This document shows positions 1 through 64,000 of a stretch of 64,000 nt of DNA, piece after piece. Origin of the DNA: Candidatus Handelsmanbacteria bacterium (GTDB lineage: Bacteria; Latescibacterota; UBA2968; UBA8231); contig VGJS01000004.1 of the NCBI GenBank assembly GCA_016867395.1, forward strand, positions 16,966 through 80,965, read 5' to 3'. Each line of letters starts with the position of its first letter. Position 1 is the stretch's first letter. Under the pieces are notes generated by a model. The model was not told the DNA's origin. It did no database searches and worked only from the letters and a program-made list of their open reading frames with translations. A program made the position numbers and the translations under genes.

Positions 1-2009
1 AGAACCCCTGATTGTGGAGGTTGGCGAGGATGTTGCGGCCGCCCCCCGCGCCTCTGTTCACCGCGATGGTCCCTTCGTTCACCAGGGTGCCGCTGGTGAT
101 CACCAGATTGGAGGCCCCCGGGCTCTCGCTGCTTTCCAGGCGGATCACCCCGTGGTTGGTCAGTCCGTTGGCCGCGGTCAACACTGCGTCGGTGGCAGTG
201 GTGCTGTTCACCCAGATGGTCTGGCCAGGGGCCACGTCGCCGCTGCGGGTGCAACGGCCGCGCACCTTGAGAATGGCCACCCCGGCGGCGGCCCCGGAAG
301 AACCAAAATTCAGGGCGCAGTTGTAGAGCAGGGGGCCTTGGCCGGCACTGACCCGCCGTTGATGTTGAAGGTCATGGTGCTCAAGTTCATGTTCCCGTCC
401 ACGACCAAGTCCCCGCCGTTCTGGTTGAAGACCTGTAACCCGCTGGCAATAGTCAGGCTCTGGCCCGCCTCCACCCTGAACTTGCCGTTGGAGTTGGTGT
501 ACACCCACCGGCTCTTGTTGAACTTAAGCTGGGCGTTGTTGCGGAATATCCCCTGGTTGTCCAGGTTGGCCATGATCAGGCGTTGGCCGCCCGAACCGGC
601 GTTCACCTCGATGCGTCCCTGGTTGACCAGGGTCCCGCTGGCCAAGAGCAGATTGGAGCCCAGGGCCCCGCCGCTGCTCTCAAGGCGGATTAGGCCCTCG
701 TTGGTGACGCTTTCGGCCAGCCGCCAGAGAGCGTGCCCGCCGGCCAGACTCCCTTTCACCAGCAGCACCTGGTGATCCTTGACATTGCCGCTGAGGTTGC
801 AGGCCCCCCGCAGGGCAAAGGCGCCCGGCCCGGACCCGGTTTTCCCCTCACCTCGCCGCCATGGTAGTTGAAGCGCACTGCGGTCAGACGGAACTCGCCC
901 TGGGCGTCGAGGGTGCCGCCGCTCTGCTTGAAGATCTGGTTGCCGCTCGCGATGGCCAGGGACTGCCCGGAGGCGATGGTTAGCGACCGGCTGTTGGCAT
1001 AGACCCCGCCGCACTTGGTGAAGGCGGTGGGCGCGTTGATCGTCAGACTGCCCTGGCTGTCGAGGTCGGCGCTGAACTGGCGCTGGCCGCCGCTGCTCTC
1101 CAGGCGCAGGGTGCCGGCGTTGGTGACCCCGGCTGCGGCCTGCAGGTAGCCGCTGCCCCCGGTGGGGCTGCCGTTGACCCACAGGGTCTGGCCGGGGCCC
1201 ACGTTGCCGTCGAGGGTGCAGGTGCCGCGCAGAATCAGCAGACCCGCCCCGGCAGCCGGGCCGATGTTCAGGGTGGCGGCGCTAAACACCGCGCCGCTGC
1301 CCTGGACCTGGCCGCCGTTCAAGCTGAAGGTGGCGCTGGGCAGGGCCAGTTCGCCCTCGGCCTGCCGGACGCCGCCGTTCTGGTTGAAGACCTAGTTGCC
1401 GCTGGTGATGGAGAGGGTCTGGCCGGGGGCGATATTCCAGATGCCAGTATTGGCGTAGACCGCCCTGGCCTTGTTGAAGCTCAGCGGGGCGCTGATCTGG
1501 ACCTGGCCCTGGTTGTTGAGGTCCGCGGTGATCAGGCGCTGGCCGCCCGAAGCGGGCTTGACCTGCAAGGCGCCGGTATTGACCAGATCGCCGCCGGTCA
1601 GCAGGATGCTGGACGCCTGGGCCCCGCCGCTGCTTTGCAGGCGCAGGGTGCCGGCGTTGATGATGCCGTTGGCCCCCCGCAGCAGGGCGTTCCCTTTGGC
1701 TGGATTGCCGTTGACTAGGAAGGTGGAACTGCTGCCGTTGGTAAGTTTTGCAACCGAAACCGCCCCTTCGAGGGTGACGGTATAGGAAGCGCCGGTAGCG
1801 CTGATCTCGACTTGGTCGCTCACCCCCGGCACCCCGGCGGGCACCCACTTGGATGGGTCGGACCAGGCCCCGTCGGCCGCCGCGGCCCAGGACTTGGTCG
1901 TCTGGGCGGTTGCCAGATGTGGCACGGCGAGCAGCACCATCCCGGCCAGCAGGCAGATCATGCCCGCGGCCCGGATGGCTGTTGCGCTGAAGGAAAGAGG
2001 TCGTTTCAC
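1..2009 (-). pseudogene. Repeat-rich secreted protein (signal peptide, tandem ~130-140 aa beta-helix-like repeats), disrupted; 3' end outside window
   Basis: Signal peptide MKRPLSFSATAIRAAGMICLLAGMVLLAVPHLATAQ at 2009; recurring motifs NAGTLRLxSSGG, GGQRLIxADLxNQG, LTIASGxQVFNQNGG continue across three frames; amber stop at 1392-1394 where sister repeats read NQVFNQNGG; frame changes near 840 and 310-340. Confidence 0.7.
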
Positions 2010-2152
2010 GATGGCTGCAAACGCTTCAGGCGATCAAAACCACATGAGGGCCAAAAGTGGGGAAGCCCTGTGATCCTGGTCAAGTTCACTATATTTCAGG
2101 GCTTGCCATTGTAAACACATCGGATGATATAGTTGATTCTTAAGCAAAATCA

Positions 2153-2183
2153 AAGCCCCGGCTGCCAGGGGCAGTCGGGGCTT
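2153..2183 (-). terminator. Intrinsic terminator downstream of the GY-rich lipoprotein gene
   Basis: AAGCCCCGGCTGCC-AGG-GGCAGTCGGGGCTT hairpin; minus strand continues TTTGATTTTG. Confidence 0.6.
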
Positions 2184-2208
2184 AAGTGCAGAATTAACAA
2201 AGATCGGG

Positions 2209-2898
2209 CTAACGCCGGACCTTCTTGGGAGCGGCGCTCTCCGCCGGCGGCGAGGCCGGCTTGGGGGCGCTGGAACCCTCCTTGCCCCCACCCCCGGAGG
2301 GGGCTTCAGCCGGGCGGGGGGTGACCACCGGGGCGGGCCGGTCCTGGGGGTCTACCCGCCGCTGCCAGATCTCCTGCTGCTTCCGGACCTCGGCCCTCCT
2401 TAGTTCTTCCTTTTCGGCAGCCGACTGGACGGGCACGGTGGCCAGACCCCTGCTCTGGGCCCGCAGCGCATCCAGTTCCCCGGCAGTCACCAGTTCATAT
2501 CCGGGGGGGACATAGACGCCGGTGCTGCTGCGGTAGTAGGGATCGTACCCGTACCCATAGGGGCCATAGCCCCCGCCGTAGGGGTTGTAGCCGTACCCGG
2601 AATAGGGGCCGTATCCATAGGGGGCGATGCCGTAGACCCCGTATTGCGAATCGTATCCGCCGCCAAAAACCGGATACCCGTACCCAGCCCCGTACCCCCG
2701 GCGGGAACCGTCTTCCTCGCCCTCGAAGCGGCCCAGGCGCGACTCGTCCTGGCGATCGTCCCGCTGCTGGTCGGCGGCCACCCGGGAATCCTCCCGCAAA
2801 CCAGAGGAGGAGAAGGGCGCCACGGCCACGGTGTAACAGCCGCTCGACAGGACCGCCGCCCATCCCAGAACGAGGCAGGAAAGGGATCTGCTTTTCAT
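2209..2898 (-). CDS. Gly/Tyr/Pro-rich secreted lipoprotein, unknown function
   Basis: MKSRSLSCLVLGWAAVLSSGCYTV lipoprotein-type signal; GYGYNPYGGGYGPYGYGYDPYY low-complexity repeats. Confidence 0.6.
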   Translation of the reverse strand: MKSRSLSCLVLGWAAVLSSGCYTVAVAPFSSSGLREDSRVAADQQRDDRQDESRLGRFEGEEDGSRRGYGAGYGYPVFGGGYDSQYGVYGIAPYGYGPYSGYGYNPYGGGYGPYGYGYDPYYRSSTGVYVPPGYELVTAGELDALRAQSRGLATVPVQSAAEKEELRRAEVRKQQEIWQRRVDPQDRPAPVVTPRPAEAPSGGGGKEGSSAPKPASPPAESAAPKKVRR

Positions 2899-2962
2899 CG
2901 CTGTACACCTCCTGAAAACGCGCCTTGATGAATATACACAACCCGCAGAGGTGGTCAAAACC

Positions 2963-4432
2963 TCAGAAACGACAGGAAACCCCCACCATCACCTTGTCGC
3001 TGGAAACCTCCTCCGACAGGGGGCCCTCCCACTGTTCGTAGCTGCCGCGGACCCAGGCCAGGTCGGCGTGCACCACCTCCTCGAAGACCAGGCCGGCGCC
3101 CAATGTATAGTAGCGGCGGTCCTGGGCGGCGACGATGAGGGGGTTGGCGGGGCCGGGGCTCAGGCGCGGGTCACGGGGCCCCACAAAGGGCAGAGGGTCG
3201 GTGTAAAAGCCGGCCCGCAGGTCCAGGGCCACTACCGGCACCTGCCATTCGGCCCCCAGGTGATAGCGCGCGGCGTCGCGGTACTGGGTGTCGAAGGCAG
3301 CCCTGGCTCGCAACGCGTTCTCGTCGCCCCCCTGGTACTCGGTCTGGGACCAGCCCGCCCAGTGGGCGCTGCCGGCCAGGAGCAGGCCGGGGACCGGCTC
3401 GCCCGAGAGGCCCAGGCCGAATTCGAGGGGCAGGGAGATCTTGTACTCCCCCCGCACCTCCTCCTGGCTTACCTGGACGGAGGTCCCGTCCTCGCGGCGC
3501 TCGACGTTCTGGCGCACTGTGCCGTCGTCGTACTCGATTAGGTCGTATGCGGTAAGGGGGGGCAAGCCCTTGAACAGATAACGCACCCGGTGGGTCGCCC
3601 CACTACTCAGAGTCGCCCCAAAACGCACCCTGGGCTTTTCTCGGGAAGAGCGGAACAGGGCCCCCAGGGTAGCGGTGAAGGCTGTGGGGTATTTGTCCTC
3701 GAAAGTGTCGTGGGCCACGAAGCGTTTCTCAAGAATGCGATTATCAATATCCACTTTCTCGAACTCGTTGAGGGCCCGATCCTCGCCGCTGAGAAGGTTA
3801 AAAGCTGCCCCCAGCGATACCGAGGGGGTCACATCGACGGCGCCGGCCACCGAGGCCATGGCTATCTCGCCCTCGTGAACGAACCTATCATTTGTTTGTA
3901 CCTTACCCACTACGCTATCTACGGCATCTTTCGCATCCTCACGCCCTTGGATGCGCAGGGCGTAGTCGAAGTCCTTAACCCGGTTGAAGCCGGCGGCAAA
4001 AACCAGGCTGCCCTGGTAAACCGGGTAGGGCACCACCACCCCCAGGGAGCCGAAACGGGTGTTCTTCAGCTCGGCCTCGGCGGGGGTGCCGGCCTGGATC
4101 GACTCGTCGGCGGGGGTGCCGGCCTGGATCGACTCGTTGGTGAAATGGTGGCGCAGGAAGCCGGTGTACACCTCGAACTGACGCAGCTGGGCCAGGCCGG
4201 CCGGGTTCCAGTATAGGGCGGAAAAATCGCTGGCCACCCCGGCAAAGGCCCCACCCATGCCCATGGCGCGGACCCCCACCCCGGAAAAATGGTCGATGGC
4301 CCGCTCCTCCTGCGCCCCGGCCCCGGAGCAGGCCAGGGCCAGGGCCTGGAACCCTGCCCATAACCGCATCCTCAGAATTCCTCGGTGTAGCGCACCGCCA
4401 GCTCCCGGCTCAAATCGGCCCCGCCCTTGCAA
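2963..4432 (-). CDS. Outer-membrane beta-barrel protein, FadL/OmpP1-like (likely start near 4369)
   Basis: N-terminal GVGVRAMGMGGAFAGVASDFSALYWNPAGLAQL is typical of the OmpP1/FadL/TodX family; ends in aromatic residue (VGVSCRF). Confidence 0.75.
   Translation of the reverse strand: MQGRGRFEPGAGGALHRGILRMRLWAGFQALALACSGAGAQEERAIDHFSGVGVRAMGMGGAFAGVASDFSALYWNPAGLAQLRQFEVYTGFLRHHFTNESIQAGTPADESIQAGTPAEAELKNTRFGSLGVVVPYPVYQGSLVFAAGFNRVKDFDYALRIQGREDAKDAVDSVVGKVQTNDRFVHEGEIAMASVAGAVDVTPSVSLGAAFNLLSGEDRALNEFEKVDIDNRILEKRFVAHDTFEDKYPTAFTATLGALFRSSREKPRVRFGATLSSGATHRVRYLFKGLPPLTAYDLIEYDDGTVRQNVERREDGTSVQVSQEEVRGEYKISLPLEFGLGLSGEPVPGLLLAGSAHWAGWSQTEYQGGDENALRARAAFDTQYRDAARYHLGAEWQVPVVALDLRAGFYTDPLPFVGPRDPRLSPGPANPLIVAAQDRRYYTLGAGLVFEEVVHADLAWVRGSYEQWEGPLSEEVSSDKVMVGVSCRF
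4081..4140. repeat. 30-bp direct tandem duplication inside the FadL-like gene
   Basis: cgggggtgccggcctggatcgactcgtcgg followed by cgggggtgccggcctggatcgactcgttgg (1 mismatch); duplicates DESIQAGTPA in the protein. Confidence 0.9.
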
Positions 4433-5169
4433 TCGGCCCCACCCTTGCCGTTGCCCAGGACGTTCTTAAGCAACAGGCTGAGATTGAGGCTGGGCACCAC
4501 CGACCAGTGGGCCCCCAGGTTCAGGTACCCTTCCCCGGAGCCCAGGGCGGAATGGTCGTTGTCGTTGGTGGCCAGGTCGTACTCAGCCACCAGGCCCAAT
4601 TCGGCGTTGATGCTCTTGTCCAGCCCCACCCAGCCAGACAGGTCGCCGTCTTCGTCGCTGTCCTCGCGGCTGAGGTTAAGGCCGCCGTGGACCCCGAACT
4701 GCCCCAAGGGCCCGGTGTAGTTCTTGCTGGCGGCCAGGAACATCCCCTTGGACTTGATCTGGTAGCGGCCACCGCAGTATAGCCCGTAGCCTTGAGTCTC
4801 GTAGCCTAAGACTAGGGCGGGCAGGGCCTGGCTCTCTTCAAGGACCCGGTAGCGAATGGTCGGTTCCACCCGGGGGTACCAGTCCACCTCCTGGTCGCCG
4901 ATGATCTGCTCCCCGCCAAAGGACAGGCCAATGCTCAGCCGGTCGAGCGCCCCGGCGTTGAGCTGGCCCATCACCCCGCCCTGGGGGAAGAAGCGCAGGT
5001 CCGCGCTGAAGCGGCCCTTAGCGACCAGGCCGGCCGTGGGGCAGTCGATCAGGCGGACCGGCTCCACCCGGTCCCCTTCGGCAGCCGCCACCTCCTGGGC
5101 GCCGGCCGGCGCCGCCAGGGCCAGCACCACCAGCGCCGCCGCGTATGTGCTGATTCTCCGTTCGCTCAA
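4372..5169 (-). CDS. Conserved hypothetical secreted protein
   Basis: TTG start with upstream AGAGAGG; signal peptide RRISTYAAALVVLALAAPAGAQ; internal duplicated KGGAD(C/L). Confidence 0.55.
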   Translation of the reverse strand: MSERRISTYAAALVVLALAAPAGAQEVAAAEGDRVEPVRLIDCPTAGLVAKGRFSADLRFFPQGGVMGQLNAGALDRLSIGLSFGGEQIIGDQEVDWYPRVEPTIRYRVLEESQALPALVLGYETQGYGLYCGGRYQIKSKGMFLAASKNYTGPLGQFGVHGGLNLSREDSDEDGDLSGWVGLDKSINAELGLVAEYDLATNDNDHSALGSGEGYLNLGAHWSVVPSLNLSLLLKNVLGNGKGGADCKGGADLSRELAVRYTEEF

Positions 5170-5645
5170 GCAGACCTCTCTATTCTGCAATCGGGGAAGG
5201 GGGAGGGTAGAGCTTTGATCAGGATGCGGCGCACCTCTGGCCCGCGGTGCTCCAGGGTCACCTCGCGCCGCCGGGGAGGCAGCGCAGAGCCGGCCCGCTC
5301 GGGCCACTCGATCAGGCAGATGCCCTGATTATAAAAATACTCCTCGGCGCCCAGGGCCTCAAGCTCCTTCTCGCCGCGCAGGCGGTACAGGTCAAAGTGG
5401 TAGATGGGCACCACCCGGCCCCCGACTTGCCCGGCATACTCGCCGATGAGGATGAAGGTGGGGCTGTTGACCTGGTCCTCAACCCCCAGGCCGGCGCACA
5501 CCCCCTGGATCATGCAGGTCTTGCCGGCGCCCAGGTCACCACTGAAGGCCACCACCTCGCCCGGCCGCAACCGCCGTCCCAGTTCCTCACCCAGCGCCCG
5601 GGTCTCCTCCGGAGAAAAGCTCAGGTGTTCCTCGGAGGGGCTCAC
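5166..5645 (-). CDS. tsaE: tRNA threonylcarbamoyladenosine biosynthesis ATPase TsaE
   Basis: Walker A GDLGAGKT, SPTF, HFDLYRL, EWPER motifs. Confidence 0.93.
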   Translation of the reverse strand: MSPSEEHLSFSPEETRALGEELGRRLRPGEVVAFSGDLGAGKTCMIQGVCAGLGVEDQVNSPTFILIGEYAGQVGGRVVPIYHFDLYRLRGEKELEALGAEEYFYNQGICLIEWPERAGSALPPRRREVTLEHRGPEVRRILIKALPSPFPDCRIERSA

Positions 5646-7201
5646 CGGGGCTCCATCACCGCCACCGGCAGCACCATCTCCTCCAGGGAGATGCCCCCGT
5701 GCTGGAAGCTGTCGCGGTACTGGCGCTGGTACTCGTTGAAGTGGGAGGGGTAGACGAAGTAGAAATCCTCCTTGGCGATGGCAAAGTTGCTCCCTAACCC
5801 CGACTGGGGCAGGCCCCAGGCCGGGGGCTTGGTGATCAGTAGCGCCTCCTTGGCGTCGCAGCGCAGGTTCTTGCCGTGTTTATAGCGCAGATTGGCGGAG
5901 GTCTGCCGGTCACCGTGGACCAGACTGGCCCGGTTGCCCCGCACCGCGCCGTGGTCGGTGGTCAGCACCACCACCCCCTGGGTGCAGGCGATCTTCTTGA
6001 GGGTCTCGAAGAGGGAGGAGTGGGCGAACCACGACTGCACCAGGGAGCGGAAGCCCTGCTCGTCGGGGGCGATCTGTTGCAAGATTTCCGAGTGGGAGCG
6101 GCCGTGGACCAGCATGTCGAGGAAGTTGTAGACCACGCAGACCAGGGGTACCGCGTTGAGGGAGTTGATCCGGCGGACCAAGTTCTGGCCTTCGGCGGCG
6201 TCGAGCACCTTGGTGTAGTGGGAGCCGGGCTGAAGGCCGATGCCCATCTCGGCGAGTTGGTCGTCGATGAAGCGGTGCTCGTGGCGGTTGAGGCTGTGAA
6301 CCTCGTCCTGCTCGGTCTGCCACAGCTCTGGATACTTGGCGGCGATCTCGGCGGGGAAAAGCCCGCTGAAGATAGCGTTGCGCGCGTACGGGGTGGCGGT
6401 GGGCAGGACGGCGTAGTGGTAGGAGCGCCGGATGTTGAAGAAGGGGGCCAGCACGGCCTCCATCACCAGCCAGTGGTCCAGGCGCAGGCAGTCCACCACC
6501 ACAAAGAAGACCTGGCGCCCCTCCTTGAGGTACGGGGCGACGAACTCCCCCACCACGTCTACCGAGAGGGGTGGCGAGCCCTCCTCGCTCTGCACCCACG
6601 AGGGGTAGTGCCGCTCGACGAAACGGCCAAACTCGCGGTTGCACTCCTTGCGCTGGTCCTCAATCACCTGGTGCAGGCTGCGCTCATCGAGCCGGCTGAT
6701 CTCCAGGTCCCACTCGCAGAGCAACCGGTGGATGTCGATCCAGGTCTGCCAGTTGACCTGGCCGGCCAGCCATTCGCGGATCTGGTTGGCCTTGGAGAAG
6801 TAGGCCGGCCCGGCCTGGCTCTGCCGGATCTGCCTGGCGTCGAGGATCTTCTTGCATGCCATGAAGATCTGGCTGGGGTTGACCGGTTTGGTCAGGTAGT
6901 CGTCGATGCGCCGGCCGATGGCCTCGTTCATCAAATGCTCTTCTTCGTTCTTGGTGATCATCACCACCGGCAGGTTGGGGTCGTGTTCCTTGATCTGGGC
7001 CAGGGTGGAGAGGCCGTCCAGCCCGGGCATCATCTCGTCGAGAAGCACAATGTCGAAGTGCTCCTGCCTGATCCGGGCCAGGGCATCCTCGCCGCTACTG
7101 ACCGGGGTGACCTCGTAGCCCCGCTCGCGCAGAAAGAGGTGGTGTGAACGCAACAGGTCAATCTCGTCGTCGGCCCAGAGGATCTTGCGGTTGGTATCCA
7201 T
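5642..7201 (-). CDS. porX: Response regulator with REC domain fused to PglZ domain (PorX-like)
   Basis: REC: ILWADDEIDLL...DIVLLDEMMPGLDGL...KP; PglZ: VVDCLRLDHW, TATPYARNAIFSGLFP, FLDMLVHG, TTDHGA. 4-nt overlap with tsaE. Confidence 0.85.
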   Translation of the reverse strand: MDTNRKILWADDEIDLLRSHHLFLRERGYEVTPVSSGEDALARIRQEHFDIVLLDEMMPGLDGLSTLAQIKEHDPNLPVVMITKNEEEHLMNEAIGRRIDDYLTKPVNPSQIFMACKKILDARQIRQSQAGPAYFSKANQIREWLAGQVNWQTWIDIHRLLCEWDLEISRLDERSLHQVIEDQRKECNREFGRFVERHYPSWVQSEEGSPPLSVDVVGEFVAPYLKEGRQVFFVVVDCLRLDHWLVMEAVLAPFFNIRRSYHYAVLPTATPYARNAIFSGLFPAEIAAKYPELWQTEQDEVHSLNRHEHRFIDDQLAEMGIGLQPGSHYTKVLDAAEGQNLVRRINSLNAVPLVCVVYNFLDMLVHGRSHSEILQQIAPDEQGFRSLVQSWFAHSSLFETLKKIACTQGVVVLTTDHGAVRGNRASLVHGDRQTSANLRYKHGKNLRCDAKEALLITKPPAWGLPQSGLGSNFAIAKEDFYFVYPSHFNEYQRQYRDSFQHGGISLEEMVLPVAVMEPR

Positions 7202-7214
7202 CAGTGGCTTTCTC

Positions 7215-8993
7215 TCATTTGACCGGCAGCAGCAGCTCGAAGGTGGTGCCCTCCCCCGGGGAACTGTGAACGATGCTGATCTTGCCCTTGTGGTACTCCT
7301 CGACGATGCGCCGCACAAAGGTCAGGCCCAGGCCCCAGCCGCGTTTTTTGGTGCTGAAACCGGGTTGGAAGACCCGTTCGATATTTTCAGGGGCGATGCC
7401 TCGACCCTCGTCGCAGAAGGAGATCCGCACCGCGTCCCCTTCGGGCCGCAGGCCGGCACGGATACGGATGGCGCCCGGCTTGCCACCCATGGCGTCCACC
7501 GCGTTCTTGAACAGGTTCTCAAAGGCCCAGCCGAGCAGCTCGGAGTTGATCGACACCGGCGGCAGCGCCTCCAGCACCAGTTCCACCCGGTGCCGGCCGA
7601 ACTGGGAGCCGCGGCTTTTGAAGTAGTTGACGGTTTCCTCCAGCACCGCGCCCACATCCCCCGGCTTCAATTCTGGCACCGAACCGATCTGGCTGAAGCG
7701 CGAGGCGATCTGGTTGAGGCGGCCCAGGTCCTTGGACATCTCCCCTAACATCTGGTCCAGCCGCGCCGCCCGCTCCCGGTCGCCGGCCTGGACGGCATTG
7801 GCCACTTCGCCGCGTATCAGCTCCAGCCAGCCCGACAGCGAGGAGAGGGGCGTGCCCAGTTGGTGGGCCGTCTCCTTAGCCATGCCCACCCAGATCGAGC
7901 GCTGCTCGCTGCGCCGGATATTGCGCAGCCCGAGGTACCCCACCAGGGCAAAGAGCACCACCACGCCGATGAACCAGAGGGGGGCCTGCGAAACCCGCCG
8001 CACCAGGGCCGAGTCACCGTAATGGATGTACATCTCGCCGGGGATCTTGAAGTCCTGCCGCTCGTTGAGCAGGGCCACCTGCCGCCGCACCGCCTCGACC
8101 TGAGCCAGGGCCGCGGTGCTGGTGTCCCTCAGGGCCGGCAGTTCGCGGCCTGCCCAGGCCCGCGCCACCCCCTGCCCGTCGGTGACCACGAAACCGGCAG
8201 CCCCGTAGTAAAGGTGGCAGAAGGACTCAGTGGACACCCTGAAGGTTCCCCGCCGCCCCGCCGCTTCGAGGCGGCGGGCCGTGTCCAGCACCTGCTGCCT
8301 GGCCGCCCGGCTGGTATCCCCCCGAGCCGGCAGATCCCGGCCCACCCACTCCACCAGGACGCGCTTTTCCAGCTCCTCGGCATTGTCGGTGATGATGAAG
8401 CGGTCCTCGTCCCAATAACAATATCCCACCGCCTCGGAATGATAGACAAAGGCCACCGGAGGGTTGGCGGCGTCCATCACCTCCATCGCCACCTGCAACT
8501 GCTGCCTGGCCTCCGGGCCCAGGTCGCCGGGCGCCGGCAGGTCGGCCCCGCGCCAGTCGGTGATCTCACCCCGGTGGTTGGTGATGATGATGGGGAAATC
8601 GCTGTTGGGGTTGTTGATGACCTCTTGGAAAATGAAGGCGGCCTGCTCCCCGCTGGCCAGGGGCGAGACGGCAAAGGCGTGGAGCCGGGCAAAAAGATAG
8701 ACCCTGTTGCGCTCCTGCTCCTTGGCCTGGCGGATCAGCGACTCGCTGTAGAGCAGAAAAGCGATGAGGGCCAGGATGCTGCCCAGGAAGACGTAGATGC
8801 GGAAGGCCGGCGACAGGCCCCAGGAGGAATACCACTGCCCGTGCCCCCCCCGGCGCGGCGGCGAGGGGTGCTCCTGGGTGGCCGGAGGCGCCGGCCCTGG
8901 CAATACCTCCGGTGGCACCAGTCCCCCGGCGCGGCGGCGGCGGCGGCGGGGCTCGGCCTGGAGGTTGGCCTCTGAGGAGGTAGATTCGGACAT
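7215..8993 (-). CDS. Membrane sensor histidine kinase, probable partner of the adjacent REC-PglZ regulator
   Basis: HisKA KETAHQLGTPLSSLSGW; HATPase ENLFKNAVDAM, DEGRGIAPENIERVFQPGFSTKKRGWGLGL; TM helices. Confidence 0.9.
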   Translation of the reverse strand: MSESTSSEANLQAEPRRRRRRAGGLVPPEVLPGPAPPATQEHPSPPRRGGHGQWYSSWGLSPAFRIYVFLGSILALIAFLLYSESLIRQAKEQERNRVYLFARLHAFAVSPLASGEQAAFIFQEVINNPNSDFPIIITNHRGEITDWRGADLPAPGDLGPEARQQLQVAMEVMDAANPPVAFVYHSEAVGYCYWDEDRFIITDNAEELEKRVLVEWVGRDLPARGDTSRAARQQVLDTARRLEAAGRRGTFRVSTESFCHLYYGAAGFVVTDGQGVARAWAGRELPALRDTSTAALAQVEAVRRQVALLNERQDFKIPGEMYIHYGDSALVRRVSQAPLWFIGVVVLFALVGYLGLRNIRRSEQRSIWVGMAKETAHQLGTPLSSLSGWLELIRGEVANAVQAGDRERAARLDQMLGEMSKDLGRLNQIASRFSQIGSVPELKPGDVGAVLEETVNYFKSRGSQFGRHRVELVLEALPPVSINSELLGWAFENLFKNAVDAMGGKPGAIRIRAGLRPEGDAVRISFCDEGRGIAPENIERVFQPGFSTKKRGWGLGLTFVRRIVEEYHKGKISIVHSSPGEGTTFELLLPVK

Positions 8994-9046
8994 GGGCTCC
9001 GGGGGCAGGCGGCTTTTGAACGGGCGCTATCTGAACTAACTTAATA

Positions 9047-10093
9047 TTGTTTTGCCAAGAGCGCCTGGCAAAATGCCCGCTGGCACGGCGGCGCCTACCC
9101 GAACGGATCGACTTGACCTACTGCCCTGCCCCTCCTTTATCCCCCAGGCCCTGGGACGCGCTCCCCGGTGCCGTCGCCCGCCTCACCCGGGTGGCCTGCT
9201 GCCTGCTCCTGCCCTGGGCAGGGGCCGCCCACCCCCAGGCCGCCCCCGACAGTAGCGGCCTGCGGCCCGCCCGCCTGGCCGTGGTAGGCGGCGCCGGCCT
9301 GGGCATCCACTACCTGGGTTTCAAGTACTTTGACCGGGCCTGGTACCAGGGCCAGAAACTCGACCACATCCGCTGGATCAGGGACTGGAGCGGGGACACC
9401 TACCTGAACGTGGACAAGGGGGGGCATTTCATGAGCGGGATGTTCATGGCCCAGACCCTGACCAATGCCTACGCCTGGGGCGGCCTGGCCGGGCGGCTTG
9501 GCGCCCTGGCCGGCACCCTGAGCAGTTGGGCCCTGCTGCTGGAGATCGAGATGCGCGACGCCTATTTCGACCAGTGGGGTTTCAGCATCCCCGACTTCAC
9601 CGCCAATACCATCGGCGCCACCGTGCCCCTGGTCCGCGCCCTGTGGCCGGCCAGCCAGGCGGTGCGTTTCCAGTTCGGCTACTGGCCCTCCCGCCTCTAC
9701 CTGGACCGCCGGCAGCGCCAGACCGAGGGCCGGCCCTTCACCGAACACCTGATCGACGACTACGAGGGCATGACGGTGTGGATGGCGGTATCGGTGGATC
9801 GCTTCCTGCGTGGGCGGGCCGAGGAGGTATGGCCCGATTTCCTGGGGTTGGCACTGGGTTACGGGGCGGCGGGGTTACACGGCAGCAACGTCAAGAGCAA
9901 GGGCCGTTTCAAACATTACAAGAAGCTGCCCGACGGCCGCCCCGAACTGCTGGTGGCCCTGGACCTGGACCCCCGCTTCCTGCCCGGGGATCAGCGGGCA
10001 TGGCGCTATTTCAAGGAGCAGCTGCGTTGGCTCCACCTGCCCGCCCCGGCCCTGAGAATCTACCCGGACTGGCGCTTCTACCTGCTCTATTGA
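9047..10093 (+). CDS. DUF2279-like membrane/periplasmic protein
   Basis: FDRAWYQG...DKGGHFMSGMFMAQ...FDQWGFSIPDFTANTIG pattern of DUF2279; start uncertain. Confidence 0.6.
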   Translation: MFCQERLAKCPLARRRLPERIDLTYCPAPPLSPRPWDALPGAVARLTRVACCLLLPWAGAAHPQAAPDSSGLRPARLAVVGGAGLGIHYLGFKYFDRAWYQGQKLDHIRWIRDWSGDTYLNVDKGGHFMSGMFMAQTLTNAYAWGGLAGRLGALAGTLSSWALLLEIEMRDAYFDQWGFSIPDFTANTIGATVPLVRALWPASQAVRFQFGYWPSRLYLDRRQRQTEGRPFTEHLIDDYEGMTVWMAVSVDRFLRGRAEEVWPDFLGLALGYGAAGLHGSNVKSKGRFKHYKKLPDGRPELLVALDLDPRFLPGDQRAWRYFKEQLRWLHLPAPALRIYPDWRFYLLY

Positions 10094-10096
10094 GGC

Positions 10097-10927
10097 TCAG
10101 CGCAGCAGCGCGAGCACCTGGTCGATATCTGTGTCGGACTCGACAGCCAGGCTGGCCGCCGCCTGGCTGAGGATCTGGGAGCGGGTCAGGTCGGCCATGG
10201 CCCTGGCCACATCCACGTCGCGGACGTTAGACTCGGCCTCGCTCAGCTTTTCGAGGATGCTGGCGCTGGTGGTGCTGTTCATCTCCAGGCGGTTGTGGAG
10301 GGCGGCCACCTTGTTGCGCTCCTCCTCTACCTGCTTCTCGACCCGCTGTAATTGCGCCAGGGATTCGCGGGCGTTCTTGATGGTGTCGATGGTCAGGCTG
10401 CCGATGTTTAGGTGCGCGCCCTGGGCGCTCATATCGTTGAGGTTGAACTGCACCACATCGTTGCCGCTGGCGATGGAGGGCCCGATCTCGATGGCAAATT
10501 CCCGCGCCCCCTCCAGGAGGGGGGTGTTGTTGTAGGTGATGGCCGTGGCGATGCGGTTCATCTCAGACTTCAACCCCTCGAACTCCACGTCCAGGCTGCC
10601 CCGCTGTTCGTCGGTAAACAGGCCGTTGGCCGCCTGGACCGCCAGGGTCTGCATGCGCTGGACGATCTCGGTCAGCTGCCCCAGAGCCCCGTCGGCCATC
10701 TGCAAGAGCACGATGCCCTGCTGGGCGTTGCGGTTGCCCTCGGCCACGGCGCGGACCTCGGCCCTGAAGGCATCGGCCATGTACAGACTGGCCGGGTCGT
10801 CGCTGGCCCGGTCGATGCGGCTGCCCGAGGACAGATGCTCGATGTGCTTGGCAGCCTCCGCGTAGTGCAGGGTCAGATTGCGGTGGACCTGGTTGAGATG
10901 GGGGTTGTGGTTGATCCGGGCTGGCAT
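10097..10927 (-). CDS. fliC: Flagellin (short, D0/D1 only)
   Basis: ARINHNPHLNQVHRNLTLH...LSSGSRIDRASDDPASL N-term; AESNVRDVDVARAMADLTRSQILSQAAASL C-term. Confidence 0.92.
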   Translation of the reverse strand: MPARINHNPHLNQVHRNLTLHYAEAAKHIEHLSSGSRIDRASDDPASLYMADAFRAEVRAVAEGNRNAQQGIVLLQMADGALGQLTEIVQRMQTLAVQAANGLFTDEQRGSLDVEFEGLKSEMNRIATAITYNNTPLLEGAREFAIEIGPSIASGNDVVQFNLNDMSAQGAHLNIGSLTIDTIKNARESLAQLQRVEKQVEEERNKVAALHNRLEMNSTTSASILEKLSEAESNVRDVDVARAMADLTRSQILSQAAASLAVESDTDIDQVLALLR

Positions 10928-11079
10928 GGCGAGTCCCCGAACGGGTTGAGGGGCATGAGTACCCCCGCCAGCAAGCGAAGAACATGCCGCCCTCGCGACT
11001 CGTTGTAAAAAAGATGTTTATATGAGAATCGCCGCAAAAAGCGGCGGAGAAAATTGCCGGCGGGGGAAAGCCGTGCCGG

Positions 11080-11541
11080 TCAGCGCGAAGCCGAGGAGAC
11101 CATGATCGGCTCCGAGGAGCGCACCGGGCCTTCCTGGCAGAACTCCCGCTCGTAGAGAGCGGCCAACTCGCCCGTCTCCATGGAGCATCTGCCGTGGAAA
11201 ACCGCCCCTTCGGCGATGCCCAGGTCGCTGGTGGTGATGTCGCCGATGAAGCGGGCCTGGCTGTCCAAGCGCACCTTCTCGGCCTGGATGCGGCCGCGCA
11301 CCACCCCGTTGAGATAGACCTCCTGGCCCTGGAGCTGGGCATAGACCTGCCCGGACTGGCCGATGGTCAGGGCCCCGGAGCAGATCAGCTCGCCCTTAAA
11401 GGTGCCGTCGATGCGGACGCTGTTCTCCACCCGGATCACCCCCTCAAAGACCGTGCCGCGCCCGATGATGGTGTTGAGGGTCTGGCCGCTACCGACCGTC
11501 GCGGTGGTTTCCTTTTTTCCCAGCATAGTCTTGTCGCGCAA
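11080..11541 (-). CDS. Bactofilin (polymer-forming cytoskeletal protein)
   Basis: TIIGRGTVFEGVIRVENSVRIDGTFKGELICSGALTIGQSGQV bactofilin core. Confidence 0.88.
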   Translation of the reverse strand: MRDKTMLGKKETTATVGSGQTLNTIIGRGTVFEGVIRVENSVRIDGTFKGELICSGALTIGQSGQVYAQLQGQEVYLNGVVRGRIQAEKVRLDSQARFIGDITTSDLGIAEGAVFHGRCSMETGELAALYEREFCQEGPVRSSEPIMVSSASR

Positions 11542-11611
11542 AAAAGCCCGCCAGTTACACCCTGAAACTGTAATATAGTTCCTGGGGGGCCGGGGCGCAA
11601 AACCCTGAACC

Positions 11612-12790
11612 TTACCCTTTCTTGCGTCTTTTCCGCTCCTCCCCGTCCAGGATTTTTTTGAGCTCCTCCCGCTCCTGCAACTGCTCTACCACCACCATCA
11701 GCGCCAGGTTGGTGGCCTCCTCGATGGTGCCCACGGTGCTGGTATCGATGATGGGGATGTCGCTCTGGGCGCTGACTTCGAGGAGATGCTCCTGTATCTG
11801 CTGGATGGCGTCGAGGTTTGAAAGGTATTTGTGCATGGGGCGGGAGGGCGCATCGCTGGCCCGCTTGGCGAAGCGCTCCTCGTACACCTTGCGCTCCGAC
11901 ACCGCCAGGCAGACCTGGGCGACGAAGGAGCGGGGGTGGTCGGCTTTCCATCTGTCCAGCAAATCGGGCAGCAGGTGGACCCCGTCGATGATCACGCTGC
12001 TGTGCTCCTCTAGACAGCGTTCGAGGATGGCCTGCACCCCCAGGCCCACCACCTTGGCCTGTTGGCGGAAACCGACGATCACCTCGTCCTCGCCCCCCTC
12101 GACCCCGACCAGGTACGAGGAGGTGTGGATGGAGGGCATCAGCTCCGCCGAGAGCATCAGCCGCATGATCTGGCGAATGTCGTCGGTGGCCGCCACCCGG
12201 GGGATGTCGAGCACATTGGCCATGCTGATGGCCAGCGAGGTCTTGCCCACCCCGCTGGCCCCGCCGATGAGCACGATCAGTGGCTGGTCCAGGCCGCGCC
12301 AGGCCCGCCACACCCGGTAGCGCTCGGCGTAGCCCTGGTCGTGCTGCTCGGCCAGTAGCACCTCGGCCAGTTCCTCCAGCACCTGGGTGGTGACCTGCTC
12401 GGCGCGCTGCCCCAACAGCATGTTTTCGAGTTGGGCCGCCAGTTCGTAGGACTGGTCGAGGGAGAGCCCGGCCACCCGCACCGAATGGGCCAGGCGCTCC
12501 TTAGAGAACGGCCCGGTCTCGTTCTTGCCCTCCACGTATATGGTGGTGGGCCGGCGCTCCCAAAAGACCAAGTCGCCCACCTGGCGTTCCCCGTGTTCGG
12601 CGCGGATGGCCTGGTCGATCAGCCTGAGGATCTCCTTGCGGTCGATCCCCTTGCGCTTGGGCAGCGTCTTGCGGATGGTGTCGGCCACCTCATAGGCTTC
12701 CTCGTAGGCGAAGCCCCGCTCGATCAGGTAATGCACCAGCATGCCCCGCATGAAGGGGATGCGCTTCTTGCCATCGATGATGGTCGCCAC
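11612..12790 (-). CDS. 2-phosphoglycerate kinase-like protein with N-terminal ATP-cone-like region
   Basis: P-loop GGASGVGKTSLA; RVAATDDIRQIMRLML, HTSSYLV, IIDGVHLLP motifs of archaeal-type 2-PGK; upstream GKNETGPFSKERLAHSV ATP-cone-like. GTG start chosen to avoid overlap. Confidence 0.7.
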   Translation of the reverse strand: MATIIDGKKRIPFMRGMLVHYLIERGFAYEEAYEVADTIRKTLPKRKGIDRKEILRLIDQAIRAEHGERQVGDLVFWERRPTTIYVEGKNETGPFSKERLAHSVRVAGLSLDQSYELAAQLENMLLGQRAEQVTTQVLEELAEVLLAEQHDQGYAERYRVWRAWRGLDQPLIVLIGGASGVGKTSLAISMANVLDIPRVAATDDIRQIMRLMLSAELMPSIHTSSYLVGVEGGEDEVIVGFRQQAKVVGLGVQAILERCLEEHSSVIIDGVHLLPDLLDRWKADHPRSFVAQVCLAVSERKVYEERFAKRASDAPSRPMHKYLSNLDAIQQIQEHLLEVSAQSDIPIIDTSTVGTIEEATNLALMVVVEQLQEREELKKILDGEERKRRKKG

Positions 12791-12801
12791 TGAACCTTCC
12801 C

Positions 12802-13740
12802 TCAGCCCCGCAGGTCCGCGGAGCGCATCCATTCCAGGGTGCGTCCCAACCCCTCGGCCAGGTCAAAGACCGGGGCGTAGCCCAGGCCGGCGCCCGCCCG
12901 GGAGATGTCGGCCAGGGAATGGCGCACGTCCCCCGGCCGGGCCGGAGCGAACTGGGGCGCCAGAGCAGCACCGAGCAGATGATTCAGGAGTCCGGCCAGT
13001 TCCCTGATGGTGGTGCTACGCCCGGAACCGATGTTGTAGATCTCCCCTCCGGCCCGCTCCACCTGGCCGGCACGCAGATTGGCCTGCACCACATCTTCCA
13101 CATAAACGAAATCCCGCGACTGCTCGCCATCCCCCTGGATGATGGGCGGCTGCCCCAGGAGCAGGCGCCTGGCAAAGAGGGAGATCACCCCCGAATAGGG
13201 GGAGGATGGGTCCTGGCGCGGGCCGTAGACGTTGAAGTAGCGCAGGCACACCGTCTCCAGCCCGTAGATATCGCTGTAGATGCGGCAGTAGTACTCCCCG
13301 GCCACCTTGGACAGGCCGTAGGGCGAGGCCGGCTCGGGCCGCATCTCCTCGCGTTTAGGCGACTGGGGGTTGTTGCCATAGGCCGCGGCCGAGGCGGCAA
13401 AGACCACCCGCCGCACCCCGGCCCGCCTGGCCGCCTCCAGCAAGCGCAGGGTCCCCACCACATTGACCTCCTGCTCAAAGAGGGGCTGGGCCACTGACAC
13501 GGCCACCGAGGCGACCGCCGCGTGGTGGTGGACGAATTGCACCTCCCGCAGCGCCGCCTCCAGCAGTGCCCCATCGCGCAGATCCCCCTCCACCCACTCC
13601 ACCGGCACCCCTTTGAGGTTGGCCCGTTTGCCGGTGGATAGGTCGTCCAACACCCGCACCTTGTGCCCCTCACCCACCAACCGCCGGCAGAGGTGGGAAC
13701 CGATGAAACCTGCCCCGCCGGTCACCAAGTATCTGGCCAT
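12802..13740 (-). CDS. NAD-dependent epimerase/dehydratase (UDP-hexose 4-epimerase-like)
   Basis: VTGGAGFIGSHL; ASAAAYG; SPYGLSKVAGEYY; RYFNVYGPRQDP; DFVYVEDV. Confidence 0.88.
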   Translation of the reverse strand: MARYLVTGGAGFIGSHLCRRLVGEGHKVRVLDDLSTGKRANLKGVPVEWVEGDLRDGALLEAALREVQFVHHHAAVASVAVSVAQPLFEQEVNVVGTLRLLEAARRAGVRRVVFAASAAAYGNNPQSPKREEMRPEPASPYGLSKVAGEYYCRIYSDIYGLETVCLRYFNVYGPRQDPSSPYSGVISLFARRLLLGQPPIIQGDGEQSRDFVYVEDVVQANLRAGQVERAGGEIYNIGSGRSTTIRELAGLLNHLLGAALAPQFAPARPGDVRHSLADISRAGAGLGYAPVFDLAEGLGRTLEWMRSADLRG

Positions 13741-14036
13741 TGTCCCTCCCTCCCCGCGCCGCGTCGGTCCGCGATCAACATGCAAAAAATATAAATACTT
13801 CCGCCTTTTTCGGCCGCTGACGCCGCTGGCAGACCCAGCGGCAGGCCCGTAGTTGACATTTTCCAGTACCGGGGTTAATTTGGGACATCGTTTTACGAGG
13901 CGGTGTGGGGGGCCATGGTTTTTAATCCTCTGCCGTGGCCTTCTTCCCATTTGCTCGGAGCCGGTATTAAAGATTTATTATACCTGGTTCTGAGCATTTT
14001 CTTTTGGCCGCCACTGGCATACCGAGGAGCCTGTCG

Positions 14037-15173
14037 ATGTCCAATCCCCTGCTCCAGCTCCAGCAATTAGGCCAGAGTCCCTGGTACGACAATATACGCC
14101 GCGGGCTGATCCTGTCGGGGGAACTTCAGCGCCTTATCGCCGAGGAAGGCGTCTGCGGCCTGACCTCCAACCCGGCCATCTTTGAGAAGGCCATCTCCGG
14201 CTCGGCCGAATACGCTGGGGCCCTGCGCGCCCTGGCCCGGGCCGGCCATACCCCGCAGGAAATCTACGAGGCCGTGGCCATTGAGGACATCCAGTGGGCC
14301 GCGGATCTGCTGCTTCCGGTCTACGAGAAAACCCAGGGCCGCGACGGTTTTGTCTCCCTGGAGGTTTCGCCCCACCTGGCCCAGGACACCGTGGGCACCA
14401 TCGAGGAGGGGCTGCGCCTGGCCGGCGAGGTGGGGCGCGCCAATCTGATGATCAAGGTCCCCGGCACCCAGGCCGGGGTGCCGGCCATCGAGCACCTCAT
14501 CGGCGAAGGGATCAGCGTGAACGTCACCCTGCTCTTCTCTGGCGAAAACTACCTCCAGGTGGCCCAGGCCTACCTGGCCGGCCTGGAGAAACGGGCCGCC
14601 CAGGGCGGCGACCTGTCTGCGGTGGCCAGCGTGGCCAGCTTCTTCATCAGCCGCATCGACAGCCTGGTCGACAAGGAACTGGAGAACAGGCTGATCGTGG
14701 CCGCCAAAGCCAGTCAGCGCCTGGCCCTCCGCAGCCTGGCCGGCAAGGCGGCCATCGCCAACGCCAAGCTGACCTACGCCAGCTACCAGGAACTGTGCGC
14801 CGGCCCGCGCTGGCAGCAACTGGCGGCCAAGGGCGCTCGGCCGCAGCGCCTGCTCTGGGCCAGCACCAGCACCAAGAACCCGGCCTACCGCGACGTGATC
14901 TACGTCGAGGAGCTGATCGGCGCCGAGACCGTCAACACTATGCCCGACGCCACCCTGCGCGCCTTCCGCGACCACGGCGCCGCCCGCCCCACCCTGGGCG
15001 AGGGCCTGGAAGAGGCCCGGGAGGTCATGGCGGGTCTGGAGGAGTTGGGTGTCTCCATGCCCGAGGTGACTCGCAGGCTCCAGGAAGAAGCCGTGCGGCT
15101 CTTCGTCGAACCCTTCGATAAACTGCTGGCGGCCATCGCCTCCCAGCGCGAGGCCGCGATGCAGCCGGCCTGA
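14037..15173 (+). CDS. tal: Transaldolase
   Basis: GVCGLTSNPAIFEKAISGS, FVSLEVSP, MIKVPGT, NVTLLFS, ASTSTKNPAY. Confidence 0.93.
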   Translation: MSNPLLQLQQLGQSPWYDNIRRGLILSGELQRLIAEEGVCGLTSNPAIFEKAISGSAEYAGALRALARAGHTPQEIYEAVAIEDIQWAADLLLPVYEKTQGRDGFVSLEVSPHLAQDTVGTIEEGLRLAGEVGRANLMIKVPGTQAGVPAIEHLIGEGISVNVTLLFSGENYLQVAQAYLAGLEKRAAQGGDLSAVASVASFFISRIDSLVDKELENRLIVAAKASQRLALRSLAGKAAIANAKLTYASYQELCAGPRWQQLAAKGARPQRLLWASTSTKNPAYRDVIYVEELIGAETVNTMPDATLRAFRDHGAARPTLGEGLEEAREVMAGLEELGVSMPEVTRRLQEEAVRLFVEPFDKLLAAIASQREAAMQPA

Positions 15174-15193
15174 GTCTCCCGCGAGGATACCCC

Positions 15194-16705
15194 ATGAGCT
15201 ACAGCCGCGCTGTCTCCGAACGTGTCCCCGATCCTAGCGCCCTGATCATCTTCGGGGCCTCGGGAGACCTGACCCGCCGCAAGCTGGTGCCGGCCATCTG
15301 GCACCTGGACCGGCAAAACCGCCTGCCGCCCGAATTTGTGCTGGTGGGGGTGGCCCGCAGCGCCATGGACGATGCCGGCTTCCGCCAGCAGATGCGCGAG
15401 GCGCTGCGCGAATTCGTCGGCCAGCTCGACGAGGGCCAGGTGACCACCTTCCTCGACCGCCTCTTCTACGTGTGCGGCGACCCCAAGGAGTCTTCCACCC
15501 ACCAGCACCTCAAGGAAAAGCTCGCCGAACTGGACGCCCAGCGCGGCACCCGGGGCAACTACTGCTTTTACTGCTCGGTGCCGCCCCAGGTATACCTGAA
15601 GATAGTCGAGGGGCTGGGTCTGGTCGGCCTCCACCAGGAAGGCGGCGAAGGCAAGGGCTGGTCGCGCATCATCGTCGAGAAGCCCTTCGGCCACGACCTG
15701 AACACCGCCAAGGAACTCAACCGCTCCCTGCACAAGGTCTTTGACGAACACCAGATCTACCGCATCGACCACTACCTGGGCAAGGAGACCGTGCAAAATA
15801 TCCTGGTCTTCCGCCTGGCCAACTCCATCTTCGAGCCCCTGTGGAACCGCCGTTACATCGACCACGTGCAGATCACCGCGGCCGAGGTCGTGGGGGTGGA
15901 GCACCGCGCCGGGTACTACGACACCTCCGGGGCCCTGCGCGACATGATCCAGAACCACTTGTTGCAGGTACTGTGTGTCATCGCTATGGAGCCGCCCTCC
16001 TCCTTCGACGCCGAGAGCGTGCGCACTGAGAAACTCAAGGTGCTCAAGGCCATCCGGCCCCTCAGCGTGGGCCAGGTGGACCGCTTCGCGGTGCGCGGCC
16101 AGTACCGGGCCGGCCAGATGGGGGACCAGGAGGTGCGGGGCTATCTCGACGAGCCCGATGTGGCGCCCCACTCGCGCACCGAGACCTTTGCTGCCATGGA
16201 ACTGACCATCGACAACTGGCGCTGGCAGGGGGTGCCCTTCTACGTGCGCAGCGGCAAACGCCTTAAGCGCCGGGCCAGCGCCGTCACGCTGCAGTTCCGC
16301 CAGCCTCCCCACCTGATCTTCGCCAGAGGCGAGGATCTACAGCCCAGCACCCTGACCATCCGCGTCCAACCCGAGGAGGGCATCTCCCTCACCTTCAACG
16401 GCAAGATCCCCGGTCCCGATGTCAAACTGGGTCCGGTGAAGATGGACTTCGACTACGCCACCACCTTCGGCGGCCGCAGCCCCGAAGCGTACGAAACCCT
16501 GATCCTTGACTGCCTGCTGGGGGACGCCACCCTCTATTCCAGCAGCGACTGGATCGAGAAATCCTGGGAACTGCTCATGCCGGTGCTCGAGGCCTGGGGC
16601 GCCACCTCGGCCACCCGCGTGCCCTCCTACCCGGCCGGCTCCTGGGGCCCCAGGGAAGCCGAGGAACTCTTCGACCGGGAGTGGCGGCAGTGGGCCGAAC
16701 TCTAA
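15194..16705 (+). CDS. zwf: Glucose-6-phosphate 1-dehydrogenase
   Basis: IIFGASGDLTRRKLVPA; VEKPFGHD; YRIDHYLGKETVQNILVFRLAN; VRSGKRL. Confidence 0.97.
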   Translation: MSYSRAVSERVPDPSALIIFGASGDLTRRKLVPAIWHLDRQNRLPPEFVLVGVARSAMDDAGFRQQMREALREFVGQLDEGQVTTFLDRLFYVCGDPKESSTHQHLKEKLAELDAQRGTRGNYCFYCSVPPQVYLKIVEGLGLVGLHQEGGEGKGWSRIIVEKPFGHDLNTAKELNRSLHKVFDEHQIYRIDHYLGKETVQNILVFRLANSIFEPLWNRRYIDHVQITAAEVVGVEHRAGYYDTSGALRDMIQNHLLQVLCVIAMEPPSSFDAESVRTEKLKVLKAIRPLSVGQVDRFAVRGQYRAGQMGDQEVRGYLDEPDVAPHSRTETFAAMELTIDNWRWQGVPFYVRSGKRLKRRASAVTLQFRQPPHLIFARGEDLQPSTLTIRVQPEEGISLTFNGKIPGPDVKLGPVKMDFDYATTFGGRSPEAYETLILDCLLGDATLYSSSDWIEKSWELLMPVLEAWGATSATRVPSYPAGSWGPREAEELFDREWRQWAEL

Positions 16706-17694
16706 TCCTGGCCGGCGACATCGGCGGCACCAAGTCCTACCTGAGCCTCTTCGCCGCTGATCTAGCGGATTTCACCCCCCTGGCCGAGCGCCGCTACGGC
16801 ACCCGCGACTACCCCGACCTGGCCTCCATGCTGGCGGCCTTCATCTCCGAGACCGGCCAGCGGCCAGGGCGCATCGTCCTGGGCATCCCCGCCCCGGTCA
16901 ACCGCCTGCCCATCCGCCCGGTGAACCTGCCTTGGATCATCGACCCGGAACAGGTACGAGCCGCCCTGAAGATCGACGACATCCTGCTGCTCAACGATTT
17001 GCAGGCCACCGCCTACGGCCTCCTGGCCCTCAAGCCCGCCGACCTCTTCGTGCTCAACCCGGGCGCCCCCGATCCCCAGGGCAATATCGCGGTGCTGGCC
17101 GCCGGCACCGGCCTGGGTCAGGGAGGGCTGTGCTGGACCGGCAGCCGCTACGTGGCCCTGCCCTCCGAAGGCGGCCACGTCTCCTTCTCGCCCACCAGCG
17201 ACATCGAGGTGGGGCTGTGGCGCTTTATGTGGGACCGCTTCCAGGAGCACGTCAGTTGGGAGCGCATCGTCTCCGGGCCGGGGCTGTTCTGCATCTACGA
17301 GTTCCTCAAGGCCAGCGGCCGGGGCGAGGAGCCGCTTTGGCTTAAGCAGGAGTTGGAGGCCGGCGACCCGGCCGAGGTCATCTCCAAGGCGGCCCTGGCC
17401 GGCCGCGCCGAGTTGGCGGTCAAGACCCTCGACCTCTTCGTTTCCCTTTACGGGGCCGAAACCGGCAACCTGGCCCTCAAGCTCCTGGCCACTGGCGGGG
17501 TGTACGTGGCCGGGGGCATTGCCCCCAAGATCCTCGATAAACTCAAGGCCGGCTCCTTCATGAAGGCGTTTCTGGCCAAAGGTCGCCTGCGCCTGGCCCT
17601 CTCAGCCATGCCGGTGAAGGTGGTGCTCAACGACAAGACCGGCCTGCTGGGCGCGGCCTACTGCGGCGCCCGCTCAACGACAGAAAGGCGATAA
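16681..17694 (+). CDS. glk: Glucokinase (ROK/Glk type), GTG start
   Basis: LAGDIGGTKSYL; LLNDLQATAYGLL; AAGTGLGQ; PSEGGHVSFSP; GGVYVAGGIAPKI. Confidence 0.93.
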   Translation: MAAVGRTLILAGDIGGTKSYLSLFAADLADFTPLAERRYGTRDYPDLASMLAAFISETGQRPGRIVLGIPAPVNRLPIRPVNLPWIIDPEQVRAALKIDDILLLNDLQATAYGLLALKPADLFVLNPGAPDPQGNIAVLAAGTGLGQGGLCWTGSRYVALPSEGGHVSFSPTSDIEVGLWRFMWDRFQEHVSWERIVSGPGLFCIYEFLKASGRGEEPLWLKQELEAGDPAEVISKAALAGRAELAVKTLDLFVSLYGAETGNLALKLLATGGVYVAGGIAPKILDKLKAGSFMKAFLAKGRLRLALSAMPVKVVLNDKTGLLGAAYCGARSTTERR

Positions 17695-17697
17695 ACC

Positions 17698-18618
17698 ATG
17701 AAAAAGCGCGTGCGCGAGATCCTCAGCTGGTACGGCAGCGACAACCCCGGCACCCTGACCAACCTGGCCCGCCTGCTCAACCACGGCAAGCTGGGCGGCA
17801 CCGGCAAACTGGTCATCCTGCCGGTGGACCAGGGGGTGGAGCACGGGCCGGGCCGCAGCTTCGCCCCCAATGCGCCGGCCTACGACCCGCGTTACCACTT
17901 TGAATTAGCCATTGAGGCCGGCCTTAACGCCTACGCCGCGCCCCTGGGCTTTCTGGAAGCCGGGGCCCAGGACTACGCCGGGGACCTGCCCCTAATCCTC
18001 AAGCTCAACAACCGCGAAAACCTCAACAACGAGCGCGATCCCAACCAGGCGATCACCGGCTCCGTCGAGGCGGCCTTGCGTCTGGGCTGTGTGGCCATCG
18101 GCTACACCGTGTACCCCGGCTCGGCCCTGCGCACCGAGATGTACGAAAAACTCCAGGCCCTCGCCGAGGAGGCCAAGCGCCACGGCCTGGTGGTGGTGGC
18201 CTGGTCCTACCCGCGCGGCTCAGGGATCAGCAAGGAGGGCGAGACCGCCCTGGACGTCTCGGCCTACGCCGCCCAGATCGTCGCGCAGTTGGGCGCCCAC
18301 ATCATCAAGGTGAAACCACCCACCGCCTTTGTGGAGCAGGAGGAGGCCCGCAAGGTCTACGAGAGGGCCGGCGTGCCCACGGGCACCCTGGCCGAGCGCA
18401 TCAAACACGTGGTGGATTCCTCCTTCGCCGGCCGGCGGGTGGTCATCTTCTCGGGCGGGGCAGCCAAGGACGAGGCGGCCATCTACGAGGAGATCCGCGG
18501 CATCCGCGACGGGGGCGGGTTCGGCTCTATCATGGGCCGCAACGCCTTCCAACGCCCCCGCGACAAGGCCCTCGAACTTCTGCACAACGTCGTCCAGATC
18601 TACGCCGGCAAGATTTAG
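17698..18618 (+). CDS. fbaB: Class I fructose-bisphosphate aldolase (FbaB/DhnA type)
   Basis: VILPVDQGVEHGP; LKLNNRENL; WSYPRGSGI; HIIKVKPP; FSGGAAKDE; IMGRNAFQR. Confidence 0.93.
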   Translation: MKKRVREILSWYGSDNPGTLTNLARLLNHGKLGGTGKLVILPVDQGVEHGPGRSFAPNAPAYDPRYHFELAIEAGLNAYAAPLGFLEAGAQDYAGDLPLILKLNNRENLNNERDPNQAITGSVEAALRLGCVAIGYTVYPGSALRTEMYEKLQALAEEAKRHGLVVVAWSYPRGSGISKEGETALDVSAYAAQIVAQLGAHIIKVKPPTAFVEQEEARKVYERAGVPTGTLAERIKHVVDSSFAGRRVVIFSGGAAKDEAAIYEEIRGIRDGGGFGSIMGRNAFQRPRDKALELLHNVVQIYAGKI

Positions 18619-18626
18619 GCCGGCTC

Positions 18627-18671
18627 ACCATTGGAGGCTCCGCCCGCGCCAGGGGGGGCCTCTTCTTTTTG
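18627..18671 (+). terminator. Probable intrinsic terminator after fbaB
   Basis: GAGGCTCC...GGGGGCCTC hairpin followed by TTCTTTTT. Confidence 0.6.
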
Positions 18672-18694
18672 CCACCCCCTCTGCGGAGTCATCC

Positions 18695-19246
18695 ATGCCT
18701 CTCACCACCCAGGAACTGCACACCCGCGCCCAAAAGATCCGCCTGATCCTCACCGACGTGGACGGGGTGTGGACCGACGGCAAACTCTGGTACGTGCCCG
18801 GCCACGGCGAGGAGATGGTCGAGGTCAAGGCCTTCAACACCCAGGACGGCATGGCCTTCCGCTGGGCCCACGCCGCCGGCCTCAAGACCGGCCTGATCAG
18901 CGGCCGCGAGTCGCCGGGGGTCACCCACCGCGCCCGCATGTTGGGCGTCACCTACATCTACCAGAACTTCCTGGAGAAGATCCCCCCCTACGAGGAGATC
19001 CTTAAACAGTCCGGCCGGAGCGACGCCGAGGTGGCCTATCTGGGCGACGACCTGCCGGACCTGCCCCTGATGAACCGGGTGGGCCTGGGGGTGGCCGTGG
19101 CCAATGCCCGTTCCCAGGTGAAGGCCGGGGCCGGCTATGTGACCGCGGCCCCAGGCGGGGACGGGGCCATCCGCGAGGTAATCGAGTTGATCATGGAGGC
19201 TCAGGGGACCTGGGCTGCGGTGCTGGAGAAGTACGGAGTGGCCTGA
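18695..19246 (+). CDS. kdsC: KdsC-like HAD phosphatase (3-deoxy-D-manno-octulosonate 8-phosphate phosphatase)
   Basis: LILTDVDGVWTDGKLWY; FNTQDGMAFRWAHAAGLKTGLISGRES; YLGDDLPDLPLM. Confidence 0.88.
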   Translation: MPLTTQELHTRAQKIRLILTDVDGVWTDGKLWYVPGHGEEMVEVKAFNTQDGMAFRWAHAAGLKTGLISGRESPGVTHRARMLGVTYIYQNFLEKIPPYEEILKQSGRSDAEVAYLGDDLPDLPLMNRVGLGVAVANARSQVKAGAGYVTAAPGGDGAIREVIELIMEAQGTWAAVLEKYGVA

Positions 19247-19330
19247 ACCTGGGGCCGAGTGGCACCGCTTGCCCCCTCCCGGCGAAAATGCTTGTTTTTC
19301 TTTAGCAATCCTCGAAGGGGACTGAATCTG

Positions 19331-21097
19331 ATGAAGCAGGACAACCTGATCCACCCCCCGCCACCGGTAATGACCGCCGCAGAAGCCGAAAGCCCGGAGA
19401 GCTGGGGCTTTCGCGATACGAGATTTGCCTTCACCGAGGACGGGGTAGTCACCATGCTCGGCAACCGCTACGAGCTGAGCGGAAAAAAGCTAGCCCGACT
19501 GCTGCCGTGGATTTGCGAGGTCTTGCAGGTCGAGGTCGATCCCCGCGACCTGCACCGGTCTTCCTACCCGACGGCAATCCCCGAGGCCATCGAGTCAAAA
19601 CCCTTTCTGGAGGCCATCAGCGTCTTTCTCCAGCCCGACCAGCTCGACCGGGACGGCGAGGTCCGCCTGCGCCACGGCCACGGTCAAACCCAGGAGGAGG
19701 TATTTGCTATCAAGTACGCCTGCCTCGGGCGCATCCCCGACCTAACGGTTCACCCGCACAGCGACGAGCAGGTGGCCAAACTGGTCGAGGCCGCCAAAGA
19801 GCACAACGTGGTGCTGATCCCCTTTGGCGGCGGCACCAACGTGACCGACGCTCTGCGCTGTCCCGAGGGCGAAAGGCGGATGATCGTTTCGGCCGACATG
19901 CGGCGGATGAACCGCATCCGCTGGATCGACAAGGAAAACATGATGGCCTGCATCGAGGCCGGCGCGGTGGGGCGCCACCTTGTGGCGCAGCTCGCCGAAC
20001 ACGGCCTGACCATGGGGCACGAGCCGGACAGCGTGGAATTCTCCACCCTGGGGGGCTGGATCGCGACCAATGCCAGCGGCATGAAGAAGAACAGGTACGG
20101 CAATATCGAGGACCTCGTCGTCGATCTGAGCGTGGCCACTGCCGACGGCCGGCTGGCCCACCTGAACACCGCCCCGCGCGAATCCATTGGCTCTGACCTG
20201 CGCCGCTTGATCTTTGGCTCCGAGGGCACCCTGGGCATCATCACCTCGGCAGTGGTCAAGCTCTTTCCCCTGCCCGAGGTCCAAAAGTACGGCTCGATCA
20301 TCTTCCCCTCCTATGAAGACGGGTACCGGTTCATGCGCGACATGGCCCATGCCGGAGCGATCCCGGCCAGCGTCCGCCTAGTCGACAACCTCCAGTTCCA
20401 GTTCGGCCAGACGCTCAAGCCGGCAGCCCAGGGGTTGGCGGCCTGGAAGAGCAGGCTGGAGAAGTTCTTCGTTCTCAGTGTGAAGGGCTTTAACCCTGGG
20501 CGGATGGTCGCCCTGACCCTGGTTTTTGAGGGAACGCGGAACGAGGTCGCCCGCCAGCAGCGCGAGGTCTATCACATCGCCGCCGGGCACGGGGGCATGA
20601 AGGCCGGCAGCGAGAACGGCCGTCGGGGCTATCAACTGACCTACAGCATCGCCTATATCCGCGATTTCCTGTTGAATTACTACATCATCGCCGAGAGCTT
20701 CGAAACCTCCTGTGCGTGGAGCGACGCGCTGGCCATCGACGCCAATGTCAAGCGGATCCTGTACGCGGAGTACGAGAAGCGCGGTCTGCCCGGCAAGCCT
20801 TTTATCACCTCGCGCATCACCCAGGTCTACCGGACCGGGGTGGCGATCTACTTCTACTTTGGCTTCTACTACAAGGGCGTCGAGAACCCCTCGCAGGTCT
20901 ACCTCGAACTGGAGACCATCGCCCGCCACGAGATCCTGCGCTGGGGCGGCTCGCTGTCCCACCACCACGGCGTCGGCAAGATACGCCGGGCCTTCCTGCC
21001 CGAAATCATGTCCCAGACCGGCCTGAAGTGGAAGCAGGAGATCAAGCGCGGCCTCGATCCGCAGAATATCTTCGGGGCGGGCAACCAGAACCTGTAA
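19331..21097 (+). CDS. FAD-binding alkyldihydroxyacetone-phosphate synthase (AGPS) homologue
   Basis: SWGFRDTRF; PDLTVHPHSDEQVAKLV; PFGGGTNVT; GHEPDSVEFSTLGGWIATNASGMKKNRYGNIEDLVV; FGSEGTLGIIT; ASVRLVDNLQFQFGQTLKP; RGYQLTYSIAYIRDFLLNYYIIAESFETS; GGSLSHHHGVGKIRR; DPQNIFGAGN. Confidence 0.88.
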   Translation: MKQDNLIHPPPPVMTAAEAESPESWGFRDTRFAFTEDGVVTMLGNRYELSGKKLARLLPWICEVLQVEVDPRDLHRSSYPTAIPEAIESKPFLEAISVFLQPDQLDRDGEVRLRHGHGQTQEEVFAIKYACLGRIPDLTVHPHSDEQVAKLVEAAKEHNVVLIPFGGGTNVTDALRCPEGERRMIVSADMRRMNRIRWIDKENMMACIEAGAVGRHLVAQLAEHGLTMGHEPDSVEFSTLGGWIATNASGMKKNRYGNIEDLVVDLSVATADGRLAHLNTAPRESIGSDLRRLIFGSEGTLGIITSAVVKLFPLPEVQKYGSIIFPSYEDGYRFMRDMAHAGAIPASVRLVDNLQFQFGQTLKPAAQGLAAWKSRLEKFFVLSVKGFNPGRMVALTLVFEGTRNEVARQQREVYHIAAGHGGMKAGSENGRRGYQLTYSIAYIRDFLLNYYIIAESFETSCAWSDALAIDANVKRILYAEYEKRGLPGKPFITSRITQVYRTGVAIYFYFGFYYKGVENPSQVYLELETIARHEILRWGGSLSHHHGVGKIRRAFLPEIMSQTGLKWKQEIKRGLDPQNIFGAGNQNL

Positions 21098-21870
21098 TGG
21101 GCAGAAGGGCATTGATCACCGGCGCGTCTTCGGGCATCGGCAAGGCCCTGGCGCTCGAATATGCTAGCCGGGGCTTTGACCTCTTGCTGACCGCGCGCAA
21201 CCAGGCCCAGTTGCAGGCCCTAGCCGCCCAGTGCGCGGACCGCTGCGGCGTGGCCGCCCAGGTGCTAGCCGCCGACCTCGCGGACCCCGCCGCCACCGAG
21301 GCCCTAGTCCTCGCCGCGCTCAAAGAGCCGCTTTACACCCTGGTCAACAACGCCGGCTTTGCTATCAAGGGCGAGTTTGTCGCCACAGACATCGGGGAGG
21401 AACTGGACCTGCTCAACGTGCAACTGATCGCCATGCTCAGGCTGACCAAGGCCGTGCTGCCGGCGATGATCGCCAGGGGCGAGGGGCGGATCATGAACAT
21501 CGCCTCGGTCTACTCCTTTTCGGCCGTGCCCAGGCAGGCGGTTTATTCGGCCTGCAAGTCCTTCATGCTCTCGTTTTCCGGTGCCCTGGCCCACGAGCTG
21601 CGTGGCAAAGGGGTGCGCGTGACCGCGGTCTGCCCTGGCACGACGCGGACCGAATTTCGCCGGCGCGCCGGCATCGGTGAAAAAAGTGGGGCAGGGATGG
21701 CCCCCGAAGAGGTCGCCCGCCTCGCCTTTGTTGCCAGCGAGGCCGGGAAGGCCACCGTGGTGCCCGGTTTCTGGAACCGGGTTTTTGTCTTTGCCTCGCA
21801 GCACCTGCCCCTCGCCGCCGCGGCCTCGCTGGTCAGCTATATCAACGACCACCGCGGGGTCAACAAGTGA
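21097..21870 (+). CDS. Short-chain dehydrogenase/reductase, DltE-like
   Basis: ALITGASSGIGKALA; LVNNAGFA; YSACKSF; start overlaps the AGPS-like stop (TAATG). Confidence 0.92.
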   Translation: MGRRALITGASSGIGKALALEYASRGFDLLLTARNQAQLQALAAQCADRCGVAAQVLAADLADPAATEALVLAALKEPLYTLVNNAGFAIKGEFVATDIGEELDLLNVQLIAMLRLTKAVLPAMIARGEGRIMNIASVYSFSAVPRQAVYSACKSFMLSFSGALAHELRGKGVRVTAVCPGTTRTEFRRRAGIGEKSGAGMAPEEVARLAFVASEAGKATVVPGFWNRVFVFASQHLPLAAAASLVSYINDHRGVNK

Positions 21871-21903
21871 TATGGACGCGCCCCCTTCCCGCCGACCAGA
21901 CCC

Positions 21904-23079
21904 ATGAAACTCATCGGCGGCATCCCGGTCTGGGGCAACCCAGTAGATGAGGGGGCGCTCCGCCAGATAAAGAACTGCGCCCGGAGCGCCGATGCCGCGG
22001 CCCTGATGGCCGACCATCATCTGGGCTACGCGGTGCCCATCGGTGGGGTGGTGGCCTACGAGGACCGGATCAGCCCCTCGGGGGTGGGGTACGACATCGC
22101 CTGCGGCAACAAGGCCGTGCTGACCGATCTGCCCGCCGCCGAGGTCCGCGCCCGCATCAGACCCATCATGGACCAGATCTGGTCCACCCTTTCCTTTGGC
22201 ATCGGCTGCAAGAACAACACCCGCGTCGATGACGAACTCTTCGACGACCAGACCTGGTCCCTGCCGGCGGTGGCCCCGCTCAAGAAGATGGCCCGGGAGC
22301 AACTGGGCACCATCGGCTCGGGCAACCACTATGTGGACCTCTTGGAGGACGAAGAGGGCCGCCTGTGGATCGGGGTCCACTTCGGCTCGCGCGGCCTGGG
22401 CTACCGAACCGCCACCTACTTTCTGCGGGCCGGCGGAGCCAAGGACGGCATGGAGGTCGATCCCCTGGTGTTGCCCATCGCCTCTGACCTGGGCGCCGAG
22501 TACCTGGCCTGCATGAAACTGGCCGGCCGCTACGCCTACGCCGGCCGCGACTGGGTCTGCGAGGAAGTGGCCCGCCTGCTGGGGGCCACCATTCTGGAAG
22601 AGGTCCACAACCACCACAACTTCGCCTGGCGCGAAAAACACCAGGGCCGGGACCTGTGGGTAGTCCGCAAGGGCGCCACCCCCGCCTTTCCCGGGCAGCG
22701 CGGCTTCGTGGGCGGCTCCATGGGGGATATCTCGGTGATCCTCGAAGGGGTCGAGTCGGAGGAGGCGAAACACGCGCTCTACTCGACCGTACACGGGGCC
22801 GGCCGGGTGATGAGCCGCACCGCCGCCCGGGGAAAGATCCACCACAAGACCGGCAGGGTCATCTCCCCAGGCGCGGTCTCGCGCCAGATGATGCTCGACT
22901 GGATCAGGGAACAGGACGTCGAACTGCGCGGGGCCGGCACCGACGAATCGCCCCACTGCTACAAGCGCCTGCCCGAGGTGCTGGCCCACCATGCCCCGAT
23001 GGTCCGCATCCTCCATACCCTCAAGCCGGTAGGGGTGGCCATGGCCGGCGAGGACGAATTCGACCCGTACAAGGACTGA
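21904..23079 (+). CDS. rtcB: RtcB-family RNA-splicing ligase
   Basis: SGVGYDIACGNKA; GSGNHYVDL; GVHFGSRGLGYRTA; NHHNFAWREKH; RKGATPAFPGQRGFVGGSMGD; HGAGRVMSR. Confidence 0.9.
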   Translation: MKLIGGIPVWGNPVDEGALRQIKNCARSADAAALMADHHLGYAVPIGGVVAYEDRISPSGVGYDIACGNKAVLTDLPAAEVRARIRPIMDQIWSTLSFGIGCKNNTRVDDELFDDQTWSLPAVAPLKKMAREQLGTIGSGNHYVDLLEDEEGRLWIGVHFGSRGLGYRTATYFLRAGGAKDGMEVDPLVLPIASDLGAEYLACMKLAGRYAYAGRDWVCEEVARLLGATILEEVHNHHNFAWREKHQGRDLWVVRKGATPAFPGQRGFVGGSMGDISVILEGVESEEAKHALYSTVHGAGRVMSRTAARGKIHHKTGRVISPGAVSRQMMLDWIREQDVELRGAGTDESPHCYKRLPEVLAHHAPMVRILHTLKPVGVAMAGEDEFDPYKD

Positions 23080-23088
23080 ACGGACTCC

Positions 23089-23904
23089 ATGATCCCCTCT
23101 AATGACGAATACTTCTTCGACCTGCGCGGCTACACTGTCATCCCCCGGGCCCTGGACCCCGCGCACCTAGCCGCGATCAATGCCTGGATCGACGCCCTGC
23201 CCCCGCTCGAAACCGGGCAGTGGCTCGGCAATGTGTACACCCAGTCCTACGGCGGCATCGACGGGATCAACCTGCAGGACATCATCGAGGCCGGCGAGCT
23301 CTTTGAGCGCCTGATCGACCACCCCGCCTGGATCGACCCAGTGCGCCACTATCTGGGACCCAGCACCAAGCCCTACATCTACGAGATCTTCGTCAATGTG
23401 CGCGGGACGGGCGGGTACATCGGGGTGCATTCGGGGGGGCACAACGTGGACCACTACCAGCGCAGCGGCCGGCGCAATGGCCAGTGGGTCTGCCCCATGC
23501 TCTCCCTGCTGGCGCCCCTGACTGACGTGGGACCTGGGGATGGGGCCACGGTGGTGGTGCCCGGCAGTCACAAGTCCGACCTCCCCCATCCCCAACAGGA
23601 AGGGCGAGGCAGGATCACCAGTGGCCCGGGCGAGGTGTTGGAAGGGGCGATCGAAATCCACCTCGAGGCCGGCGACGCCCTGCTCTTCAACGACGCCCTC
23701 TGCCACGGTTCGGCCCAGCGCCTCAACCCAGGCCAGCGGCGGATGATCACCATCCGTTACGTGCCGGCCATGCACGCCCACCGCTTCGGCTACCAGCCCT
23801 CGCCGGAGCTGGTTTCCCGATTGACCCCGGAGCGGCTGGCCCTGGTGCAGCCCATCGCCCCCCGCCAGCGGCCGGTCCCCCCCGACAGAAGAGGAAACCC
23901 TTGA
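23089..23904 (+). CDS. Phytanoyl-CoA dioxygenase (PhyH) family protein
   Basis: YTVIPRALDP; IGVHSGGHNVD; DGATVVVPGSHKSDLPHP; GDALLFNDALCHGSA. Confidence 0.85.
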   Translation: MIPSNDEYFFDLRGYTVIPRALDPAHLAAINAWIDALPPLETGQWLGNVYTQSYGGIDGINLQDIIEAGELFERLIDHPAWIDPVRHYLGPSTKPYIYEIFVNVRGTGGYIGVHSGGHNVDHYQRSGRRNGQWVCPMLSLLAPLTDVGPGDGATVVVPGSHKSDLPHPQQEGRGRITSGPGEVLEGAIEIHLEAGDALLFNDALCHGSAQRLNPGQRRMITIRYVPAMHAHRFGYQPSPELVSRLTPERLALVQPIAPRQRPVPPDRRGNP

Positions 23905-25790
23905 ACACCGACGACGACCCGACACAGCTCCACTACACCCCCCCCGAGCGCCTGGTGCAGGAGTTCGCCTGCCGCGGGTTGGTGGTTCTCTCCCCCGAGA
24001 GCCTCGGTGTCCCGGCCCAGATCCACGCCCAGGTCTACGCGCAGGAGAAGGCTGCGTACCTGGCCAAGAAGCCCATCTCCCCGGCCAGTGTGCCCGAGGT
24101 GCTCCAGGTGCTCAATGCTCCCGGCCTGGTTGCCGCCTGCGACCAGTTGATCGGCCCCAACTGGGCCATCGTCCCCTTCACCCACAACGCCTCCTTCACC
24201 AGCGGGGCGCGGGACCAGCACTGGCACAAGGACGACAACGGACCTTACAACGCCCGCAAGCAGCGCCACCACCAGGCCGTGCAGATCGAGATGCTCTATT
24301 ACCCCCAGGCAGTGCGCCCTGACATGGGGCCCACGGCGACCATCCCCTACTCGCAGTACTGGGCCCTCAACCACGAGGAGAACCAGGACAACTTCGCCGG
24401 GGCCGACCACCTCGACTTCAACTACATGCTCAGCGGCATGGAAGGCCAGCCCATCAGCGGCCCGGATTCCAAATACAGCCCCGAAGACATCCGCCACCGC
24501 CGCACGGCCCACGACCTGCGCATGCGCCAGGCGGTGACGGATACTGGCTGGCCCCTGGTCCTGCCCTTGGAGGCGGCCCCGCTGCGGGCCGGCAGCATCG
24601 TGCTGTATTCCCACAACACCTACCACCGAGGGAACCACCGCCGCGACGACTGGCAGGCCTGGGAGCAGAACCCCCGCTTCATGTGGCGCTTCTGGCTGTA
24701 CCGCACCGCCGAGCCGGCCGGCGATCCCCTCCCCGAGCCGGACTGGAACCGCCTCGGCATCGACCCCCTTACCCAGGTGGACCTCGCCGATCCGGGCGAG
24801 GATCTCACTGCAGTCTGGCGCTATCACTACCACTGGATGGTGACGGGCCGCACCCCGCCCCCGCGCCCCGGGCAAGCCGAGACCCTGGCAGCGCAGTTGT
24901 ACGCCAAGCACGAATCGGCCGAGCCGGCCCGCATCGGCGCGGCGTACCGGCTGGCCGCCCTCGGCGACCGAAGGCTGGCGGCGCAACACCTCGAAAGAGC
25001 CCTGTACGACGAGCGGGAGAGCGTGCGGCGGGCCGCCACCTACGGCCTGATCGCCCTGGGACCGGAGGCGACCCCGGTCTTTCTCCGGGCGACTGCCTCG
25101 CCGCTCAAGTGGGTGCGCAAGGCCGGGGTGTACGGCCTGGGGGATGCCAGCCCGCTCACCAGCGAAGTCTTGCAGGCAGCAGCGACCCGCCTGGAGACCG
25201 ACCCCTCCGTGTACGTCCGCGCCGTGGCCGCCGGCACCCTGGGCTGCCTGGGCCGCCGCGCCATCGCCACCGGCGAGGGCCGCGACCTGGTGCCCGCCTG
25301 CCTCGTAGCCCTGGTGCAGAGCCTCTCTCGCGAGGAGAACCGCCCCTGCATGAGCCGGGCCCAGGGCCGGTCCATCAAGTTTGTGCGGCCCACCGACGAG
25401 TGCGACGTGTGCGAGGGGGCCGGGGTCGACTTCGGCCTGGAGCGCTTCAAGCCGGTGCGCTCGGCGGTCCGCGAGAACGCCCTGTGGTCCCTCGTCATCC
25501 TCTGCTCCCACGGCGCCGGGGTGTTGAGAGAGGCCCTGGAGCCGGCGGTGCTGGCCCTGAAAAAGGTGATACGCGAGGACCAGAACGCCATCTGTGTCGG
25601 CATGGCGATGGACGCCCTGAGCCGGCTGGTCCACCTGCGCCCGGCCGGCGAGGCGGAAGCGCCCGCGATCAGGGCCCTGAAAGCCGAACTAGTGGATGTG
25701 CTGGGAGAGGCGCCCCTCCGGCCCTGGGAGGCCCTGGTGCGGGGGGGCTTCGGCGCAGAGAACTTGGCGCGCTTTGCCCCGCCGGCCTGA
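23901..25790 (+). CDS. PhyH-like dioxygenase fused to C-terminal HEAT-like repeats
   Basis: N-term: HWHKDDNGPYN, TATIPYSQYWAL, AGSIVLYSHNTYHRGNHRRD; C-term helical repeats RIGAAYRLAALGDRRL / VRRAATYGLIALG / WVRKAGVYGLGDAS / VRAVAAGTLGCLG; TTG start overlaps previous stop. Confidence 0.75.
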   Translation: MNTDDDPTQLHYTPPERLVQEFACRGLVVLSPESLGVPAQIHAQVYAQEKAAYLAKKPISPASVPEVLQVLNAPGLVAACDQLIGPNWAIVPFTHNASFTSGARDQHWHKDDNGPYNARKQRHHQAVQIEMLYYPQAVRPDMGPTATIPYSQYWALNHEENQDNFAGADHLDFNYMLSGMEGQPISGPDSKYSPEDIRHRRTAHDLRMRQAVTDTGWPLVLPLEAAPLRAGSIVLYSHNTYHRGNHRRDDWQAWEQNPRFMWRFWLYRTAEPAGDPLPEPDWNRLGIDPLTQVDLADPGEDLTAVWRYHYHWMVTGRTPPPRPGQAETLAAQLYAKHESAEPARIGAAYRLAALGDRRLAAQHLERALYDERESVRRAATYGLIALGPEATPVFLRATASPLKWVRKAGVYGLGDASPLTSEVLQAAATRLETDPSVYVRAVAAGTLGCLGRRAIATGEGRDLVPACLVALVQSLSREENRPCMSRAQGRSIKFVRPTDECDVCEGAGVDFGLERFKPVRSAVRENALWSLVILCSHGAGVLREALEPAVLALKKVIREDQNAICVGMAMDALSRLVHLRPAGEAEAPAIRALKAELVDVLGEAPLRPWEALVRGGFGAENLARFAPPA

Positions 25791-26362
25791 TGAACTGGCT
25801 GGCCCATTTCCTGCTCGCCGAGCCCGAGCCCGCTTTTCGCGTGGGCAGCGTGTTGCCCGATTTCGCCCCCCCTGCCCTGCTGGCCGCCCTGCCCCCTGTC
25901 TTCCAGTCCGGCATCAAGCAGCACCGCCGGGTGGATCTCTTCACCGACGCCCATCCCCTCTTCCGCCGCAGCCGGCACCGCTTCCCTTCGCCCTTGCGCC
26001 GTTTTGCCGGCATCCTCACCGACGTCTTCTACGACCACCTGCTGGCCCGGAACTGGTCCTCCCACTCTGCGGTGCCCCTGCCCGACTTCGCCGCCCAGGT
26101 CTATGCGGCCATCGCAACCTGCCGCCCCGAGCTGCCGCCCGAGATCTACGGCCGCCTGGCGAGGCTGCGGGACGCCGACCTGTTGGGGGCGTACGGGGAA
26201 TTGGAGGGCCTCGCCCGGGTGCTGGCCGGCATCGGCGCCCGACTGCGGCGGCCGGTGGACCTGGGGGCGGCCCTTCCCGTCCTACGGGATCAGTTCGCCG
26301 GCTTTGCCGCAGACTTCAAGGCGTTCTTTCCCGAACTGCGCGAGGCTGCGGCGGCCGGCTAG
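25790..26362 (+). CDS. AcpH-like acyl-carrier-protein phosphodiesterase (DUF479)
   Basis: MNWLAHFLLAEP..RVGSVLPDFAP; IKQHRRVDLFTDAHPLFRRS; RFAGILTDVFYDHLLARNW. ATG within TGATG overlap. Confidence 0.85.
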   Translation: MNWLAHFLLAEPEPAFRVGSVLPDFAPPALLAALPPVFQSGIKQHRRVDLFTDAHPLFRRSRHRFPSPLRRFAGILTDVFYDHLLARNWSSHSAVPLPDFAAQVYAAIATCRPELPPEIYGRLARLRDADLLGAYGELEGLARVLAGIGARLRRPVDLGAALPVLRDQFAGFAADFKAFFPELREAAAAG

Positions 26363-27450
26363 CCCCGCGCCCCTTCGCGCCGCAACAGCTCGGCCTTTCG
26401 CTCCACCCCCCAGCGGTACCCCGACAGGGAAGCGTCGCGCCGCACCACCCGGTGGCAGGGTATGGCCACGGCCAGGGTATTGGCCGCGCAGGCCCCGGCC
26501 ACGGCCCGGGCCGCCCTGGGCCGCCCGAGTTTCTCGGCGATCTCGGTGTAGGTGGTTGTCTGGCCGGGGGGGATCTGGCGCAGCATCTCCCAGACCCGCC
26601 GCTGGAAGGCAGTGCCGCGCACATCGAGGGGCAGCTGATGCCCCAGCCCCGGCTGCTCCACCAGCCCCACGGCCTGGGCCACCCACTGGTCAAAGGCCGC
26701 GCCCCCACCGCTCAACACTGCCCTGGGGAAGCTATCTTGCAGCTGGCGGGCCAGGGCCTCGGGGTCGTCGCCCAGCAGGATGGCGCAGACCCCCTGGTCG
26801 GTGGCGGCCACCAGCACCGACCCCAGCGAACACGCCCCCACGGCAAAGCGGATGGACACTCCTTGCCCGCCGGCGCGATAGACCCCAGGGGTCATGCCCA
26901 GCTCCTGGGTAGAGGTGGCGTAGAAGCGCCCGCTGGAGTGGTACCCCGCTCCGTAGATCGCTTCGGTAACACTCGCCCCCTGGGCCAGGCCCTGGCGGAC
27001 CCGCTGGGCCCGCTGGGCCGCGGCATAGGCCCTGGGGGTGAGGCCAGTGGCCTCTTTGAACACCCGGTGGAAGTGATAGGGGCTCAGTCCCGCGCTGACG
27101 GCCAGCGCCTTCAGGTCGGGCGTGGACTCGGATTCCCGGATGAGGACGCAGGCCCGGGCCACCACCTCGCGCCGGCGCTCCGCCAGCGGAGCCTCCTGGG
27201 GTCGGCAGCGCTTGCAGGGCCGGAATCCCGCCTCCTCGGCCTGGGCGCCGCAGTCGTAGAAGCACACATGCTCCCGTTTTGCCAGCCTGGAGCCACAGGT
27301 GGGCCGGCAGTACACCCCGGTGGTCTGCACCGCGTACACAAAGGCCCCTTCGGCAGCGGGATCGCGGCGCAACAGAGCCTGCCAGCGGCTTTCACCGTCG
27401 GCAAAAGGGTGGGGGATGGAAGGGGATGCGGGTTGGGGTTGGGCGAGCAT
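26359..27450 (-). CDS. ada: Ada: methylphosphotriester/O6-methylguanine-DNA methyltransferase and AraC-type regulator
   Basis: TTGVYCRPTCGSRLAKREHVCFYD...GFRPCKRCRP; AraC HTH; C-term IPCHRVVRRDASLSGYRWG. Confidence 0.95.
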   Translation of the reverse strand: MLAQPQPASPSIPHPFADGESRWQALLRRDPAAEGAFVYAVQTTGVYCRPTCGSRLAKREHVCFYDCGAQAEEAGFRPCKRCRPQEAPLAERRREVVARACVLIRESESTPDLKALAVSAGLSPYHFHRVFKEATGLTPRAYAAAQRAQRVRQGLAQGASVTEAIYGAGYHSSGRFYATSTQELGMTPGVYRAGGQGVSIRFAVGACSLGSVLVAATDQGVCAILLGDDPEALARQLQDSFPRAVLSGGGAAFDQWVAQAVGLVEQPGLGHQLPLDVRGTAFQRRVWEMLRQIPPGQTTTYTEIAEKLGRPRAARAVAGACAANTLAVAIPCHRVVRRDASLSGYRWGVERKAELLRREGARG

Positions 27451-27466
27451 GGTCTGCCTCCTTGAG

Positions 27467-27494
27467 AGATTATTCCTGCTGTCGGGAATAATCT
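27467..27494. promoter_or_regulatory. Perfect 10-bp inverted repeat just upstream of ada
   Basis: AGATTATTCC - tgctgtcg - GGAATAATCT, 17 bp upstream of the ada start, next to an AAGGAGG ribosome binding site. Confidence 0.6.
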
Positions 27495-27539
27495 AACCCC
27501 CTGCCCAGACCCCGGCGCTCCGGTTCTTGCGCCCGAATC

Positions 27540-28130
27540 TTATTTTTGCGGAGGGCGCTGGGCGCTCTTGGGGCGGAAGGCTTTCACCACCTCGTCGCGG
27601 GCGGTGACGTACGGACCGCCGATCAGGTCGAGGCAGTAGGGCACCGCGGCGAAGATGCCCGGCACCGGGGGCCGGCCCTCGGCGACGGGCAGGCCCTCGA
27701 GGGTCTCCTTGATCGACTTGGGCTGGCCGGGCAGGTTGAGGATCAGGGTGCGGCCGCGTATCACCCCTACCTGCCGCGAGAGGATGGCCGTGGGCACGAA
27801 ATTGAGGGAGATCTGGCGCATCTGCTCGCCGAAACCGGGCATCACCCGATGGGCCACCGCCAGGGTGGCTTCGGGGGTAACATCGCGCGGGGCCGGGCCA
27901 GTGCCGCCGGTGGTCAGCACCAGGTGGCAGCCGGCCTGGTCACACAGCTCGATGAGGGTGGCCTCGATCACCTGCTGCTCGTCGGGGATCAGTCGCCTCT
28001 CGGTGCGCCAGGGGGAACTCAGGGCCCGGCCGAACCACTCCTCCAAGGCGGGAATACCCTGGTCCTGGTACACCCCGCTGGCGGCGCGGTCCGATATCGA
28101 GACAAGACCGATCAGCAGTTCGTCGCCCAT
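27540..28130 (-). CDS. mog: Molybdopterin adenylyltransferase (MogA/MoaB family)
   Basis: IGLVSISDRAASGVYQDQGIPAL; VLTTGGTGPAPRDVTPEAT; NLPGQPKSIKETL. Confidence 0.9.
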   Translation of the reverse strand: MGDELLIGLVSISDRAASGVYQDQGIPALEEWFGRALSSPWRTERRLIPDEQQVIEATLIELCDQAGCHLVLTTGGTGPAPRDVTPEATLAVAHRVMPGFGEQMRQISLNFVPTAILSRQVGVIRGRTLILNLPGQPKSIKETLEGLPVAEGRPPVPGIFAAVPYCLDLIGGPYVTARDEVVKAFRPKSAQRPPQK

Positions 28131-28131
28131 C

Positions 28132-29337
28132 TCATCCCCCCAGCAGTTCCCGCACCCGCTTGCCCGCCAGTTGCGGCTCACCCTCCTTCAGGCACATGGG
28201 CCCGAAGAGCACCACCCCTTCGCTCACCCGCGAGGGATTGGCGTGGATGCCGGGGGTCCCGTCCTGCAACCGTTTCACCAGCTCCAGGGCCGAGAAGCCC
28301 AGGGCCCCCTCGTCGAGGTGCAGGGCGAGGAGGGGGATCTCGGAGCGCTTGGGATCGTTGGCCAGTTCAACCCGGGCGTGGGGCAAGGCACCGATGGCCG
28401 CTACCAACTCCTCCATCAGCTTCAGCCAGCGCCCCCGCCGCACCTGCGGGTCCTCCTCCACAAAGAGCCGGAGCGCCGTCAGCAACCCGACGATCTCCTC
28501 CTTGCCCACCTTGCAGGGCCGGCCGATGCCGTGGTGCGGGGCTCCGGGCAACCGGCTCTTGTCGATGAGGGAGGCTGGCGGGTTCCACTGGGCAAAGTAG
28601 ATATCAAGGTCCAAATGTTGCAGGGCCGCGGCCTCGATCAGCTCGCGCTTTCCGCAGAGGATGCCCGAACTCTGCGGCCCGCGTATGGCCTTGCCTCCGC
28701 TGAAGGCCACCAAGTCCGCTCCTTCGGCGATGAAGCGCCGGAGGTTGTCGGCCGGCGGCAATTGCCCGGCCGCGTCCACGATCACCGGCACCCCGGCCCG
28801 GTGCGCCACCTCCACCACCTGGCGCAGGGGGGGCAGGGAGTGGGCGTAGGCCACGTAGCAGACCGCGGCGGTCTGCCCGTCGATGGCCGCCTCGATCTCC
28901 CAAGGCTCGGTGTCGCGCACCCCGGCCCCGCTGTAGCGGTCGGCGATGCCCACCTCCACCAACCTCACCCCGGCCGAGCGCACCGCGTGGTCGTAGAAGT
29001 TGCGGTGGCTGCGGGCCATGATCACCCGGTTCTTCATCCCCCGGGTGTCGGGCAGGCGGTTCATCTTGGTGGGGTCCAGCCCGGTGACGCAGGCCGCGGT
29101 GCCCAGGAGCAGGCCGGCCGCCGCCCCGCTGGTGACGTACCCGGCCTCGGCCCCGGTGACCTGAGCGATGTACTGCGAGGCATGGGCCTGCAGCACGGCG
29201 ATGTCGACGCAATACTGCGACGCCTCTTTCATCGCCTCGGCCACCTCGACCGGCATGATGGACCCGCTCAGCCGCGTCGCCGGCCCCGAAGCGTTGATGA
29301 TCGTCGGTACCCCGAGTTTTTCGTAGATGTTGGGCAT
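28132..29337 (-). CDS. SelA-like PLP-dependent lyase/transferase (D-glucosaminate-6-phosphate ammonia-lyase-like)
   Basis: GVPTIINASGPATRLSGSIMP; VTSGAAAGLLLGTAAC; FSGGKAIRGPQSSGILCGK PLP-lysine motif. Confidence 0.8.
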   Translation of the reverse strand: MPNIYEKLGVPTIINASGPATRLSGSIMPVEVAEAMKEASQYCVDIAVLQAHASQYIAQVTGAEAGYVTSGAAAGLLLGTAACVTGLDPTKMNRLPDTRGMKNRVIMARSHRNFYDHAVRSAGVRLVEVGIADRYSGAGVRDTEPWEIEAAIDGQTAAVCYVAYAHSLPPLRQVVEVAHRAGVPVIVDAAGQLPPADNLRRFIAEGADLVAFSGGKAIRGPQSSGILCGKRELIEAAALQHLDLDIYFAQWNPPASLIDKSRLPGAPHHGIGRPCKVGKEEIVGLLTALRLFVEEDPQVRRGRWLKLMEELVAAIGALPHARVELANDPKRSEIPLLALHLDEGALGFSALELVKRLQDGTPGIHANPSRVSEGVVLFGPMCLKEGEPQLAGKRVRELLGG

Positions 29338-29344
29338 AACGCTC

Positions 29345-30433
29345 CTATTCGAAAATCTGCTCCTGCACCAGGTACTTGTTCACTGCCGCGTGGTCCAGGG
29401 TGTAGCCCAGTCCCGGCCGCTCCGGCACCAGGAAACACCCGTCCACAAAGGGAAAGTCCTCGTTGGTCAACTCGTGCTCCCAGGCGATGGGCCCCACCAT
29501 GTCGTACGGCTGGCTCAGGTTAGCCATACAGGCAGCCAGGTGCAAACCCATTGCCGCCCCCGGCCCGTACGCCACGGTCTGCGACCAGCCCCCCAGTCCC
29601 AGCTGATGGGCCAGGCGCGACTGATGCACCGTCTCCAGATGGCTGGCCGCCCCGACGATAGCGTAGTCCAGCCCCTCGCCCTGGGCGCGGCGCACCAGCT
29701 CATCGGCCGGCCCCACATGGTCGGCGATGGGCAGAGAGATGGTCTGCCGCAGCCGGCGCCACTCGCTCAGGGAATGGGCCCGGCCCTTGGCGATGGGGCT
29801 CTCCAGGCTCTCGATGAGATGCCCCTGCAGCCGGCGGGCCAACTCCTGGGCCACCCACACCTCCTCCAGGCGCCAGCGTATATCGGGCCGCACCGCCATC
29901 TGCGGCACGGCCCGGTGGATGGCCTCCACCCGCTCGGTGACGTAGCGCAGCCGCGCCTCGGGGGTGGTCTCGGCCTGGGTGATGCACTTCATCTTGTAGG
30001 TGCGGAAACCCCGCTCCCAGCCCCACTGCGCGTCCTCGGCCGTGTGCTGGGGGGTCTTGTACCCGGTGCAGTGGGTGACGGGAATGCGGTCGCGCAGCCG
30101 TCCTCCCAACAGATGCCAGATGGGCAACCCCAGCGCCTGTCCGCGCAGGTCCAGCACCGCCTGCTCAAAAGAAGCCACCATCGGCCCCTCGAGCTGGGCC
30201 AGGTTCACCTGGCGCAGATCCCGGCCCACCCACGATTGCAAGGTGGCGGCGATGGTGTCCAGCGGGGTGAAGCGCTCGATCTGGGTCAGACCCACCAGCC
30301 CCTGATCGGTGTGTACCTCGGCGAGGCCGTGCTCGGCCCGCTGGTGGTAGGGCTGGCCGTAGGTGTCGTCCGACCACCACCAGCGGCGTTCGGGCACGTT
30401 GACCAGGTACAGGGCGATGCGGGTGATCTTCAT
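29345..30433 (-). CDS. Mandelate racemase/muconate-lactonizing enzyme family (enolase superfamily)
   Basis: MKITRIALYLV; LDLRGQALGLPIWHLLGG; SLESPIAKG; PIADHVG; TVAYGPGAAMGLHLAA. Confidence 0.85.
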   Translation of the reverse strand: MKITRIALYLVNVPERRWWWSDDTYGQPYHQRAEHGLAEVHTDQGLVGLTQIERFTPLDTIAATLQSWVGRDLRQVNLAQLEGPMVASFEQAVLDLRGQALGLPIWHLLGGRLRDRIPVTHCTGYKTPQHTAEDAQWGWERGFRTYKMKCITQAETTPEARLRYVTERVEAIHRAVPQMAVRPDIRWRLEEVWVAQELARRLQGHLIESLESPIAKGRAHSLSEWRRLRQTISLPIADHVGPADELVRRAQGEGLDYAIVGAASHLETVHQSRLAHQLGLGGWSQTVAYGPGAAMGLHLAACMANLSQPYDMVGPIAWEHELTNEDFPFVDGCFLVPERPGLGYTLDHAAVNKYLVQEQIFE

Positions 30434-30556
30434 CTTTGCTCTGGGGTGATGCAGCTTACATCGGAACCGGGGGGGTTGTGTCGATAGTTATACCAGTGTG
30501 CGGCCGGAGTTGACGGACCCAGGGCCGTACCCTCCCCTGTTTCCCTCCAGGTGCCT

Positions 30557-30655
30557 ATGAAACCTTCATTCAGGCAACTCGTGCCCTTCCTGCTCTGCAC
30601 CGGCCTGGCCTGGCTGGTGTTGCGCATCGGCATGGGGGTGTTCTTCCACGCCTAG
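30557..30655 (+). CDS. Putative 32-aa single-TM microprotein
   Basis: MKPSFRQLVPFLLCTGLAWLVLRIGMGVFFHA; stop codon interlocks with glyA stop; no strong Shine-Dalgarno. Confidence 0.3.
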   Translation: MKPSFRQLVPFLLCTGLAWLVLRIGMGVFFHA

Positions 30656-31941
30656 ACCAACCTGCCCTCCGGGCCGTAGAGCAAGCCGGGCGCCGGGAAG
30701 CCGTCGCACAGGGCCTTCACGTGGCCGGCGATCTCCCGATAGACCTTCTTGCGCGCCTCCAGGTCCTGGCCCTCGTCGGCCCGAACCCTGGCCACCTGCG
30801 CCATCCACGCGGCGATCTTCTCCATCTCCTGCGGCCCAAAGCCCCGACTGGTGGTAGCCGGCGTGCCCAAGCGCACCCCGCTGGGGTGCAGGGCCGGCTG
30901 GGTGTCGAAGGGGATGCGGTTGAAGTTGCAGACCATGCCCGCCGCGTCCATGGCCTTGGCCAACTGCCGGCCCGTCACCCCCATCGAGGTGGCGTCCACC
31001 ACCACCAGGTGGTTCTGAGTGCCCCCGCCGACGACGCGAAACCCCTCCCCTTGCAGGGATGCGGCCAGGGCTTTGGCGTTTTCGACGATGCGCGCCGCGT
31101 AGGCCCGGAATTCCGGGGTGGCCGCCTCCTTGAAGGCGACCGCGATGCCGGCGGTGGTGTGGTTGTGCGGCCCGCCCTGCAGGCCGGGGAATACCGCCTT
31201 GTCGATGGCCTCGGCGTACTGGGTCCGGCACATAATCATGCCGCCGCGCGGGCCCCGCAACGACTTGTGGCTGGTGGTGGTCACCACGTCGGCGTGCGGG
31301 ATGGGATTGGGATGTAGCCCGGCCACCACCAGCCCGGCGACGTGGGCGATGTCGGCCATCAGCAGTGCTCCCACCCCTTGGGCGATGGCGGCGAAGCGCT
31401 CAAAGTCCAGGAGGCGCGGGTACGCCGAATGGCCGCAAATGATCAGCCGGGGCCGGTGCTCCTGCGCCAGCCGCTCCACCTCCTCGTAGTCGATCTCCCC
31501 GGTGTCCCGCCGCACCCCGTACTGCACCCCCTGGTAGTACATCCCCGAAACGCTTATCCCGTCCCCGTGGGTCAGGTGGCCGCCGTGGGCCAGCGACAGC
31601 CCCAGGATGGTGTCGCCCGGCTTAAGCAGGGCCACGAACACCGCCTGGTTGGCCGGCGAACCGGAATAGGGCTGAACGTTGACGTGCTCGGCCCCGAAGA
31701 GGGCCTTGGCCCTGGCGATGCACAACTCCTCCACCTTATCGATGTACTGCTGCCCCTCGTAGTAGCGCTTGCCCGCGTACCCCTCTGAATATTTGTTGGT
31801 CAGCACCGAGCCGGTGGCTTCAAGCACCGCGTGGCTGACGTAGTTCTCGGAGGCGATGAGGCGGATCTTGTCGTGCTGGCGCCGGCTCTCGGCGCGGATG
31901 AACTGGGCGATCTCGGGATCTACCTGGGCGAGGGATTCCAT
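30652..31941 (-). CDS. glyA: Serine hydroxymethyltransferase
   Basis: IRLIASENYVS; LTNKYSEGYAGKRYY; NVQPYSGSPAN; LSHGGHLTHG equivalent; VTTTSHKSLRGPRGGMI. Confidence 0.97.
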   Translation of the reverse strand: MESLAQVDPEIAQFIRAESRRQHDKIRLIASENYVSHAVLEATGSVLTNKYSEGYAGKRYYEGQQYIDKVEELCIARAKALFGAEHVNVQPYSGSPANQAVFVALLKPGDTILGLSLAHGGHLTHGDGISVSGMYYQGVQYGVRRDTGEIDYEEVERLAQEHRPRLIICGHSAYPRLLDFERFAAIAQGVGALLMADIAHVAGLVVAGLHPNPIPHADVVTTTSHKSLRGPRGGMIMCRTQYAEAIDKAVFPGLQGGPHNHTTAGIAVAFKEAATPEFRAYAARIVENAKALAASLQGEGFRVVGGGTQNHLVVVDATSMGVTGRQLAKAMDAAGMVCNFNRIPFDTQPALHPSGVRLGTPATTSRGFGPQEMEKIAAWMAQVARVRADEGQDLEARKKVYREIAGHVKALCDGFPAPGLLYGPEGRLV

Positions 31942-31982
31942 GTACTCCTCTGGGTCTTTGGTCTTTGCGCCGTGCCCGGCTT

Positions 31983-32019
31983 TTCTTTAGTCTAACGTAA
32001 AGAGTGACAAACTAAAGAA
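31983..32019. promoter_or_regulatory. Inverted repeat in the divergent glyA / FGGY-kinase intergenic region
   Basis: TTCTTTAGT - 19 nt - ACTAAAGAA, perfect 9-bp arms. Confidence 0.5.
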
Positions 32020-32029
32020 GGGGCCGCCT

Positions 32030-33607
32030 ATGGGCAAGTATCTGGGCCTGGATTCCAGCACCCAGTCCCTCACTGGGCTGATCATCGACACCGACGCCGG
32101 CCGGATCGACACCGAGGAGACCGTCAACTTCGACGCCCACTTCAAGGCCGCTTACGGGATCGACAAGGGAGTGCTCCACCTGGGCGGGGGCCAGGCCCAC
32201 AGCGCCCCACTGATGTGGGCCGAGGCCCTGGACCTGCTCCTTCAGACCCTCAGGGAAAAAGGTTGTGATCTAAGCCAGATTCGGGCCATCGCCGGCAGCG
32301 GCCAGCAGCACGGCACCGTGTACCTCAACAACACCGCCGCCAAAGCCCTGGGCCAATTGCGCGGCGCCGCGCCCCTGAAGGAGCAGTTGGCCGGCATCCT
32401 CTCGCGCCCCACCGCACCCATCTGGATGGACACCTCCACCTCGGCCCAGTGCGAGGAACTCGAAGCCGGGGTGGGCGGCCGCCAAGTCCTGCTCGAACTG
32501 ACCGGCAACACCGCCTTCGAGCGCTTCAGCGGTCCCCAGATCCGCAGGTTCGCCCATGAGGACCCGGCCGCCTATCGCCATACCGCGTACATTGGTCTGG
32601 TCAGCTCCTTCATGGCCAGCCTGCTGGCCGGCAAACTGGTGCCCGTGGACCCTGGCGACGGCAGCGGTACAAACCTTATGGAGATCCGCAGCCGGCAGTG
32701 GAGTCCCAAGGCCCTGGCCGCCTGTGCCCCGGAGTTGGAGCGCAAGCTCCTGCCCATCACGCCTTCCGACCGGCCTGCCGGCCCGCTCAGCCCCTACTAT
32801 GTCTCCCGCTACGGCTTCGCCCCCGGCTGCCAGGTCTTCCCCTTCTCGGGCGACAATCCCTGTAGTTTGATCGGCCTGGGTCTGGTGGAGCCGGGCCAGG
32901 TGGCCCTCAGCCTGGGAACATCAGATACCCTCTTTGCGTGTATGGACCAGCCCCGCGTCTCCGCCGAGGGGGAGGGTGCGGTCTTCGCCTCCCCCGACGG
33001 GGTCCACTACATGGCCCTGATCTGCTTCCTCAACGGCAGCCTGGCCCGCGAGGCCGTGCGCGATCAACACCGCCTGGACTGGCAAGGCTTTGGCGAGGCC
33101 CTGCGCCACACCCCGCCGGGCAACCAGGGCGCCCTGATGCTGCCCTACTTCGCCCCCGAGATCGTGCCCAAGGTGGCCCGGGCCGGCGCGGTGCGCCATC
33201 ACCTCGACCCGCAAGACGCCCAGGCCGAGGTGCGGGCCGTCATCGAGGCCCAGGCCCTCTCCTCCAAGATCCATTCCGCATGGATGGGTGTGGCCATCCG
33301 CTCCCTCTGCGTCACCGGCGGGGCCTCGGCCAATGAAGAAATTCTCAAGGTCTTCGCCGACGTACACGGCTGCCCGGTGCACCGCTTCGAAACCGCCAAC
33401 GCCGCCGCGCTGGGAGCGGCCCTGCGCGCCTGGCAGGGCCACCTCAAGGCTGCCGGTACCCCCAAACCCTGGAAAGAAATTGCCGCCCCCTTCGCTAAGC
33501 CCCTGCCCGGTTCCACCATCCAGCCCAACCCCGCCGCCAAGGCGGTGTACGCGAAATTGATCGGCGAATATCGGGACCTGGAGAAACGCCACGCCGGCTT
33601 AACATAG
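32030..33607 (+). CDS. xylB: FGGY-family carbohydrate kinase, xylulokinase-like
   Basis: YLGLDSSTQSLTGLIID; AGSGQQHGTVYL; WMDTSTSAQC; GDNPCSLIGLGL; SLGTSDTLF; CVTGGASANEEIL. Confidence 0.88.
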   Translation: MGKYLGLDSSTQSLTGLIIDTDAGRIDTEETVNFDAHFKAAYGIDKGVLHLGGGQAHSAPLMWAEALDLLLQTLREKGCDLSQIRAIAGSGQQHGTVYLNNTAAKALGQLRGAAPLKEQLAGILSRPTAPIWMDTSTSAQCEELEAGVGGRQVLLELTGNTAFERFSGPQIRRFAHEDPAAYRHTAYIGLVSSFMASLLAGKLVPVDPGDGSGTNLMEIRSRQWSPKALAACAPELERKLLPITPSDRPAGPLSPYYVSRYGFAPGCQVFPFSGDNPCSLIGLGLVEPGQVALSLGTSDTLFACMDQPRVSAEGEGAVFASPDGVHYMALICFLNGSLAREAVRDQHRLDWQGFGEALRHTPPGNQGALMLPYFAPEIVPKVARAGAVRHHLDPQDAQAEVRAVIEAQALSSKIHSAWMGVAIRSLCVTGGASANEEILKVFADVHGCPVHRFETANAAALGAALRAWQGHLKAAGTPKPWKEIAAPFAKPLPGSTIQPNPAAKAVYAKLIGEYRDLEKRHAGLT

Positions 33608-33790
33608 AAGGCGGTAGGAAGACCCCCTCCGCGGAGGACGGGGGGTGCCCTGTAGGTGTTTTCCAGGGGAGCGGCAGGGAGGGGAAGGACGCGGGAGGGG
33701 AAGATGGGAGAGCGGAGCGATGAGCGAGCAGGGCAGCAAGCCGCACCTTGGGAAACACCGGAAGGGTGCCCCCGGACCGACTACTATTTG
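33608..33790 (+). repeat. Intergenic repeat family copy A
   Basis: Shares aggacgcggg..., gagcggagcgatgagcgagc and caccttgggaaacaccggaagggtgcccccggaccga with copies near 55.9 and 61.1 kb. Confidence 0.65.
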
Positions 33791-33804
33791 AGAAAGGCCC
33801 CCCC

Positions 33805-34860
33805 ATGCTGCTGATCGACGCCCATCTCGACCTGGCCATGAACGCCGTGGACTGGAACCGCAACCTCGAACTCGACGTGGACCAGCTCCGCCAGGCCGAG
33901 AAAGGCATGACCCAACCGGGCCGGGGCCGGGGCACCACCACCTTTCCCGCCATGCGCCGGGGCGAGGTGGGACTGTGCGTGGCCACAGTCATCTCGCGCA
34001 CCGGCCGCACCGGCAAACCCTCGGGGGACGCCACCTGCCAGGAGATCTCCTACGCCCGGGCCCAGGGTCACCTGGCCTACTACCGGGTGCTCGAAAGGCG
34101 AGGTCTGCTGCGCCAGGTCGGGGACGCCGCCCAGCTCGACGCCCACCTGGCCGACTGGCAGGTGCGCGGGGCCACCGCCCCCCTGGGTTATATCCTGAGC
34201 ATGGAAGGGGCCGATCCCATTGTCGCCCCTGACCAGGTCTCCTCCTGGTGGGCCGATGGTCTGCGGGTGGTTGGGCTCTCGCACTACGGGGTAAGCTCCT
34301 ACTCCCACGGCACCGGCACCGAGGGCGGCCTCACCGAGCGGGGTCCCGGGCTGCTGCGGGCCCTGGAGGAGGTCGGCATGGTGTTGGACCTGACCCACCT
34401 GGCCGATCAGGCTTTCTGGGAAGCGCTGGATCATTTCGGGGGGAGGGTGCTGGCCAGCCACAACAACTGCCGCGCCCTGGTGCCCCACCAGCGGCAGTTC
34501 ACCGACGAGCAGCTTAAGGCCCTCATCGCCCGCAGCGGGGTGATCGGCGCGGCCCTGGACGCCTGGATGCTGTACCTGGGATGGGTGCGGGGGGAGACTT
34601 CGCCCAGCGTGGTGAGCCTGTCAGACGTGGCCGACCACATCGACCATGTCTGCCAGTTGGCCGGCCACAGCCGGGCCGCGGCCATCGGCTCGGACCTCGA
34701 CGGGGGCTATGGGACCGAGCAGACCCCCGGCGACCTGGATACCATCGCCGACCTGCAGAAGCTCGCCCATCTGTTGCGCCAGCGCGGCTATGCGGAAGCA
34801 GACGTGGAGGGCATCCTGCACGGCAACTGGGTGCGCCTCTTCCGCGAGGCGTGGAACTGA
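33805..34860 (+). CDS. Membrane dipeptidase (peptidase M19) family
   Basis: LIDAHLDLAMNA; SMEGADPI; LRVVGLSHYG; LDLTHLADQAFWEAL; ASHNNCRALVPHQRQFTDEQL; AIGSDLDGG. Confidence 0.92.
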   Translation: MLLIDAHLDLAMNAVDWNRNLELDVDQLRQAEKGMTQPGRGRGTTTFPAMRRGEVGLCVATVISRTGRTGKPSGDATCQEISYARAQGHLAYYRVLERRGLLRQVGDAAQLDAHLADWQVRGATAPLGYILSMEGADPIVAPDQVSSWWADGLRVVGLSHYGVSSYSHGTGTEGGLTERGPGLLRALEEVGMVLDLTHLADQAFWEALDHFGGRVLASHNNCRALVPHQRQFTDEQLKALIARSGVIGAALDAWMLYLGWVRGETSPSVVSLSDVADHIDHVCQLAGHSRAAAIGSDLDGGYGTEQTPGDLDTIADLQKLAHLLRQRGYAEADVEGILHGNWVRLFREAWN

Positions 34861-34861
34861 A

Positions 34862-35782
34862 TCAATTGCCCAACTTCCCCCCCTGCTGGGCCCACCACTC
34901 CCGCCACTCCCCCGGGTCGAACTCCAGCTTCTGGCCGGTCATCGCCCGCAGGATGAGCACCGCGTCGTCGTACACCCCCGTCTCCTGGTCGTCCACCATC
35001 TCGATGAGCGGCTCGACCGTCTTCGGGTCCTTGAGGCGGGCCAGGGCGTCGTTGGTGCCCCGAAACTTCTCCTTCTCCTGGGGGTAGAGGTAGGCCACCA
35101 GCAGTTGCGGGCCAAAGGCTTTGCCGCTCACCAGGGCGATCTTCTCCTCCACAGGCGCCAGGCCGGCCTGGGAGACGATGAGGTTGGGGGTGGTCTGATA
35201 CAGGCGGATGCGCAGGTGTTTGGGCGGCTCCGGGGTGCCGGCCGAGCCGGCAAACTCCTCCCGGATCACCGCACCCCCCGACCTCAGGCTCACCGCCCCC
35301 TGCACCGCAGCCCCGGTCCAGTAGAACTCCGGGCGCTGTCCTAATTCGCCGTAGGCCGTCCCGCTCAACCGCCCACCCAGTTGCACCGCCAAAACCCCCT
35401 CGGCCAGCACCGAATCGGCCACCACCTCGATCCCGGCGTACTGCAGCAACTGCTCCGCCCCGTGCGCGGCCATATGGCTCAGCAGATTGCGGTGGCGGGC
35501 CGGGGAATCGGCCTGGACGTATTCCTCCTCCACCACCACCTGGACCCGTTTGAGGTCCCGGAAAGGAGCCGCCCGGCCCGCCCGCAGCAACTGATCGCGC
35601 TCCTGGCGAGCCTGGGCCGCCTGCGGGCTGTCGGGGTGCAGGCGGAGGAAGCGTTCGTACGCCACCGGGGTCCGGCGGGCCTGGGCCCTTTCCCAGTCCC
35701 CCTGGGCGGTGAGGGGTTTCTGGCAGCCGCCCAACCCACAGGACAGCAGGCCGGCCAGCAGGATCGCCGCGCTCTTTTTCAT
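34862..35782 (-). CDS. Lipoprotein of unknown function
   Basis: MKKSAAILLAGLLSCGLGGCQKPL lipobox; C-terminal DALARLKDPKTVEPLIEMVDDQE HEAT-like segment. Confidence 0.6.
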   Translation of the reverse strand: MKKSAAILLAGLLSCGLGGCQKPLTAQGDWERAQARRTPVAYERFLRLHPDSPQAAQARQERDQLLRAGRAAPFRDLKRVQVVVEEEYVQADSPARHRNLLSHMAAHGAEQLLQYAGIEVVADSVLAEGVLAVQLGGRLSGTAYGELGQRPEFYWTGAAVQGAVSLRSGGAVIREEFAGSAGTPEPPKHLRIRLYQTTPNLIVSQAGLAPVEEKIALVSGKAFGPQLLVAYLYPQEKEKFRGTNDALARLKDPKTVEPLIEMVDDQETGVYDDAVLILRAMTGQKLEFDPGEWREWWAQQGGKLGN

Positions 35783-35799
35783 CTCTCTCAGCCCCGAAA

Positions 35800-36471
35800 T
35801 TACATCCGCCATACCAGCAGCCGCTGCCGCCCTCCCACCTTCACGCTGAGATCCGGCGCGGCCCCGGGCACGGCAAAGCTGTTGCTGATGAAGAGCGCCC
35901 CCGGCCGCAGCTCGGCCCGGGCCTTGCGCCACAGCTCCGCCATCGGCTCAGGGGACAGGAAACAATAGACGACCTGAAACTCGGAGAGTTCCACCTGCCA
36001 CAGGTCGGCCCGCCGTACCTGGCAGTTGGGCCGGCCCCGCAGGCGCAGCCAACTGATCAGCAGGGGCAGGGGCGCCGACTCCACCCCACAGAAACGGGCC
36101 TCGGGCCGCCGCCCGGCCAGGTAGCCCAGCAGCCCGCCCAGGCCACAGCCCAGGTCCACGAAGGCGAGGGGGCCCGCCGGCAGCAGCCCCTCCACCGCCG
36201 CCCAGGTCGCCCGGCTCGACAGGTACAGGGGCACCCGATCGCCCCCGGCGTTCCAGTAGACCAGGAGCAGGAGCAGGAAGACCAGCAGAAAAACCCAGGG
36301 AGGCAGTTCGAACCGGAGCAGAGCCAGGGCAGCCGGCAGCGCGAGGACTTGGAAGGGCCACCACCAGCGGGGCAGCTTCAGCCAGGCGCTCCACAACAGG
36401 GCCAGGCCGCCGTGCAGGGCCAGCAGGGCCCACAGCTCCGGCTGCCAGCCAGCCAGCCGCGACAGGAGCAC
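35800..36471 (-). CDS. Membrane-associated class I SAM-dependent methyltransferase
   Basis: AFVDLGCGLGGLLGYLAGRRPEARFCGVESAPL SAM motif after N-terminal TM helices. Confidence 0.7.
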   Translation of the reverse strand: MLLSRLAGWQPELWALLALHGGLALLWSAWLKLPRWWWPFQVLALPAALALLRFELPPWVFLLVFLLLLLVYWNAGGDRVPLYLSSRATWAAVEGLLPAGPLAFVDLGCGLGGLLGYLAGRRPEARFCGVESAPLPLLISWLRLRGRPNCQVRRADLWQVELSEFQVVYCFLSPEPMAELWRKARAELRPGALFISNSFAVPGAAPDLSVKVGGRQRLLVWRM

Positions 36472-36533
36472 CAGGCCCAGCGCCCCCCCCTGCGCCGCCC
36501 CCGCCCGCGCCAGGGGCCTAGCCCACCAGGGGT

Positions 36534-37424
36534 TCAGCGCTGCTCCTGGGCAGGTCTCCGGCGCGTCGGGGCCGCTGCTTCGCCGGCACGGGTCTGCCCG
36601 CTTTTCAGCACCGCATCCTCGCTCTCCTTGTTCATGACGACGATCGAGATGCGGCGGTTGGCCGGGTCCAGCGGGTCCTGTTTGTTGAAGGGCATGCTGG
36701 AGGACACCCCCACCACCCGCAGCACCTTCTCCTCCCGCAGACCGCCGGACACCAGGGTCCGGCGGGCGGCATTGGCCCGGTCGGCGGAGAGTTCCCAGTT
36801 GCTATACCCGGCCAGCCCCCCCAAATAAGGCCGGGCGTCGGTGTGGCCAGTGATGGTGACGGTGTTGGGCAGGTCGTTGATCAGCGCCGCCATCTTCTCG
36901 ACCAGGTCCTTGGCGTGGGGGGCCATGCGCGAGCTGGCCACGTCGAACATCGGCCGATTCTCCTGATCGATGATCTGGATACGCAGCCCCTCGTCAGTGA
37001 TCTCCACCTTGAACTGCTCCTTGAACTGCTGGAGCTGGGGGTCCTGCTTGATCATCCGCTGCATTTCCTGCTTCAGCTTCTCCAGCCTTTCCATCTCCCG
37101 CTTCTTGGTGCGGTCCTCGGTCTTCTTACCGTGGCCGGCCTCGCGGGTGATGCTCTCGCCCCCCCCCGGGATCAGGCTGGTGCGGTCGCCGGTGCCGCTG
37201 CCGCCCGAAAGCGAGACCTTGGAAGGGTCCTTGAAGTACTCGGCCAGGCCCTGCTTGGCCTTCTCCGAGGACGAGGCCAAAAGCCACATCAGCAGGAAGA
37301 AAGCCATCATCGCGGTGACGTAGTCGGCGTAGGCCAGCTTCCAGGCCCCGCCGTGGTGGCCGCCGTGCCCCTTGTTAACCTTCTTGATGACAATGGGGCG
37401 CTGCCCGTCCTTGGCGTCGGACAT
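36534..37424 (-). CDS. motB: Flagellar motor protein MotB
   Basis: WKLAYADYVTAMMAFFLLMWLL; OmpA domain TITGHTDARPY...NWELSADRANAARRTL. Confidence 0.95.
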   Translation of the reverse strand: MSDAKDGQRPIVIKKVNKGHGGHHGGAWKLAYADYVTAMMAFFLLMWLLASSSEKAKQGLAEYFKDPSKVSLSGGSGTGDRTSLIPGGGESITREAGHGKKTEDRTKKREMERLEKLKQEMQRMIKQDPQLQQFKEQFKVEITDEGLRIQIIDQENRPMFDVASSRMAPHAKDLVEKMAALINDLPNTVTITGHTDARPYLGGLAGYSNWELSADRANAARRTLVSGGLREEKVLRVVGVSSSMPFNKQDPLDPANRRISIVVMNKESEDAVLKSGQTRAGEAAAPTRRRPAQEQR

Positions 37425-37427
37425 CGC

Positions 37428-38285
37428 TTAGCCCTTCTTCCGCTTGAGCTGTGTCTCCAGCTCCTTGAAGGAGGGCCGGTCGGCCGAGTAGAGGATCTTG
37501 CGGCCGAACTCCACCGCGGTTGCCGGGTCGTAGCCGTTGAGCGAGGCGATCAGGCAGACCTTGATGGCCTCGAAGAACTTGGTGGACTCCTTGGCGCGCA
37601 GCTCCGTAAGGTTGCCCAGGGGGCCGACGAAGCCGTAGGAGAGCAGCACCCCAAGGAAGGTGCCCACCAGAGCGGCGCCGATCAGGCCCCCTAAAACGGC
37701 GGGCGGCTGGTCGATGGACGCCATGGTGACCACCACCCCCATCACCGCGGCGACGATGCCGAAGGCCGGCAGGCCGTCGGCCATGCCCTTAAGCGCGGCA
37801 GCCGGCAGTTCGGCCTCTTCGTGGTGAGAAGCAATATCCATATCCATGAGGTTTTCGAGTTGCATGGCGTCGAAGTTGCCCCCGATCACCAGGCGCAGAT
37901 AGTCGGTGATAAACTCCACCGCGTGGTGGTCGGCGGACACCGAGGGCGCGGAGCGGAAGAGTTCGCTCTTCTCGGGGTTCTCGATGTGCTGTTCCAGAGC
38001 CAGCACCCCTTCGCGGCGGGTGGTGACGAAGATGTCGTGCATCAGGATCAGGACCTGGGTGTAGCGGTCCTTGTTGTAGGGGGAGTCCTGCAGCAGGGTG
38101 GGCAGGACCTTTATTACGCCTCCTATCACCTTGGCTCCCCCCGAGGTCACAAAGGCGCCGACGGCCGCCCCGCCGATGATGATCAGTTCGGAGGGCTGCC
38201 AGAGCAGTGCCATCACGCCGCCGTGTAATAGGTAGCCGCCCAGCACACTGACGACCACAATTAAGTAACCGGCAATTACTAACAT
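37428..38285 (-). CDS. motA: Flagellar motor stator protein MotA
   Basis: GYLLHGGVMALLWQPSELIIIGGAAVGAF; GMADGLPAFGIVAAVMGVVVTM; LGVLLSYGFVGPL. Confidence 0.95.
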   Translation of the reverse strand: MLVIAGYLIVVVSVLGGYLLHGGVMALLWQPSELIIIGGAAVGAFVTSGGAKVIGGVIKVLPTLLQDSPYNKDRYTQVLILMHDIFVTTRREGVLALEQHIENPEKSELFRSAPSVSADHHAVEFITDYLRLVIGGNFDAMQLENLMDMDIASHHEEAELPAAALKGMADGLPAFGIVAAVMGVVVTMASIDQPPAVLGGLIGAALVGTFLGVLLSYGFVGPLGNLTELRAKESTKFFEAIKVCLIASLNGYDPATAVEFGRKILYSADRPSFKELETQLKRKKG

Positions 38286-38297
38286 TTTGCGTTCACC

Positions 38298-38876
38298 TTA
38301 ACTATCGATGATTGGATGCTCATTGCGCTGCGGGCCGCCCTGGCCCAACAGGGCCTGATAAGCCACCAGAGCCGCAGCCACGTGGACGTTGAGCGAGGGG
38401 CCCTTGCCGTACATCGGCACGAACACCGCCCCCTGGCAGCGGGCCAGGGTGGCCGGGTACACCCCCCGGCTCTCGTTGCCCAGCACCAGGCCCACCCGGG
38501 CGGGGTACGGGTAGTCCAGGTAACAGCGGGCGCCCTGGGCCGTCTCCAGGGCCACCAGGTGGTAGCCTTCCCCGGCCAGGGTCTCCAGGGCTACATCAAT
38601 CTGCGGGATGCGGCGCCAACGCACCCGGCGCTCGTGGCCCCGGGCCGTGCGCTCGATCTCGGGATGGGGCGGCGCCGGGGTGGAGCCGGCGAAGACCAAC
38701 TCGCCGGCGCCGCAAGCGTCGGCGATGCGGAACATTGCCCCCACGTTGAGCGGGTCCTCCAGGCTTTGCAGCAGAAAGGCCAGTTCCGCCCTAGGCGGGT
38801 AGTCTGCCAGGGCCTGGCGGAAGAGGCGTTTGACCTCCACCTTGCGCAGGGGGAGCATGCCCTTAGGCACCGACAA
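38298..38876 (-). CDS. TrmH/SpoU-family RNA 2'-O-methyltransferase
   Basis: LEDPLNVGAMFRIADACG; LVLGNESRGV; VPMYGKGPSLNVHVAAALVAY. Confidence 0.9.
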   Translation of the reverse strand: MSVPKGMLPLRKVEVKRLFRQALADYPPRAELAFLLQSLEDPLNVGAMFRIADACGAGELVFAGSTPAPPHPEIERTARGHERRVRWRRIPQIDVALETLAGEGYHLVALETAQGARCYLDYPYPARVGLVLGNESRGVYPATLARCQGAVFVPMYGKGPSLNVHVAAALVAYQALLGQGGPQRNEHPIIDS

Positions 38877-39075
38877 TGGCCCGGACTTCGTACCCTTCTT
38901 CCTCGATGGCTTCGCGGATGGCCGCCTCGTCCAGGGCCCCCGACGCCTCCACCAGGGCCTGGCCCCTCTCTATATTTATCGAGACTTTTTGCACGCCCTC
39001 CAGTTTTGTCAAGGCCTCCCGCACGTGGCGAGCGCAGTTCTCGCAGCTCATGCCGCCGATCCTGATCTCGATCAT
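38863..39075 (-). CDS. Heavy-metal-associated domain protein (CopZ-like)
   Basis: MIEIRIGGMSCENCARHVREALTKLEGVQKVSINIERGQALVE. Confidence 0.88.
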   Translation of the reverse strand: MIEIRIGGMSCENCARHVREALTKLEGVQKVSINIERGQALVEASGALDEAAIREAIEEEGYEVRAIVGA

Positions 39076-39092
39076 AACCCCATGTTCCCCAT

Positions 39093-39920
39093 TCAGAAAC
39101 GCACTCCCTTGAACCGCTTCATGTGCTTGACGATGGCCCTCTCCACCGGCAGCCGCTCCATGCTGGAGGCCCCGTAGAAGCCGTTCACCCCCCGGGTGCG
39201 TTGCAGCACGTACTCGGCGTCCTCGGGCATGGCGATGGGCCCGCCGTGGCACAGGACGATCACTTCCGGGTTCACCCCCCGAGCCGCGTCGCAGATGGCC
39301 TGCACCACCACCACCGACTCTTCCAGTGTACGGGCGGTGGTGGCCCCGATGGAGCCCTTGGTGGTCAATCCCATATGGGCCACCACCACGTCGGCCCCGG
39401 CCCCAGCCATCGCTTCGGCCTCGCGCGCGTTGAAGGCATAGGGGGTGGTCAACAGGCCCAACCTGTGGGCGGTGCGGATCATCTCCACCTCGGGGCCGTA
39501 GCCCATGCCGGTCTCCTCCAGGTTCTGGCGGAAGAGCCCGTCGATCAGCCCCACGGTAGGAAAATTCTGCACCCCCGAGAAACCCAGGCCGGCGATCTCC
39601 TTGAGGAAAAGCTCCATCTGCCGAAAGGGGTCGGTGCCGCAGACCCCGGCCAACACCGGTGTATCCCGCACGATGGTCAACACCTCCGCGGCCATCTCCA
39701 CCACGATGGCGTTGGCGTCGCCGTAGGGCATCATCCCGGCTAGGGAGCCCCGCCCGGCCATGCGGTAGCGTCCGGAATTGTAGATGACGATCAGGTCCAC
39801 CCCGCCCTCTTCCTCAAATTTGGCGCTGATCCCGGTGCCGGCCCCGGCCCCAATGATGGGCACTTTGGCCTCGATCTGCCGGCGCAGCCTTTTCAGCACC
39901 TCTTGCCTGGTGAATCCCAT
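39093..39920 (-). CDS. PEP-hydrolase/Tm-1 C-terminal-like TIM-barrel protein
   Basis: [73 protein letters not shown]. Confidence 0.85.
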
Positions 39921-39927
39921 CGTGCCC

Positions 39928-40344
39928 TCAGCTCTGGCGCGCCGGGGGTTCGAGCACTACCCCCGGCAGTTGGCGCAACTCGGCCTCAGGACCGAAGGGC
40001 GCGTAGATGGCGATCAGCTCCATGGTCTCGCTGCCGGTGTTGACCGTGGAGTGGTACACCGCCGTGGGGATGTGGACCAGGGTCCCCGGCCCTATCTCCT
40101 TCTCCACCTTCCCGCTCTCCAGCTCCACCATCTGCAAGCCCTTGCCCGAGATCACGTAGAGGATCTCCTCGCTGTAGGGGTGGTTGTGGCGGGTGTGGCC
40201 CTTGCACGGCTCCAGGCGCACCACCCCGGCGCTGAAGCGCTCAGCTGCGGTGACGGTGGGCTCCGAGAGCCACGAAAGCCGGCCCCAGTCGAAGACCTGG
40301 GTCTCCACATCTGCCGGCTGCACGAAGGTCTTCTTCTGGCTCAC
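39928..40344 (-). CDS. Cupin-domain protein
   Basis: [21 protein letters not shown]...[28 protein letters not shown] start in GTGA overlap. Confidence 0.85.
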
Positions 40345-41579
40345 ATCTTCCCTCTCTTTTTTTCCTCGATCATTTCCAGCATCATCTCCACAGCCCTGGA
40401 CGAAAACTGTGGGTCGTTGATATTGCAATTCAACTCCACAATCCGGATCCCCGGTTTCAGGTTTTTCTTGAGCGCCGCGAAGAGGGCCTGGTCCGCCTCC
40501 CAGTCGCAGAAAGGCTGCCCTTCCCCGTCGAGGATGGATACCCCCCGCAGGGGTAATAAGAAAGCCACCGGCCCCCGGGCCTGGTTGGCCTTCTCAGCAA
40601 AGATCTCGCCCAGGCGGCGGTTCTCCTCGGAGTTGGTGCGCATCAGGGTCACCGCCGGATTCCACTCGTAGAAAAGCCGGTCGCTCTCGCAGTACGGCTG
40701 CGGCACGGTGCTCATGGGCCCAAAGTTGACCATGTCCACGCAGCCGGGCACGATCAGGTGGGGCACGCCCCGCTGGCCAGGGGCGCTGAGCCGCTCGGGG
40801 CCGGCGTGGAAGACCCCGCCGCAGAGGGTGTCGGCCCACTCGGTGGTGGTGATGTCGAGCACCGCGTCCACCACCCCTTCGGCCACCAGGGATTCCATGG
40901 TACGGCCCCCGGCGCCGGTGGCATGGAAGATCAGCACCTCGTACCCTTTGCCGCCCAGGGCCTCGGCGCAGACGTTGACGCAGGTGGTGGTGTTGCCAAA
41001 CATCGAGGCGACGACAATGGGCCGCTCCTCCGAGGCAGCGGGAACCGGGGCGGCGGCCATGCCGCAGATGGCTCCGGCGGCCCCGGCGAAGATGGGTCGG
41101 GAGATGCGGTTGAGGCCGGCCACGTCCACGATGGCGGGGATCATGGCGATATCCTTGGTGCCCACGTACGACGAGGTGTCGCCCCCGGCCGCGGTGGACA
41201 CGCAAATCTTGGGAACGCCCAGTGGCAGGCCGCGCATCCCGGCGCTGACCACACTGGTGCCCCCGGTGCCGCCCATGCCGATGATGCCGTCGAAACGGCC
41301 CTGGTCGTAAAGTTTCCGCACCAGAGATGCCGTCCCCTGGCTCATGGCCTTCATCGCCTCGCCCCGGTCCTTCTTGGCGCGCAGGGCTTCGAGCCGGGCG
41401 CCCCCCTCCCGCGCCACCGCCTCGGCCTCCACATCCACCGGGAAAAGCTCCGTGGTGCCCATCACCCCGGTGTTCACCATCAGCACCCGGTGGCCCAGAT
41501 CGAGGATACACTGCCGCAGGAACGCAAACTCCGCCCCCTTGGTATCAAAAGCCCCGATCACCAGGATGGTCTTGGGCAT
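40341..41579 (-). CDS. UPF0261 / Tm-1-like ATP-binding domain protein
   Basis: ILVIGAFDTKGAEFAFLRQCI; GMGGTGGTSVVSAGMR; MFGNTTTCVN; EVLIFHATGAGGRTMESL. Confidence 0.88.
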   Translation of the reverse strand: MPKTILVIGAFDTKGAEFAFLRQCILDLGHRVLMVNTGVMGTTELFPVDVEAEAVAREGGARLEALRAKKDRGEAMKAMSQGTASLVRKLYDQGRFDGIIGMGGTGGTSVVSAGMRGLPLGVPKICVSTAAGGDTSSYVGTKDIAMIPAIVDVAGLNRISRPIFAGAAGAICGMAAAPVPAASEERPIVVASMFGNTTTCVNVCAEALGGKGYEVLIFHATGAGGRTMESLVAEGVVDAVLDITTTEWADTLCGGVFHAGPERLSAPGQRGVPHLIVPGCVDMVNFGPMSTVPQPYCESDRLFYEWNPAVTLMRTNSEENRRLGEIFAEKANQARGPVAFLLPLRGVSILDGEGQPFCDWEADQALFAALKKNLKPGIRIVELNCNINDPQFSSRAVEMMLEMIEEKKRGKM

Positions 41580-41639
41580 AAGCTCTCCGGTGAGGAAAAC
41601 GGCACTGCTATTATATTAAAAGGGGATAGTTCAGACAAA

Positions 41640-41790
41640 GCGGCGGGGCACAACGCCCTAACGTACGGGGCGTTGCGGGGGTTGAGGGGCGGGCTAATTA
41701 CCCCGCACCACCGGCGCCGCACCCCATACGTTGGGGTGCGGCGGGACGCGCCTTGAGAGAGGCGGGAGTGGGTCGGTCCCCGACGCGCCC
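41640..41790 (+). repeat. Intergenic repeat family copy D (with two hairpins)
   Basis: caacgccc-taacgtac-ggggcgttg and gccgcacccca-tacgt-tggggtgcggc hairpins; ends cgcgccttgagagaggcgggagtgggtcggtccccgacgc, matching copy C. Confidence 0.7.
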
Positions 41791-41791
41791 G

Positions 41792-44029
41792 CTACCCCGC
41801 AAACCGCCGCAATCGCAGCGCATTGCCCACCACCGAGACCGAGCTGAAGGCCATGGCCATGCTCGCCAGCATCGGGTCGAGCAAAGGCCCGCCCCAGAGG
41901 TGCAGCACCCCCGCGGCCACCGGCAGGCCGGCGGTGTTGTAGAGAAAGGCCCAGAAGAGGTTCTGGCGGATGGTGCGCATCACCGCCCGGCTCAGGCGCA
42001 GGGCCAGGGCCACGTCCTCCAGCCGGTTGTGCATCAGCACCAGGTCGGCCGACTCCATCGCCAGGTCCGCCCCGGCGGCGATGGCGATGCCCACCTCGGC
42101 CTGGGCCAGCGCCGGGGCGTCGTTGATCCCGTCTCCCACCATGCCCACCCGCTGCCCGCTCGCCTGAAGCTGGCGCACCACCTCGGCCTTCTGCGCCGGC
42201 TGCACCTGGGCGTGGAACTCCTCTATCCCCACCTGACGGGCGATGGCCGCCACGGTCCGCGGGTGGTCCCCGCTGAGCATGACCACCCGCAGGCCGGCGT
42301 CCTGGAGTTGGGCAATTGCCGCGGCGCTGGTGGGCCGGGGCAGGTCGGAAAAGGCCAGCAACCCGGCCAAACGCCCATCGATCCCCACCCACACCGGGGT
42401 CTTGCCCGCCTCGGCTAGGGCCTCGGCACGCGCCAGCGACGCCCCGATCTGGATTCCCGCCGCTGCCAGCAACTCGGGATTGCCCACCACCACCCACCGG
42501 CCCTCAACCTCCGCCCGCGCCCCCCGGCCTGGCAGGGCGACGAACCCCGCCACCAGCCCTGGGACCAGTCGCTTCGCTTTTGCCGCCTCTCGCACCGCCA
42601 CCGCCAGCAGGTGTTCGGAGCCCTGCTCCACACCAGCGGCGGCGCGCAGCACCTCCTCCTCGCCCCATTCTCCCAGAGGGATCACCTCGGTCAATGCCGG
42701 CTTCCCCTCGGTGATGGTGCCGGTCTTGTCGAGGACGATGGTATCCAGCCGATGCGCCGCTTCGAGCGCCTCGGGACTCTTGAAGAGCACCCCCATTTGC
42801 GCACCCCGGCCCGTCCCCACCATGATCGCCGCCGGGGTGGCCAGCCCCAGGCTGCAGGGACAGGCGATGATCAGCACAGATACCAGAATCTCGATGGCAA
42901 AACCCAGGCCGGCCCCGGCTAGGAGCCAGGCCCCGCCCGCCACCAGGGCCAGGGCCATCACCGCCGGCACGAAGTACCCGGAGATCAGGTCGGCCAGCCG
43001 GGCGATGGGCGCCTTGCCCTGCTGCGCTTCCTCCACCAGCCGCAGGATTTGCGCCAGCACCGTGTCGCGGCCCACCTGGCGGGCGCGGAAAAGCAGACTG
43101 CCTTCTCTGTTGATACTCCCGCCCACCACCCGATCTCCCGGTTTTTTGGCCACCGGCAGGGACTCCCCGCTGAGCAGGGACTCGTCCACGGCCGAGAAGC
43201 CTTCCACCACCTCCCCGTCGGCCGGCACCCGCTCCCCGGGCCGCACCCGCAAGAGGTCCCCCGCCTCGACCTGCGCCGCCGGGATCTGCCGCTCCCCGCC
43301 CGTTTCCACCAGGGTGGCCATCTTGGGCTGCAAATTCATCAGCCCCTGTATCGCCACCCCAGCCCGGCGCTTGGAGCGGGCCTCCAGAAAGCGGCCCAGG
43401 AGCACGAAGGCCAGGATGGTGGAGACCGCGGGGAAGTAGCTGTCAAAGGTGTGAGCCCAGCCGGCGACCACCTCCCACAACCCCCACAAACTGAAGCCCA
43501 GCGCCGCCAGGGTGCCCACGGCGATGAGGGAAAACATGTTCGGCCCGCCGCGCACCAGGGAGCGCAGGCCCTCGGCGTAGATCCGCCAGGCGATGGCCAT
43601 CACCGGCAGGACCAGGGCCAGTTGCACCCAGCCCATGGGCAGGGGATGGTGCTCGACCATCCACCCCTCGGGCAGGGGCAGGCCCAGCATCTCGCCCATT
43701 TCGACGAGGAAGAGGGGCAGGGCGAAAAGGACCACCGCGATCAGGGAATGGCGCTGCTCCCGCAACTCGTCCTGGCGCCGGACCTGGCGCTCCTCGCGAT
43801 CGGCCTCGACCACCTGGTACCCCGCTTCCTCCACGGCCCACCGCAGATCCCGCACCTTGACGCGGCCCGGCTCGAACTCGACCACCGCCTCCTCGGTGCT
43901 GAGGTTCACCACCGCCCGTTTCACCCCTTCGAGGCGCGAGAGCCGGCGCTCGACCCGGGCAGAGCAGGCGGCGCAGGTCATCCCGCCGATGGCGAGGGTG
44001 TGCTGTTGCAGGGCAGGTTCGCTGGACAT
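41792..44029 (-). CDS. copA: Copper-translocating P-type ATPase
   Basis: HMA GGMTCAACSARVERRL; LVSVLIIACPCSLGLATP; VLDKTGTITEG; MVGDGINDAPALAQAEVGIA. Confidence 0.95.
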   Translation of the reverse strand: MSSEPALQQHTLAIGGMTCAACSARVERRLSRLEGVKRAVVNLSTEEAVVEFEPGRVKVRDLRWAVEEAGYQVVEADREERQVRRQDELREQRHSLIAVVLFALPLFLVEMGEMLGLPLPEGWMVEHHPLPMGWVQLALVLPVMAIAWRIYAEGLRSLVRGGPNMFSLIAVGTLAALGFSLWGLWEVVAGWAHTFDSYFPAVSTILAFVLLGRFLEARSKRRAGVAIQGLMNLQPKMATLVETGGERQIPAAQVEAGDLLRVRPGERVPADGEVVEGFSAVDESLLSGESLPVAKKPGDRVVGGSINREGSLLFRARQVGRDTVLAQILRLVEEAQQGKAPIARLADLISGYFVPAVMALALVAGGAWLLAGAGLGFAIEILVSVLIIACPCSLGLATPAAIMVGTGRGAQMGVLFKSPEALEAAHRLDTIVLDKTGTITEGKPALTEVIPLGEWGEEEVLRAAAGVEQGSEHLLAVAVREAAKAKRLVPGLVAGFVALPGRGARAEVEGRWVVVGNPELLAAAGIQIGASLARAEALAEAGKTPVWVGIDGRLAGLLAFSDLPRPTSAAAIAQLQDAGLRVVMLSGDHPRTVAAIARQVGIEEFHAQVQPAQKAEVVRQLQASGQRVGMVGDGINDAPALAQAEVGIAIAAGADLAMESADLVLMHNRLEDVALALRLSRAVMRTIRQNLFWAFLYNTAGLPVAAGVLHLWGGPLLDPMLASMAMAFSSVSVVGNALRLRRFAG

Positions 44030-44223
44030 GGCTCGTCGGGAGAAAGATGGGGAAAAGATCAAACTAGATTGTAGCTGCCGTCCGGAAAACACGCAAAGAG
44101 ACCGCGATAATACCAGACAACCTAGTCAAGTACTTCTTTGCGCGCACTTCCGCCGGCGGTCCGCCCGCTCTAGTCTTGCTGCGGAGCCGTCCCCCGTCCC
44201 CTCGCCGGAGCGACCATATCATG

Positions 44224-45384
44224 AACCACCCCCTGCCCATACAGTATCTGCCGATGGCCGCTACTTCCTCGACCGCAAGGGCCGGCCCTGTTTCTGGCTG
44301 GGGGATACCCAGTGGAATCTCTCCCGCTGCCACGACCTGCCCGAGGCCCGGCTCATCCTCGACGACCGCCACCTCAAAGGCTTCAACGTGGCCCAGGTGA
44401 TGGGACAGGGCTGCGCCCGCGATGTGCAGACCGCCCCGGTCTTCGGCGAAGCCTTCCCCGACCAAGATCTGAGCCGACCCAACGATGCCTATTTCGCCAA
44501 CATGGATCAGATCATCGAGTACGCCGGGCAAATCGGCATCGCGCTGGCCATCGGCCTGGACCATTCGGTCCTGCGCCTGACCAACCTGGCCAACGCCGGT
44601 ACCACGCGCATCTCATCTGGATTCCCAGCTACATCATCCCCGACCAGCACCACCTGCCCGTCATGCGCGAACTGGTGCCCGGCCTGCGCGAAGGCGGCAG
44701 CCAGGGCCTGTGCTCTTCCCACCCAGATCCGGTCGTACCTACCGCCTCGTCCAGCATCGCCCACAGCGAACCCTGGTTGGCCTTCAACAGCGTCCAGACC
44801 TTCAAGTCCACCCATCTGCTGTACCAAGTCGTGCCGAACGATTACAACCTGACCCCGCCAAAACCCGTGGTTATGGCCGAAGGCGCATGCGAGGCGGGCA
44901 GCGAATACGGTTTCCCGCTCACCCCGCTCTGGTCGCGACGCCAGGCCTACTGGTCGTACCTGGGCGGGGGCCACCACAGCTACGGCCACAACGACGCCTG
45001 GCGGGTCTTGCCTTCGTGGGTCGAAGCCCTCGACGCGCCGGGCGCGCATCAACTGACCGTACTGCAGGGGATCTTCGCGGGGATCCGGTAGTGGGAACTG
45101 GTGCCGGACCAGTCGCTCTTCGCCGAGGGCGCCGGCCAGGGCAACTCACAGAACGCGGCGACCGTGGCAGCGGGGAGAGACTGGGCCCTGGTATACCTGA
45201 GCCACCCCGGCCAAATCCGCCTGCGCCTGGACACCCTGAAAAAGACCATCTCGCTGGGTGCACAGTGGCTCGATCCCCGCGATGGCTCCGCCCATCCGCC
45301 GGCCCACTCCCCGGAGCTCAGGTCCAGTCCTTGGCGCCACCGCCGGGATGGGAGGACGCCCTGCTGCTCATCCAACCGGGCTGA
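44224..45384 (+). pseudogene. DUF4038-like glycoside hydrolase pseudogene
   Basis: DGRYFLDRKGRPCFWLGDTQWNL (frame 0) -> PVVMAEGACEAGSEYGFPLTPLWSRRQAYWSYLGGGHHSYGHNDAW (frame 2), in-frame TAG at 45089-45091, WELVPDQSLF, then frame change to APPPGWEDALLLIQPG. Confidence 0.75.
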
Positions 45385-45403
45385 GCGGTCTGGCCTTCTG
45401 TAT

Positions 45404-45822
45404 TCACCTCAACCCGTCGCCCCCCTCGCGGTCCACCCATCCCTGCCGCCGGTAAAAGCCGTAGGCCCGGAGCGAGACGTCGAGGTCGGTGGTCAACCAC
45501 AGCAACTCCCAGCCTTCGGACCACAGCCAGTCTTCCACCAGGGTCAGCAGCCTGGCACCGATGCCCCGGCCTTCGTACTTGGGCAGCACCGCGATGACCC
45601 AGATCTCCCCGTGCTGTTTGTTGCCCATCGCAAAACCCATCGCCCGGCCTTCGTCTTCGCAAAGCCACCCCCGGTGGGTCTTGCCGAGCAGGGCCCGCAC
45701 CGACTCCACGGTGATGCCCAACTCGCCGAGTTGCTCCATGGTATACGCGTTCTCGCGGGTGGCGGTGCGCACAAAAAAAACGAAGGCAGGTCCTGGTCCT
45801 CGATTTCCCTGAATCTCAGCAT
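45404..45822 (-). pseudogene. GNAT N-acetyltransferase interrupted by frameshift in an A8/T8 run
   Basis: MLRFREIEDQDLPSFF (start 45822) out of frame with VRTATRENAYTMEQLGEL...VLPKYEGRGIGARLL; switch at the homopolymer 45773-45780. Confidence 0.65.
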
Positions 45823-46371
45823 CTGTCCTCCTGGTTGAGGAAACGCTGGTAGGTGAAGGAGACTATGATCAGCACCAGGGCCATACCCACCAGCGGACCG
45901 ATCCGGTACAAACCACCCAGCCGCCACAGATCGTGTAAGAAGAGTTTGAGCAGCGTCGCCACCAGCAGCCCCATGCCGGCGTACCGCGCCGGGGTGTTCC
46001 TGATCCTGATACCGAGGATCAGCAGGGCGAAGGCGAAGAGCGCCCAGGCCAGGTAATAGGTCATGTCCTGGGCGAAACTGGCCGAAAAATCGAGGGTGAG
46101 TCCCTGGCCAGGAGGGCTGAAGAAGTAGGCGATCTCGATGTTCACCAGCAGAAAGAGCAACACCGCGCCCAGCGTATGGAGCAGCGGACGGCACCATCCG
46201 CTCGGCAGCCACGGGAGGGGGCTCAGGTCTTGCCCGGCCCAACTCTGCCTGCAGGAATTTGAGCTCGGTGTCGAGGCGGAAGAACCGCCCCTCCAGGCGC
46301 TCCAAGCGAACTACTGTTTTGCGCCACTTGAGCAGCAGCCATCCCACCAGCATCAAAAGGACCAGCATCAA
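45816..46371 (-). pseudogene. DUF2339-like membrane protein remnant (N-terminal coiled coil joined to C-terminal TM part)
   Basis: LERLEGRFFRLDTELKFLQAEL then frame change to GAVLLFLLVNIEIAYFF...LLVATLLKLFLHDLWRLGGLYRIGPLVGMALVLIIVSFTYQRF; far shorter than typical family members. Confidence 0.55.
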
Positions 46372-46426
46372 GGTGTCAATGGGCGGCCTCCATCGAGGAT
46401 ATGTTCCAACCCCTTAGCGAGAAGCG

Positions 46427-46867
46427 CTACCCCTCAGCGCGGACCGGCAGGGACTGCCGCTGTCTGGCCAGGCGGGCCGCCCAGGCAGCCCCAGCGCAGG
46501 AACCCCCCACCGTGGCGGCAACCACCACCAGCCACCCCAGCGCTTTCAGGGCGGGCCCTTCCTTGAGGATCAGTACCCCCAAGAGTATGAAGCTAATATT
46601 CAGCCCGAGCATTAGTGGCCAGTCCCGGCGCACCGCCTGGGTATGGCCACGGGACAGGAAGAACTGTGCGCCCACGAAATAGGCGGCCATGCCGCCGCCG
46701 AGTTTGGCGGTGTTGAGATAGCGCGCCCTTGGCACACTCTCGGGGATACCGATGCCCTCCCCCAACACAAAGAGCAGCAAAAAGGCCCCCCAGCTCAGGA
46801 GCATTGCCAGGCACAGCCTGGCTTTGGAGATCCCTGAATCCGCTTGGCGCCTTTCGATCGTCGACAT
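46427..46867 (-). CDS. Hypothetical 4-TM membrane protein
   Basis: MSTIERRQAD...LCLAMLLSWGAFLLLFVLGEGIGIP...MLGLNISFILLGVLILKEG; hydrophobic pattern. Confidence 0.5.
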   Translation of the reverse strand: MSTIERRQADSGISKARLCLAMLLSWGAFLLLFVLGEGIGIPESVPRARYLNTAKLGGGMAAYFVGAQFFLSRGHTQAVRRDWPLMLGLNISFILLGVLILKEGPALKALGWLVVVAATVGGSCAGAAWAARLARQRQSLPVRAEG

Positions 46868-46929
46868 GGCTCGCTCCCTTTGGCGCTTGCCGCATTGTCG
46901 GTTTGTAGCCACCTAGTCAAACCTCACCC

Positions 46930-47360
46930 GGCTTCTTGGAAATCCTGTGCCTATCGCTGCTCGCAACCGATGGACCAGCCAACTAGCTGTTTTTGCGGTT
47001 CCCACATCCCATCCCAACTGCTGACGCCCAGATCGCTTTGCTGCACCTTCTTGCGCGACGCTGCACAACCGGAACTCCAGGAACCGCCACCTATACAGAC
47101 CGTGTTGGCAAGAGGCGAGGCGGTTCTTGGTTGGGGGGCAACGCAGGAGGTCGGGGGGCCCCCACAAAGAGCAGGAGCCACCCGGGAAGGGCGGCTCCTG
47201 TTTGGCGGAATCTTTTGGGCCGAAGGGAGCGTATCCTCACTTCGGCCGCAGTTCAATGTCGTGATATGAAGGAACTGGGTTCTCGGCGGAACCCGACCGC
47301 TGCCGTACTGCCCTGTTGGGCGGGTCCGCCCAAATCCATACCCCTGGCGCGACTCGGGGT
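46930..47360 (-). pseudogene. Possible FGE-sulfatase (SUMF1-like) C-terminal remnants
   Basis: VCIGGGSWSSGCAASRKK and RVAPGVWIWADPPNRAVRQRSGSAENPVPSYHDIELRP resemble RVxRGGSWx6-8RxAxR...GFR; no intact frame. Confidence 0.25.
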
Positions 47361-47910
47361 GCCAGCCAATTGAGCCATGGCCCTCCTTCAAAGACGAACA
47401 AAGCGCAGGAGCGAATGCCGGCTAGCTCGGTGCCGGGCCATCCGTGATAGGCCGCATAGACCAGGATCCGATGCCAGCAAGAACCGGTATGATTTCCCCG
47501 CCGCATGATAGGTACTCCTCTTAACCATCAGGCTTGAGAAAGATCACCGCGCTTCATGTTGCCAAAAACAGAACCAATCGAGGGCCACTAAGAACGGAGT
47601 CGGAATCTGCGGCGATGAAACAAACCCTCTGATTCCTCGATGCGCCTCCACTCATTTGTCCAGAGGGTCGCAGGTCAACACCGTTCTATGGTTTGGGGGT
47701 GGGCTGCAGGAATCGCCCATCGCGAGACGAGGTTCAAAGCGCTTCAGAGGATAGCGCCTCCATCGAGCTATCGCCTCCTTTCTGCCAGGGAGTCGCGGCA
47801 AATACGTGTCTCAATGTACCAATGATGCACAACCGGGCCTTTCATGCGACAGGCTTTTTTTCTTCCTTCGGCCAGATGCTCCACCAGCCGAGCAACCGGC
47901 ACCCCTCGGC

Positions 47911-49390
47911 TCAACCCGGGCGGGCCGCCAGCTCCCTGCCGATGCGGACTACCTTCTCGGCCAGGAGGTCGAAATCCTCCTGCCGGCTGCGGTGGTTGGC
48001 CACCGCCAGGCTCAGGCAGTAGCGGCCCTGGAGGGTGGTGTAGGAAGGGGCGGCGATGCCCTGCTCCTGCAGCTGGATCAGCAACTCCTTGTTCAGGGCG
48101 TTGAGAGCCTGCTCCTCCCACCCCCCGGGTTGTAGCGGAAGCAGACGATGTCCAGCCCGATGGGCGCCATCCTTTCCAGTTGCGGGTACGCCTCCACCAG
48201 GCCGGCAAAATAACGCGCCCGCTCCACGTTGCGCTCCATCATCCGGCCAAAGCGCTCCAGCCCGTGCTCCTTGATCGACATCCACACCTTGAGCGCCCGG
48301 AACTAGCGCGACAACTGGAGGCCGTAGTCGCTGAACCAGGTGTGGCCGGCGGCTATGCCACGCGACTCGTGTTCCAGGTACTCGGGGGTCAGCGAGAAGG
48401 TCTGGCGGTGGGCCTCTGCGTGGCGCACCAGCACACACCCCACCTCGAAGGGCAGATGCATCCACTTGTGCAGGTCGAGGGCCACCGAGTCGGCCTTTTC
48501 GATGCCGGCGAGCCTGGGCTTTACACTTGGGGCCAGCACCGCCACCACGCCGATGGCCCCGTCCACGTGGAACCACAACCCCTCGCGCACACACAGGTTG
48601 ACCAATGCCTGCAGGTCATCAATAGCCCCGGTGTTGACCGTGCCGGCATTGCCCACCACACAGATGGGCCGGCAGCCGGCAGCCCGGTCGGCGACCATCG
48701 CCGCCTCCAGTGCCTGCAGATCCACCGTATAGTCGCCCCGCACGGCAATCTTGCGCAGGTGCTGGTTGCCCAGCCCCAGCAACTCCACCGCCTTCTGGAT
48801 ACAGCTATGGACCTCGTTGGAGGCGTACACCGTCAAGGATTGCGGCGCCCCCCGCAGCCCGGCGGCCCCCAGGTCGAAACCGTCTTAGCTGTTGCGGGCC
48901 ACGGCCGGGCCGACGAAGTTGGCCATCGAACCACCGCTCACCAGCATTCCGCTGGCGCTGCCCGGAAAACCGACCATTGCCTGCATCCAGTCGATCACCT
49001 GGGCCTCGACCAGATTGGCGACGTGGTTGCCCTCGCCCACGTTGGGATTCATCACCGCGGCCCAGAAATCGTCCAGGGCCCCCAGGCCCCCAGTACCGTG
49101 CCGTTGCCCATGTACCAGGCCCAGAAACGCGGGAGGATATTGCCCAGCGGGTAGGGGAGGATGGTCTCGGCGAACTGGCGGTAGACCGCCTCGGCGCCTT
49201 CGGGCTTGGCCGGCGCCGGGCCCGCGAAACGGGCGGCGACCTCGGGCGGCACTGGCTGCCAGACGGGGCGCTCGCCGACCTTTTCGAGGTAGGTGAGGGC
49301 GTCGTCCACCATGCGATGCGCCAGGGCGCGCATCTCCTGCCAATCAGCTGGATCGAGGGTCTCGTAGCGGGGATCGGTGGGCACCGGGAT
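47911..49390 (-). pseudogene. Group II PLP-dependent decarboxylase (aromatic-L-amino-acid decarboxylase-like) pseudogene
   Basis: LGNILPRFWAWYMGNGT -> GFPGSASGMLVSGGSMAN, TAA at 48885-48887, VGNAGTVNTGAIDDL, FHVDGAIG, DLHKWMHLPFEVG, TAG at 48303-48305, FRALKVWM, frame change near 48125. Confidence 0.8.
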
Positions 49391-49464
49391 TCGCCTCTGT
49401 CTGCCGCAGGGGAGAGAGTACAACTTTTCGGCACGAAGGCGGGGAATTCAACCCCGGCACCGGG

Positions 49465-50259
49465 CTACTGCAACTGCCGGCGTTTGCGCCAGAGCAGGAA
49501 AACGTTGGCCGCCACCAGCACCCAGATCGCGCCCACCGCCCAGGAGCGGCGCTGCCGGCCGACCTCCCGCTCGGCCAGCAACTGCTTGACCTGATCCTGC
49601 TCGGCCCGCGCCTCGTCCAGCTTGCCTGCGAGCAGGTCCAGATCCAGGGCGTGGGTCATTGGGTCGGCCTCGCGCAGGGCGGCGGCCCCGGCCTCCAGAT
49701 AGGAGACCGCCCGGCGCAGTGAACCGTCCACCTGCAACAGGCTGTCGGTGTGGAGCTGCAGCCGCCGGTGCTGCTGGTTAGCCTCCCCCAGCTGCTGGCG
49801 GATGGCCTCCCCGCGGGCCAAAGCCGGGGTGCCGGGCTGGTGGCAATGGCCGCAGGTGGTATCGATCAGTTCCAGCGAGGCGTCGAGCACGTGGTGGTTA
49901 GTGTGGCAACTGATACAAGTTGGGTTGGCCGCGTTCTGCCAGGCAGCGTGAGGGCCCTGGGCAAAGGCGTGGGCCGGGGCCGCGTGGCATTTGCCGCACA
50001 GGGCGGCGATCTGCTCGCGCCCCGGTCTGCCGATGAAGCCCGAACCCGGCCCCTTGGCCTTCTCTGGATTGGCCTCGAAGGGCAGCCCGCCGTGGCAGTC
50101 GTGGCACAACAACTGCCCCTTCTGGTAGTGGGTGCTCTGGCCGAACTCCTCCCCCTGGTCAAAGTGGCAGGTGGCGCAAAAGACCTCGTCGAGTGAGGTC
50201 GGCGGCTGGGCCCACAGCAGGGCCGGGCCGAGAAGGAAGAACCCCCACAGCCTCTTCAC
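49465..50259 (-). CDS. Membrane-anchored pentaheme c-type cytochrome
   Basis: Five CxxCH: CATCH, CHDCH, CGKCH, CISCH, CGHCH; signal peptide; C-terminal TM anchor; GTG start overlapping cyt b stop. Confidence 0.85.
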   Translation of the reverse strand: MKRLWGFFLLGPALLWAQPPTSLDEVFCATCHFDQGEEFGQSTHYQKGQLLCHDCHGGLPFEANPEKAKGPGSGFIGRPGREQIAALCGKCHAAPAHAFAQGPHAAWQNAANPTCISCHTNHHVLDASLELIDTTCGHCHQPGTPALARGEAIRQQLGEANQQHRRLQLHTDSLLQVDGSLRRAVSYLEAGAAALREADPMTHALDLDLLAGKLDEARAEQDQVKQLLAEREVGRQRRSWAVGAIWVLVAANVFLLWRKRRQLQ

Positions 50260-51416
50260 GGCGCCGCCTTCCCCCCCGCATGGGAGGGCCAGCCGAGGAT
50301 GTCGAAGTGATAGGTGATGCCCAGGATAGTGCGGGTGGTCTCTGAAAGGTGGCCCAGCACCCCCAGGAGCAGCAGGCAGGCGGCGACCAGGACCCCGGCC
50401 GCCATGGCCCGGGATCGCCCGCGCGGGTGCCGCTCGGGCGAGCGGTCGAGGAAGGGCAGCAGGAGCAGGAGCAGGAAGAAGAGCGGGGGGATCAGCACCC
50501 CTACCGCTTCGGGCACGTACTTGAGCAACTGGTAGGGCGGCAGAAAGTACCAGTCCGGCTTGATGCCGAGGGGAGTCACCAGCGGATCGGCCGGCTCGCC
50601 CACCGGGCTGGGCCAGAGCAGCGCCAGGGTACACAACACCCCCAGCCCCACCCAGACGGCGGCCAGGTCCTTGAGCAGGTGATAGGGCACAAAGGGATGC
50701 CCGCCCCGCTGCCGCAGCGCCTCCGAGTCGGGGGCCGGCTCATCGGCGCGGCCTAGGGGCGAGATGCCCAGCCAGCGCACCAGGAGCAGATGCAGCCCCA
50801 TCAGGCCCAAGAGCCCCAGGGGCAGCAGGATGACGTGGACCACGAAGAAGCGGCCCAGGGTGGGATCGGATACCTCGTCGGCCCCGATGAGGAAACGGCG
50901 CAGCCAGGGCCCCGCCAGGGGGACCGAGTCCGCCGACTGGGTAACTACCACCGTGGCCCAGTACGCCACCTGGTCCCAGGGCAGCAGGTACCCGCTTAAA
51001 CCAAAGCCCAGCAGCAGGGCCAAGAGCAGCACCCCGCTGACCCAGGTCAGTTCGCGCGGCTTCTTGTACCCTCCGTACACGTAGACGTGGATCAGGTGGA
51101 GCAAGGCCAGGCCCACAATCAGGTGGGAGCCCCAGGCGTGCAGGGAACGGATGAACCAGCCCAGGGGCACCTCGTAGCTGAGGTGCTCGATGCTGTGGTG
51201 GGCCTGGGCGGCGCTGGGCTTGTAGTAGGCCATCAGCAGCACCCCGGTGCCGACCTGGGCGGCCAGCAGGGCGGCCAGCGTCGCCCCCAGGGTGAAGAGC
51301 CAGTTGACATGGGGCGGCACCACCTTGCGGAGGTTTTGCCACAGGGCCTCTGCCAGGGGCTCGAGGTGGAGGCGCTGGTCCAGCCACTGCCAGAGCGCCC
51401 GTTGCACCCCTTTCAT
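50256..51416 (-). CDS. Cytochrome b (bc1/b6f type)
   Basis: LFTLGATLAALLAAQVGTGVLLMAYY; RSLHAWGSHLIVGLALLHLIHVYVYGGYKKPRELTW; LLPWDQVAYWATVV; KPDWYFLPPYQLLKY. Confidence 0.93.
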   Translation of the reverse strand: MKGVQRALWQWLDQRLHLEPLAEALWQNLRKVVPPHVNWLFTLGATLAALLAAQVGTGVLLMAYYKPSAAQAHHSIEHLSYEVPLGWFIRSLHAWGSHLIVGLALLHLIHVYVYGGYKKPRELTWVSGVLLLALLLGFGLSGYLLPWDQVAYWATVVVTQSADSVPLAGPWLRRFLIGADEVSDPTLGRFFVVHVILLPLGLLGLMGLHLLLVRWLGISPLGRADEPAPDSEALRQRGGHPFVPYHLLKDLAAVWVGLGVLCTLALLWPSPVGEPADPLVTPLGIKPDWYFLPPYQLLKYVPEAVGVLIPPLFFLLLLLLPFLDRSPERHPRGRSRAMAAGVLVAACLLLLGVLGHLSETTRTILGITYHFDILGWPSHAGGKAAP

Positions 51417-51874
51417 CCGCCGGCGGCCGCCACATGGATGCCCTGGGCGTCCACCTTCAGTTCCACCCGGCCCAGGGCCTGGCGGGCCGGGCCGCGCAGC
51501 ACCTCACCCCGCAGGCCGTAGCGGGCCCCGTGGCAGGGACATTCCACCTGTTTGCTGGCCGGGTTCCAGGAGACGGTACAACCTAGATGTGAACAGGTGG
51601 CCGACAACCCGATCCACTCCCCGCCCTGGCGGACCACCAGCACCTTGCCCACCTTGCTACGGCCCACCACCCCCTGCCCCTCGCCCACGGCCTGGGGATT
51701 GAGGGGCCCCGCAGTCCCCGTCAGCAGATCGGAGCCGGCGGCCTGGCCCGGCTGGGGCCACAGGTAGGCCAGCACGGCCCCGGCCATCCCACCTAAAGCC
51801 CCCAGAGCCCCCAGGCCCAGCAAGGCGTTGACCAGCCGGCGGGAAACCGGCTGGGGGGAGGGGTCTGCGCTCAT
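51413..51874 (-). CDS. Rieske iron-sulfur protein
   Basis: CSHLGCTVSWNPASKQVECPCHGARY cluster motifs; N-terminal TM. Confidence 0.92.
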   Translation of the reverse strand: MSADPSPQPVSRRLVNALLGLGALGALGGMAGAVLAYLWPQPGQAAGSDLLTGTAGPLNPQAVGEGQGVVGRSKVGKVLVVRQGGEWIGLSATCSHLGCTVSWNPASKQVECPCHGARYGLRGEVLRGPARQALGRVELKVDAQGIHVAAAGG

Positions 51875-52329
51875 CGGAACAGGTCCCGCACAGCTTCCTT
51901 GACCTGGCCCCAGGTGGTGGCTTCCACCGCGCTGGCTACCGGAGGCTCCGGATGGCTCTTGGCGTCGCCCGGCAGGGTGATGGAGGCAACCTCGCTCGGA
52001 TCGGCGTCGCCGGCCTTCCAGAGTCCCTCGGGATCGCCCAGCTCCTGGCCGTTGGTGAACCCGTCCCCGTCGGCGTCCTGCGCCGCCAGCTCAGGGCCCC
52101 ACTGCACCCGCCCGGAAAAACCGGTGGCAGTAAGAAAATTCGCCTCGACCTGCTGGCCAAAGGCGTTGCGCGGCCCGCCGCCAGCGGAGCCGATGTGGCA
52201 ACTGGCGCAGCCGGCCACCCCGCCGTTGGGGATCTGGCCCACCCGCGGGCCCCGAGCCCCGGACTCGCCGGCCGCACCCAGCACCCAGGCCGCGGCCAGG
52301 ACCAGCCCCCCTCTCAAAACACTTGCCAT
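51871..52329 (-). CDS. Secreted monoheme cytochrome with TSP3-like calcium motif
   Basis: Signal peptide, CASCH heme motif, DADGDGFTNGQELGDP. Confidence 0.7.
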   Translation of the reverse strand: MASVLRGGLVLAAAWVLGAAGESGARGPRVGQIPNGGVAGCASCHIGSAGGGPRNAFGQQVEANFLTATGFSGRVQWGPELAAQDADGDGFTNGQELGDPEGLWKAGDADPSEVASITLPGDAKSHPEPPVASAVEATTWGQVKEAVRDLFR

Positions 52330-52444
52330 CTTTTCCTCCTTGTCTGAACATTCACCGCGAACGATGCTTCATCCCGGATGATACTTGACGTTAAAGGAAA
52401 CTGAGACTCCACCCAAAAGCAACTGGATGCTACGGCGGGAAAGG

Positions 52445-53164
52445 TCACCGCTTGGGAACCGTCCGGCGCACCCCGCCCTCGTACCTCACCTCGTACTCGC
52501 CCTCCGGCACCGGCATCGCCCGCATGGCCAGCTCCCCGGCGGTGATGCGCGGCTCCGAGAGCAGTAGCAACTCGTCGAGGGACTGCTGCGGGGTCTTGCC
52601 AGTGGTGTCGAGTTGGATGGTGTACCCTTTGTTGGTGAAGAGGGATTTTTCCACCTCCTCGGCGAAGAGTTGTTTGAGCCGGGGAATATCCTTTTCTTTG
52701 ATGACCTGATAGGGGTGGGGCTTGGCCTCAATGCGCTGGGCGATGGCCTCTTCGCTGGCCATCAGGTGAATCAGGACGATGTCGGGGAGATGGGCCTCCA
52801 GCACCAGGGATTCGTACAGGCGCTGGAAACGGTAGCCGTAGTTCCTGTAGTAGGGACTCTCTGGGTCGTCTCCGTACACCGCGCAGTAGACCGCCTCCTC
52901 AAGGTGCCAGCCCCCGATCAGGGTGTGGGGGTAGTTCTTGATCACCTCGACGTGGTAGTGGATCTGCATGCGCTGGCCCCGCTCCTTCACGTCGTCCGGA
53001 AACCCCACCATCAGCGCCTGGGAGGCTGGGCTGAGCGAGGCGTCGGGGATGCTGAAGTGGTCGTCGGTGTGGGTGGGGCAACGGCGGTGGCGGTAGTACT
53101 GGTCCAGCAACTGGATCAGGGTGGACTTGCCCGCGTACTCGATGCCGACAAAGATGGCGCGCAT
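52445..53164 (-). CDS. P-loop (thymidylate-kinase-like) kinase
   Basis: RAIFVGIEYAGKSTLIQLLDQYY Walker A; DIVLIHLMASEEAIAQRI. Confidence 0.65.
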   Translation of the reverse strand: MRAIFVGIEYAGKSTLIQLLDQYYRHRRCPTHTDDHFSIPDASLSPASQALMVGFPDDVKERGQRMQIHYHVEVIKNYPHTLIGGWHLEEAVYCAVYGDDPESPYYRNYGYRFQRLYESLVLEAHLPDIVLIHLMASEEAIAQRIEAKPHPYQVIKEKDIPRLKQLFAEEVEKSLFTNKGYTIQLDTTGKTPQQSLDELLLLSEPRITAGELAMRAMPVPEGEYEVRYEGGVRRTVPKR

Positions 53165-53257
53165 GCGCTAAAGACTCCTTGGTGTTGTATGAATGTGGGG
53201 TCGCCGATCGCGCAAGAAACTACGCAGCCCGGACCTTAGCATCAACCACGGAAAACC

Positions 53258-54268
53258 ATGTCTGGATCTTCCCCCATCGGCGTGCTCCTGGCCCAGCTGG
53301 GCACCCCGGCGGCGCCCACCGCCGCGGCCCTGCGCCCGTACCTGCGCGAGTTCCTCTCCGATCCGCGCGTGGTCGATCTGCCCCGCTGGCAGTGGCTGCC
53401 CATCCTCTATCTCTTTGTATTGACCCGCCGGCCCGCCCGCTCCGCGGCCCTGTACCGCCGCATCTGGACCCCCCAGGGTTCCCCCCTCCTGCTCCATTCC
53501 CAGGCCCAGGCCGCCGAACTGCAGGACCGCCTGGGGCCCGGGTATCAGGTGGCCCTGGGCATGCGCTACGGCCAACCCGGCATCGCCGAGGCCATGCAGC
53601 AGTTGCAGGGTGCCGGCGCCGAGCGGGTCCTGGTCTTCTCCATGTTTCCGCAGTTCTCCTGCTCCACCACCGGCTCCATCTACGACGCGGTGGTCCGCGC
53701 CGCCTTTGGCCGGCGCTGCCCCCTTTTCTTTGACCGCCGCCGGCAGATGCCCACCCTGCGCTTCGTGCAGCCCTACTACAAGCATCCCGCCTACATCGCG
53801 GCGCTCAAGACCTCCTTTGAGGAGGACCTGCGCCAGTCCGGCTTTGCCCCCGACCACTACCTGCTCACCTTCCACGGCATCCCCAACCGCTACGTCACCG
53901 CGGGCGATCCGTATCGCCGCCAGTGCGAGACCACTGCCCGGCTCCTGGCCCTGGCCCTGGGGTTGGGCCAGCACCAGTGGACCCTAGGCTTCCAGTCGCG
54001 CTTTGGCAAAGACCCCTGGCTGGAGCCCTACACCGAGGAGTTGCTGCGCCAGTTCGGCGGCCGGGGCGTGCGCGCCCTGGCCGCAGCCTGCCCCGGCTTC
54101 ACCGCCGACTGCCTCGAAACCCTCGACGAAATCGGCCACGAGGGCCAGCGCCAGTTCCGGGAAGGCGGGGGACAGACCCTGCACCTGAGCCCCTGCCTCA
54201 ACAGCCATCCGGTCTGGCTCGATGCCATGGCTTCAATCGTCCGCCAGGAGAGCGCCGGCTGGGCCTGA
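53258..54268 (+). CDS. hemH: Ferrochelatase
   Basis: GVLLAQLGTP; LREFLSDPRVVDLPR; FSMFPQFSCSTTGS; TFHGIPNRYVTAGDPYRRQC; LGFQSRFGKDPWLEPYT. Confidence 0.95.
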   Translation: MSGSSPIGVLLAQLGTPAAPTAAALRPYLREFLSDPRVVDLPRWQWLPILYLFVLTRRPARSAALYRRIWTPQGSPLLLHSQAQAAELQDRLGPGYQVALGMRYGQPGIAEAMQQLQGAGAERVLVFSMFPQFSCSTTGSIYDAVVRAAFGRRCPLFFDRRRQMPTLRFVQPYYKHPAYIAALKTSFEEDLRQSGFAPDHYLLTFHGIPNRYVTAGDPYRRQCETTARLLALALGLGQHQWTLGFQSRFGKDPWLEPYTEELLRQFGGRGVRALAAACPGFTADCLETLDEIGHEGQRQFREGGGQTLHLSPCLNSHPVWLDAMASIVRQESAGWA

Positions 54269-54330
54269 GAAGCGCTTGAGAGGGAGGGCGCCTCTTTTGT
54301 TGATTAGCCTCCTGCTCGCCCCTGCTTCTG

Positions 54331-55907
54331 GATGGAACGACTCCCGGAGCGCCTCGAGCGCAAGCTCGTCAAGCTGGGCCACGCCCTCATCGAACACCGG
54401 TGCGCCCACCTGCTGGTGGCCACGGAGAAGGTCCACCCCTACCCGCGCGGCCTGACCGAGAAATAGAAACCCGGCACCGGGGTGTGGAGCCTCGATGCCT
54501 TCGCCGCCCCCAGCGTCGAGGCCCTGGCCCCCCAGGTGCAGTTGCGCCCCCTGCTCTGCGGCCAGGACCCCGCCTACCTGCACCTCAAGGACCCGAGCCT
54601 CTCCCCCGGGCTTCGCCCCCGGCCAGCAGTTGCTGCTCTATTGCGCCCATACCTTCACCCAGCGGGACCTGGTCCTGCTGGCTCGGCTGGCCAAGCCAGG
54701 CGGCCCTGGCCATCGAAAGAACCGGCCACCTGCAGACCCTTGAGCGCGAGGTGGCCGAACGCCGCCAGGCCGAAGCCGCCCTGCGCCTGGCCCAGTTCAC
54801 CATCGACAACACCAGCGAGGCGATCTTCTGGTTCGGCCCGGACGGCCGCTTTTTCTACGTCAACGAGGCGGCCTGCAGCAGCCTGGGCTACACCCGCGAG
54901 GAACTAACCGCCCTGCACATCACCGACATCAACCCGGATTTCCCCCGGGAACCCTGGGAGCAAAGCTGGCAGCGCATCCAGCGGGAATCCCTGCCGCGCC
55001 GCCGACATGGTCCGTTAGCTCATGATTCTTGCCCGGCCCGCCCACGCCCACCGGCCCCTCGACCTGGCCGCCTTGCTGCGCCACATCCTGGCCATCTGCC
55101 GCCAGACCTTTGACCAGCGCCTGGCCCTGGAAGCCCAGATCGCCGCCCAGTTCCCGCAGGTTCAGGGCCATACCGGCCAGCTCGAGCAGGTGCTGCTCAA
55201 CCTGCTCATCAACGCCCGTGACGCCCTGGAGGAGGCCGCCAGTCCGGCCCCGCGCATCGGCGCCTACCTGCGCTGGCCGTTCCTGGAAACCTGCCCGCCG
55301 ACTTGCCGCCTGGCCCCTACCTGCTCCTGCAGGTCAGCGACAATGGGGTGGGCATGTACGCGGCCACCCAGGCGCGGATCTTTGATACCTTCTTCACCAC
55401 CAAGCCCGAGGGCAAGGGCACCGGCCTGGGCCTGGCCACGGTCTATGCCATAGTCCGGGAACACCGGGGCCGCATCCTCTGCGAAAGCACGGCGGGGGAG
55501 GGCACCACCTTCTCGGTGCTGCTGCCGGCCCTGGGCGCACCTGCCCAGGGGCACAGAGACCCTGCTGCTCATCGACGACGAGGAACTGGTGCGGCGCACC
55601 GTAGGGAGGAGCCTGGGGCGGGCCAGCTACCGGGTGCTGGAGGGGGAGAAAGAGCGCGGAGGAGCGGGAGATCCTGCGGCGGGAAGGCAAGCAGGTCGTC
55701 CTGGTGGTGCTGGACCTGTCCATGCCCGGCATGTCGCGGGCCGAGGTGCTCGAATACCTGGGCCGCTTTGAGGCCCGGCCCACGGTGGTGGTACTCACCG
55801 GGTACACGACGGACCCGGCCCAGTACACCACCTCCGATGAGGTGCTACAGAAGCCCCTCACGCTGGCGGACCCGGTTCGCCGCGTGCGGCAGTTGCTGGA
55901 TAGCTGA
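54331..55907 (+). pseudogene. GAF-PAS-histidine kinase-receiver hybrid kinase, degraded
   Basis: RGLTEK-TAG-KPGTGVWSLD; PAS FTIDNTSEAIFWFGPDGRFFYVNEAACSSLGYTREEL; LEQVLLNLLINARDALEEA; DTFFTTKPEGKGTGLGLATVYAIV; REC VLVVLDLSMPGMSRAEVLEYL...KPLTLADPVRRVRQLLDS, spread over several frames; DHp region missing. Confidence 0.78.
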
Positions 55908-55914
55908 AACGAAA

Positions 55915-56075
55915 CTCCAGCGGAGGGGAGATGACCCTGGAGGTCTCTCCCGGGGAGAGGCGGGGGCAGGGAAGTCCGCGTGGTGGACTGGTCGGGTAGC
56001 GGAGCGATGAGCGAGCGAGGGAGAAGGACGGCCTTGAGAGAGACCGCAATCGGTCACTCCCGGCCGCGAAGCACT
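55915..56075 (+). repeat. Intergenic repeat family copy B
   Basis: agcggaggggagatgaccc, gtagcggagcgatgagcgagc, ggccttgagagagaccgcaatcggtcactcccggccgcg. Confidence 0.65.
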
Positions 56076-56608
56076 CATGGGCCAAACACAAACTCCACCC
56101 GCCGGTTCCGGGCCCGGGCCGCCGCGTTTCTGCCCCGGTCCACCGGCTCCTCCTCCCCCCGGCTTAGGGTTTTGAGCCGCTCCGGGGCGAGGCCCTGGTC
56201 TGCCAGGAACTTCTTAACCCGCTCGGCCCTTCTGGCCCCCAGTCCCTGGTTGACCTCGGCGCTGCCCCGGTCGTCGCAGTGGCCCACCAGGGTCAGTAAC
56301 ACCTCGGGGTGGGCCTTGAGGCGCTCGGCGTGGCGCAGGAGCACCCTCTGCTGGTCCGGGCGGAGCTGGTCCTGGCGGTAGTCGAAATAGACGCTCTCCA
56401 GCACCAAGGTGTCCCTGTCCCCCACAGAGCCGGTGGCTTCCGGGCGGGCCGTGGCCTGGGCCAGGTCGCGGGCCCGCTGCGCCACCACCACCTTCTGCCG
56501 GGGCTGCTCGGTCCCCCGGTGGGCGCAGGCGGCCAGCGCTAGGCAGAGACCGGCCCAGGCCAGGGCGGAAGCCCAGCTCAACCCTGATCCAGCGCCTCGC
56601 TCAGCCAT
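56075..56608 (-). CDS. pal: OmpA/Pal-family lipoprotein
   Basis: CLALAACAHRG lipobox; VYFDYRQDQLRPDQQ; TLVGHCDDRGSAEVNQGLGARRAERVKKFL; ARNRRVEFVF. Confidence 0.88.
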   Translation of the reverse strand: MAERGAGSGLSWASALAWAGLCLALAACAHRGTEQPRQKVVVAQRARDLAQATARPEATGSVGDRDTLVLESVYFDYRQDQLRPDQQRVLLRHAERLKAHPEVLLTLVGHCDDRGSAEVNQGLGARRAERVKKFLADQGLAPERLKTLSRGEEEPVDRGRNAAARARNRRVEFVFGP

Positions 56609-57240
56609 GCTCGCACCTCCTCCAGGCACTCCTCGTTGATCTGGTGCCCCATTTCGAATTCGCGGTAGACCAGGCGCACCGGCAAAGACTCCAGCAGGGC
56701 TCTGGAGGCGCGGCCCAAGGCGATTGGCAGCAGCGGGTCCTGGCGCCCGTGCGCCATCAGTACTGACAGGGAACCCAACCCTTCCCCAGCGCCTTTCGGG
56801 ATCATCTCCTCCGCCACCAGGCCGCTGAGAAAGACCACCCCGGCCACCAATTCGGGCCGGTGCAGAGCCACCCCCAGAGCCATAACCGCCCCCTGGCTGA
56901 AACCCAGCAGGAAGACCCGGCCCCGGTCCACCCCGCCCGCCCCGACCAGCCCCTCCAGCCAGACCTCCAGTTGCCGGCGCGAGGCCCGGGCTTGCTCGTG
57001 GTCCAGCACCAGGCCAAAGGGGGTGAACTGCACGTCGAACCAGGCGTGGCCCCCCTGCTCCAGGACCTGGGGCGCCCGCGCACTAATCACCGTGAAGCGC
57101 GGGTCCAGGTGCGGAGCCAGACCCATCAGGTCCTCCTCGTCGCTGCCGTACCCGTGCAAAAGCACCAGCAGGGGCAGGTCTCCCACCGCCGCCGCTGCCG
57201 GCGGGCGGGTAATATAAAAAAACTCGGGGGACGCGCTCAC
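56578..57240 (-). CDS. Phospholipase/carboxylesterase family alpha/beta hydrolase
   Basis: LLHGYGSDEEDLMGLAPHL; FLLGFSQGAVMALGVAL; LMAHGRQDPLLPI; FEMGHQI. Confidence 0.88.
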   Translation of the reverse strand: MSASPEFFYITRPPAAAAVGDLPLLVLLHGYGSDEEDLMGLAPHLDPRFTVISARAPQVLEQGGHAWFDVQFTPFGLVLDHEQARASRRQLEVWLEGLVGAGGVDRGRVFLLGFSQGAVMALGVALHRPELVAGVVFLSGLVAEEMIPKGAGEGLGSLSVLMAHGRQDPLLPIALGRASRALLESLPVRLVYREFEMGHQINEECLEEVRAWLSEALDQG

Positions 57241-59318
57241 CCCACCTCCACCTCGTGCCGACCCGCCCCCTTCAGCGATAGCACCAGGTGCTCGGCCTCA
57301 GCGCTGATCTGGGGCACCAGGGCGTTGGGGTACATCTTCTCGTTGCGCCAGAGGGTCTCGCCGTTGAGGCTGACCACCGGGAAGCGCTGGCCCAGCCGCG
57401 GCAGCCACAGACGGGTCTCCCCCTCCCGCTCCAGGGTCAGGGCAAGCCAGAAACGCCCATTACCCTGTTGCCATTCCACCTCCACCATCCCGCGCCGGGT
57501 GGGGACGCGGCCCTGGACCCGCCCCAGGTCCAGACCCGGCGGACGGATCTCCAGCACCCCGTACCCGGGGCTGCCCGGCCGGACCCCTAACACCTGCGAC
57601 CCCAGGAAGTACTCAGGGCCGGGCAGCACCTCAAAGCCCCCGTTCTTCTCGCCCCAGGTCTCCCCCTCGCGCCCGACCGTCCGGCCCCACTTAATCTCCA
57701 GGTATTCCAGGGCCCAGACCCCGGCCCCACTGCGCCACAGCCCGCCTTCCAGGTAAAACGCCTCAAGCAGGCCGGCGCCGGCCAGCCGGCGCACCCAGGC
57801 CTCCTGCGGTTTGGGGGCCAGCAGGCCAAGGTAGCAGGCCAGGGCGTAGGCCCAGCGGTCCTCGGGCTCCGGGGGCGCGGCGGCCCACTGCCGGCGCAGG
57901 GCCCGGGCCTCCTGCTCCCACTGCTGGGCCGCAGCCCGGTCGCGCTGCCAGCGGCACAGCCTGCCGGCCGCCTCCAGGGCCCCGATGCGCAGGGCGCCCA
58001 GAGCCGGGCCGGACCACGATCCCTCCCCCGCCGGCAATCCCGGCGACCGGCAGGCCGCCAGGGCCGCCAGGGCCGCCGGCAATCGCCGCGCCAGTTCCTC
58101 CCCCTCTCCGGCATATAGATGGTGGGATTGCAGCGCCAGCAGGTAGGCCAGTTGCCCGGCCACCTCGCCCTGCCCCGGCGCGGCCCCGGCCAGGGCCGCC
58201 CCCATGGCGCGGGTGTCGCCGCTTAGGTAGCAGTCGTTCAGGGCCAGGGCCTGGGCCCGCAGCCAGTCGTAGGGCGGCCCCGCCGGAAAGTAATACAGCT
58301 CCTGGCGGCAGGCATCCAGGCTGCGCCGCCCCACCTCCCACACCTGCTCCAGCAGGGGGGAAAGGGCCAGTTCGCCGCGCCCCTCCACCTCAGCATGGCG
58401 GCCTACCAGGCCCACGCAGTCGATCTCCACCTCCTGCTCGAAGTGACTGAGGCGCATCATTAGGTAGCGGCAGGTGCGCAGCCACAGCCCGCTCCACTCC
58501 TGCACCCCCTGGCCGCAGGTGTAGCTCACCCAACTGTCTACCTGCCCCCAGGAGCGGGCAAAGCCCAGTTCGACCAGGCCGCCCCGGCCGCCCCGCAGGC
58601 GCAGGCAGGGAAAGCCGCTGTGCTGTTGGCCCAGGTCGAGGATCAACAGCACGGCCCGCTGCGGATCCCGGGTCTGCACCAGGGTCCAGCTCTTGCCAGG
58701 CCGCAGCAGTCCCTCGCGGTGGACGCATTTGGCCCGGCGCAGGGATTCCGGCTCGGCGGCGAAGCGCAGCGGACCGCCGGCCTCCGCCTCACCAAATGCC
58801 ACCACCGCCCGCCCCCAGTGCGCCTGCTCAGCCACTGGGAGGGGCGACCAGGGATCGGGAAGGACCACCCGCTCGACCACCGCCACCCCGGTCCAGGCCA
58901 GTTCCCCGCCCGCTGCCGGCCAGCAACGCTCCCCTCCGCCGGGCCCTTCCTCCCACTCGGCGGCCCGGGCCGCCTGCCAGGGCCGGCCAGTGGCCAGTTC
59001 GATCTGCCCGCCCTGAGCGCAGTCCACTTTTCCGCTCAGGCTCAGCCATCCCACACCGGCGCCGGCGGCGGCCAGGACCAGCAACTGCTGCGGCCCCGGC
59101 CCCAGGCCCGGCCCCAGTTCAAAGCGCTCCCGCACCGGTCGGCCCGTGAGGGTGGACCCCAGGCCCCGGCCCACCAGTTGCCCGCCCAGGTAGAGCTGGT
59201 ATGGCCCGCTGGCGGCGCCTTCCAGCCAGCCACCGGACAGGGCCTCAGGCAGGTGCAGCGGCAATACCAGATACACAAAGGGGGCCGGGCCGGGGTACCA
59301 GATGGGGGCCGGCGTCAT
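57237..59318 (-). CDS. Divergent GH78 alpha-L-rhamnosidase-like protein
   Basis: YQLYLGGQLVGRG lectin-like N-term; EVGRRSLDACRQELYYFPAGPPYDWLRAQALALNDCY; C-term IRPPGLDLGRVQGRVPTRRGMVEVEW. Confidence 0.6.
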   Translation of the reverse strand: MTPAPIWYPGPAPFVYLVLPLHLPEALSGGWLEGAASGPYQLYLGGQLVGRGLGSTLTGRPVRERFELGPGLGPGPQQLLVLAAAGAGVGWLSLSGKVDCAQGGQIELATGRPWQAARAAEWEEGPGGGERCWPAAGGELAWTGVAVVERVVLPDPWSPLPVAEQAHWGRAVVAFGEAEAGGPLRFAAEPESLRRAKCVHREGLLRPGKSWTLVQTRDPQRAVLLILDLGQQHSGFPCLRLRGGRGGLVELGFARSWGQVDSWVSYTCGQGVQEWSGLWLRTCRYLMMRLSHFEQEVEIDCVGLVGRHAEVEGRGELALSPLLEQVWEVGRRSLDACRQELYYFPAGPPYDWLRAQALALNDCYLSGDTRAMGAALAGAAPGQGEVAGQLAYLLALQSHHLYAGEGEELARRLPAALAALAACRSPGLPAGEGSWSGPALGALRIGALEAAGRLCRWQRDRAAAQQWEQEARALRRQWAAAPPEPEDRWAYALACYLGLLAPKPQEAWVRRLAGAGLLEAFYLEGGLWRSGAGVWALEYLEIKWGRTVGREGETWGEKNGGFEVLPGPEYFLGSQVLGVRPGSPGYGVLEIRPPGLDLGRVQGRVPTRRGMVEVEWQQGNGRFWLALTLEREGETRLWLPRLGQRFPVVSLNGETLWRNEKMYPNALVPQISAEAEHLVLSLKGAGRHEVEVG

Positions 59319-59348
59319 GGCCTTGCGAGTTTCTTTAGATTTGTCCCC

Positions 59349-61031
59349 ATGTCATGGTTCGGCGCCCACTGGCGCCCGCTCCTGCTCTTCGCCTTCGGGG
59401 CGCTGCTTTACGTTCGCACCCTAGGGGGTGGTTTTGTGCTTGACGATCGGGCCGCTGTCCGCGACAACCCGGTGGTCCGGCGTGGCGAGCTGACCCAGAT
59501 CCTCAGCGCCGATTACTGGGCCGGCTTCCACGGCGACCACTCCGGCCTGTACCGGCCTCTGACCGTGTGGACCTTTGCCCTCAACTACCACCTGTCCGGC
59601 CAGGCGCCCTTCTCCTACCACCTGGTAAACATCCTGCTCCACGGGGCAGTGGCGGCCCTGCTGTATCTGGTCTGGCGGCGATTGCTGGGACAGGAGGAAC
59701 CTGCCTGGTGGGCGGCCCTGTTTTTTGCCCTCCATCCGGTCCTGTGTGAGGCCGTGGCCGGACTGGTGGGGCGGGCCGAGTTGCTGGCGGCCCTTTTCGG
59801 GCTGGTGGCCCTTCACCTGCATCTGGGCGGCCGGCCTCTGATGGCCGGAACGGCGCTGCTGGCCGCGCTTCTGAGCAAGGAGAGCGCCATCGCCCTGCCC
59901 GCCCTCCTCCTCCTGACGGACCTCTTTCAATATCGCGGTTTTCCGCAAAAACGCTACTGGCCGGCCCACCTCCTCTACAGCGGCATGGCCCTGCTCTATC
60001 TGGGGGCGCGGCAGTGGGTGCTGGGCGGGTTGCTCGTCGGCCAGATCGACCCCTTCGACAACCCCTTGGCCAACCTGGACACCCCGCTGCGCTGGGCCAA
60101 CGCCCTGCTGGTCCTGGGCCGGTACCTGGGGCTGCTGGTCCTGCCCCACTCCCTGTGCGCCGACTATTCTTTCGGCGCCCTGCCCCCGGCCCCCTCCTGG
60201 TCGCTGTCGGCCCTCCTGCTGGCCCCCGCGGTTGCCGCCGCCGTAGGTCTGGCGCTGTGGGGGGCCCGGCGTTTCCTGCCCGCCGCGGCCCTGGGTCTGG
60301 CCTGGATGCTGGTGGCGCTGGCCCCGGTGGCCAACCTGTTCTTTCCCATCGGCACCGGCATGGCCGAGCGCCTGCTCTACCTGCCTGCCGCCGGCTTCTG
60401 CCTGACCCTCGCGTTGCTCCTCCGGCAACTGGGAGCGCGGCGCACTGCCGTCGGGGCGCTCCTGGCCCTCTGCCTGGCCTGGGGGACCTGGAGCCGCAGC
60501 GGCGACTGGCGGGACGAGTACACCCTCTTCTCACAAGCGGTGCGGGCCCAACCCCAGAGCGCCCGGGCCTGGCAGGTGCTGGGCAAGGCCGCCCTCGAAA
60601 GAGACGAGGAACCCCTGGGGCTCCAGTGCCTGCAAAGGGCCCTGGCGATCTTCCCCTCCTACTACGAGGTCCACGCCGACCTGGGCGCCTTCTACGAAAA
60701 AAAAGGCGACCACGACGGGGCCGCCGACCACCTGGCCCGCTGCCTGGAACTGCGCTCCAACTATCCTCCCGGCTGGTACAACCTCGGCCTGGTCCATTAC
60801 CGGCAGGGAAGGCGCGACGAGGCCCGCCAAGCCTTCGCCAAAGCCGTCCTATACGACCCCGGTTACGCCAGGGCCTATTACAATCTGGGGGTGATGGAGT
60901 TGGAGGAGAGCAGACCAGTCCCGGCCCGCGAACTGTTCCAAAAAGCCCTGGCCCTCGACCCAGAATACGCAGAGGCGCGGCTCAATCTGGAGGCCTGCGA
61001 AAAACTGCTGCAGCAGAGTAGTGCGCCATAG
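59349..61031 (+). CDS. TMTC-like polytopic membrane protein with C-terminal TPRs (putative GT-C O-mannosyltransferase-like)
   Basis: FVLDDRAAVRDNP; LYRPLTVWTFALNYHLSGQAPFSYHLVNILLHG; AVAGLVGRAELLAALFGL; LSKESAIALPALLLL; GLLVLPHSLCADYS; three or more TPRs. Confidence 0.78.
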   Translation: MSWFGAHWRPLLLFAFGALLYVRTLGGGFVLDDRAAVRDNPVVRRGELTQILSADYWAGFHGDHSGLYRPLTVWTFALNYHLSGQAPFSYHLVNILLHGAVAALLYLVWRRLLGQEEPAWWAALFFALHPVLCEAVAGLVGRAELLAALFGLVALHLHLGGRPLMAGTALLAALLSKESAIALPALLLLTDLFQYRGFPQKRYWPAHLLYSGMALLYLGARQWVLGGLLVGQIDPFDNPLANLDTPLRWANALLVLGRYLGLLVLPHSLCADYSFGALPPAPSWSLSALLLAPAVAAAVGLALWGARRFLPAAALGLAWMLVALAPVANLFFPIGTGMAERLLYLPAAGFCLTLALLLRQLGARRTAVGALLALCLAWGTWSRSGDWRDEYTLFSQAVRAQPQSARAWQVLGKAALERDEEPLGLQCLQRALAIFPSYYEVHADLGAFYEKKGDHDGAADHLARCLELRSNYPPGWYNLGLVHYRQGRRDEARQAFAKAVLYDPGYARAYYNLGVMELEESRPVPARELFQKALALDPEYAEARLNLEACEKLLQQSSAP

Positions 61032-61059
61032 AAACTCGCCCAAGGATTATGTCAATCAC

Positions 61060-61302
61060 TGCAAGCGGCGGGGAGATGACCCCGGCGGGGAGCCGCGCGG
61101 GTTGGCGCAGCGGCAGGCGAGGGGGTTCCTCATTCAATGAGCGGTAGGGTAGGACGCGGGTGAGGTCGTGGGGAGAGCGGAGCGAAGCGAGCCCGGGCGC
61201 AAGGCGCCAACGTATGGGGCGTTGCGGGGGAAGGGTCTTGGGGGAGGGCACAAGTCCGCGCCTTGGGAAAGCCCGAAGTGGGTCGCTCCCCGACGCCTCA
61301 AC
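61060..61302 (+). repeat. Intergenic repeat family copy C
   Basis: agcggcggggagatgacccc; aggacgcggg; gagagcggagcgaagcgagc; caacgtatggggcgttgcggggg; cgcgccttgggaaagcccgaagtgggtcgctccccgacgc. Confidence 0.7.
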
Positions 61303-63092
61303 TTGGAACCACACGCCACAGGGAAAAGCGGGCCTGGTCAAAACCCTTGAGTTCAGTTTCCAAAGGCTCGACCCACAGGTGGTTTGCCCCGGTGAGAAAC
61401 TGCGCCACCTCGGGGCCTTCGCGCACGATGGAGGAGAGCACCAGATCAGCGCCCTTGGACACATGCTCCAACAGCGAGGCCAACTTCACCGTCGAACCAA
61501 GATAGTCCACCCGGTCGTTGAGGGAAACGGCGATGCAGGGCTCATAGTGCATCCCCACCTTCAGTTGCAGCCCCCCCGTCTCCGGCGAGGCCGCCAACTC
61601 CCGCTGCACCCGCAGCATGGGCGGCCACCGGCCAGCGGAATACCGCCATTACCGCGTCCGCAATGGTCTTGACCAGGGCCCCCTCCTCCTCGGCAATGGC
61701 CTTCAGCAGGATATCGAAGTGGCTCATCACCAGGCCAAAAGCCGGGGGTGTCGCCGATCTGGTTGTAGAGCCGTGTGGAGCCGCACAGGTCGGTGAAGAG
61801 CACCGTCAGACTGCCCACCGCGATCTTCTCCCCCGGCTGCAGGGCCTCCCCGGCGAAAAGGTCGCGGACGGCTGCAGGGCCGTCACCTCGGCGGCGGTGG
61901 CGGCCTGGTTGCACCAGGCCGTGCGCTCCAACACCAGCAACTTGCTCGGACCCGGTGGCATTGACAACGCGCAGGGCCGCCTCCGGGGACTGAACCCACT
62001 CCTCGTCCGGCCAGCCCGACTCGATCCTCCACGCCGCCTCGGCCTGTCCTCCCTCCTCCACCCGAATGAACTGGGCGCCCCGGGCAGCCCCAGGGCCCGC
62101 AGCCGGGGATGCGCCACCCGCTCGGCGCCGGGGGCCAACAACTGCTGTGGGGATACGTGGGGGGTGGTCTGGGGGCCGGTCACGCAGAACGCCCCGGCCT
62201 TGGCTGGCCGGATGGCTGGGTTGGGATGGAAAGTCAACTCCACGGTGCGCTCGAAATAAACCGCAATCTCGATGTTGCAGGTGTCGCCGTGGACCTGGGG
62301 CACGATCCCTCCAGGGAGGGGTTGCGCACCCTGGCCCCCCGGCACAGGGGGCAGAGCAGGTCCCACTCGAATTCAAGCAAGCCCACCCGGGTGGAGAGCA
62401 GGCACAACTCCAGCACATGGCTCCGCGGCGCGCCCCAGGCATCGGCCAGCTCGTAGAGCCGGATGCAGCCGGTGCTCAAATCGTCTGCCTGTTCGAGGTG
62501 GGCCGCCAGGCGAGCGAGCAGGTCCGGGTCCGGGTCCGCCCCCTCGGCCAGCAAGGTCTGCCGCAGGGCCTGGAGCAGTTGCCTGCCGCCCTCGGCAAAG
62601 CGCACTGGCTGCGGGGCCAAGGGCTACGGCCAGCGGACCTCGGCGCGGGAGGCCAACTCGTCGTACTGGCGGAAGACCCGGGCAAAGCTGCGGGCGCTCA
62701 GTATTCCCACCGGCACCGGGATGGCCAGCCATCCCAGCAGGTTGCCCGGCCAGAGTCACGCCTAATACAACAGCCGAGTCCCCCGCTCGGGCCCGGGGCT
62801 CCAGTTCGGCAAGCACCCGCATCTGGGCCACGGTCCCCTGCTTGTAGCGACGCACCACCCCGAAGCGGCGGGGCCGCACCCACTCGCAGGGTTCCTCCTC
62901 CCACTCCACCACCAGGCCCAATTTGGTGAAGCGCAGGCAGCGGCGGGCATTGGCCCCGGCGCTGGACTTCTGTACCGGGGGCAGGCCGGTGTCGCGGTTG
63001 AAGCGGTTGGTGTCGGCCACCAGGGGCCACAGGGCCTTGGGGCTGCAGCGCAGGTCCCATTCCCAGGGATAGTAGAATTCTCTGCTCGGCAT
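61298..63092 (-). pseudogene. Class III adenylate cyclase with N-terminal START-like domain, frame-disrupted
   Basis: MPSREFYYPWEWDLRCSPKALWPLVADTNRFNRDTG; TVLFTDLCGSTRLYNQIGD; GALVKTIADAVMAVFRWPVAA; LKVGMHYEPCIAVSLNDRVDYLGSTVKLASLLEHVSKGADLVLS in different frames. Confidence 0.8.
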
Positions 63093-63102
63093 GGCCCCAA
63101 AA

Positions 63103-63133
63103 TAAAAAAACCCCTCTCCGCCGGGGAGAGGGG
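63103..63133 (-). terminator. Intrinsic terminator for HtrA gene
   Basis: CCCCTCTCC-GCC-GGGGAGAGGGG hairpin followed on the minus strand by TTTTTTTATTTT. Confidence 0.85.
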
Positions 63134-63148
63134 TCTGGGTTGAGGATC

Positions 63149-64000
63149 TCACTGGGCGGGGATGGGCACCGCCATCAGATGGGTGTTGTCGCCCTGCCGC
63201 ACGGTGAAGAGCACGGACTTGCTGCGCTTGGCCGCCGCGGCCAGGGCCTGCGCGTACTCCTCGGTATTGCCCACCGGCCGTTGGTTGACCTCCTGGATCA
63301 GATCCCCTGCCTTCAGGCCGCGGCGGGCCGCCGGGCTGCGGGGCCTCACCCCTCTCACCACCACCCCGCTCTGCCCCTCGTATCCGAAATGCTCGGCGAT
63401 TTGCGGGGTCAGGTTCTGGACGACCAGGCCCAGGCGATCGCCCCGCCCTTCCCCGGTTGCTTCCGGGGCATTGGTCCGGGCCAGGGCCTCGGCGGTAAGC
63501 TGATCCAGAACCACGGGGATGTGGCGCTGCTCCTCGCCGCGGGCCACCAGCAGGTCCACCCGGGTGCCGGGGGGGGTCTCGCCGATCAGGCTCTTGAGCT
63601 CGACAGTGTCGCGCACCGGCTTGCCCTCCACCTCGAGCACCACGTCCCCCTGCTTCACCCCTGCCTTGTCCGCCGCGCCCCCCGGACGCACCCCGTCGAT
63701 CAGTACCCCCTGGGTCTTCTCCAGGCCCAGGGCCTCGGCGGTGACCCGGTCGAGGTCCTTGATGTTGACCCCTAACAGGCCGCGTTTCACCTCGCCGTGC
63801 TCGATGAGCTGGCCCATGACGTTCTTGACCATGTTGACCGGGATGGCGAAGCCGATGCCCTGGTACCCGCCGCTGCGCGAGATGATGCCGGTGTTGATAC
63901 CCACCAGTTCGCCGCGCAAATTGACCAGGGCCCCGCCGCTGTTGCCCGGATTGATGGCCGCGTCGGTCTGGATGAAGGAACCGTACTCGTCCCGGCCAAA
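63149..64000 (-). CDS. degP: HtrA/DegP-family serine protease with two PDZ domains, N-terminus outside window
   Basis: [46 protein letters not shown]; two PDZ segments ([41 protein letters not shown]). Confidence 0.93.

Follow-up and report, generated by a model that had tools for sequence, protein, structure and literature searches.

Six co-directional genes lie in a row in the window, the 64,000-nucleotide stretch analysed here, and we consider it likely that only the first two belong together. These encode a homologue of alkyl-DHAP synthase (AGPS) and a short-chain dehydrogenase/reductase (SDR) and would form a two-gene module, an Acidobacteria-type xenologue inserted into a variable slot 3' of kdsC, with the four other genes as unrelated neighbours. 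The window is part of contig C4 of a draft assembly of 4.94 Mb in 248 contigs. All six open reading frames are present and uninterrupted, with the overlaps described in an earlier sequence-only reading, and Pfam agrees with the domains assigned there. The features are, with Pfam E-values where given:

18737..19246, + strand: KdsC-like HAD phosphatase, end of the zwf-glk-fba-kdsC block and left border of the variable slot (NCBIfam TIGR01670)
19331..21097, + strand: homologue of alkyldihydroxyacetonephosphate (alkylglycerone-phosphate) synthase, AGPS, 588 aa (Pfam FAD_binding_4 1.5e-37 and FAD-oxidase_C 1.5e-35; 4bby match, tree, residues, fold search)
21097..21870, + strand: SDR, 257 aa, putative alkyl/acyl-DHAP reductase (Pfam adh_short 1.6e-45; AGPS linkage, SDR tree)
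21904..23079, + strand: RtcB-family RNA ligase, 391 aa, probably outside the lipid module (Pfam RtcB 2e-66; copies in G001 and G004)
23089..23904, + strand: PhyH-family protein, 271 aa, probably outside the module (Pfam PhyH 1.6e-18; 83% identical copy in G001)
23901..25790, + strand: PhyH-HEAT protein, 629 aa, a host-class family, probably outside the module (Pfam HEAT 8.3e-8 and a marginal PhyH match of 1.8e-4; 79% identical in G001, 64-72% in the host family and class)
25790..26362, + strand: AcpH-like protein, 190 aa, probably outside the module (Pfam ACP_PD 1.5e-53; AcpH-like-Ada pair also in G002)

Read directly in the sequence, the AGPS and SDR genes overlap in TAATG at 21097, the PhyH-HEAT gene begins with a TTG at 23901 that overlaps the PhyH stop, and PhyH-HEAT and AcpH-like overlap in TGATG at 25790.

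The AGPS homologue and its SDR partner

The sequence-only reading took the first open reading frame for an AGPS rather than a generic oxidase, and match score, phylogeny, active-site residues and fold search agree on this. Among proteins of known structure, guinea-pig AGPS (4bby) was matched with 536.7 bits (E=5.3e-160) over residues 23-587 of the window protein (565 residues), Dictyostelium AGPS with 315.8 bits and the best non-AGPS FAD oxidase with 115.6 bits. Sequence identity was 44% to the guinea-pig enzyme (561 residues) and 33% to that of Dictyostelium. Guinea-pig R182, H300, D303, T309, R419, R515, Y578 and H615-617, which we take, partly on the basis of the AGPS literature, to represent the active site, are all identical in the alignment with the window protein (R112, H230, D233, T239, R349, R444, Y507 and H544-546), as they are in every aligned AGPS row from the host class and the Acidobacteria. 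R419 and Y578 are experimentally mutated positions according to the titles of PDB entries 4bc7 (R419H) and 4bca (Y578F). A fold search with an AlphaFold model of modest confidence (pLDDT 63.5), built from the window protein and ten relatives, returned nothing but AGPS in the first 37 ranks, namely 29 mammalian chains followed by Dictyostelium 2uuu/2uuv. In the AGPS tree, the window protein, the acidobacterial and host-class proteins and guinea-pig AGPS form one clade of 25 rows (100/100), and plasmid-borne FAD oxidases from Streptomyces, Cupriavidus, Moraxella, Mycobacterium and Paracoccus fall outside of it; long branches are involved in the rooting, and Dictyostelium AGPS has no firm position at the base of the clade. 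Both the catalytic residues and the clade, which the sequence-only reading had singled out for checking, are thus of the AGPS type. The 4bby score, the tree and the active-site residues rule out that the protein is a GlcD-type or lactate oxidase.

The FAD_binding_4 superfamily is functionally broad and the host genome encodes three further members, so the AGPS fold might have acquired a new role, as an oxidase or in forming a different C-O bond, and the SDR would then use the product. We consider this improbable because the checked catalytic positions are of the AGPS type, unlike those of the GlcD-type paralogues of the host, which are devoid of R182, H300, D303, R419, R515, Y578, H615 and H616 (guinea-pig numbers), because the tree groups the window protein with mammalian AGPS, and because FAR and GNPAT-like genes adjoin AGPS in relatives. 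We regard the first open reading frame as a genuine AGPS homologue, which presumably has the corresponding enzyme activity in the host.

The second protein carries the motifs TGASSGIG, NNAG and YSACK and is therefore a classical SDR with an NAD(P) motif and YxxxK. Its best curated model was mycolate reductase, which scored 172 bits and so fell below the 380-bit cut-off of that model. The earlier proposal that AGPS and SDR form a two-step unit implied that relatives should keep the two genes together, and they do so in 9 of 11 close relatives and at all seven host-class loci examined. In the nine close relatives, an SDR with 47-57% identity lies on the same strand downstream of AGPS; in seven the two genes are immediate neighbours, and in L007 and L008 an acyltransferase gene lies between them. 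In the Acidobacteria loci L005 and L006, an acyltransferase gene follows AGPS and the SDR was not found there. At the host-class loci (7/7), AGPS is followed directly or within about one gene by a different kind of SDR, that of L050 being recognised by motif. The specificity of an SDR cannot be read from its sequence; the chief pointer to a putative alkyl/acyl-DHAP reductase is that the gene is linked to AGPS.

The variable slot and the four other genes

Within the genus, the zwf-glk-fba-kdsC block is conserved (86-94% identical in all four same-genus genomes, G001-G004), and the cargo following kdsC differs in each of five same-genus genomes. This slot extends in the window from kdsC to a SelA-like gene (19246-28132; see also L036 and L072-L077), and in G006 kdsC adjoins the SelA-like gene, so that the borders of the slot touch. 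In G001, the block is followed by a beta-carbonic anhydrase gene (Pro_CA 1.3e-56) and then by PhyH and PhyH-HEAT genes, whose products are 77-83% identical to the window copies; AGPS, SDR and RtcB were not found in this stretch. By visual inspection of the translations, two other genes separate kdsC from an AcpH-like-Ada pair in G002, where AGPS is absent, the genes after kdsC in G003 read as components of 2-oxoglutarate dehydrogenase, and G004 has a gene there that reads as HsdM. As the slot is variable, co-directional gene order in it says little about function.

Co-direction and overlapping stops and starts make co-transcription of all six genes possible, and they had been taken as signs of an island in which the two dioxygenases and the AcpH-like protein act on related lipid or carrier substrates. 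That the six genes constitute one functional lipid- or carrier-modification operon is nevertheless very unlikely, since the full set is kept in no second genome examined, not even within the genus, and the slot is filled by other genes in G001-G004. RtcB, PhyH, PhyH-HEAT and AcpH-like genes occur in sister genomes without AGPS and, conversely, none of the four adjoined AGPS at any AGPS locus examined, whether from the 11 close relatives or from the host class. On the synteny of the sister genomes we therefore reject the six-gene operon, and the idea that the module also includes RtcB, both PhyH proteins and the AcpH-like protein finds no support. The RNA ligase, which had been left unexplained, is best read as an unrelated neighbour, since RtcB occurs without AGPS in relatives: copies with 78-79% identity lie on other contigs of G001 and G004, both genomes without AGPS.

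Copies of the PhyH-HEAT protein with 64-79% identity occur throughout the host family and in some of the class, and AGPS was not adjacent at the PhyH-HEAT loci fetched from these. The fusion, with its HKD motif, is probably a lineage-specific enzyme. Recoding was considered for G011, in which two genes had been flagged for an in-frame TAG, and dismissed: the TAG in its PhyH-HEAT gene (L033) marks the natural C-terminus, and alignment of its acyltransferase to the copy from the window's genome (L078) shows no stop. In the PhyH protein encoded at 23089-23904, the expected HxD iron-binding pair, located by eye, reads HSG (GVHSGGHNVDHY), also in G001. An HxG pattern is known from some 2OG halogenases.

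Origin of the AGPS-SDR pair

The closest relatives of the window AGPS, with 67-73% identity, are encoded in ten MAGs of Acidobacteria and at L011, in a MAG that bears the label Latescibacterota; the L011 contig matches contig C96 of G024, which belongs to the same class as the host. The host family and class otherwise carry a divergent AGPS that is 43-49% identical to the window protein. Among 40 class genomes searched, 34 including the window's own gave a large AGPS match and G013 a fragment; no AGPS was found in the remaining five, which are all four same-genus genomes (G001-G004) and G032. Because G001-G004 are 84-93% complete, incompleteness is unlikely to account for the absence of AGPS from all four.

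In the AGPS tree, the window protein groups with L005-L007 (98/91), and vertical inheritance together with the host-class AGPS is ruled out, as the forced grouping was rejected (AU p=1.75e-6). A position as sister of the L011 AGPS is absent from the tree and was not rejected (AU p=0.054), for which reason one and two transfers are both possible. The SDR tree has the same two-way split as the AGPS tree, and its clade of Acidobacteria type (100/99) includes the window SDR. Linkage and the matching split suggest that AGPS and SDR moved together; an acidobacterial relative is the probable source of the pair. This suggests that a lipid step near-universal in the host class was lost in one genus and regained from another lineage.

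AGPS and SDR of Acidobacteria type in a draft assembly of 248 contigs with an estimated contamination of 5.69% could also be an artefact of a contaminant contig or of misassembly. This explanation has hardly any credit left, since the same contig carries zwf-glk-fba-kdsC 87-92% identical to same-genus G001, PhyH/PhyH-HEAT on the other side of the pair are 77-83% identical to G001, and the GC3 of AGPS (0.857) and SDR (0.837) is near that of neighbouring genes. The native flanks on both sides of AGPS-SDR rule out a contaminant contig; a local misassembly inside the contig is possible.

Partner genes, proposed route and known systems

In animals, peroxisomal AGPS (EC 2.5.1.26) works with the DHRS7B/PexRAP reductase, and the next step of the pathway is of the SDR class. 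The window pair resembles this system in the 44% identity over 561 residues, the conserved active site and the SDR as next gene. It differs in that there is no peroxisome, in that the AGPS and SDR genes are adjacent and overlapping, and in that the GNPAT-like partner of the host is too divergent for Pfam. Candidate routes to bacterial ether lipids, to which the brGDGT climate proxies are related, are ElbD, Ger/PlsA and AGPS.

Genes for the other steps of such a route adjoin AGPS in relatives. The gene order at L011 is ACS-FAR-acyltransferase-like-AGPS-SDR, and in the f3 and f4 genomes it is FAR-acyltransferase-like-AGPS. The acyltransferase-like family (640-660 aa) is present in 39 of 40 class genomes and adjoins FAR and AGPS in several. 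The two copies compared here are:

L011:5827-7821: acyltransferase-like gene, 664 aa
L044:7936-9852: acyltransferase-like gene, host copy (contig C17, 638 aa, 55% identical to the L011 copy)

The protein has no meaningful match among Pfam families, NCBIfam acyltransferases or PDB entries; we call it GNPAT-like because it has the motif H-x4-D (HQSLLD) and because FAR and AGPS genes lie next to it, and it may work like GNPAT, the DHAP acyltransferase. Outside the window, the host further encodes an ElbD-like protein of 1394 aa (contig C68:12229-16413, L043) with the Pfam domains NAD_binding_4, Sterile, AMP-binding and Acyltransferase; a carrier domain, which gave no Pfam match, is suggested by a DSL motif in the translation. 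Across the host family, this gene is found full-length or partial with about 50-81% identity. In the window's genome, the GNPAT-like and ElbD-like genes are unlinked to AGPS-SDR. The plasmalogen desaturase CarF/PEDS1 (PF10520) had no match in the host genome, but none in the control genomes either.

Because the host encodes ElbD-like and GNPAT-like proteins elsewhere, a DHAP-route alkyl-ether pathway is plausible. The GNPAT-like protein from C17 would supply acyl-DHAP and the ElbD-like FAR-ACS-acyltransferase from C68 the fatty alcohol. AGPS would then swap the acyl chain of 1-acyl-DHAP for the fatty alcohol via an FAD adduct, and the SDR would reduce the keto group of the resulting 1-O-alkyl-DHAP with NAD(P)H to 1-O-alkyl-glycerol-3-phosphate, which could enter phospholipid synthesis. 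The enzyme activities in the host, the substrate of the SDR, the function of the acyltransferase-like protein and the lipids are predictions.

Bacterial AGPS is already known from Myxococcus and is widespread in MAGs; this analysis adds a conserved SDR partner, a xenologous replacement and synteny evidence that breaks up the six-gene island. MXAN_1676 of Myxococcus xanthus shares about 42% identity with human AGPS, and the operon MXAN_1676-1674 encodes AGPS, a FAR1-GNPAT fusion and an NAD-dependent epimerase/dehydratase; loss of AGPS lowers ether lipids slightly, ElbD being the main contributor (PMC9131029). Similarities to the window system are a bacterial AGPS beside a reductase-family gene, FAR and acyltransferase genes beside AGPS in the window's relatives, and an ElbD-like FAR-ACS-acyltransferase in the host. 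In contrast to M. xanthus, FAR and acyltransferase of the host are separate genes unlinked to AGPS, the partner in the window is a classical SDR and not of the epimerase family, and AGPS-SDR, being xenologous, occupies a variable slot.

According to the excerpted text of a homology survey, Agps homologues of the same gene family as in the window occur in many phyla of environmental MAGs, including 67 of 92 Black Sea Latescibacterota MAGs (PMC11868695); relative to that part of the survey, SDR linkage and the replacement between two clades are described here. In sponges, Acidobacteriota and Poribacteria have ElbD-type clusters with the same FAR-ACS-thiolation-acyltransferase order as the C68 gene of the host, but these clusters are centred on elbD, and the excerpted text does not mention AGPS (PMC9426513). 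The closest AGPS-SDR relatives belong to the Acidobacteria, in which ether-bound lipids are documented: subdivision-4 members contain them abundantly, and several genomes have elb homologues (PMC10087280, PMC13274423). Tentatively, and with more doubt than confidence, AGPS-SDR, in some genomes with a PlsC-type acyltransferase in between, could be viewed as a transferable ether-bond module of subdivision-4-kind Acidobacteria and the host class that makes the abundant glycerol monoethers of subdivision 4, as a DHAP-based route beside ElbD and Ger. The AGPS-SDR pair is compact and similar to the animal enzyme, its link to the likely next step recurs across genomes, and it lends itself readily to expression and assay.
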